NCBI RefSeq assembly: GCF_000177675.1
Contig: NZ_ADGX01000094.1
Span: 1 to 32,652 of the forward strand
DNA from: Parafrankia sp. EUN1f
GTDB taxonomy: Bacteria > Actinomycetota > Actinomycetes > Frankiales > Frankiaceae
Direction of reading: 5' to 3'
DNA length: 32,652 bases
Part shown: positions 1-32,652 of the stretch, piece after piece
How the letters are laid out: every line of letters starts with the position of its first letter
Position numbering within the stretch: position 1 is the stretch's first letter
The notes under the pieces: generated by a model
The model's input: only the letters and a program-made list of their open reading frames with translations
The model's database searches: none
What the model was told of the DNA's origin: nothing
Position numbers and translations under genes: made by a program

Positions 1-176
1 CTCCCCGCGGCGGGTCGCGGTCGCGGAGGCGGGGCGGTCACGCCATTCGTAGAAGCCGGAACGGGAGACGTCGAGCCAGGCGCACATCTGGATGATGGAC
101 GGCGTCGGTGTGCCAGCATTCGCGGTGGTGCGGGCGGCGTACTCCGCATCGATGAACTCGAACGTGTCGCTCACCG
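1..176 (-). CDS. IS3-family transposase OrfB, N-terminal part
   Basis: The open frame on the minus strand reads VSDTFEFIDAEYAARTTANA and then a stretch containing CAWLDVSRSGFYEW. The latter is the HTH_21-like N-terminus of IS3 OrfB, which precedes the rve-type DDE integrase domain. The DDE domain lies outside the window. The frame is -1 relative to OrfA and overlaps its end. It could start at the GTG at 176-174 or be made by frameshifting at the A6G motif in orfA. Confidence 0.75.
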
Positions 177-461
177 ATGATCCTTGGCGAAGTACGCCGC
201 GGCTTTTTTCAGGAACTCGTTTTCCATGCGCAGCTCGCGGTTCTGCCGCTCGAGTTCGCGGAGCCGGGCACTTTCGTCGGCGGTCGCCGGCGGGGCCTCA
301 CCGGCATGGGCACGCCGGTAGGTGGCGACCCAGCTCCCTAGGGTTCCTTCCAGGATGCCCAATTCCTGTGCGACATCGGAGATCGGACGGGATGTCTCGA
401 TCACCATCCGCACGGCTTCTTCCTTGAACTCAAGCGTGAACTTTCTTCGCTTCTGCGTCAA
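171..461 (-). CDS. IS3-family transposase OrfA (HTH protein)
   Basis: The 96-aa protein begins MTQKRRKFTLEFKEEAVRMV, the classic HTH_Tnp_1 start of IS3 OrfA. It continues with a helix-turn-helix (SDVAQELGILEGTLGSWV, about residues 28-45) and ends in a leucine-zipper-like segment (LRELERQNRELRMENEFLKK, about 67-86). OrfA binds the IS ends. A run of six A then G (minus strand, about 204-212, codons for Lys-Lys) near the 3' end is a typical -1 slippery site. Shifting there joins the frame to the downstream OrfB reading VSDTFEFIDAEYAA, so a fused OrfAB transposase is expected. Length and layout are normal for the family, and the gene looks intact. Confidence 0.9.
   Translation of the reverse strand: MTQKRRKFTLEFKEEAVRMVIETSRPISDVAQELGILEGTLGSWVATYRRAHAGEAPPATADESARLRELERQNRELRMENEFLKKAAAYFAKDHR
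204..212 (-). promoter_or_regulatory. Programmed -1 frameshift site (A6G)
   Basis: On the minus strand the sequence is CTGAAAAAAGCC, in codons CTG AAA AAA GCC. Slipping back one base moves translation into the OrfB frame and gives KKSRGVLRQGSSVSDT. A6G is the standard slippery motif of many IS3-family elements. The frame relation was checked by hand; use of the site is inferred. Confidence 0.6.
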
Positions 462-526
462 CTATCATTCCTTCCGGCCTGTCCCCTATTCTAGTAGGGG
501 CCACTGTCCGGAAGAAAAAGGGCACC

Positions 527-703
527 TCAGAGCCGCCGGAGTGCCGGTGCGGAGGTCGCCGTGTCGCAGGCCAGTTGTTCCGCGGTCGCCCCCGCACTGC
601 CGGCGTGTTCCACCAGACCGAGTGTCGCGGCCACCCGTATGGACATGGGGGTTGCCAGATCGGCCATGGCGAGAATCGAAGGGCCATCCGTCGGGGCGTC
701 CAT
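527..703 (-). pseudogene. O-methyltransferase N-terminal fragment cut by the IS3 element
   Basis: Translation from the ATG at 703 gives MDAPTDGPSILAMADLATPM followed by SIRVAATLGLVEHAGSAGAT and AEQLACDTATSAPALRRL. This is the dimerisation/winged-helix N-terminus of actinobacterial SAM-dependent O-methyltransferases of the hydroxyindole/polyketide type. After 57-58 residues it hits a TGA made by the tip of the IS. The catalytic Rossmann domain is not in the window; it should continue left of the IS if the insertion did not delete it. Region 704-964 upstream holds no recognisable gene and presumably contained its promoter. Confidence 0.7.
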
Positions 704-964
704 GATTCGACCCTATCCGGGCTGCTTCCGCGGTCATGACCGTAGGAGAGATGCAGCCGGGCCGCGAGGCGTGCGACGTGACGGAGGCCGGTGTTCGACC
801 ACGGTCTCCGCGGCGGGTCACAGGGGTGGGCTCAGGTCTGGGCCGTCACCGGGTCGAGGATCGGTGAGCCGTTCGTCGTGAGTCCCGTCGTGAGTGGATG
901 GCGGAGCCGGTGCAGATCGACGAGGCCAAGGCTCTGGCCTGAATTCGTCCAGCGCGGGTACAGC

Positions 965-1498
965 TTAAAGCAGAATGTAGAGAACAGAGACAACGCCCAG
1001 GCACACCAGGCCGGCGATGAAATGGTACGTGATGCGTCGACCAAAGATGAAGCAGCTTGCGATCCGGCGCGCTACGACGAACGCGACAAGATCACCTCCA
1101 GATAAACCCTAGGCCGCCCGCCAGGGAAACCATGGGTCATGGCGCACCGAAACCTGATCTCCCACTGTGGATGGTGGAACGTGCATCCAGCAGAAGCGCG
1201 CCGAACCCCGCTCGGTGGTGTAACGCACCATGACATGATCTCGACCGCCATCGGCCCGTCTACGCCTACCCAACTGCTCGATGACGCCGTCGACGATCAC
1301 GGCGTGGCGCGCCAGCCGCAGCTGTTGGCGGAGCTCCTCCCCGATTCGCACGATCATGATGATCGTCCCGATGATGATCGGCGTCGCGACGCCTTCGATC
1401 ACGCGATGCGTAAACATGACGGCCAATATCACGACGGCCGTCTCCCCGGCCAGCCAGGCCACGTTCCGTGCCAGGGCACCGATCGTCCGCTCGGGCAT
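965..1498 (-). pseudogene. DUF3592-type membrane protein with in-frame amber stop
   Basis: The first part (1109-1498, start at MPERTIGALARN; longer starts up to 1645 are possible) has two hydrophobic segments (VAWLAGETAVVILAVMF, ATPIIIGTIIMIV). They are followed by a DUF3592-like core with RRRRADGGRDHVMVRYTT and VGDQVSVRHDPWFPWRAA. A TAG at 1111-1109 then stops it. The same frame continues for another 47 codons to a TAA at 967-965 and contains the expected last helix, ITYHFIAGLVCLGVVSVLYI. A complete DUF3592 protein normally has that C-terminal helix, so this reads as one gene broken by a single nonsense codon. Function of the family is unknown. No good ribosome site was seen. Confidence 0.55.
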
Positions 1499-1654
1499 CA
1501 CGGGCCGCTGTCGATCTCTGCTGTCGCGATCGGTGATGAGATCCACGCCTGTCAACCGCTGAGGTAGTCCCCGGTGGCCCATTCGCTCCATGCCAGGACT
1601 GGCCGCGCTTTCACCGTCTGACGACACCGACCAACCATTCCACATACGGCCTTG

Positions 1655-1918
1655 TGGCCCGACTGCCGCTGCGGTCTTCGGGGGGACGTCGTGGAACAGG
1701 CGCCTGGTGGCGGTGCCGCCGGAAGTGCTGGGCGATCACCACACCGGAGGTCGGGTCGAGCAGGAGAACAGGCTGGTCGTGCCGTTACGGACGTAGTCAT
1801 GCGTCCTCCGCTCCGGGGTGCCGGGCATCAGCGGCAACACCGGGGCGGTACGGTCCAGGGCCTGAATCTGACTCTTCTCGTCGACGTACAGCACGATCGC
1901 CTTCTCCGGCTTACTCGG
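1655..1918 (-). pseudogene. IS630-family transposase fragment
   Basis: The minus-strand translation contains [20 protein letters not shown], then [20 protein letters not shown]. These are hallmark motifs of the DDE domain of actinobacterial IS630 transposases, with the catalytic Asp in YVDEKSQ. After TTSLF the frame shifts, and the next frame continues [20 protein letters not shown], the usual following segment. Both ends are missing. It lies immediately downstream of the repeat-rich sigma-fusion gene and may have truncated it. Confidence 0.75.
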
Positions 1919-3017
1919 ACATTCCGGCCGAAACCGGGAGGTCGCCCGAATCCTTTGGCTTGCCCGATGCGGCGGCCGGTTTGGCCGGTTTGGTTGGCTT
2001 GCCGGGTGTGGTGGCTGGTTTGGCCGGTTTGGTTGGCTTGCCGGGTGTGGTGGCTGGTTTGGCCGGTTTGGTTGGCTTGCCGGGTGTCGTGGCTGGTTTG
2101 GCTGGTTTGGTTGGCTTGCCGGGTGTGGTGGCCGGTTTACCAGACGCCCCGACCGACGCCGCAGACCCACCTGAGACCTCAGCATTGGCGGGCCTGGTAG
2201 CCGGTTTACCGGACACGCCCGCCGACACCACAGGCCCCGCCGCCGGCTTATCTGGCTTGGGATGGATGTATCCCAGCGGTGGGGTATCGGTCAGTACCAT
2301 GCAGTAGGCAGTCACGTTCTCCGGGCCGTCGGCGCCAATTATCAGCGGGGCCAAGCCGAGGCTCGTCGGGAAGGGACCGGGGTTACCGCGGGCGGCAGCG
2401 TGGTTGCGGCAGATCAATGGCTGCAGGGGTGAGGTAGGTGCGCCGCTTCCCAGTCCAATCACGGGAGACGACCTCGGTCCGCCCGCGTGAGCCGTGGCGG
2501 ATGACTCTGTCGGGGTCGACATCCGGCCGGCCGCCAGGTGGGTGCCGCCGCCCGGCGACGAATGCACCGTACCGGCATCGACGGCGAGGGCGACACCGCT
2601 CGTGGCCGCGAACGCGGCTGCGGCCGCGACCTTCACAGTCAGAAGCTTCGAAAGCGAGATCCTGATAGGCAGGCCGCTGCGGGGGGAGGGCCCGGCCACG
2701 GGACACGTTCGCCGGAAGGCGGCCACCGCTGCCTCCTCGCCGGCGAGCTTCCTACGTCGGGCCGGAGCGACGGTGAGCGAGTCAGCGCGGAATGATTCCA
2801 GGTTCCTGATTATCCGCAGCCACGCCCCAGCCGCCATATCCGCTAACTCTTCATCCTCTATGTCGTCATCGGAAAGCTCGCGAAGCCTGTGCAGCAGCCC
2901 GGGTTGGACTCTGCGGTAAATGATCCGGAATGCACTCTCGTCGCCACCTCGCGCAGCGACTATGGTGAGCAGGAGGTCTTCCGCGTCCCTTCCGCGAAGC
3001 TTTGTCTGTGAACCCAT
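1911..3017 (-). CDS. Sigma-70 region 2 fused to a membrane/Pro-Lys-Thr repeat protein
   Basis: The chosen start, ATG 3017, follows a GGGGGAG ribosome site; the product is 368 aa. Residues 11-78 resemble ECF sigma region 2 ([20 protein letters not shown], then [18 protein letters not shown]). Region 4, needed for -35 binding, is absent. The frame passes instead into [15 protein letters not shown] and [20 protein letters not shown], a type of sequence normally found as a separate small membrane protein encoded beside ECF sigma genes; its helix is about 124-146. The C-terminal third is low complexity, with four 13-residue units of [13 protein letters not shown]. The likely origin is a deletion that fused two adjacent genes, and the result may be non-functional. 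A possible -10 (TATAGT, 3051-3046) lies upstream. Confidence 0.5.
1992..2147 (-). repeat. Four tandem 39-bp repeats inside the sigma-fusion gene
   Basis: Units begin with GGTTGGC (plus strand) at 1992, 2031, 2070 and 2109, spaced exactly 39 bp, with one or two substitutions between them. Each encodes the 13-aa unit [13 protein letters not shown] on the minus strand. Degenerate relatives extend to about 2215. Because the period is a multiple of three, changes in copy number keep the frame. Confidence 0.9.
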
Positions 3018-3336
3018 CAGAACTCCCCCGCTGTCCGGTGGCGCAACTATACCTTTGTACACAGTCGTGGTCGACAGCTCCGCACTCTCCAGCCCTGAAG
3101 GTCCTGCTGGCGGGATGGGTCAGGCTCGCCCGGTGCCGCCCACGGCCCGAAAACAGCGAGCAGGAACAACCGCGACGTACACGGACGTCCAGAGCCGCCA
3201 GGCCCGCGACCGGCACCGGCGGACGCCCCACCGACGTAAACAGTGCGAACCGAGAAGACATTCGAAAGTTGGGGGTCGGTCAGAGCCCCGCAGTCGATTA
3301 CGCGGCGCGGGCTCTGGGCTTTGTCTCAACCTGGCG

Positions 3337-3384
3337 TGCGCTCGGAGGGACTCGAACCCTGCGGGTTCCTCGCGAGGATTACGG
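3337..3384 (-). other. tRNA 3'-end fragment (T-arm and acceptor strand)
   Basis: The minus strand carries GGGTTCGAGTCCC, a tRNA T-arm with the TTCGAGT loop, followed by TCCGAGCGCA, which can serve as an acceptor 3' strand. It is preceded by CGTAATCCTCGCGAGG, reminiscent of an anticodon-stem 3' side. The 5' half would lie to the right, but there the sequence switches abruptly at about 3386 to the DUF5615/DUF433 cassette. One of the five T-stem pairs is mismatched. It is probably an old attachment-site remnant; tRNA-Arg is my guess from the acceptor sequence. The rest of 3018-3336 shows no gene. Confidence 0.4.
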
Positions 3385-3385
3385 G

Positions 3386-3644
3386 TTGTTGTCGAGCAGG
3401 AAGCGCACGTTGGTCAGGCTGGGATGACCAACGGAAGCTGCTGCTCGCGGACGGCTTCGGCAGCGAAGCGGAGTGCCCCGCGGATGTCGTCCTCGTCGAG
3501 GTCCGGCAGCTCGGCGAGGACCTCGGTGGCGGACATGCCATCCGCGATCATTCCGACGACCGTTGCTACCGGGATGCGCAACCCACGGATGCAGGGGACC
3601 CCGCTCATCTACGCCGGGTTCACCGTGATGCGGGTGAAGTGCAC
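3386..3644 (-). pseudogene. DUF433 antitoxin with nonsense codon, plus DUF5615 toxin stub
   Basis: This is a near copy of the intact pair at 7723-8330. The antitoxin should start at the GTG at 3644 (VHFTRITVNPA), but the next Gln codon of the intact copy is TAG here (3611-3609). An ATG follows directly, so reinitiation at 3608 could give 64 aa beginning MSGVPCIRGLRIPVATVVGM. Of the toxin only the first residues RFLLDNN remain before the frame meets the tRNA fragment. DUF433 proteins are small winged-helix antitoxins paired with DUF5615 PIN-like toxins. Homology to the other cassette runs from 3386 to about 3707, including the promoter side. Confidence 0.75.
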
Positions 3645-3707
3645 TGACCACCCCCTCTCGTACTTCAGCATATGGTGATCACGGTGGTCCTGATGTGGTC
3701 GCCGTGA

Positions 3708-3838
3708 GAGCTGCGGCACAGGAGAACGTCCGGGTCGTGATCGCCCCGCTTCACCGGGAGCTGGCGGCAGGCACTCTCGCCTCTGTTCTGCACCAGGCGG
3801 GCATCGAGGCGGAGGAGCTTAGGGCGTTGCTCACCTGA
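3708..3838 (+). pseudogene. HicA toxin 3' fragment
   Basis: The frame reads NVRVVIAPLHRELAAGTLAS and then VLHQAGIEAEELRALLT before the stop, closely matching residues 31-75 of the intact HicA at 5312-5539. The N-terminal half, with the dsRBD-like first helix and the catalytic His region, is absent, and one A is missing in a CAAGGAG/CAGGAG comparison at the left boundary. The junction with the DUF433 cassette at about 3707 has lost any att repeat, so two cargos have been fused by deletion. Confidence 0.75.
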
Positions 3839-3870
3839 GCCCAGCGCGATCCCGGGTGCAACCTGGAAGG

Positions 3871-3972
3871 GTGACTCTGTCGAAGCGTGCGTCCTGGTTC
3901 CTGATCGCGGTGGGTGTGTGGACGTGGGCCATCTGGCCGAATTTGTAGAACATTCACTTATGACCTAGGTAC
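3871..3972 (+). repeat. att repeat 1: 5' fragment of SCO4848-type gene plus phage arm
   Basis: The repeat starts at the GTG of a truncated copy of the membrane-protein gene (VTLSKRASWFLIAVGVWTWA). It runs to codon 24 and then switches at the TT core into an arm that contributes a TAG stop (3946-3948) and ends ATGACCTAGGTAC at 3972. Its sequence up to the core matches the intact gene at 10305 closely. Structurally it is an attL (B half plus P' half). The conserved sequence starts about 25 bp upstream of the GTG. Confidence 0.85.
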
Positions 3973-4668
3973 CGGGTCGAGTGACTGGCGCGGAGCCGGT
4001 ACGTCGGGAGCGGGTCTGCCGGCGAGAAGGCCGGGGACGCGACTCTGGTTCATGATCCAGTCGTGCACGTCGGTATCCAGGTAGTCGGCCACCCTTAGCA
4101 GGTCGGCGTGCATCTGCTGCAGTGGTCGGTTGTGGATCGGTTCGTGGTGGGCGATGCGGCTCCGGAGGTTGACGAGCCGGTTGACTGGTTCGTAGACCGT
4201 CGCGCGGCGGGCGGGGCGAAGCCGGGGGAAGGCGTGGCGGAGCGCGGGCGTCCAGAGAGTCGCCTCGTAGCGGCGGGACAGCAGATATCGCCAGAAGCCG
4301 AAATTCAGCTCGGCGACGATCCGGCCAGGAACCACGGTCTTGTTGTTGCGTCGGATCCTGGCTCTGGCATCCGCTATGTCCTGACGGGCGCGGGCTTCGA
4401 GAGTCCTGGTAGGGGCGTCCCACCACTCTCCGGGGCGATGCTGGCGGGCGTGCCACGCCGTGAGCTGGTCATGAAGCGTGTTACGCAGCACGACTTCGAG
4501 TAGCCCCAGAACCTCGTAGAAGGCGGCACTGACCGAACTGTTCCACCCGTAGAGCATGATCGCGCGGGTGACGTCGCCGTCGCATGCCTGCTCGTAGGGG
4601 CTGAGGCGTTCGGCGCTCAGCCTCCGCCGGAGCCGAGAGGCGTCGGGTGAAGGCAGGGGGTTGGACAT
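3958..4668 (-). CDS. Abi-family (Abi_2/AbiD-F-like) HEPN protein
   Basis: The 236-aa protein is abortive-infection Abi_2-like. Near the N-terminus it has LRRRLSAERLSPYEQAC, then a helical middle (SVSAAFYEVLGLLEVVLRNT, typical of the family). Near residues 165-180 is a HEPN-type RX4H motif in NLRSRIAHHEPIHNRP, the probable RNase site. Members cause growth arrest on phage infection. It is 60-70 percent alike by eye to the protein at 5659-6351. The last codons (VPRS and stop) are supplied by the att arm, so the cargo abuts the recombination site. ATG 4668 is the first start and follows a conserved leader with a hairpin (see 4702-4746). Function is inferred from family. Confidence 0.75.
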   Translation of the reverse strand: MSNPLPSPDASRLRRRLSAERLSPYEQACDGDVTRAIMLYGWNSSVSAAFYEVLGLLEVVLRNTLHDQLTAWHARQHRPGEWWDAPTRTLEARARQDIADARARIRRNNKTVVPGRIVAELNFGFWRYLLSRRYEATLWTPALRHAFPRLRPARRATVYEPVNRLVNLRSRIAHHEPIHNRPLQQMHADLLRVADYLDTDVHDWIMNQSRVPGLLAGRPAPDVPAPRQSLDPVPRS

Positions 4669-4701
4669 CGGTGCACCGGATCTTCTACAGTGGCCGTGTA
4701 G

Positions 4702-4746
4702 ACCCCGGATGGCCTCTACCGCTCAGGCGGCATGCCCCGGGGTTTT
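4702..4746 (+). terminator. Hairpin with T-run upstream of abi 1 (possible small-RNA terminator)
   Basis: ACCCCGG (4702-4708) pairs with CCGGGGT (4737-4743), with an inner CCGC/GCGG helix, followed by TTTT on the plus strand. The same arrangement with identical flanks occurs upstream of the second abi gene. On the plus strand it would end a short RNA divergent from abi; it also shields the gene fragment that follows. Confidence 0.5.
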
Positions 4747-4761
4747 GTCTGTCCGCCCACC

Positions 4762-4937
4762 CTATGGCGATCAACGTGGCTGAAATCGCGCGCCCACAGA
4801 GAGGCCACGGCGTCTGTGGGTGCGAGGCTGGTGGGGTGACGCTGTCGAAGCGTGCGCCCTGGTTCCTGATAGCGGTGGGTGTGTGGACGTGGGCCATCTG
4901 GCCGAATTTGTAGAGCATTCACTTATGACCTAGGTAC
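4762..4937 (+). repeat. att repeat 2 with extended upstream homology
   Basis: GTG at 4836, truncated frame to TAG 4911-4913 (25 aa with Ala-Pro in place of Ala-Ser), then the arm to TAGGTAC at 4937. Homology with repeats 4 and 5 extends about 75 bp further upstream, starting at TATGGCGATCAACGTGGCTG, and contains the dyad GCGCCCACAG/CTGTGGGTGC. That segment is presumably the native promoter region of the target gene. Confidence 0.85.
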
Positions 4938-5093
4938 TCCCCGGGGCCGGGAGCGGTCTTGTGTCTCTCGCGTGTACTCGGGTCGTTAAAGATCGTTTCT
5001 GCTCGTATGGTCGACAGAGGTCTGGTCGACCATGTCGAGGAGGTGGCGGTGAGCGCTTCGCCAGGAGTGGCAGGGACGGCTAGGCTGATCTCC

Positions 5094-5315
5094 ATGGAGC
5101 GAGCGGCGCGGCTGACGGCTGTCGTCACGCACGAGGGCGACTGGTATGTGGCGCGGGCCCTGGAGGTCGAGGTGACCAGCCAGGGAGCCAGCGTCGAGGA
5201 GTCGCTGGCGAACCTTCGTGAGGCGCTGGAGCTGTACTTCGAGGACCAGCCGTTCCCCGCCACCGCCGCGGACGGTCCCATCGTCGCTCCGCTGGACATC
5301 CGCCTGTCGGCGTGA
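5094..5315 (+). CDS. hicB: HicB-type antitoxin
   Basis: The 73-aa protein begins MERAARLTAVVTHEGDWYVA and continues RALEVEVTSQGASVEESLAN, the partial RNase-H-like fold typical of HicB. HicB neutralises HicA and usually represses the operon. The frame is open upstream to 4959, but family length and the fold start support ATG 5094. It overlaps hicA by four bases (GTGA), so the pair is translationally coupled. It sits between att repeats 2 and 3, alone with hicA. Confidence 0.85.
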   Translation: MERAARLTAVVTHEGDWYVARALEVEVTSQGASVEESLANLREALELYFEDQPFPATAADGPIVAPLDIRLSA

Positions 5316-5539
5316 CACCCGCGCTGCCTCGGGTCTCCGGGGCGAAGGTGGTGAAGGCTCTGGGGCGTGCCGGCTTCGAGGAGGTCGCCACGCGTGGCTC
5401 GCACTGCAAGCTGCGGCACAAGGAGAACGCCCGGGTCGTGATCGTCCCGCTTCACCGGGAGTTGGCGACAGGCACCCTCGCCTCTGTTCTGCGCCAGGCG
5501 GGCATCGAGGCGGAGGAGCTTAGGACGTTGCTCACCTGA
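5312..5539 (+). CDS. hicA: HicA-type mRNA interferase toxin
   Basis: The 75-aa protein reads LPRVSGAKVVKALGRAGFEE, then VATRGSHCKLRHKENARVVI, VPLHRELATGTLASVLRQAG and IEAEELRTLLT. This is the complete YcfA/HicA dsRBD-like fold; SHCKLRH carries the expected catalytic His region. HicA degrades mRNA independently of ribosomes. The start is the GTG overlapping the hicB stop. A truncated homologue lies at 3708-3838. Confidence 0.88.
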   Translation: MTPALPRVSGAKVVKALGRAGFEEVATRGSHCKLRHKENARVVIVPLHRELATGTLASVLRQAGIEAEELRTLLT

Positions 5540-5571
5540 GCTGCGCGTGGTTCCGGGTGCAAGCTGGACGA

Positions 5572-5673
5572 GTGACTCTGTCGAAGCGTGCGTCCTGGTT
5601 CCTGATCGCGGTAGGTGTGTGGACGTGGGCGATCTGGCCGAATTTGTAGAACATTCACTTATGACCTAGGTAC
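5572..5673 (+). repeat. att repeat 3
   Basis: GTG 5572, truncated 25-aa frame with TAG at 5647-5649, arm ending TAGGTAC at 5673. Upstream homology is short (about 25 bp), as in repeat 1, which also follows a HicA end. Confidence 0.85.
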
Positions 5674-6351
5674 TGCGGGCGGCTGCGGCGGTCGTGACAG
5701 CAGGAGAGTTGGCACTCGGCTTCGGCTGCGGATCCACTCTTCGACATCGCCGTCGAGGTGTCCGGCGACACGCAGAAGATCATGGTGAAGGGTCGCAAGC
5801 GGTCGGTTGTGGATCGGTTCGTGGTGCGCGACGCGATTGCGGAGCCGAACGAGGCTGTCGACGGGGTTGTAGATCCGGACCCGTTGCGCCGGGCGAAGGT
5901 TCGGAAACGCGCGGCGGAGTGCGGGAGTCCACAGGGTCGCCTCGTATCGCCTGGTCAGGAGGTAGCGCCAGAAGCCGAACGTCAGCTCGGCGATCATTCG
6001 GCCGGGCGTGATGTCCTTCCGGTCGCGGCGCAACCTGGCGTAGGCGTCGGCGACGTCCTGCCTTCGATGAGCTTCGAGGATGCCGGCCCGATCGTCGTAC
6101 CACTGGCCGGCCCTTCGCTGGCGCTGATGCCAGAGGGTGAGCTGGTCGTGCAGGGCGTTGCGCAGGACGATCTCGAAGAGCCCGAGGACTTCGTGGAACG
6201 CGGCGCTGATGCTGCAGTTCCACTCGTACAGGGCCACTGCCTGCTCAAGGTCATGATCGCAGGCCCGTTCGTACGGTTCGAGGCGCTCGGCGCTCAGTCT
6301 GCGCCGGATCTGGACCGCGCAGGCGTGCGACGGGGTCAGGGCGTTCGACAT
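5659..6351 (-). CDS. Abi-family (Abi_2-like) HEPN protein, second copy
   Basis: The 230-aa protein shares the order of motifs with the first Abi: IRRRLSAERLEPYERACDHD near the start, CSISAAFHEVLGLFEIVLRN in the middle, ELTFGFWRYLLTRRYEATLW, and the RX4H motif in VRLRNRVAHHEPIHNRPL. It also ends in VPRS with its TAA inside the att arm. It has diverged enough from the first copy to suggest arrival with a related but different element rather than a recent local duplication. The predicted activity is RNase-like growth arrest, not shown by sequence alone. Confidence 0.75.
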   Translation of the reverse strand: MSNALTPSHACAVQIRRRLSAERLEPYERACDHDLEQAVALYEWNCSISAAFHEVLGLFEIVLRNALHDQLTLWHQRQRRAGQWYDDRAGILEAHRRQDVADAYARLRRDRKDITPGRMIAELTFGFWRYLLTRRYEATLWTPALRRAFPNLRPAQRVRIYNPVDSLVRLRNRVAHHEPIHNRPLATLHHDLLRVAGHLDGDVEEWIRSRSRVPTLLLSRPPQPPAVPRS

Positions 6352-6384
6352 CGGGCTACCGGTCTTCTACACTGTGCAGTGGAC

Positions 6385-6447
6385 ACCCCGGATGGCCTCT
6401 ACCGCTGTACGGCTTCACTGCTGAGCGGCAAGCCCCCGGGGTTTTTT
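6385..6447 (+). terminator. Hairpin with T6 upstream of abi 2
   Basis: ACCCCGG (6385-6391) pairs with CCGGGGT (6436-6442) and runs into six T. An inner CCGCT/AGCGG helix encloses a longer loop than in the first copy. CCCCGGATGGCCTCTACCGC is identical in both leaders, while the loop differs. This pattern fits a conserved structured RNA ending in an intrinsic terminator. Confidence 0.55.
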
Positions 6448-6462
6448 CTGTCCGCCCACTTT

Positions 6463-6633
6463 ACGGCGATCAACGTGTCCGAACTCGCGCCCCCACACGG
6501 AGACCACGGTTCGCGGCCGGTGCGAGGCTGGTGGGGTGACTCTGTCGAAGCGTGCGTCCTGGTTCCTGATCGCGGTAGGTGGACGTGGGCGATCTGGCCG
6601 AATTTGTAGAACATTCACTTATGACCCAGGTAC
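6463..6633 (+). repeat. att repeat 4 (frameshifted copy)
   Basis: GTG 6536. A four-base deletion in the run GTAGGTGTGTGG shifts the fragment's frame, so this copy no longer ends at the usual TAG. The arm carries CCCAGG in place of CCTAGG and ends at 6633. Extended upstream homology begins at about 6463. Confidence 0.8.
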
Positions 6634-6770
6634 TGGGCCTGGGTCACGCCGTGCCGGTGGTGGTCAGCGGCTGCGAGGGCGCCAGATGGCGCGTGACCCG
6701 CGTGAGGAGCGTCCCGCTGACGGGCTTGCGCATCGTTTCCGGCAGCTGTGCCGCCTCGATTGACGATTAA

Positions 6771-7184
6771 CTAGGGCAGGAGGGCGAGCGTTCGATTGGC
6801 TTTGACGACAGTGAAGTGCCGACGGTCGACGGTGGCGACCTCATCGACGCCGAGTCGTTCCGCGCAGGCGATCACTGATGCGTCCACGGTGCCCAAGGGC
6901 AGGTTGCGGTACTGGTTGACCAGGTCCGCGTTCCGCAGCCAGTCGGTCGGGTGGACGGTCTCGATATCGAACGCACCGGAGGCCAAGTCCGCGAGGAAAC
7001 GCAGCTCGGCCTGCGTGCCGAGCCGGGTATCCAGTAGGTAGACCACCTCGGTGATCACAAGGGTGGGGACGATCAGCGGTCCAGGATGGGTTTCCAGCAG
7101 GTCCGCGCAGGCCTCGTGATGTTGGTCGTCGGCGTCGACGTACGCGTAGAGCGGACCGGCGTCGACTACGAGGGCTATGACGCC
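6771..7184 (-). CDS. vapC: PIN-domain toxin, VapC-like
   Basis: The frame reads VIALVVDAGPLYAYVDADDQ and then VPTLVITEVVYLLDTRLGTQ. The C-terminal part contains LPLGTVDASVIACAERLGVD and ATVDRRHFTVVKA. The acidic residues of a PIN nuclease (D in VVDAG, E in ITEV, D in TVDAS, D in VDRRHF) are all present, so the domain looks complete. No ATG, GTG or TTG precedes the domain in frame near its start. The codons at the expected position are GTC ATA GCC, overlapping the antitoxin TAG, so the start shown is approximate. It may be a silenced toxin or use AUA through coupling. Confidence 0.75.
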   Translation of the reverse strand, partial: GVIALVVDAGPLYAYVDADDQHHEACADLLETHPGPLIVPTLVITEVVYLLDTRLGTQAELRFLADLASGAFDIETVHPTDWLRNADLVNQYRNLPLGTVDASVIACAERLGVDEVATVDRRHFTVVKANRTLALLP

Positions 7185-7435
7185 ACCTCGTTGGCGAGGA
7201 TCTCCTCCATGCGTTCGGAGATGTCCTGCCGGCCGCTGCGGCCTGCGCCCCGGGCGCCGAGTACGCGCCGTCCGTTGGTCGTCTCGCCCCGTTCGAGGAG
7301 TTCGGCGAGACCCGCCGGCACGATCGCGGCCAACCGCTGGCCCTTGTCCGTCAGGTAGACGACCTGACCAGATGCGGCAGCCTCTCGGACGACCTCGGCG
7401 AGTTGATCGTCGGGGGGGAGCGGCATCTCCGCCAT
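7175..7435 (-). CDS. vapB: VapB/Phd-type antitoxin
   Basis: The 86-aa product starts MAEMPLPPDDQLAEVVREAA and continues ASGQVVYLTDKGQRLAAIVP, a Phd/YefM-like DNA-binding fold. The C-terminal tail is RQDISERMEEILANEVAS. It should cap the PIN toxin encoded directly after it, and the stop overlaps the toxin start region. Alternative starts are 7426 and 7474; no strong ribosome site separates them. Confidence 0.75.
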   Translation of the reverse strand: MAEMPLPPDDQLAEVVREAAASGQVVYLTDKGQRLAAIVPAGLAELLERGETTNGRRVLGARGAGRSGRQDISERMEEILANEVAS

Positions 7436-7511
7436 GGCACATCGTAACTTTGGTTCACCCGCCTCACCCTCCATCGATCTTCTTGCCCGTCGCGACTCCG
7501 GCCGCTATCCC

Positions 7512-7690
7512 ACTCTATGGCGATCAACGTGGCTGAAATCGCGCGCCCACAGAGAGGCCACGGCGCCCGTGGGTGCGAGGCTGGTGGAGTGACTCTGTCG
7601 AAGCGTGCGTCCTGGTTCCTGATCGCGGTGGGTGTATGGACGTGGGCGATCTGGCCGAATTTGTAGAACATTCACTTATGACCTAGGTAC
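7512..7690 (+). repeat. att repeat 5 with extended upstream homology
   Basis: GTG 7589, 25-aa frame, TAG at 7664-7666, arm ending at 7690. The upstream block is nearly identical to that of repeat 2 for about 75 bp. Confidence 0.85.
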
Positions 7691-7722
7691 TGCGCCGCTA
7701 CGCCGAAGGTGGTCGGCGGAGA

Positions 7723-8094
7723 TCAGGGGATCAGCGGCAGTTTCCGGACCCGGACAAGACGGTCGGTGAGGACGATCATGCTGCCGTCCTTCAGCGCTTC
7801 TGCCAGCTGGTCGAGGTTCGCGAGGAGAAGCCGAAGCTGTTCGACGGGGCGGCGACCACCTTCCCGGCGGAAGAGGATCACAGAAGGGCTGTCGAGTTCG
7901 CTCCGGGCGAGGATGCCGCCGAAGTCGGTGTCGGCTGAGATCAGAACCCTTCGCTCGTCTCGCGCGAAGCCGAGGACGGTGGTGTCGTCGGCCGCGCCGA
8001 GTTCGACGTCTCGAACGTGGAGAACGTCGTGCCCGGCCTCGCGCAGACCGGTCGCGAGAGTGTTCGACAGGTTGTTGTCGAGCAGGAAGCGCAC
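7723..8094 (-). CDS. DUF5615 PIN-like toxin
   Basis: The 123-aa protein starts MRFLLDNNLSNTLATGLREA, then GHDVLHVRDVELGAADDTTV and DERRVLISADTDFGGILARS. These are the DUF5615 signatures (LLDxN near the N-terminus and a DTDFG motif), a circularly related PIN-like nuclease fold found as toxins with DUF433 antitoxins. It lies five bases after the antitoxin stop in one operon. The C-terminus (VRVRKLPLIP) is intact, unlike the stub at 3386. Confidence 0.85.
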   Translation of the reverse strand: MRFLLDNNLSNTLATGLREAGHDVLHVRDVELGAADDTTVLGFARDERRVLISADTDFGGILARSELDSPSVILFRREGGRRPVEQLRLLLANLDQLAEALKDGSMIVLTDRLVRVRKLPLIP

Positions 8095-8099
8095 GTTGG

Positions 8100-8330
8100 T
8101 CAGGCTGGGATGATCAGCGGAAGCTGCTGCTCGCGGACGGCTTCGGCTGCGAAGCGGAGCGCCTCGCGGATGTCGTCCCCATCGAGGTCGGGCAGCTCAG
8201 TAGTGACCTCGGTGGCGGACATGCCGTCCGCGATCATCCCGACGACCGTTGCTACCGGGATGCGCAACCCACGGATGCAGGGAACCCCGCCCATCTGCGC
8301 CGGGTTCACCGTGATGCGGGTGAAGTGCAC
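8100..8330 (-). CDS. DUF433 antitoxin
   Basis: The GTG at 8330 is preceded by AGGAGG (8342-8337) at good distance, giving 76 aa: VHFTRITVNPAQMGGVPCIR, GLRIPVATVVGMIADGMSAT, EVTTELPDLDGDDIREALRF. A MAEEG-like winged-helix region (GMIADGMSATEV) is typical of DUF433. A longer frame to 8357 lacks a ribosome site. It is the first gene of the pair with DUF5615. Confidence 0.85.
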   Translation of the reverse strand: MHFTRITVNPAQMGGVPCIRGLRIPVATVVGMIADGMSATEVTTELPDLDGDDIREALRFAAEAVREQQLPLIIPA

Positions 8331-8514
8331 TGGCCACCTCCTCTCGTACTTCAGCATACGGTGATCATGGTGGTCCTGAGGTGGTCGCCGTGAGACAGGC
8401 CGCGAGGTCGCGGCAGCGTGGTGCTCGTGGGTTGTGCGGCAGCCATGGCGCTGGCGTCGCGTGCGTGTCCAGCTTCACGGCCCGCGGCAGTTCTCGATCG
8501 TCCCGTCCGTGCGT

Positions 8515-8636
8515 ACGGATGCGAGGCTGGAGAGGTGACTCTGTCGAAGCGTGCGTCCTGGTTCCTGATCGCGGTGGGTGTGTGGACCTGGGCGATCTGG
8601 CCGAATTTGTAGAACATTCACTTATGACCTAGGTAC
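8515..8636 (+). repeat. att repeat 6
   Basis: GTG 8535, 25-aa frame, TAG 8610-8612, arm ending at 8636. Upstream similarity is limited to about 20 bp (GCGAGGCTGG). Between the DUF433 start and this repeat (8331-8514), and between this repeat and the Fic gene (8637-8819), no gene is seen. Confidence 0.85.
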
Positions 8637-8819
8637 TCCAGCCTGCTGTGTCACGGTCAGTAGCGGATGGGTGTCGTCGTGGTCGCTTTCTGTGTTTGGG
8701 TGGAGGTGGGCCCAGGACCTGTCGTCCGATGGGTCGGCGGGATGGCGTTGGGACGGGCTCTGCAAGCGGACTTTGAGTCGCGCGGGAAGATCTCAAGTTT
8801 TTGCCCGTAGACTTGGATT

Positions 8820-10016
8820 GTGGATCGGGATCGGTTCGAGCGCAGCCCCACTGGACATCTCGTCAAGATTGCTGGAACGGACGGGCGGACGGGCGTCGCG
8901 TACGAACACGTGGCCTTCCAGCCGGACCCGCTGGGGGGCGCCGAGCCGGCACTGGCGGGAGGGACGTGGCGAAACGTAGCCCGCGCGGGGCGAGCTCTCG
9001 GTCGTCTCGACCAGGCCGGCCGACAGATCCCTGAACCTGCCTTGCTTCTGCAGCCCACGCTTCGGACGGAGGCGCAGAGCACGTCTGCGTTGGAGGGGAC
9101 CTTCGCTCCGCTGGAGGACGTGCTCGCGGCTGAGGTCACAGAGCCGACCTCGCAGAGCGAGGAGGTCCGTGAGGTCCTTAACTACGTCCGGGCGGCCGAG
9201 GCGGCATTCGCGTGGATAGGCGACGGCCGCCCACTCACGGTCGCCGCGCTCTGCCAGATGCATCGAGATCTCGTGCGTGGAACTCCTGCGGATACCCGTG
9301 ATGCGGGGAGGATCCGCTCGATTCAGGTTGCGATCGGAAGCCGCGGTGGTGCGATCGACACCGCTCGCTTCGTCCCGCCGCCGCCCGGACTGGAATTGGA
9401 CGCCGCCGTCCGTGATCTGCTGGACTGGGTCAATTTTGATTCGAAGGTCATTGATCCGGTCGTGGCTGCCGCGATGGCGCACTACCAGTTCGAAACCCTT
9501 CATCCATTCAATGACGGAAATGGAAGAATCGGGCGGCTTCTCGTGGTCCTCGATCTTTGTTGGAAGGAGGTTATCTCGGAGCCGCTGCTGGCTGTGTCGC
9601 CTTGGTTGGAGGTGCGTCGGGAAGAGTATCAGGACCGTTTGAGGGAAGTTAGCGCAGTGGGGGACTGGGACGGCTGGATTTCTTTCTTTTCCGAAGGTCT
9701 GGCCGAGTCCTGTGAGCAAACTATTCGGACGGTCGACGACCTTCTCGGTCTCCAGGCCGAATATGTGCGACGCCTCAAGGTGGCGGGCCTGACCGGTGGA
9801 CTGGTTCGCGATGTCATCGACCGGCTGATCGGGAGTCCATTTGTCACGGTGCGTTCGGTCAGTGAAGATACCGGCAGGACTCTGCAGGCGGCCAGCAATG
9901 CCGTCGCCAGGCTTGTAGATCTAGAAATTCTGCGGGAACGTACCGGGCGAAGCTACGGTCGTGTCTTTGAGGCAGTGGAGGTCACTTCTGTGCTACGGGG
10001 CCGGTCGGGCCGCTGA
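8820..10016 (+). CDS. Fic-domain protein (AMPylase-type) with inhibitory helix and C-terminal winged helix
   Basis: The 398-aa protein has the canonical Fic loop HPFNDGNGRIGR (about residues 228-239), with catalytic His and the Asn-Gly-Asn anion hole. It is preceded by the flap region. A Fic inhibitory-helix motif, SALEGT (S-x-x-x-E-G), lies near residue 89, so the protein carries its own antitoxin-like glutamate (class II Fic). The C-terminal part (TVRSVSEDTGRTLQAASNAV) looks like the winged HTH of Fic/DOC regulators. The GTG start lies about eight bases after TAGACT with no clear ribosome site, so the mRNA may be leaderless. It is the sole cargo between att repeats 6 and 7. Confidence 0.88.
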   Translation: MDRDRFERSPTGHLVKIAGTDGRTGVAYEHVAFQPDPLGGAEPALAGGTWRNVARAGRALGRLDQAGRQIPEPALLLQPTLRTEAQSTSALEGTFAPLEDVLAAEVTEPTSQSEEVREVLNYVRAAEAAFAWIGDGRPLTVAALCQMHRDLVRGTPADTRDAGRIRSIQVAIGSRGGAIDTARFVPPPPGLELDAAVRDLLDWVNFDSKVIDPVVAAAMAHYQFETLHPFNDGNGRIGRLLVVLDLCWKEVISEPLLAVSPWLEVRREEYQDRLREVSAVGDWDGWISFFSEGLAESCEQTIRTVDDLLGLQAEYVRRLKVAGLTGGLVRDVIDRLIGSPFVTVRSVSEDTGRTLQAASNAVARLVDLEILRERTGRSYGRVFEAVEVTSVLRGRSGR

Positions 10017-10099
10017 GGCTCCGTCGGTCGGGCGGTGGCTCCGCAGACGTGTTCGGTCTCACCGAACAGCATGATTTATGATCATGCTGGTCGTCGGGG

Positions 10100-10220
10100 T
10101 GGCTGCGAAGCTGGACCGGTGACCCTGTCGAAGCGCGCGTCCTGGTTCCTGATCGCGGTGGGCGTCTGGACGTGGGCCATCTGGCCGAATTTGTAGAACA
10201 TTCACATATGACCTAGGTAC
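10100..10220 (+). repeat. att repeat 7 (left end of the current element)
   Basis: GTG 10119, 25-aa frame, TAG 10194-10196, arm with CACATATGACCTAGG ending at 10220. It is the closest repeat to the intact gene, only 84 bp away, and the natural partner of the right-end arm at 20679. Confidence 0.85.
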
Positions 10221-10304
10221 TGGTTCTGCCGGGGGTGTCTTGCGTCACTCTGTGTGATGGGTCTCGGTGGGCTCGTCCGCTCGGGCGGGTGCGAAGCTGG
10301 TGGG

Positions 10305-10583
10305 GTGACCCTTTCGAAGCGTGCGTCCTGGTTCTTGATCGCAGTCGGCGTCTGGACGTGGGCCATCTGGCCAAATTTCCTTCGCAATATTTGGAAGGAT
10401 GATCGTTCCTGGGACCACGGTCCGACCGGCTTCTTCACGGTCCACCTGGTCCTGACGGTCGTCTCGCTGGTGGTCGGCTCCGTCGTCGGCTGGCTCGGCA
10501 TCCGCGGGGCTCGCGTGAACCGTCCCGGTGCCCCCGGCGATGATGCTGTCTCGTCTGACCGGTTGATCAGCTCTGGTCGCTGA
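10305..10583 (+). CDS. SCO4848-type small membrane protein, intact copy
   Basis: The 92-aa protein starts VTLSKRASWFLIAVGVWTWA, then IWPNFLRNIWKDDRSWDHGP and GFFTVHLVLTVVSLVVGSVV. Two membrane helices (about 8-25 and 45-65) are separated by a WKDDRSW loop. This arrangement matches the SCO4848 family of actinobacterial membrane proteins; function is unknown. It is the only complete copy in the window. Around the crossover point its codons differ from the reconstructed attB at 7 of about 20 positions, all but one amino acid silent (Lys to Arg). Downstream sequence to about 10870 still resembles the flank after 20907, so the copy came with native flank. Confidence 0.85.
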   Translation: MTLSKRASWFLIAVGVWTWAIWPNFLRNIWKDDRSWDHGPTGFFTVHLVLTVVSLVVGSVVGWLGIRGARVNRPGAPGDDAVSSDRLISSGR

Positions 10584-10885
10584 TGCCTCGGGTATACGGC
10601 GGTCTTGAAAACTACCCGGGGCGCCGATCTGCCCGGCGCCGTGTGGTCCTCCTGGCCTCGGTGAACCCGGCCTGACCTGGGCGGATGCTTCGCCGTGATC
10701 GTCGAGGTGTGGTCCCGGTGAGTCTCACGGGATCCCACTGTTGACCATGGTTCACGGGCGCATGGCGGGCAGAACCGGGCCGGATCCGGAGGCGTCAGCG
10801 GCCGTCTCCGCCCACGGGTCGGTGGTCGTCGTGCCTCCCATTTCTTTGTCCTGTTCCCCGGACAGTGCCTTCGCCTGTGCGGGAC

Positions 10886-10954
10886 GCCGGCCGGGTCAAG
10901 GATGGCGCAGCCAGTCCGTAGGACCGCCCGAAGGGCGCCCTTGACCCGGCCGGC
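10886..10954. repeat. 16-bp perfect inverted repeat, candidate origin or transfer site
   Basis: GCCGGCCGGGTCAAGG at 10886-10901 and its exact complement at 10939-10954 enclose 37 bases. A further partial pairing (ATGGCGC/GCGCCC) extends it inward. It lies just inside the left end of the AICE, after the native-like flank. Such a structure could be a double-strand origin, a clt locus or a strong terminator; the sequence alone does not decide. Confidence 0.5.
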
Positions 10955-12022
10955 GGCCCGTCAGATCATCTGGCGCCCAGCCGGGGAATGGGCACTCAAC
11001 GTGATTTGTTAGCGTAGATCGGCTACGCTGGGTATCCGAGTATCCGAGGTGCTGCCGGTCTCGCACCGGCGGAGCACCTGACCCATATCAGATGTTCGAT
11101 CGTCCGCAGACGTCCGTGGGTGTCCCCCGGTGCAGGCCACGGGCTCGATCACGTCCGTCGGCGCCCACGGACGTCCGTCCCCGTTGCAGTACAACTGCGG
11201 TACGGAACGCTCCCGAGCAGTGGTCACGGACCGCATTCGCGGAAGCCGTTTCGCAGGGTGGCCACAGAAAGTCTCGCCCCTGCCAAGGTGGACGGGTCGG
11301 GCTGTCCGCTGCAACTGCCTCAGTCTCCCGGCCGTCCGCTGGCGTGCCCCCTGCTTGCTCTTCTGCCCACCGGCGTGCGCGACGGCGGGATAGTGATAGA
11401 TCATCGCGCCATGGCTGGATCAATCAGGCTGAAACCGCCGGTGTTCATCTCCGCATGTACGTGCTTCGCCTCCGCGGCGACGGTCCGCACCTCGGATCCA
11501 CGAACCCTCATACCCTCCCTTGCACAAAGTCGGCCTGACTCGTCCGCTGGCATCCGCGTCCGTCCGCCGGCTTGGCTACACAGTTGGCTACCTAGCTTCC
11601 CGGTGATCTGGCGCAGGTAGCCGACCTGCGGATTATGAGAGAACGGCGCTCCATCCACAGACGTCCTCGGATGTCCCCCAGGTCGCCCCACCCTGGCCTT
11701 GAGCGTCGGGCCGTGTCCGCCGGAGTGATGTCCACCCGCTTAAGTACAGCGATAGGACATTGCCGCTGGGCTCCACGAGGGCTGGAAAGTAGGCGTATCG
11801 GCCACAACCTGACCCGACTCAAACAGGTAGGCTCCCTCCACAACAGGTCGGCGAGCGAGGACAACGCCCGACAAGGAATATCCCTGCGATATCGGCCATT
11901 GAGATGGCAAATAGCAAGAACTTAGCGCCAAGGGTCCACAACTACAGGCCGCCCGACTGTTGCGGATTCAAAGTAGCGACCCGTTGCAGTGCAGAGTTGA
12001 CGAGACGTGACCACTGTGTGAG

Positions 12023-12050
12023 TATCGCTCGCGTTGGATCTCGAGCGATA
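12023..12050 (+). promoter_or_regulatory. Leader hairpin/operator before the precursor peptide
   Basis: TATCGCTCG (12023-12031) and CGAGCGATA (12042-12050) form a perfect 9-bp inverted repeat five bases upstream of the GAAAGG ribosome site of the peptide gene. It could be an operator or an mRNA stem controlling access to the ribosome site. Confidence 0.45.
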
Positions 12051-12068
12051 TCCAGAAAGGATTGTGGG

Positions 12069-12236
12069 ATGACAAGTCCGACAGGGAATATCAATCTCAG
12101 AATTGCTGAACTGGTCAAGGATGCACGGCCGGAGGAAATTGTCGAAGTCCTGACGGACAGCAGCGAGAGAAGCCTGCTGAGTGCGGCCGGAGGAAATAAC
12201 AACAACCATAACAACAACAACACCAAGCCCAAGTAA
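12069..12236 (+). CDS. Small precursor peptide with Asn-rich core (RiPP candidate)
   Basis: The 55-aa peptide starts at ATG 12069 with GAAAGG at 12055-12060. The leader MTSPTGNINLRIAELVKDAR plus PEEIVEVLTDSSERSLLSAA is acidic and helical, as in many RiPP leaders. A Gly-Gly then precedes the tail NNNNHNNNNTKPK: eight Asn around one His, then Thr-Lys-Pro-Lys. The gene ends 93 bases before the start of a B12-binding radical SAM protein on the same strand. The Gly-Gly suggests the cleavage site, and the 13-residue tail would be the modified core. I do not recognise a described family with this core. The precursor role is inferred from size, bipartite composition and neighbour. Confidence 0.7.
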   Translation: MTSPTGNINLRIAELVKDARPEEIVEVLTDSSERSLLSAAGGNNNNHNNNNTKPK

Positions 12237-12328
12237 ATACTCTCCGCCCCAAATTGTTCATTCCGGCGGCCATCCATCCTATTCGTTCAAACCGTCGGTC
12301 CGACCAGGAATCACGGGTAGACGTGTGC

Positions 12329-14371
12329 ATGGATGCAGATAGGGAAAGTAGCATTCTAGATATCCTCCTCCTATTCCCGCCGCAGTGGAGTCCCTTCCAG
12401 CCGTCCCTGTCCTTGCCATCGCTATCAGCTTGGCTGAAGCGAGCTGGGTTCAGTGTCAGTTCTGTCGATTTGAACGTCGAATTCTTCGAATGGCTACTTT
12501 CCGATCACTGTGCCGAGCTACTGATCCGTCAGGTCCACGAGAGGGCGGACCTGACGGATCAGGTCCGGGTCTCGTTGCAGAGGCTGTTCGAGAACGTAGC
12601 AGCCATCCGGAGCGATCTACACCGGATGAAGAATAGTCAACCACCGATTTACCCGAGAGACAAAGCTAGCTACTTCGACCGCCACTACATTGGCGTGAGC
12701 TCATTGACGACCTATCTAGCTGCGATCTCCCAGGTCAGCCAGGACTTTTCCGTCTCACCATACGAGTTCCATCTAGAATGTGACAACCTATCTTCGGCCG
12801 CGTTGGAAAGGATGGTTCGGCGCCCGCCCCAGCTGCTAGCCGAGTTCCTCCGCGAGAGCGTGGTTAGGCACGTGCGTACACATCCAGCTCGATCGATCGG
12901 AATTTCCTGTATCGGCCAAGAACAGTTGTACTTTACCCTGCTGGCGGGATCAATAATAAAAGAACATACCGATGTACCTGTGCTCGTCGGCGGAACGATA
13001 CTGGCGCGGATATTCGAGCGCGGATCGTTGAAGAACGACTGGTTCGGGAGTTTTTTCGACATAATCGTTCGCAATGAGGGCGAAAAGCCGGCAGAGGAGA
13101 TCCTGCGGAACCTGCTCTCAGGTTCCCCCGCTGTTGACAATGTCCCGGGGATTGTCTATCTGCATGACGGAGCGATCGAGTCTCGCGAACCGTGTGCGCC
13201 GCTCACGCCACGCGAGATCCCGGTCCCCGACTTTGACGACATGCCGCTGACTCAATACCTTTCGGCGCATACGACCCTCCCTCTGCTCGCCTCCCGTGGC
13301 TGCTATTGGGGAAAATGCGAGTTCTGCCATCACGGTATGGTCTACGGTGAGAAGTATGCCGGCTATGGTGCCGGGGCGGTACTGGACTCTCTGCATGAAC
13401 TTGAAGCAAGATACGGCGTTCGATACTTCGCCTTCAATGACGAAGCTCTCCCGCCTAAGCTGTTGCGCGATTTGGGAGAGATGGCACCTTCCCATGAAGT
13501 CACTGGATGGAATCTTACAGGACTGATAAAGTTTGAGAACTTTTTTCGGTCCGAGGATTTTGTAAATCTGCATAGGATTGGCTTCAGGTCGCTGTATGTC
13601 GGACTTGAGTCCGCCTCAGAACGGGTACTCCGGCTGATGCGGAAAAATACCCACAGGGAGGTCATAGTAAGTAATTTGTCGGCTGCCGCAGCAGCCGGTA
13701 TCTGGATGCACTGCTTTCTTTTCTTCGGGTTCCCCGGAGAGGAAGAGGCGGACGCGCAGGAGACATTTGATTTCATCGTGGGCAACCGTGAGATTGTTAG
13801 ATCATTCGGCGTCGGGACATTCTCGCTGGAGCACAACGCTCCAATCTTTCGCCACCCTGAGCGTTTTGGCTTGACCCTACACAGGTCGCCTCGCGTGGAC
13901 GAGGATCTTGATGTCTACTACGCGTACGACGTGCGGGATGGAATATCGGCGGGGCGTGCCGGAGAGTGGGCAGATATGTTGCACGGTGCAGCCCTCGATA
14001 TCCCTGATTACCAAGCTGCTGGTTGGATTCCACGCGAACTTCTGCTGGGCATCCTCGCTGCGATTAGCCCAACGGAGCTTATCGAACAGGGCGCCCGGAC
14101 ATGGGAGTTGGGCGGACTTCCGCGCGATGCCGCGATGTCGCATCTGGTCATGTTGATTGATCACCCCGATGAAGCGGAACAGAAAATCCTGATAAACCGC
14201 GTCAGCGGGTCCGTCTACTTCGTCCGCGGCGGTTCTCGTGTCCTCCTTGAACATTGCATTGAGGGGGACGTCACTTTCGGCGACCTCAAGACGCTGGCGC
14301 CGTCCATCTTCGATCGAATATCAGCCCGGCCTGTGAAGCGGTCCGCCTCTGCGGAGCTTCGGTCTGGGTGA
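12329..14371 (+). CDS. B12-binding radical SAM protein, likely RiPP maturase
   Basis: The start is ATG 12329 or GTG 12323, about 680 aa; the frame is open from 12254 but family starts near SSILDILLLFPPQWSPFQPS. The N-terminus is a cobalamin-binding-like Rossmann domain (LSLPSLSAWLKRAGFSVSSV; later SIGISCIGQEQLYFTLLAGS and VPVLVGGTI, about residues 190-230). The radical SAM cluster loop is SRGCYWGKCEFCHH, with spacing CX4CX2C. A TIM-barrel follows (GFRSLYVGLESASERVLRLM, FLFFGFPGEEEADAQE). There is no SPASM domain. Relatives act on ribosomal peptides, often as methyltransferases or epimerases; here the substrate should be the Asn-rich peptide. A C-terminal segment (ILINRVSGSVYFVRGGSRVL) may help leader binding. 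Its G+C is clearly lower than that of its neighbours, suggesting acquisition. Confidence 0.85.
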   Translation: MDADRESSILDILLLFPPQWSPFQPSLSLPSLSAWLKRAGFSVSSVDLNVEFFEWLLSDHCAELLIRQVHERADLTDQVRVSLQRLFENVAAIRSDLHRMKNSQPPIYPRDKASYFDRHYIGVSSLTTYLAAISQVSQDFSVSPYEFHLECDNLSSAALERMVRRPPQLLAEFLRESVVRHVRTHPARSIGISCIGQEQLYFTLLAGSIIKEHTDVPVLVGGTILARIFERGSLKNDWFGSFFDIIVRNEGEKPAEEILRNLLSGSPAVDNVPGIVYLHDGAIESREPCAPLTPREIPVPDFDDMPLTQYLSAHTTLPLLASRGCYWGKCEFCHHGMVYGEKYAGYGAGAVLDSLHELEARYGVRYFAFNDEALPPKLLRDLGEMAPSHEVTGWNLTGLIKFENFFRSEDFVNLHRIGFRSLYVGLESASERVLRLMRKNTHREVIVSNLSAAAAAGIWMHCFLFFGFPGEEEADAQETFDFIVGNREIVRSFGVGTFSLEHNAPIFRHPERFGLTLHRSPRVDEDLDVYYAYDVRDGISAGRAGEWADMLHGAALDIPDYQAAGWIPRELLLGILAAISPTELIEQGARTWELGGLPRDAAMSHLVMLIDHPDEAEQKILINRVSGSVYFVRGGSRVLLEHCIEGDVTFGDLKTLAPSIFDRISARPVKRSASAELRSG

Positions 14372-14438
14372 CCGTTATCACCCGTTTTACCCCCGATTCC
14401 CGCTTGATCTCATCGACCACCAACAGGCAGCCGTGGGC

Positions 14439-14505
14439 CGCGACGCACCGGCGAGCACGGCGCTCCAGCGCCGCGCGCAGCCGCCGCGCGGCGCGGCTGT
14501 CGGTC
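14439..14505. repeat. GC-rich hairpin block, copy 1
   Basis: A CGGCGAGCACGGC...CCGCGCGCAG...CCGCGCGGCG block lies between the convergent radical SAM and creatininase genes. A related block occurs at 16729-16792. It can fold extensively. It is either a REP-like element or a remnant of the same coding sequence in both places. The remainder of 14372-14569 shows nothing else. Confidence 0.4.
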
Positions 14506-14569
14506 GCTGCTCTTGATTCGTAATTCGATCAACTCGGCAGTTCGCTGCCTGCTTATGCTGGGTGGTTGA

Positions 14570-15277
14570 TCAAAGCATTAGATCAAGATGGAACTTGAAC
14601 GCACTACTGAGCCCGGCGAGTAGATGACCGCCCTTGATCGAGCTGGCGAGAGATGGTCTGCCAATCACCCCGGTGGATGTGTAGGTGGGCATTCCGACCG
14701 AGAGTAGGTGAGGGCGCTCGTTGGCTATGTGGTCGCCGCTCTTGTAAGAGTCTCTGACCTGCTCGGGTGTGGTGTGTAGCAGAACGGAGACCTCAAGTTC
14801 TCCGGCGTGCATGTCCTCCGAGTGGTCGGTCTCCATGCCGGCGGCTTCGCGGGCGCGGGTCCAGTCGGTTTTGCCGGGGAACAGGATCATCCGCGGCCCA
14901 CCGATGTTCGCTTCCTGGACGATGTTGGAGAGCACGTAGTTGCCGCCGTGCCCGTTCACGATGACTAGCCGGTCTACCCCGGAAGCGCTTAGGGATGCGG
15001 TGATGTCATCGATCAGGGCGATGAGGGTGCGGGCGCTGATGCTGACCGTGCCGGGGTAGGAGGCGTGTTCGTGGGAGCAGGAGAAGGTGATCGGGGGGAG
15101 CAGGAACAGGCCGTAGTCGTCGGCGATGCGGCGCGCGATGGCGGAGGCGATCAGGGTATCCGTCGTCAACGGCAGGAAGTCGCCGTGCTGTTCGAAGCTT
15201 CCGACCGGAAGCACGGCGACCCGGGGGTTGAGCGCCCGGATGTCGGTGGTGGTGGCCGTGGTGGCGAGAGAGTCCAC
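14570..15277 (-). CDS. Creatininase-family amidohydrolase
   Basis: The 235-aa protein carries the creatininase motifs in order: VAVLPVGSFEQHGDFLPLTT with metal ligands E, H and D; SCSHEHASYPGTVSIS; the VNGHGGN turn; and MHAGELEVSVLL with His and Glu. These dinuclear-metal enzymes hydrolyse amide bonds in small molecules. One subgroup (MftE) cuts the mycofactocin precursor peptide. It follows the regulator gene by nine bases in one operon and converges on the radical SAM gene. A role as peptide-processing enzyme for the nearby RiPP is possible but unproven; a stand-alone creatininase is the alternative. Confidence 0.8.
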   Translation of the reverse strand: MDSLATTATTTDIRALNPRVAVLPVGSFEQHGDFLPLTTDTLIASAIARRIADDYGLFLLPPITFSCSHEHASYPGTVSISARTLIALIDDITASLSASGVDRLVIVNGHGGNYVLSNIVQEANIGGPRMILFPGKTDWTRAREAAGMETDHSEDMHAGELEVSVLLHTTPEQVRDSYKSGDHIANERPHLLSVGMPTYTSTGVIGRPSLASSIKGGHLLAGLSSAFKFHLDLML

Positions 15278-15286
15278 GTGAGCAGC

Positions 15287-16637
15287 CTACGGCCGACCGA
15301 TGCGGGTGGCCGGTGGCAAGGTCGTGAGCGCTGCGGCCAGCGTGCGGACCTCGTCAGTCTTCCGCCAGCGACCGAGCCAGCCGGGCAGGCGGTGCAGCTC
15401 GTCGGCGGCTCGGGCGGAAGCCGTGTCAGCCACGATCGGGATTGCCTCCATCGCCACGGCGCAGGCGCGGGCGGGTTCGCGTTGGGCTGCGTAGGCGTTG
15501 GCAAGGCGGGCGAGATGCAGGCCGCGGTCACGCTCGAACTCGGCGGGCCAGTCGGTCAGGCAGTCCTCGTAGACCGTGATCGCCTCCCGCGTCTGGCCGA
15601 GGATGAGCCAGCAGTCCGCGGCCTCCAGCTCGACGTACGCCGGAGTGCAGTAACCGGTCAGGGTGCGTTCGGTCTCACCGTGGTCGTCGGTGATGGCGGC
15701 GTGGTGGCGGGCCTGGTCGAGCGCGCGGGCACAGGCGGCGGCGTCTCCGGCAAGGGCGTGGCCACGGGCGATCTGCCGGTAGGCCAGGGCTCGAGCGCGG
15801 GGGCTGATGGTGTCGGAGCGGCGTAGTGCGGCCTCGGCGAGTCCGAGTGTTGCTCGGCGGTCCCGGCGGGCGGCGGCATGGTGGCTCTTGCGGGTCAGGA
15901 CGTAAGAGATCATCAGGGAGTCGTCGGCCTCGGTCGCCCACTCCAGGGCTCGGTCCGACCAGTGGGCGGCGGCGCGGTCGTCGCCTGCGTCCTGGTGGAG
16001 CCAGCCGGCGAACTCGGCGAACGACGATCCGACCTGGAGAACCCGGGTCCGGGTGGGGCCGTCCGCCACGGCCAGAAGGCGGCCGATGAAGTCGAGCTGG
16101 ACTGCGGCCGTGGCCATGAGATGGCGTGGGCCCATCATGTTGTCCAGCCGGGCGTACTGGGCGAGCGTGCCGTGAAGCGCGTCCACGGCTGCGGGGTTGA
16201 CCCGGCGCGGCGGCTCGACGGGACTCGTCGGCGCTCCGATCGGCCCGTCAGGCCGGCTTCCTTCCGCCCCGCCTTCGCCAGAGACGCCGAGTAGCCGTCG
16301 GGCGTCCGCTGGCATGTCGAGACCGTCCGCGATGCGGGCGAAGACCTGCTATCGAGACCGTCCGCGATGCGGGCGAAGACCTGCTATCGAGACCGTCCGC
16401 GATGCGGGCGAAGACCTGCTGTTCCTCGACGCGCCGTTTGCGTCGCACGATCTTGCTGATGTCGGGCTGGGCGATGCCGACCCGTTGGCCGATCGTGGTC
16501 TGGCTGGCGTTCGCGTGCTTGCTGTAGAGCAGAAAGAACGTTGCCATGTCCCGGGCGCGCAGTGCTTCGCGTACGTCGGCCCGGGTCCAGAAGGCGGCGG
16601 GCGTCTCCTGGGCGCGGGTCGGCCTGTTCTGGCTCAT
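15287..16637 (-). pseudogene. XRE-family regulator with TPR-like C-terminus, split by 35-bp triplication
   Basis: ATG 16637 has GGAGG (16646-16642) upstream. The N-terminal part (MSQNRPTRAQETPAAFWTRA, then ASQTTIGQRVGIAQPDISKI) is an XRE helix-turn-helix. It reads to VFARIADGL, then enters a 35-bp sequence present three times (16317-16420). One copy would continue in frame into MPADARRLLGVSGEGG and a 340-residue helical TPR-like repeat region (ARLDNMMGPRHLMATAAVQL through REPARACAVAMEAIPIVADT). Two extra copies add 70 bases and put the two parts out of frame. An intact product would be about 450 aa, normal for this regulator type in actinomycetes. It probably regulated the creatininase gene downstream. 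Confidence 0.8.
16317..16420. repeat. Three tandem 35-bp repeats within the regulator gene
   Basis: Units at 16317-16351, 16352-16386 and 16387-16421 begin TCGAGACCGTCCGCGATGCG. The first two are identical and the third differs only at its last base. Since 35 is not a multiple of three, one or four copies keep the regulator in frame while two or three break it. Confidence 0.95.
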
Positions 16638-16716
16638 TCGGCCTCCGCATGACGGATGCGGACCAAGACCGGAGTGCCTGATTCTATGCGCAGGGTGTCC
16701 GTCCTGTGGCTTTCGG

Positions 16717-16792
16717 CGCTGGCGGAACGACGCGCCCGGCGAGCACGGCCCGCAGGGCCGCGCGCAGTCGGCCGCGCGGCGTTCCGCCAGCG
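16717..16792. repeat. Large GC-rich inverted repeat, copy 2 of hairpin block
   Basis: CGCTGGCGGAACG (16717-16729) and CGTTCCGCCAGCG (16780-16792) are perfect complements. The interior resembles the block at 14439-14505. It lies between the regulator start and the rep stop. Confidence 0.6.
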
Positions 16793-16795
16793 ACT

Positions 16796-16812
16796 CCCGG
16801 CCGAAGGCCGGG
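16796..16812 (-). terminator. Hairpin after rep
   Basis: CCCGGCC-GAA-GGCCGGG is a perfect 7-bp stem with a 3-base loop, 22 bases after the rep stop on the minus strand. Actinomycete terminators often lack a T-run, as here. Confidence 0.5.
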
Positions 16813-16833
16813 CTTGACCAAGTAGAGAAGGTT

Positions 16834-18219
16834 CTAACCGGCGAGATCCTCCGGGGTGTCGACTCCGGCAATGAGGGCCTGGCCCGGGGTGTAGCCGCTG
16901 CCGGCGTACCGCCACCGGCCGACCCTCGCGGTCTGCTCGTCGCCTGGTGCTGGGAGCCCTTGAAGGACGCGGGCGTTCTCGGCGCGCTCTGCGGACCGTG
17001 CTCCGCGCAGTGCGCCCAGGGTCGTGGAGTACCTCCGGCTTCGGGTGCCGAAGTGTCCGCGGAACCCAAGCATGTGCGCCCAACGGCGAAGATTCAGCTC
17101 GGAATGCTCCGGCATCCCGCCGAGCCTCCAACAGGTTTGGATCATCGCGCGGGCGTGGTCGGTGACGTCCAGGTGCTCGATGTCGGCAGCGGCTCGGATG
17201 CGGTGGTGCACTGTCCCGCTTACCTCGGCGCCCTTTGTCGCGTACTTCGCGATGTAGCCGGCGACCTTCTCGTCTGCCGTCCGGTCGTCGGATGCGGCTG
17301 TCAGCACGGCACGGGTGTCGAGCTGGTCCCCCCATCGCAGTGTCCGGCTGGGTTCGGCCTCGTCGGGTCCGCCCGGCACGGACAGCCGGACTTCCTCTGC
17401 GGCCTGGTGGACGGCCTCGCCGAGCACGGCCAGGGTCGCCCATTCGGGAGGCCGCTCCGATCCGCCTTCCGGCCCGTCGAGCCGGATGAGGGCGTGCAGG
17501 TGGACCAGTCCACGGGCCTGGAACTCGGCGACCTTCGCGAACGACACGCGGAGTTCCTGAGAGAGGCGGGTGCGGCTGATGCCCGCGTGGTCGGCCAGCC
17601 GGCGGCGCAGGTAGATCGTGAACCGTTGCCAGAGCAGGCCGACGTGGGCGTTCCACAGCACGGCGCCGTCATAGTCGAAGCAGCCGGCGCACAGGGGCTG
17701 TCCGATCCGCGGGTCGCCGGGCTCGTGCCGCTCGTCGCACCACTGCGGGCGGCCGTGGGCGCAGGCCGGCCGCTGCCTCCGGGGCCGGCAGGGGAGTAGC
17801 CGGCCGTTCCGTTCCCGGCGGGCGTGCACCGGGCCGAAGGATGGCGCGGTGAGCGTGACGAACAGGCGGGGATGCAGGCGGACGGATTCGGGTACGCCCT
17901 TCCCGCCGATGAGACCGGCGCGGATCAGGTGGAAGGTGTCGGCCTGGTAGATCCGGGAGCATGCGGGGCAGACGGCGGCCCGCCGGTTCCCGCACGCGGT
18001 GAGCAGGTAGCCGGTGGGCTCGTCCGTCGTCGAATACCGGTCGATGACCTCGCCGGTTCCCGTGTGCACGGTGAGCTCGTCGCCGATGAGGCGCACCGGA
18101 CGGGCGCAGCCGTGCACGCCTTTGGCGATCGCGGTCCAGCGGGCGAAGTCCGGGCCGTTCGCCTGGGCCAGGACCTCCCGCATGGCAGGGGTGAGGGTGG
18201 GGAAGCCATCGCCGGTCAT
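16834..18219 (-). CDS. RepSA-type replication initiator of an AICE
   Basis: The 461-aa protein has a zinc-finger-like cluster (CGNRRAAVCPACSRIYQADT, about residues 76-95) and further Cys/His pairs (CAHGRPQWC, CAGCFDYD). It has the HUH-type metal motif in GLVHLHALIRLDG (about 235-247) and, further on, KVAGYIAKYATKG with the candidate catalytic Tyr. These features match the RepSA/pSAM2-type rolling-circle initiators of actinomycete integrative and conjugative elements. Length is normal and the frame intact. It overlaps the upstream small gene (ATGA), so the two are coupled. No TraB/FtsK-like transfer gene accompanies it. Confidence 0.88.
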   Translation of the reverse strand: MTGDGFPTLTPAMREVLAQANGPDFARWTAIAKGVHGCARPVRLIGDELTVHTGTGEVIDRYSTTDEPTGYLLTACGNRRAAVCPACSRIYQADTFHLIRAGLIGGKGVPESVRLHPRLFVTLTAPSFGPVHARRERNGRLLPCRPRRQRPACAHGRPQWCDERHEPGDPRIGQPLCAGCFDYDGAVLWNAHVGLLWQRFTIYLRRRLADHAGISRTRLSQELRVSFAKVAEFQARGLVHLHALIRLDGPEGGSERPPEWATLAVLGEAVHQAAEEVRLSVPGGPDEAEPSRTLRWGDQLDTRAVLTAASDDRTADEKVAGYIAKYATKGAEVSGTVHHRIRAAADIEHLDVTDHARAMIQTCWRLGGMPEHSELNLRRWAHMLGFRGHFGTRSRRYSTTLGALRGARSAERAENARVLQGLPAPGDEQTARVGRWRYAGSGYTPGQALIAGVDTPEDLAG

Positions 18220-18431
18220 GCGGCGTCACGCAGGTTCGCCGCATCCTGAATCCGCGCGCCGGTTGCCTCCATGTCGATCGTCACCGGCGCGATGCCCGCG
18301 GCGTCCTCGTCTGCCTCGGGCAGGAAACGCACTCCGAGGATGAGCGAGACGCGGCGCCACTTCGCCTCCGACCACTGCGGCGAGCGTGCCGCCTGGCGGC
18401 GTCCCCATTCCCGAGCGTCCACCTGGTCCAC
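18216..18431 (-). CDS. Small AICE protein upstream of rep
   Basis: The chosen GTG at 18431 lies nine bases after AAGGAG (18446-18441), giving 71 aa: VDQVDAREWGRRQAARSPQW, SEAKWRRVSLILGVRFLPEA, then an acidic tail. It overlaps rep by four bases. A similar small basic protein often precedes rep in such elements; it could be an accessory replication or excision factor, but no family motif is clear. A longer frame to 18500 lacks support. Confidence 0.65.
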   Translation of the reverse strand: MDQVDAREWGRRQAARSPQWSEAKWRRVSLILGVRFLPEADEDAAGIAPVTIDMEATGARIQDAANLRDAA

Positions 18432-18946
18432 GGACCGGGGCTCCTTCCGTGTGAACGGAAGGACTGCGCAACCACAGGCAGACAGCCCGGAACCCTGCAC
18501 CGGGCTGCTGCGGAGTGGTTGCGGCTACTCGTCTGGGTGGCGCGGGCGTGGCCCGTATCTCTGTGAATGGGGATCTTTCCCATGCCCCGATGGGACCCGC
18601 GCCTGGGGCTGCCGCCGTGCTCGATTTCTGGTTTGTGTCCACGTCCTGAAAGACGTGCACCCCGCGGGACTGCGTCAGTCCGGTTCGACCGTAGGCGGAG
18701 CATCGCCGGTGCGCCCATGGCGAGTCGCCATGGTTTCTCGCCATGGATCAGGACGGGGCACCCTCGGCATTCTGTGACCACCGCGGCACGGCGAACCTCC
18801 GGGCGGGTGCCCATCCGGGGCCACACACGACCCGCTCGCCGGCGGACCGTGCCGCGCCGTCTCCGGTGCCGGGCGAGTCGACCCGAATCCTCGTCCGGCA
18901 CCGGGCCACGCCGCATGCCTCGCCTGCCGGCGAAGGAGGGCAGACC
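18432..18946. promoter_or_regulatory. Divergent control region of the AICE
   Basis: This 515-base region separates the leftward rep operon from the rightward small genes. It holds the palindrome CCATGGCGAGTCGCCATGG (18715-18733) and a third TCGCCATGG at 18738-18746, a likely repressor or iteron site. No gene with recognisable motifs was seen. Confidence 0.5.
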
Positions 18947-19171
18947 ATGACCTGTCTCGCTGCCGATCAACCACCGCCGCTCTACGGCCTGGTCGTCTTC
19001 GACGGCCCCGGCCGCGCCGTGAAGGCCGTCATGGTCGTCTTCGAGAACGCGCACGCGGCTGACGCACACGCCCGCCGGGCCGGGCTCGGTGACTACGCGG
19101 TGGCGCCGCTGTCGTTCTGTCTCGACCGCTCGGCCCGCGCCCTCACCGCCAACCACGGGGGCCCGTCATGA
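18947..19171 (+). CDS. Small hypothetical AICE protein
   Basis: ATG 18947 has a strong GAAGGAGGG ribosome site. The 74-aa product reads MTCLAADQPPPLYGLVVFDG, PGRAVKAVMVVFENAHAADA, then HARRAGLGDYAVAPLSFCLD. It has an alpha-beta pattern without a known motif and overlaps the next gene by four bases. No function assigned. Confidence 0.6.
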   Translation: MTCLAADQPPPLYGLVVFDGPGRAVKAVMVVFENAHAADAHARRAGLGDYAVAPLSFCLDRSARALTANHGGPS

Positions 19172-19563
19172 CCGAAACCACGCCATCCGTGACGCGGGTA
19201 GGACGCTCAGACGACGCTGAGCGGACCGTCGCGGCGGCCTACCGGGCGTACGTGATGACCCTGCTCGAACAGGATGCCGAGTACGACGAACGGCCGGAGG
19301 GCGATCCACCGTTACTCGTCAGCGACTACCGCCGGGCGCTGTTCGCGCTGCTCGAACGTGACCCGGTTCCGCTGCTGATGGCCGGGCGGGGAGTGGTGAC
19401 CCCCGGTGAGGCGATGGCGTTCATGGCGGGGCAACGGGCCGCGCTCGACGCCGTGGCGGTGGCGATCGGGGAGGCGTGGCGTCCGGGGCTCCTCGCGGGC
19501 AGGCGTGGACGCTGGATGCATCGGCTCCGCTCCGACCGCCACGACACAGCCGACAAAGGGTAG
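19168..19563 (+). CDS. Hypothetical AICE protein
   Basis: The 131-aa product is coupled to the previous gene through ATGA. It is mostly helical and charged (AYRAYVMTLLEQDAEYDERP; SDYRRALFALLERDPVPLLM; MAFMAGQRAALDAVAVAIGE) with a basic tail. It has no recognisable domain. It converges on the integrase, whose stop is about 60 bases away. Confidence 0.55.
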   Translation: MTETTPSVTRVGRSDDAERTVAAAYRAYVMTLLEQDAEYDERPEGDPPLLVSDYRRALFALLERDPVPLLMAGRGVVTPGEAMAFMAGQRAALDAVAVAIGEAWRPGLLAGRRGRWMHRLRSDRHDTADKG

Positions 19564-19625
19564 AACAGGCCGGACACGGCCTCACGCGCGGCAGACTGAC
19601 GGGCCGCGGGTCGACCGGTGGCCGG

Positions 19626-20664
19626 CTACTCCCGCCAGAGCAGCTCCAACAGATCCGGGTCGAACGTGCCTCGGGCGCCGCGTCCCTTGCCAGCAGGATG
19701 CACGATCACGGCGTGCAGGGCCTCGCGGACGTAGGCGCGCTTCTGCGACAGGTCCAGCTCATCGGCCTCCCACCGGCGGCGGACGTCCGTCACGTCCACC
19801 CGCGCTCGGCTGACGGCGGCCTCGTGCCGGTTGCGGTCCCGGGTCAGCTCACGGGCACGCTCCTCCAGCTCCCGGACAGTCGTGAAGAACAGGCCATCCG
19901 AGATCTGGTCGGTCTGCCACTGCTGGCGCAGAACGCCAATCTTCGCGGTGACCCGGTCCAGCTCGGTCTGACCGGTCCACGGCCCCAGGTCGGCGGCGAC
20001 GGCCTGCCGCTCCTCCAGCTTCGCCAACACAGCCTCGGTGATGAACTCGTCCACTTTGTCGCCTCGGCGGCCGAGTCCGCTGCATCCGCCCTGGGCCGCG
20101 GGGATGCAGAAGTACATGTGCCCGGCGCAGTCCCGTTGCTGCTTCACCCTGAGCCGCGCGTTGCACAGGGTGCCGTCGGGGCGTGGACGTCCGCACCGAG
20201 CGGCGGACCCGGCGGCGCACCTTCCGGGACTCGATCTTCGCGAAGGCCACCCCGACCAACCCCATGCCCTCGACGTCCTCGGAGTACAGGTCCTTGCGGC
20301 CCCGGGCGTCGGCGTAGACGCGGCCGTCCTCGGCGGTGAGCGCGTCGACGAACCGCTCGTAGTCACCGGAACGGCGGGCCAACCGGTCCTCGGCGACGAC
20401 CACGACACCCTGCACGGCGGTTCCGTCCGGAAGGCGGCCGGCCTTTACCGCCTTCAGCATCGCCTCGAAGCCGTCGCGGATGACCTCGGCCTTGCTGGCC
20501 GAGCGGTCGTTGTCGGTGAACTCGTGGACGATGGACCAGCCGAGCCGGGCGGCCGTCTCGCGGTTGACCTTGTGCTGGTCGGCGACGCCGTGGGCGTCCC
20601 CGGCCTTGTCGTAGCCGATCCGGGCGTAGGACACCACCGGGACCACATGCTCCATGCCGGACAT
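19626..20664 (-). pseudogene. int: Large serine integrase, internally deleted, nucleophile replaced
   Basis: ATG 20664 has GGAGGG upstream. The N-terminal resolvase domain reads VVSYARIGYDKAGDAHGVAD, then VVVVAEDRLARRSGDYERFV and VGVAFAKIESRKVRRRVRRS. At the invariant YxRxS position the codon is GGC (20616-20614), Gly in place of the catalytic Ser. After RRS the frame breaks at about 20195-20201, and the next frame resumes at CGRPRPDGTLCNARLRVKQQ, part of the zinc-ribbon, then the coiled-coil and C-terminal part (LTRDRNRHEAAVSRARVDVT). The recombinase middle domain is missing: about 1.0 kb remains of an expected 1.5-1.6 kb. The start lies 15 bases from the right att arm, as expected for an integrase beside attP. 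Confidence 0.85.
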
Positions 20665-20678
20665 CCTGACCCCTCCAC

Positions 20679-20715
20679 GTACCTAGGTCATAGGTGAATG
20701 TCCGGATTCCTCAAG
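20679..20715. other. Right attachment site (attR)
   Basis: GTACCTAGGTCATAGGTGAA (20679-20698) is the inverted counterpart of the arm found at the left repeats (ATGACCTAGGTAC side). It then passes through GGATT into CCTCAAGAACATCTGG, the continuation of the target gene. Comparing with repeat 7 places the crossover at a TT dinucleotide, which is characteristic of serine integrases. Confidence 0.8.
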
Positions 20716-20907
20716 AACATCTGGAAGGATGATCGCTCCTGGGCCGATGGTCCGACCGGCTTCTTCACGGTCCATCTGGTTCTGACCGTCGCCTCCGTGG
20801 CCATCGGCTCCGTCGTCGGTTGGCTCGGCATCCGCGGCGCGCGTTCGGGGCGCCCCGCGGTTCCCGGCGCAGCCTCGTCTGACCAGATGATCAGTTCTGG
20901 TCGCTGA
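20698..20907 (+). pseudogene. 3' half of the SCO4848-type gene
   Basis: From the core onwards the frame encodes FLKNIWKDDRSWADGPTGFF, then the second helix TVHLVLTVASVAIGSVVGWL and the tail to ISSGR. It is the natural continuation of any of the seven truncated 5' fragments. An ATG created in the att arm (20698) could start a 69-aa product, but the first helix would be missing. Confidence 0.8.
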
Positions 20908-21003
20908 CGCCCTCAGGTGGACGGCGGCGCGGGACGATTTCGTGTCGCCTTCCTTTCCTCGTCCTGTTCCCCCGGTAGGCTCGCCACTCCGCTGGCGAGT
21001 GCG

Positions 21004-21471
21004 TCAGCGAAGGACGTCTCGCCTGGTCGGCCAGGTTGGCTCCGGTAGTCGTTGCAGGAGGCCCTTGTCCGCGAGCCTGGTCCACCGGGGGCGGCTACGC
21101 CACATCTCGGCCTCGGCCTCGTCCGCCCAGCGGCGGCGGGCGAGGCGGGTCATCATCGTTCCCTGGTCGAGATAGCGCTGGAATCGACGGCGACGGTGCC
21201 ACTGCACTGCTATCAGAATCAGCAGGGCGAGGCCTGCGCCCCCACTCAGGAGAATGAAAAGGATTCCGGCCGCCGACTCGCTGTCCGTGGCAAGGCAGAG
21301 AACCAAGGAAAAGGTAAAATCCACCAGCAGGAGCTCCCAGACGAGCGCTCCGCCCCCGTTGGGTGCCTGGCGCTCCCTCACTTCCAGCCAGAAATACCAC
21401 ATCGCGGGAAGTCGCGGCCTCTCCTCGTCGGGAAAGGTGCCGGTTCCGGCGGGCCTGCCACGTGCGGGCAT
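21004..21471 (-). CDS. Hypothetical two-helix membrane protein
   Basis: ATG 21471 follows GGAGG by four bases. The 155-aa product has a soluble N-terminus (MPARGRPAGTGTFPDEERPR), two hydrophobic segments (LLLVDFTFSLVLCLA, about 50-65; GILFILLSGGAGLALLILIA, about 74-93), then a basic, Arg-rich cytoplasmic tail. Function unknown. It is the first clearly chromosomal gene right of the element. Confidence 0.65.
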   Translation of the reverse strand: MPARGRPAGTGTFPDEERPRLPAMWYFWLEVRERQAPNGGGALVWELLLVDFTFSLVLCLATDSESAAGILFILLSGGAGLALLILIAVQWHRRRRFQRYLDQGTMMTRLARRRWADEAEAEMWRSRPRWTRLADKGLLQRLPEPTWPTRRDVLR

Positions 21472-21647
21472 GAGACCTCCGGTCACCCCGGCGGACGAGC
21501 CGTCCGCAGCACGGGACGGATTCTAGTCGCGGCGCGAGGCGTTCGGCGCTTTTACGGAGACGAGCGCCGAATCCAGGGAAGGCGCGAGGTCCGCACGGGC
21601 GGCGCGGGCTGTGGCCGGGAACGTGACCCGGCCACAGCGGTGCCGGG

Positions 21648-22409
21648 TCAGGTGTTACGACCGCCGTTGACGCCGATGACCTGGCCGGTGATGTAGCCGG
21701 CCTCCTCGGAGACGAGGAACGCGCACGCTGCGGAGATGTCCTCCGGCCGGCCGACGCGGCGGACCGGGGTCCGGGCGGCGTGCTCGTCCACGGTCGCGCC
21801 GAAACGGCCTTTCTGCTCGCTGAGGCGCAGCATCGGGGTGTCGACGAAACCCGGGGGAATGGTGTTGACGGTGATGCCGCTCGGACCGAGTTCGAGCGCG
21901 AGGGCCTTGGTGAAGCCGATGACGCCCGCCTTGGAAGCGACGTAGTGGGCCATGTAGGGCTGGCCGCCCTGCGCGCTGGAGGAGGAGATGTTGACGATCC
22001 TGCCCCAGCCGGCCTCGATCATGTCCGGGAGGGCGGACTGGCAGCAGTGGAACGTCCCGGTCAGGTTCACGGTGAGGATCGACGTCCAGGATTCCAGGGA
22101 CATGTCGATGAACCGGTGGTAGCCGGTCTTCCCGGCCGAGTTCACCAGGATGGTGACGGGCCCGAGGTGTTCGCGGGTCTGCGCCAGGGCCTGGTCGACG
22201 CTTGCGCGGTCGGCGACATCGATGGCGAGGGCGTGCGCTGTGCCGCCCTCGGCCTCGATCTCGGCCACGACCTGCTTGGCGTCGCCCTCGTTGAGGTCCA
22301 GCACGGCGACCTTGGCGCCGTCCCGGGCGAGCCGCTGCGCGCAGGAACGCCCGATTCCCGAGGCGCCGCCCGTCACGACGGCGACCTTGCCGTTCAGTGT
22401 CCCGGCCAT
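21648..22409 (-). CDS. SDR-family dehydrogenase (3-oxoacyl-ACP reductase-like)
   Basis: The 253-aa protein has the classic short-chain dehydrogenase layout: VAVVTGGASGIGRSCAQRLA (TGxxxGxG cofactor site, about 12-19), LDLNEGDAK after strand 2 (NAD preference likely), NSAGKTG, then catalytic Ser (ISSSSAQGG), Tyr and Lys in YVASKAGVIGF. The C-terminal GQVIGVNGGRNT is typical. ATG 22409 has a purine-rich GGAAAGGAAAG upstream; the longer frame to 22667 has no support. It lies about 110 bases after the regulator fusion on the same strand and opposite the dioxygenase, suggesting a role in a shared catabolic pathway. Confidence 0.88.
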   Translation of the reverse strand: MAGTLNGKVAVVTGGASGIGRSCAQRLARDGAKVAVLDLNEGDAKQVVAEIEAEGGTAHALAIDVADRASVDQALAQTREHLGPVTILVNSAGKTGYHRFIDMSLESWTSILTVNLTGTFHCCQSALPDMIEAGWGRIVNISSSSAQGGQPYMAHYVASKAGVIGFTKALALELGPSGITVNTIPPGFVDTPMLRLSEQKGRFGATVDEHAARTPVRRVGRPEDISAACAFLVSEEAGYITGQVIGVNGGRNT

Positions 22410-22522
22410 GGGTGTCTTTCCTTTCCGCGTCGACTGCCCGCGAGATGAGAGAGAAGAACGGGATGAGAGAGGATGAGGGGCGGCCGCCAGCGGCCGCCGG
22501 CGGTCGCCGGTTTCGGCTGGGG

Positions 22523-24238
22523 TCACAGGCGGGCCGATGGCGCGGTGGAGTCGTCGATCGCGGTGATGACCTCGTTGGGAAGGTCGACGTCCGCTGCCGC
22601 GAGAAGCTCGTCCAGCTGGGCCACGTCTGAGATGTCGACGCTTACCGAGGCGACGGGTCTCGTCCATTGCCAGACCAGGTCAAGCTGCCTGGTCGTGCAG
22701 CCGAGCCGGGCCGCCGCGGCCTGCCGCCGTGCGGTCGGCGCGGGGTTCGTGGGGTCGGTCCTGTTCTCGGTGCGGGGGGCGCTGATGAAGCCGAGGCCCT
22801 CCTCGGCGAGGAGGGGGAAATGCTCGCGTTCCACCGCTCGCGCCGTCGGCCCGTACTCGGAGCGCAGGGAGATGAACCGGGCCCGGCCGAGCCGGTCGCT
22901 GGCGGCGACTGCCTTCATGATCCGGTAGGCGGGGAAGTCGGCGGCGCCGACGTAGAGGATCTTGCCTGAGCGCACGAGATCGTCCAGTGCCTCGACGGTC
23001 TCCTCCAGCGGGGTCGACGGGTCGTCGGCGCTCAGCTGGTAGAGATCGATGTAGTCGGTCCCGAGCCGGCGAAGGGCCGCGTCGCAGGCCGCGCGGAGGT
23101 GGCGCCGGCTGTTCCGGCCGCCGTGGCGGGCTCGATCCAGCGCGATACCGGTGTCGCCACCGCCACCGCTCGTTCCGGTGCCCGTTCCGGTGCTCGTTCC
23201 GGCTGCCAGCACGACCTGGGAACGCCTGCCGCGCAGCGACACCGCGCAGATCTCCGCGGCGTCGGCGGAAGCGTCGGTGGCGTCGATGAGGTTTCCGCCG
23301 GCGTCGAGGTAGCGGGCTAACAGACCCGCCGCGGTCGCCGGGTCGCAGCCGCCGCCGGCCGCCCCGAAGGCCCGGATGCCGAGGGCGAGCCGGGAGACGT
23401 CCAGGCCGCTTCGACCGAGCCGCGAATACCGCATCGCCCCGGCCTCGCGCCCGGGCCCGGCGTGCTTGGAGGTGGTCTGGTTGCAACTGGCGTCGTCGAC
23501 TGTGTCGTCGTCGCCATCGCCTGGGCTCGGGTGACCGGCGCCGGCGAGTGGTGTGGCGGGGGAGGAGTCGGGGCGGCCCTGGTGGCCGGGGTCGCGGGTG
23601 AGGACGCCGCTGAGGAAGAGCTGCACAGCGTGCTGAAGGCGCCGGTCCTCAAGCTCGGGACTGCGGTAGATGCCGTAGGCCGCGAGCCAGGCCGGCATCG
23701 CGCCGACCATGGCGAAGAACTGCTCGGCGGCGAGTTCGACGTTGCTGACCGAGACAGCGCCGGCGCGCTCGTGCTCCCGCAGGAGATCGATGATGACCTG
23801 GATGCGCGGCGACCAGGTCGTGGACTGGGAGCTCGCCGCGAACTCGGGGAACCGGGCCGACTCGGCGATGGCCATCCGGCTGAGGCGGACGATGTCCGGG
23901 TCGACGGACCGGGCGAGAATCGCCCGGGCGATCAGGGTCAGGCTGGCCGCGAGGTCGTCGGGCAGCGGCTCCAGGACCCGGGCGTCGCGTTCCTGGCGGG
24001 TGAGCGCCCAGGAGCTGACGGCGATGAACAGGGTCCGCTTGTCCGGGTACCGGCCGTACAGGGTGCTCTTGGTGACGCCCGCGGCCCGTGCCACCGCCTC
24101 CATGGTGGTCCGGTCGTAGCCGTGTTCGAGGAACGTGTCGACGGCGGCCCGGCGAAGCTTCTCCGTCAGCCGCGCCGCCTCCTCGGAGGTCGGTCTCCCG
24201 GCCCGGGACCGCGCACCGTCGTTCGCTCTGGGCTCCAT
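22523..24238 (-). CDS. TetR regulator fused to a catalytically inactive aldo/keto reductase
   Basis: One uninterrupted 571-aa frame. Residues 25-72 form a TetR HTH (KLRRAAVDTFLEHGYDRTTM, then AGVTKSTLYGRYPDKRTLF), followed by a ligand domain to about 215. A flexible acidic linker (about 220-268) leads to an aldo/keto reductase barrel from MRYSRLGRSGLDVSRLALGI (269) to the end. Of the AKR tetrad only Asp remains (NLIDATD, 319). Tyr is absent from DASADAAE, Lys is Gly (VVLAAGT), and His is Ser (DLYQLSADDP). So the barrel probably binds a nucleotide or ligand without catalysis. An internal ATG at 23434 could make the AKR separately, but its ribosome site is weak. The gene is divergent from the Rieske oxygenase. 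Confidence 0.75.
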   Translation of the reverse strand: MEPRANDGARSRAGRPTSEEAARLTEKLRRAAVDTFLEHGYDRTTMEAVARAAGVTKSTLYGRYPDKRTLFIAVSSWALTRQERDARVLEPLPDDLAASLTLIARAILARSVDPDIVRLSRMAIAESARFPEFAASSQSTTWSPRIQVIIDLLREHERAGAVSVSNVELAAEQFFAMVGAMPAWLAAYGIYRSPELEDRRLQHAVQLFLSGVLTRDPGHQGRPDSSPATPLAGAGHPSPGDGDDDTVDDASCNQTTSKHAGPGREAGAMRYSRLGRSGLDVSRLALGIRAFGAAGGGCDPATAAGLLARYLDAGGNLIDATDASADAAEICAVSLRGRRSQVVLAAGTSTGTGTGTSGGGGDTGIALDRARHGGRNSRRHLRAACDAALRRLGTDYIDLYQLSADDPSTPLEETVEALDDLVRSGKILYVGAADFPAYRIMKAVAASDRLGRARFISLRSEYGPTARAVEREHFPLLAEEGLGFISAPRTENRTDPTNPAPTARRQAAAARLGCTTRQLDLVWQWTRPVASVSVDISDVAQLDELLAAADVDLPNEVITAIDDSTAPSARL

Positions 24239-24404
24239 CGAAAAAACGTACGGTCCGGTCGTCTTCTGGGTCAAGGTGTGGTCGGACGGCGGGCCGCACG
24301 CAGGCCTGGCCGGCAGCCTCTGAGCGGGACCGTTGACCGGAAACCGGACTCGGTCGTACGTTTTCTGGACGTTCCATCCCGTGTGTGGTCTCGGAGGTAG
24401 ACGC
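24239..24404. promoter_or_regulatory. Divergent promoter region with inverted CGTACG operators
   Basis: AAAACGTACG (24243-24252), adjacent to the regulator ATG, and CGTACGTTTT (24355-24364), 41 bases before the dioxygenase ATG, are exact inverted copies, each with a further GGTC-type flank. They are likely binding sites for the TetR fusion, one on each promoter. Confidence 0.55.
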
Positions 24405-25682
24405 ATGGCCCACTTCCCCAAGCCTGTCGAGGGCAGCTGGACGGAGCACTACCCGGACCTCGGCACCGGGCTGGTCACGTTCGAGGACTCGATCTCTCCC
24501 GAGCACTACGAACGGGAGCGTGCCGCGATCTTCCGGCGGACCTGGCTGAACGTCGGCCGAGTGGAGCAGGTCGCCCGCACGGGCGCCTACTTCACGAAGG
24601 AGATCCACGCCGCGAACGCGTCGGTGATCATCGTGCGGGACAGGGAGAACCAGGTCCGGGCGTTTCACAACATCTGCCGGCACCGTGGCAACAAGCTGGT
24701 CTGGAACGATTTCCCGCGTGAGGAGACGAGCGGCACGGCGCGGCAGTTCACCTGCAAGTACCACGCCTGGCGCTACGGGCTGGACGGTGCGTGCACCTTC
24801 GTTCAGCAGGAGTCCGAGTTCTTCGACTTCGACCGGGCGGACTACGGCCTCGTCCCGGTGCGCTGCGAGGTGTGGGAGGGCTTCATCTTCGTCAACTTCG
24901 ACAACGAGGCCGGCCCACTGAGGGAATACCTTGGGCGCTTCGCCGCCGGCCTTGAGGGCTATCCGTTCGGTGAGATGACCGAGGTCTACCGGTACCGGGC
25001 GGACGTCGGCAGCAACTGGAAGCTCTACCTCGACGCGTTCGCCGAGTTCTACCACGCACCCGTGCTGCACGCGAAGCAGTACGTGAGCGACGAGTCGCGC
25101 AAACTGCTCGGCTACGGCTACGAGTCGCTGCACTACGAGCTGGACGGTCCGCACTCGATGCAGTCGGCCTGGGGCGGAATGGCGCCGCCCCGTGATCTCT
25201 CCATGGTGAAGCCGATCGAGCAGGTGCTGCGCAGCGGGAACTTCGGGCCGTGGGACAGGCCTGACATCCCCGGCCTCGACCCGCTGCCGCCGGGTGTGAA
25301 CCCGGCCCGGCAGAAGGCCTGGGGCCTCGACTCCTATGTCTTCTTCCCGAATTTCATGATTGTGGTGTGGGCGCCGGGTTGGTACCTCACCTATCACTAC
25401 TGGCCGACGGCCTACAACCGGCACATCTTCGAGGGAACGCTGTACTTCGTCCCGCCGAGAACGCCGGGCGAGCGGCTGCGGCACGAGCTGGCCGCGGTCA
25501 CCTTCAAGGAGTTCGCGCTGCAGGACTGCAACACCCTGGAAGCGACCCAGAAGATGTTGGAGACAAGGGCCGTGTCGGAGTTTCCGCTCAACGACCAGGA
25601 GCTCGCCGTCCGGCACCTGCACCGGACGGCCAATGATTACGTTGCCGCCCATCGTGATCTCGTCGGCCGACAGTCCGGGTGA
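24405..25682 (+). CDS. Rieske aromatic-ring-hydroxylating oxygenase, alpha subunit
   Basis: The 425-aa protein starts at ATG 24405 after GGAGG. The Rieske [2Fe-2S] centre is CRHRGN (about residue 93) and CKYHAW (about 118). The mononuclear iron ligands are in LDAFAEFYHAPVLH (about 210-223), and the last carboxylate is probably in LQDCNTLEA. The enzyme would add oxygen to an aromatic or related ring using electrons from a separate ferredoxin/reductase, not encoded here. Length is normal. It is divergent from the TetR fusion, and with the SDR gene forms a small catabolic locus. Confidence 0.9.
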   Translation: MAHFPKPVEGSWTEHYPDLGTGLVTFEDSISPEHYERERAAIFRRTWLNVGRVEQVARTGAYFTKEIHAANASVIIVRDRENQVRAFHNICRHRGNKLVWNDFPREETSGTARQFTCKYHAWRYGLDGACTFVQQESEFFDFDRADYGLVPVRCEVWEGFIFVNFDNEAGPLREYLGRFAAGLEGYPFGEMTEVYRYRADVGSNWKLYLDAFAEFYHAPVLHAKQYVSDESRKLLGYGYESLHYELDGPHSMQSAWGGMAPPRDLSMVKPIEQVLRSGNFGPWDRPDIPGLDPLPPGVNPARQKAWGLDSYVFFPNFMIVVWAPGWYLTYHYWPTAYNRHIFEGTLYFVPPRTPGERLRHELAAVTFKEFALQDCNTLEATQKMLETRAVSEFPLNDQELAVRHLHRTANDYVAAHRDLVGRQSG

Positions 25683-26134
25683 TGTGCCGTCAATGAGCCT
25701 TTCCATCATCGACTCGGGCCTGTGGCATCCCGGAGAACGGTAGTCCGGCAGCCCGGTAGGGTGAGTCCGAAGAGTGGATGATTTTGGTTGTTCTGGAAAC
25801 CGTCGCAAAATCCCGAGCTTCGAGCTTCGAGCTCGAAATGTCGCTGCTGCCGAGCAAGGAGTGAGGATTTTGGTCACTCGAACAACCAAAATCCTCACTT
25901 CTTGCGGATTGCCAATGATTCGGCGCCCCTTTTGCGCCTCTTGGTGTGAAGCTGGCGCTGCGAGGCGCGGCGGGATTTCCGGCGGGTGGTAGTGCGGCGC
26001 GCGCTGCGGGGGCCGCACTGTGGGGCCGCGCCGTGGAGCTGGGGCCGTGGAGCTCGGGCCGCCGCCGTGGAGCTGGGGCCGCCGCCGTCGAGGTGAACGC
26101 CCGAACTGTCGGCGGCGTCGGGTAGACAGGGGGC
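25683..26134. repeat. Intergenic region with alternative hairpins and short tandem repeats
   Basis: GTGAGGATTTTGGT (25861-25874) pairs perfectly with ACCAAAATCCTCAC (25885-25898). The right arm also pairs with ATTTTGGTTGTTC at 25781-25793 through GAACAACCAAAAT (25880-25892), so two exclusive folds are possible. TTCGAGCTCGAA (about 25825-25836) is a palindrome. From 26030 to 26092 a GCCGTGGAGCTGGGGCC unit recurs three to four times. No gene seen. Confidence 0.7.
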
Positions 26135-28435
26135 ATGGCTGATCAGGCTGTGCACCCTGCCCCGGCGTCTTCTGCGGCCTCGGTTCCGGGGAGTCCGGGC
26201 GGCGGGGTGCCGCGGGCCCGGGCCGAGGAGCTGCTGCGGGCGCTGGCCGGTCCGGGTGCGGCGCTGCGTGACGACCAGTGGCGGGCGATCGACGCGCTGG
26301 TGACCGACCGGCGCCGGGTGCTGCTCGTCCAGCGCACCGGGTGGGGGAAGTCCGCCGTGTACTTCCTCGCGACCGCGCTGCTGCGGGGGCACGCGGGCGG
26401 GGGCGCAGGCGGGTCTGACGAGGCCGGCGGCGTTGGCGATGCCCGTGGCGTCGGCGATGCCGCCCCGGCCCGGGTCGGGCCGACGGTGATCGTCTCGCCG
26501 CTGCTGGCGCTGATCCGCAACCAGGCGGCCGCCGCCGCGCGGCTGGGCATCAGGGCCGGGGAGATCCACTCGGGCAATCTCACCGAGTGGGACGAGGTCT
26601 ACGGTGCGCTGCGGGCCGGCGAGCTCGACCTGCTGCTGGTCGGCCCGGAGCGGCTGAACAACCCGACGTTCCGCGATGAGTACCTGCCGGAGCTGGCGCG
26701 CACGACGGGCCTGCTGGTCATCGACGAGGCGCACTGCATCTCCGACTGGGGCCACGACTTCCGGCCGGACTACCGCCGGCTGCGGTCGCTGATCGGTGAG
26801 CTGCGGCCGGGCGTTCCCGTCCTCGCCACGACGGCCACGGCGAACGCGCGGGTCGTCGAGGATGTCAGCGAGCAGCTCGGCGCGGGCGCCGCTGCCGCAT
26901 CCGACGGCATGGTGGGCGCCGAGACGCTGGTGCTGCGCGGGCCGCTGGAGCGGGAGAGCCTGCGCCTGGCCGTGGTCAGCCTGCCCACGGCCGAGGAGCG
27001 CTTCGGCTGGCTGGCTGATCGTCTCCCCGAGCTGCCCGGCTCCGGGATCGTCTACACGCTGACGAAGCCCGCCGCCGAGGAGCTCACCGGGTTCCTGCGG
27101 GCCCAGGGCCACACCGTGGCGACCTACCACGGCGGGACGGAGCCGGCGGAGCGCATCGCGGCGGAGGAGGATCTGCTCGCGAACCGGGTCAAGGCCCTGA
27201 TCGCCACCAGCGCGCTGGGGATGGGCTTCGACAAGCCCGATCTCGGCTTCGTCGTGCACGTCGGGGCGCCGAACTCCCCGATCGCCTACTACCAGCAGGT
27301 CGGCCGGGCGGGCCGCGCGCTGGAGTCGGCGGAGGCGATCCTGCTGCCGGCCGCGGAGGACCGTGCCATCTGGCGGTACTTCGCCGACACCTCCTTCCCA
27401 CCGGAACGGCTGGTGCGGGACGTGCTCGGCGCGTTGGGGCAGGCGTCGAAGCCGATGTCGACCCAGGCGTTGCTCGCCGTGGTCGACCTGGGGCCGGGCC
27501 GCCTGGAGCAGATGCTGAAGGTGCTGGACACCGACGGCGCGGTCCGGCGGGTCAAGGGCGGCTGGGAGCACACCGGGCAGCCCTGGGCCTACGACGCGCG
27601 CCGCTATGAGCGGGTCGCCGCGGCCCGCGCGGTCGAGGAGCAGTCGATGCTCGACTACATCGCGACGACGTCCTGTCGGATGGAGTTCCTGCGCCGGGCC
27701 CTCGACGACCCGTACGCGGCTGCCTGCGCGCGGTGCGACCGGTGCACCGGTAGGAGCTGGGCGGCGGATGTCTCGGCGCAGGCGCGGGCCAGCGCCCGCA
27801 CGGAGCTGCGGCGGCCCGGGGTCGTCGTCGAACCGCGCAAGATGTGGCCCACCGGTATGCGCACGCTGGGGATCAACGCCTCCGGCCGGATTCCCGCCGC
27901 GGCCGGCGCTCTGCCCGGTCGGGCACTCGCCCGTCTCAACGACCTCGGGTGGGGCAACCGGCTACGGCCCATGTTCGACAGCGCGCCCGGCGCGGGTGAG
28001 GCGCGTGGCGTGGACCAGCCGGTTCCCGACGACGTCTTCGACGGTGTCGTGCGGATGCTCGCGGCCTGGGAATGGGAGCAGCGCCCGGTGGCGGTGGTGA
28101 CGATCGGGTCCCGGAGCCGCCCGCGGCTGGTCGGCGACCTCGGTCAGCGCATCGCACAGGTGGGCCGGTTGCCGCTGCTCGGGGAACTGCCACGGGTCGC
28201 GGGTGGGCCGTTCGCCGGCCAGGTGCACAACAGCGCGCATCGTCTCGCCGGGCTGTGGTCGGCATTCGACGTGCCGCCTCCGCTCGCCGAAACGCTCGGT
28301 GGCCTGGCCGGCCCGGTGCTGCTCGTCGACGACCTGGTCGTCACCGGCTGGACGATGACGGCGGCAGCCCGCGTACTGCGCGCCGCCGGCGCACCCGCCG
28401 TGATGCCACTGGCCCTGGCGATGGAGACCGGCTGA
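26135..28435 (+). CDS. RecQ-like DEAH helicase with phosphoribosyltransferase-like C-terminus
   Basis: The 766-aa protein has helicase motifs in order: QRTGWGKSAVYF (Walker A variant), VSPLLALIRNQ, VIDEAHCISDWGHDF (DEAH with the RecQ aromatic loop), LATTATAN, then YHGGTEPAERI, ATSALGMGFDKPDLGFVVH and QQVGRAGRA. A Cys cluster (CARCDRC, with a preceding TSCRMEFL) is RecQ-like zinc. The last 150 residues hold VLLVDDLVVTGWTMTAAARV, the PRPP-binding loop of type I phosphoribosyltransferases. Such helicase-PRTase fusions occur in actinobacteria and are thought to act in DNA repair. Start ATG 26135. Confidence 0.85.
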   Translation: MADQAVHPAPASSAASVPGSPGGGVPRARAEELLRALAGPGAALRDDQWRAIDALVTDRRRVLLVQRTGWGKSAVYFLATALLRGHAGGGAGGSDEAGGVGDARGVGDAAPARVGPTVIVSPLLALIRNQAAAAARLGIRAGEIHSGNLTEWDEVYGALRAGELDLLLVGPERLNNPTFRDEYLPELARTTGLLVIDEAHCISDWGHDFRPDYRRLRSLIGELRPGVPVLATTATANARVVEDVSEQLGAGAAAASDGMVGAETLVLRGPLERESLRLAVVSLPTAEERFGWLADRLPELPGSGIVYTLTKPAAEELTGFLRAQGHTVATYHGGTEPAERIAAEEDLLANRVKALIATSALGMGFDKPDLGFVVHVGAPNSPIAYYQQVGRAGRALESAEAILLPAAEDRAIWRYFADTSFPPERLVRDVLGALGQASKPMSTQALLAVVDLGPGRLEQMLKVLDTDGAVRRVKGGWEHTGQPWAYDARRYERVAAARAVEEQSMLDYIATTSCRMEFLRRALDDPYAAACARCDRCTGRSWAADVSAQARASARTELRRPGVVVEPRKMWPTGMRTLGINASGRIPAAAGALPGRALARLNDLGWGNRLRPMFDSAPGAGEARGVDQPVPDDVFDGVVRMLAAWEWEQRPVAVVTIGSRSRPRLVGDLGQRIAQVGRLPLLGELPRVAGGPFAGQVHNSAHRLAGLWSAFDVPPPLAETLGGLAGPVLLVDDLVVTGWTMTAAARVLRAAGAPAVMPLALAMETG

Positions 28436-28530
28436 ACGCCGAACTCCAGGACGGGTGCGCGGTAGGGGCGTAAGGTTGTTTCTCCTGGCACGGGGCTACC
28501 CGATCCAGGAGCCAGCGGCGGGGGAGCGGG

Positions 28531-29040
28531 ATGGCGCTGCGTGATCGGATCGCCTTTCAGATGCGCCCGTACCTGGCTCCGGGGGAGCGGGTCGAGTACG
28601 TTGTCCTGGCGCAGGCGGGTCTATCCCCGTACTTCAACCTCGTGCCACCAACCGGATTCCTCGCCTGGAACCTGACAATCAATCTTCTCCCCTGGTCGGA
28701 GTACTATTTCTTCGCTTCCGGCGCCGTGATGGCGGCCCTGGTCCTGGCTGTGTTCACGATCTACCTGGCCCGCATGAAGAACAGGATTCTGGTCGTGACC
28801 GACCAGTCCATTCTCCTGATGGGAGCCGGCCTGATCGCCTGGGCCGCGCCGAACGGGCCGCCGCTTCTCCGCCTGCCGAGGCAGACCGTTCTGGGCCCGC
28901 CCAGGGGTCTGTACGGCGCGATGCTTCTGTCGGGAGAGAAGCTGTGGGTGTCGCCCCTTTTTCGTAAGCGCGTCACCGCGGCGAACGCCGAACTGGCCGT
29001 GGTGACGTCACCGCCCTGGCCGGGCTCCGCGATCAGCTGA
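28531..29040 (+). CDS. Hypothetical membrane protein
   Basis: The 169-aa product starts at ATG 28531 after GGGGGAG. It has two hydrophobic segments (VPPTGFLAWNLTINLLPW, weak; FFASGAVMAALVLAVFTIYL, about 68-87), followed by a beta-rich region (ILVVTDQSILLMGAGLIAWA) reminiscent of PH-like bacterial domains. No known function. About 95 bases after the helicase on the same strand. Confidence 0.65.
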   Translation: MALRDRIAFQMRPYLAPGERVEYVVLAQAGLSPYFNLVPPTGFLAWNLTINLLPWSEYYFFASGAVMAALVLAVFTIYLARMKNRILVVTDQSILLMGAGLIAWAAPNGPPLLRLPRQTVLGPPRGLYGAMLLSGEKLWVSPLFRKRVTAANAELAVVTSPPWPGSAIS

Positions 29041-29051
29041 CACCGGTGGGC

Positions 29052-29831
29052 TCACTGGTTGGTCAGTTTGCCGGCGATCTGGTCGATGAAACCCTGCTCG
29101 GTGTCCTGCGGGGGGACATCCTGGATGTTGGTGACGGTGAGTTCGACGGCGACCTGGCCCACGTAGAAGTAGACCGTGTCGAAGATGTAGTCATAGGTGC
29201 CGGTCTGGTCGGTGATGCTCATCGAGGTACGGACCAGTGCGGTGCAGCCACGTGGCAGAAAGGACGTGTCAACCGCGACGACCTCGGCGGTGAGTTCTTC
29301 CGACTGCTCACCCGCCAGCTGTTCCTCGAGCGCCCCGCGGAAACAGTCAGCGAAATGCGGGCTGGTGACGATGTCGGTGTTCTGCTGGATCTGGCTGGCG
29401 GAAAGAATCTTCGCGTGGCTGGTCGCCTGGATCTCGTTCGCGTCGGTGTTGAAGAACGTGTCGCCGGCCGTCTCGTCCGACGGCGGGGACGGATCGTACC
29501 CGGCGATGCCGACGCATTCCGCGACCTCGCCGCCGATCAGGCTGCTGTCGGGGTCGTCTGCGCCGCCCGAGCTTTCGAAGCCAGCCGTCTCCGGTGCGGC
29601 CGTGAGCACGTAGTCGGTCGCCCGCAGATTCCGCGCCGGTGTGCCGGTGGTCGGTGTGGCCGAGGCCGCTGGACCGGTCGCCGGTGCCGCGGTGACCGCC
29701 GGCGGGGTAGTCGGCGGCGCGATCACGAGGCCGCCCTCCTGGCATCCCGAGAACAGCAGAGCCAACGCCCAGGCGGCGATTGCGCCGACCACCGATCGGC
29801 GCACACTCCGGATCCGTCGCAGGCCGCTCAT
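29052..29831 (-). CDS. Secreted lipoprotein
   Basis: ATG 29831 is preceded by GGAGG at five bases. The 259-aa product begins MSGLRRIRSVRRSVVGAIAA, then WALALLFSGCQEGG, a lipoprotein signal peptide with lipobox LFSGC. A Pro/Thr/Ala-rich spacer (PPTTPPAVTAAPATGPAASA) is followed by a globular domain with few cysteines (ECVGIAGYD, HFADCFRGAL, RGCTALVRTS). It is likely anchored outside the membrane. Function unknown. It converges on the previous gene, only about a dozen bases apart. Confidence 0.75.
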   Translation of the reverse strand: MSGLRRIRSVRRSVVGAIAAWALALLFSGCQEGGLVIAPPTTPPAVTAAPATGPAASATPTTGTPARNLRATDYVLTAAPETAGFESSGGADDPDSSLIGGEVAECVGIAGYDPSPPSDETAGDTFFNTDANEIQATSHAKILSASQIQQNTDIVTSPHFADCFRGALEEQLAGEQSEELTAEVVAVDTSFLPRGCTALVRTSMSITDQTGTYDYIFDTVYFYVGQVAVELTVTNIQDVPPQDTEQGFIDQIAGKLTNQ

Positions 29832-30640
29832 CCCTACCTCCGTGAACATCGCCAGCCGTTACGGGAACGGCATTTCTCGCCGCTTTCAACGAGCAACACG
29901 ATGCCGGAGAAAAACCGCTCCAGGCCAATGGTGATGATGTCTTCCGCGGGACAGGTGGTGGCCTCGGTACTCGTTTTGGAAATTCGACCGGGTGGCACTC
30001 CGGGTTTGTTCGTGATGCCACCCTTGACAGGGGGCGAGTCGGGACGTCCGCGCTGGCGGCTGGCTCCTCGTCGTCCTGGTCCGGAAGGCGACGGCGTCAG
30101 CCGGCTCGCTTCCCGTCGGTATCCCGATGCTGGGCCGGCCGGGGGTTGCACGCTTCGACGTGGCTGGCAGCCGGTCGTCCAGGTGGCGTTCCGCTGCCGC
30201 CCCGCAGGTTGCGGGTTTCCGCGGCCGGCTCCGGTCCTGCGCGCGACGGGGCAACATCGCCGACTTCGACTTCGACATCGCCGACTTCGACATCGCCGAG
30301 GCCGCCGAGGTGTCGCCGCCGCCAACGCGGGCCTCAGTCAGCGCTGAGGTGGCTGCGGTGCGTCCGGCATGGTGACGGGTTGATGGGGTGAGGGGTTGAT
30401 GGGGTGACAGACGCGGAGGAGGCCCGGCCAGCCGGGGATGGTTGGCGTCTGGGAGACCTCGACGAATGTGCGATCTCCACGCCCGTCGTCCATCATCGTG
30501 CCTCTTCCGTCGTTGGCTCGGGCCTGCCTCATCCCTGACCGCGCACCGTGAGGTAAGGAATGGCTCTTCGCCGCGCAAGCGCGTCTTCGTGCGTTTTCAG
30601 GGGTGTAGTGATCCCGCGGTTTCCGGAACGGCGGCGCGGA
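29832..30640. other. Gene-poor stretch with small repeats
   Basis: No frame here has recognisable motifs. Two short repeats are visible: GACATCGCCGACTTC units at 30253-30300, and GGTTGATGGGGTGA twice at 30378-30407. It lies between the lipoprotein promoter and the end of the siderophore gene. Confidence 0.5.
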
Positions 30641-32032
30641 TCAGTTCCGCGGCTGGGTCTTGTGCTGGGCGGGGAGATATGAGGGGGCTGTGATGCCCTG
30701 GCCGACGGCCGCCAGTGGTTCGTCCAGCTCCTGTCGGCGTAGCACCGAGTCGAGGATCTCGCCGGCGCGGATCGAGATGTTGGACAGCAACGACGACGAG
30801 ATGCCGTGCTGGAACTCGCTCGCACCGGGAACGTAGATGCCGGCGGTGGTGTCGGGTTTCGTCTCGATGCTGTAGTCGCGTGCGACCTGGAGCCGGCCGG
30901 AGTCGCTGACCAGGCAGGCGTTTTCCATGCTGCCGAGCACGCGCCGCGGGTCGCGGGCGTTGTAGCCGGTGGCGAGCACGACGATGTCGGTGTCCAGGAC
31001 CCGCTTTTCGCCGGTGGGCAGGTGCCGGATGTGGACGCGGGTGCCGTCCGGGAGCGCCTCGTAGGCTTCCACCTGCGAGGCTCGCAGGAAGTGCAGCCGC
31101 TGGGGCCCGCGGACCTTCTCCTGGTAGCTGCGCCGGTAGAGCTCGTCGATGAGGTCCATGTCGACCGCGGCGTAGTTGGTGCTGCGGTGGTAGGCCAGCA
31201 GCATCGCCCGGACGCCTTCCGGCGCGTGGTAGAACTCGTCGACGGCGTCCGGGTCGAAGATCTGGTTGACGAAGCCGCTGTTGTCGGCCGGTGTGAGCCC
31301 GTACCGGGCGAAGACCGCGAACACCTCGGCCTGTGGGAACCGGGTGTGCAGGTGTTCGGTCACCTCGGCGGCGCTCTGGCCGGCCCCGACCACGGCGAAG
31401 CGCTGGCGTGGTGTCGACGGCATCTGTGCGAGCCGGTGCAGCAGGTCGTGGTTGTGCCACAGGCGGTCGCCGAGCTCGGCATTGTCCGGCAGCCGCGGTT
31501 CGAGCCCGGCGGCGATGACGACGTTGCGGGCCCGGCGGACGACGGTTCGGCCTGGCTGGCCGGGCCGGCCGCTGATCACGTCGATGTAGGCGACCACGCC
31601 CTCGTGGACGACCGGCCGCAGATCCACGACCTCGGTGTCGTATTCGACGAGATTGTCGAGGCGGCCCGCGGCCCATTCCAGATAGTCGTGGTATTCGCAG
31701 CGCAGCGGGAACATCGTCTTGTGGTTGATGAAGTCCACGAGTCGGTTCTGCGAATGCAGATAGTTCAGAAAGCTGAAGCTGCTGGACGGGTTGCGCAGTG
31801 TCGCCAGATCCTTGAGGAAGGACACCTGCATGGTGGCGCCGTCGAGCAGCATCCCGCGGTGCCAGCCGAAGCGGGGCTGGCGTTCAAGAAATATCGCGCG
31901 CAACGCGGCCCCGGCGGAGACGCTGCTGTTGTGCTCCTCGATCGCGATGCCCAGGGCGATGTTCGAGGGTCCGAACCCGACTCCGATGACGTCGTGCACA
32001 CCGAGTTCCGCGGTCGGTGGACGGTCTCCCAC
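30641..32032 (-). CDS. SidA/IucD/PvdA-type L-ornithine or L-lysine N-hydroxylase
   Basis: The 463-aa protein has the FAD motif VHDVIGVGFGPSNIALGIAI (about 12-31), WHRGMLLDGATMQVSFLKDL with the substrate-binding Gln/Lys, the NADPH motif VVGAGQSAAEVTEH (about 214-227), and the distal ATGYN signature. It N-hydroxylates ornithine or lysine for hydroxamate siderophores. The GTG start at 32032 follows GAGGGGC. An IdeR-like box lies 40-58 bases upstream, so expression should rise when iron is low. Length is normal. Confidence 0.9.
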   Translation of the reverse strand: MGDRPPTAELGVHDVIGVGFGPSNIALGIAIEEHNSSVSAGAALRAIFLERQPRFGWHRGMLLDGATMQVSFLKDLATLRNPSSSFSFLNYLHSQNRLVDFINHKTMFPLRCEYHDYLEWAAGRLDNLVEYDTEVVDLRPVVHEGVVAYIDVISGRPGQPGRTVVRRARNVVIAAGLEPRLPDNAELGDRLWHNHDLLHRLAQMPSTPRQRFAVVGAGQSAAEVTEHLHTRFPQAEVFAVFARYGLTPADNSGFVNQIFDPDAVDEFYHAPEGVRAMLLAYHRSTNYAAVDMDLIDELYRRSYQEKVRGPQRLHFLRASQVEAYEALPDGTRVHIRHLPTGEKRVLDTDIVVLATGYNARDPRRVLGSMENACLVSDSGRLQVARDYSIETKPDTTAGIYVPGASEFQHGISSSLLSNISIRAGEILDSVLRRQELDEPLAAVGQGITAPSYLPAQHKTQPRN

Positions 32033-32071
32033 GGCTGCCCCTCTTGTCGGTTGATCTGACCGGATGCGAAT

Positions 32072-32090
32072 TTAGGTTAACTTTACCTAT
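32072..32090. promoter_or_regulatory. IdeR/DmdR-like iron box 1
   Basis: TTAGGTTAACTTTACCTAT matches the actinobacterial iron-box consensus at about 14 of 19 positions and sits in the promoter position of the hydroxylase gene. Confidence 0.75.
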
Positions 32091-32344
32091 GTTCGGGTCG
32101 ACCTGTTGCTCTGTCAAGGTGTTCGTCGAGGTCGCACCGGTCGAGGTGGCGGTGGAGGCGCTCGATCGAGCCTCCCTGGAGGGTGTCTGGAGGCCTTAAA
32201 GGCGGCGCCCGTTGTTGATTTGTTGTTCTTGTCGAGGCGAGGAGCTGCGGTCGCGGCGGGGCGTCGTGGATGGCGTGGACGACCGCATGTGACTAGATGT
32301 GACCGTGCGTTGCAACCGCCACGGCCTACCTGAAGCTGAATGTG

Positions 32345-32363
32345 TTAAGTGAACCTAACTTAG
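32345..32363. promoter_or_regulatory. Weak IdeR-like box 2
   Basis: TTAAGTGAACCTAACTTAG contains AACCTAA and ACTTAGG half sites. It is less symmetrical than the two others. Confidence 0.45.
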
Positions 32364-32448
32364 GTGTGATGCGGTTGGTGGTCAAGCGGGCCGGATTGCG
32401 GCGACCTGCGTGACTCGCGGTGGCTCAACCGGCCGCATCCCGCGAAGT

Positions 32449-32467
32449 ATAGGTTAACTTCACCTAA
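32449..32467. promoter_or_regulatory. IdeR-like iron box 3
   Basis: ATAGGTTAACTTCACCTAA is a good match to the consensus. It probably controls a rightward iron-uptake gene starting at or beyond the window edge. Between box 1 and box 3 no gene is visible. Confidence 0.7.
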
Positions 32468-32591
32468 GTTTCATGCGTCGGGTGTCGTCCGACGGGGTGG
32501 GGAGGAGGCGCGGTCGGTCGGCGGCCTCGTCCCAGGCGGATCGCCGACCCTCACACGGCTGCCCTCCCCGGCGTCGGGTCGCGTGAGAGTC

Positions 32592-32652
32592 ATGCCAAGC
32601 ACGGCTGCGGTGCTCCGCCTGCGGGCACACCGCGTGCGCGGGCGTGAGCGCT
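32592..32652 (+). CDS. Possible start of a rightward gene (partial)
   Basis: From ATG 32592 (or GTG 32583) the frame stays open to the window end, reading MPSTAAVLRLRAHRVRGRER. It is only 20 codons, basic, with no motif. Position after iron box 3 suggests an iron-transport or siderophore gene, but this is context only. Confidence 0.3.
   Translation, partial: MPSTAAVLRLRAHRVRGRER

Follow-up and report, generated by a model that had tools for sequence, protein, structure and literature searches.

A cobalamin-type radical SAM enzyme of Parafrankia sp. EUN1f and the nearest relatives found for it are encoded beside small peptides with runs of amide residues

The window analysed here, that is, the whole stretch of 32,652 nt of contig NZ_ADGX01000094.1 from Parafrankia sp. 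EUN1f, carried two consecutive genes, P0001 and P0002, encoding a 55-aa peptide ending in an Asn-rich tail and a 680-aa cobalamin-type radical SAM enzyme, respectively. Genes for the closest relatives found for P0002 also lay beside genes for peptides with amide runs, of Gln or of Asn mixed with Gln, so that these bacterial peptides may belong to a family of chemically modified products that has yet to be described. In the reading preferred here, which we consider to have an even chance of being right, P0001 is a RiPP precursor whose amide tract would be iteratively C-methylated by P0002. The broader proposal, put at somewhat under even, is an undescribed RiPP class in which a single dedicated enzyme of the cobalamin radical SAM type would iteratively C-methylate a homopolymeric side-chain-amide core, this core being poly-Gln in the class of Myxococcus, poly-Asn here, and mixed in Dehalococcoidia. 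B12 radical SAM C-methylases are already known in RiPP pathways, and a search of literature titles (open-licence literature, partial coverage) turned up none on a RiPP whose Asn or Gln tract is homopolymeric. Stretches of Gln and Asn are chiefly familiar for their tendency to aggregate. If the preferred reading is true, the conserved gene pair would be a natural bacterial system for chemical modification of homopolymeric amide tracts, and would add the iterative modification of a single type of residue to what B12 radical SAM enzymes do with peptides; as a substrate, the peptide has few kinds of site and lends itself to direct testing.

P0001 (nt 12069–12236 including the stop codon, forward strand), with the sequence MTSPTGNINLRIAELVKDARPEEIVEVLTDSSERSLLSAAGGNNNNHNNNNTKPK, was assigned an ATG start at nt 12069, which is preceded at a spacing of 7 nt by the ribosome-binding-site-like sequence AGAAAGGA (nt 12054–12061, forward strand). 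Since the reading frame is open further 5′ (ORF 11904–12236, 110 aa), the start rests on this Shine-Dalgarno-like site. Residues 1–42 (nt 12069–12194), a putative leader with an inferred boundary, contained 7 acidic and 4 basic residues, were thus net acidic, and ended in SLLSAAGG; residues 43–55 (nt 12195–12233), NNNNHNNNNTKPK, contained 8 Asn and 1 His and were taken as the putative core by comparison with the Gln and Asn/Gln tracts of the relatives. The tract is a near-perfect AAC repeat at the DNA level, with just TKPK on its C-terminal side. Translation confirmed each feature reported in the initial annotation, namely a 55-aa peptide with an acidic leader, a Gly-Gly, and a 13-residue tail of eight Asn and one His. 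P0001 matched no family in NCBIfam (E up to 1), Pfam (E up to 0.1) or PHROGs, and had no matches among plasmids. It was a singleton, present in 1 of 35 genomes of the family of the window, that is, in its own genome alone, and when 393 genomes sampled from the class were scanned for a DNA pattern for Gly-Gly-Asn4-His-Asn2, 1 had it, again here alone; the Asn tract is known from one genome only. This rarity, like the amide counts given below, suggests more than a chance occurrence.

P0002 (nt 12329–14371 including the stop codon) starts 92 nt past the stop of P0001 on the same strand; its start codon was chosen within a mechanical ORF that opens with TTG at nt 12254. The radical SAM domain (residues 323–483, nt 13295–13777) scored 36.6 bits against Pfam PF04055, above the cut-off of 29.5, and the cobalamin-binding region (residues 174–258, nt 12848–13102), which scored 27.5 bits against PF02310 and did not reach the cut-off of 32.1, was supported by the fold (see below). 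The Radical_SAM score and the fold identify P0002 as a class B (cobalamin-dependent) radical SAM enzyme; the family matches and the fold are compatible with methyl transfer, and it may be a class B methyltransferase. No SPASM match was found among the NCBIfam and Pfam families matched by P0002, and membership in the SPASM/twitch group of peptide-modifying radical SAM enzymes was rejected; the earlier description of a cobalamin-type radical SAM protein without SPASM thus held. The iron-sulfur motif CYWGKCEFC (Cys325, Cys330 and Cys333; nt 13301–13327) has the spacing CX4CX2C, unlike the classical CX3CX2C. Of 122 aligned rows, duplicates included, 110 had the CX4CX2C spacing, 6 had CX3CX2C, and 6 yielded no motif.

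The top NCBIfam model for P0002 was TIGR03975 (rSAM_ocin_1, RiPP maturation radical SAM C-methyltransferase), which it matched with 121.6 bits where the cut-off is 281.85; PhpK, ApyD and further models came next, all far under their cut-offs. Of the three top models, none of which reached its cut-off, two thus stand for RiPP C-methylation (TIGR03975 and ApyD) and one for a P-methyltransferase. TIGR03975 was also the best family of the homologues from Myxococcus dinghuensis (L020, 106.4 bits) and a Dehalococcoidia MAG (L021, 123 bits), although both were under 281.85. P0002 resembles TIGR03975 members in combining cobalamin-binding and radical SAM domains and differs in its score and in that the leader could not be assigned to any described RiPP class.

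A structural model of P0002 was built from 25 sequences (mean pLDDT 77.2), and Foldseek was also run. The nearest structures were those of OxsB (Z 24.1), TsrM (Z 21.6), AprD4 (Z 21.4), MgmA (Z 20.9), and CysS (Z 20.6); a fold that a model shares with known enzymes does not establish the reaction catalysed. The C-terminal small domain (residues 595–680, nt 14111–14368) might bind the leader in the manner of an RRE/PqqD-like domain, these final ~85 residues being modelled at low confidence. By eye, the order of strands and helices in the P0002 and L020 models was compatible with a PqqD/RRE domain. Pfam PqqD scored 39 bits in the L021 homologue, was undetected in P0002, and was matched by 4 of 25 members of the enzyme family at E up to 1. 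Profile comparison of the P0002 domain with RRE/PqqD was not significant (E 0.09, 0.6% probability).

Relatives of P0002 were sought in the contigs of 84,980 collected genomes, with an alignment of three sequences as the query, and the best 80 loci were listed. Among the matches listed, the best was that of M. dinghuensis (39% identity over the best segment), followed by that of the Dehalococcoidia MAG (31%); closer relatives than those listed may exist. In 147 genomes of the class of M. dinghuensis, 12 matches were obtained at 1e-60, of which one was a remnant and the other eleven, L020 among them, were full genes; four of the eleven enzymes were 36–38% identical to P0002 in the alignment. 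In 195 genomes of the phylum, the matches at 1e-60 numbered 18, the same 12 plus six at 218–271 bits (L138, L139, and L141–L144). Among the loci compared, P0002 scored 387–408 bits with the eleven Myxococcus-class enzymes, 307 with the Dehalococcoidia homologue, and 284 or less with the remainder, while the top match of L020 outside its own class was P0002 (400), followed by L021 (352). P0002 formed a clade with the Myxococcus-class enzymes in a careful tree (31 rows, five of the eleven; support 100/99) as well as in a quick tree (60 rows, all eleven; support 99). Its branch was long, 1.76 and 1.43 in the careful and quick trees, respectively, and a warning accompanied both trees. As judged by sequence comparison, the nearest relatives found are the enzyme of M. 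dinghuensis and those of ten genomes of its class, which belongs to another phylum.

In all eleven Myxococcus-class loci, a conserved ORF of 86–92 aa, preceded by GGAGGT and encoding an uninterrupted tract of 10–12 Gln, was located upstream of the enzyme gene, 139–150 nt ahead of its assumed start. The peptide start was taken from the GGAGGT site because the frame is open further 5′ in several of these genomes. Two genomes use only CAG codons for the tract, and the other nine use CAG and CAA together. It is central in these peptides, and the C-terminal segment past it is conserved too. The dN/dS values, 0.29–0.65 in the 8 of 55 pairs for which they were computed, are, as point estimates, consistent with purifying selection. 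In the Dehalococcoidia MAG, an AGGAGG-preceded ORF upstream of the enzyme gene encodes a peptide that ends in MLAAANNINGGQNNILQPEKKEG and holds NNINGGQNN in the equivalent position.

An amide count, defined as the highest number of Asn plus Gln in any 12 residues of a small ORF lying no more than 600 bp upstream, and picked after the pattern had been noticed, was obtained for 116 homologous loci, 110 of which have at least 350 bp of upstream sequence. The count was 10–12 in the eleven Myxococcus-class loci, 8 in the window, 7 in the Dehalococcoidia locus, and at most 5 in the other 103. After removal of 17 duplicate loci, 129 sequences totalling 1.34 Mb contained 10,332 ORFs of 30–140 aa; 13 of these had at least 7 Asn/Gln in 12 residues, and they are the ones counted above, each directly upstream of P0002 or of one of its nearest homologues. 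Because the eleven Myxococcus-class genomes are closely related, the independent evidence amounts to three lineages. Loci with no amide-rich small ORF upstream included the homologues from Nitrospinota, Nitrospirota and Planctomycetota, the examined relatives of the Dehalococcoidia enzyme (L022, L027, and L115–L127), and an actinomycete-class homologue, L004 (36% identity over one segment); such an ORF was also absent from seven extra loci, namely the six additional ones of the Myxococcus phylum and L145. At the 103 loci, a precursor could possibly be of different composition or be encoded elsewhere. A consistent lack of a peptide gene beside homologous radical SAM genes, which the initial annotation had named as speaking against its proposal, thus holds at 103 of 116 loci, judged by amide-rich small ORFs, and not at the 13 closest, window included, which represent three lineages. 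On conservation of the frame, the second point named there, P0001 as a singleton offers no comparison, and the Myxococcus-class peptides are conserved.

Comparison of the leaders gave no support for common ancestry. The fraction of 2000 shuffles scoring as well was 0.53 for P0001 and L021, 0.92 for P0001 and Myxococcus, and 0.03, a borderline value, for L021 and Myxococcus. Two Myxococcus-class peptides that were measured had an N-terminal basic stretch and a hydrophobic segment, with peak mean hydropathy over 15 residues of 1.63 and 1.57 versus 0.36 for P0001, and this N-terminus could be a signal peptide. Since leader homology was undetectable and the N-termini differ, separate recruitment of the precursors is conceivable, as is divergence of the leaders past recognition.

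In the mechanism proposed, P0001 and P0002 would form a two-gene RiPP-type unit of ribosomal precursor and dedicated modifying enzyme. P0002, loaded with methylcobalamin and with a SAM-bound 4Fe-4S cluster at Cys325/330/333, would bind the leader of P0001; the 5′-deoxyadenosyl radical would take hydrogen from the side-chain or alpha carbon of an amide residue, to which the cobalamin methyl would be passed, and the cycle would be repeated along the Asn tract. The equivalent substrate would be the Gln tract in the Myxococcus-class homologues and the Asn/Gln tract in L021. The predicted product is a C-methylated poly-amide tail, freed by a protease encoded elsewhere. The precursor/C-methylation reading is favoured by the clade formed by the enzymes, the conserved Gln-tract ORFs, the tract of L021, and the position of 13 of 13 amide-rich ORFs, as well as by a fold near those of MgmA, TsrM and OxsB, the best match to TIGR03975, and the precedents of MgmA and ApyD. 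Counting against it are the peptide-less majority of loci, the non-significant similarity of the leaders, the singleton status of P0001, a score under the TIGR03975 cut-off, a C-terminal domain unrecognised as an RRE, the long branch, the lack of an adjoining transporter or protease, the nature of the tracts as trinucleotide repeats able to arise by slippage, and the post hoc choice of the amide count. The pairing of a RiPP-like precursor with a cobalamin radical SAM enzyme, as initially proposed, is therefore strengthened by the same gene order with a Gln-tract peptide in the nearest enzyme relatives of another phylum and with an Asn/Gln one in a third lineage, and weakened by its absence elsewhere. 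As to the chemistry first suggested, methylation of the tract, in the form of C-methylation, would fit the family matches and fold of P0002; epimerisation of Asn found no support here, nor did a His-Asn linkage, His being missing from the tracts of the relatives.

The peptides may be true substrates of a different reaction, in which cobalamin radical chemistry would cross-link, epimerise or otherwise rearrange the amide tract, or modification may take place outside the tract, which would then be a flexible spacer. The top structural match, OxsB, is a cobalamin radical SAM enzyme that contracts a ring instead of methylating, the diol dehydratase AprD4 is also near, and the Myxococcus-class tract is central with a conserved segment beyond it; however, the top three family models, though under cut-off, are all of methylases. 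A spacer in P0001 would link nothing, since only TKPK follows the tract, and the retention of 10–12 Gln in 11 of 11 genomes, with mixed codons in nine, also speaks against a spacer. Taken together, this alternative is unlikely, if by no means negligible. It is improbable that P0002 works by itself, as a B12 radical SAM methylase acting on a small molecule or lipid, with an unrelated short ORF beside it. The many loci lacking an amide-rich ORF agree with such an enzyme, as do the many homologues shorter than P0002 (Nitrospina type, about 600 aa), and methylation of a small molecule or lipid may be the task of the many homologues from Nitrospinota, Nitrospirota and Planctomycetota. Lipid-type models match P0002 weakly, but TIGR04072 at 46.6 bits is far under its cut-off of 360; moreover, the ORF is conserved in the same order and with similar spacing in all eleven closest-clade relatives with a full enzyme gene, and no small ORF elsewhere in the 1.34 Mb has such a tract.

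Least credible is the explanation by chance, in which an AAC microsatellite at the end of a spurious ORF in an acquired island would account for the Asn tract, with the radical SAM gene alone functional. The near-perfect repeat, the restriction of P0001 to one genome, and a weak third-position bias (GC3 0.64 in P0001, 0.63 in P0002) would accord with it, whereas the ribosome-binding-like site at 7 nt spacing, the location on the same strand 92 nt ahead of the enzyme gene, and the amide tracts in the equivalent position of two other lineages make it very improbable.

The precursor/C-methylation reading has partial parallels in known systems. ApyD, of the aminopyruvatide pathway (NF050148), is, like the proposed P0002, a B12 radical SAM enzyme whose substrate is made on the ribosome; it contains an RRE and performs sp3 C-methylation of Tyr to β-methyltyrosine in a RiPP (PMC11117315). 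ApyD acts on Tyr and its cluster has an MNIO, a P450 and a methyltransferase, whereas the locus here shows two genes only; P0002 gave 70 bits against the NF050148 cut-off of 750. MgmA (TIGR04014), with its similar fold, converts a Gln of methyl-coenzyme M reductase to 2-methylglutamine (PMC11796369), a precedent for a protein in which a carboxamide residue is C-methylated. P0002 differs from it in scoring 48.5 bits against the TIGR04014 cut-off of 360, and the target of MgmA is one Gln of a large enzyme, compared with a tract in a small peptide. GenD1, the B12 radical SAM C-methyltransferase of gentamicin, shares the CX4CX2C motif (PMC4340712) with P0002, the comparison being by motif alone, and acts on an aminoglycoside.

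Membership in the proteusins of the polytheonamide type, whose leader is nitrile-hydratase-like or Nif11-type, was rejected, as P0001 matches no leader family and no further modifying gene lies beside the pair. As reviewed in PMC11285071, the cores of polytheonamide and aeronamide have several Asn, and the radical SAM C-methylases PoyB and PoyC belong to the pathway; the eight methylated Asn of polytheonamide are ascribed to the N-methyltransferase PoyE and those of aeronamide to AerE. This N-methylation of Asn is a reaction different from the C-methylation proposed for P0002.

No transporter or dedicated protease was seen beside the pair, and cleavage at the Gly-Gly by a Peptidase_C39 transporter was discarded, since no match to Peptidase_C39, the sole such family sought there, was found in the draft genome. 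The partners of MftE in the mycofactocin system are MftA and MftC. A creatininase-family gene at nt 14570–15277 had MftE as its best model, but at 132.5 against a cut-off of 172, and it was rejected as a maturation peptidase; no mycofactocin model was among the matches of P0001 and P0002, and a mycofactocin-type system was likewise dismissed. The creatininase-family gene is convergent, has intermediate GC (0.60–0.66), adjoins an NsdA-family regulator gene, and was taken as a mere neighbour. A promoter and terminator scan gave nothing above chance. Conserved RNA structure between the peptide and enzyme genes was rejected, as z-scores were inconsistent across six loci (−0.09 in the window, −1.10 in L020, −2.29 in L110, −3.73 in L111, 0.78 in L108, and −2.05 in L021).

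Base composition sets the pair apart. The GC content was 0.52–0.58 in the 500-base windows from nt 11750 to 14249, compared with 0.58–0.69 in those from nt 8000 to 11749 and 0.66–0.73 in those beginning at nt 14750 and after, with 0.60–0.63 between the low-GC island and the downstream windows. Among the 35 family genomes, P0002 had a full match in its own and a partial one (31%) in one other. The sole other match at 1e-40 in the 393 genomes sampled from the class was in G215 (36% over residues 178–518), and in 396 sampled genomes of the phylum, the window itself and one distant match, L145, were obtained. Because of the low-GC island and the occurrence of P0001 in 1 of 35 family genomes, the pair looks like a horizontally acquired accessory unit. 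In viral contigs, P0002 alone as the query gave 0 matches, and the alignment query gave 13 distant loci; plasmids gave five P0002 matches with 24.6–27.7% identity. In keeping with an actinomycete host, a pSAM2-type RepSA gene was also present in the neighbourhood of the pair.

At locus L004, an actinomycete-class homologue locus of the radical SAM enzyme P0002, a further B12 radical SAM gene (region nt 1192–3254 of L004, minus strand) was preceded by a 50-aa ORF with the C-terminal end SMCCNVAF and followed by what looked, by eye, like a second radical SAM-like coding region; L004 is treated as a candidate RiPP cluster distinct from the P0001/P0002 pair. At L112 in genome G469, the Myxococcus-class enzyme was reduced to its C-terminal part, and since only this portion (query residues 520–677) remains, loss of the gene in G469 is suggested.

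Downstream of P0002, the minus strand of the window carried a creatininase-family gene (nt 14,570-15,277), for which the best model was the mycofactocin peptidase MftE with a score of 132.5, under the cut-off of 172, and an adjoining gene for an NsdA-family regulator (nt 15,287-16,315). Further on, a RepSA/pSAM2-type replication initiator was encoded at nt 16,834-18,219 (minus strand), which points to an integrative mobile element in the vicinity.

Upstream of the pair, nt 8820–10,016 (plus strand) encoded a protein with Fic_N and Fic domains. A DUF433 gene (nt 8100–8357) and the 123-aa ORF that comes after it made up a stretch on the minus strand (nt 7723–8357), the layout of which we take to resemble a toxin-antitoxin pair. 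A family of dispersed direct repeats, with copies spaced 0.2-1.6 kb apart, extended over nt 3791–10,378; the 117-nt unit was present in 8 copies, the seven non-reference ones being 61% to 81% identical to the reference copy, and a 62-nt core occurred in 7 copies (87% to 94% identity).
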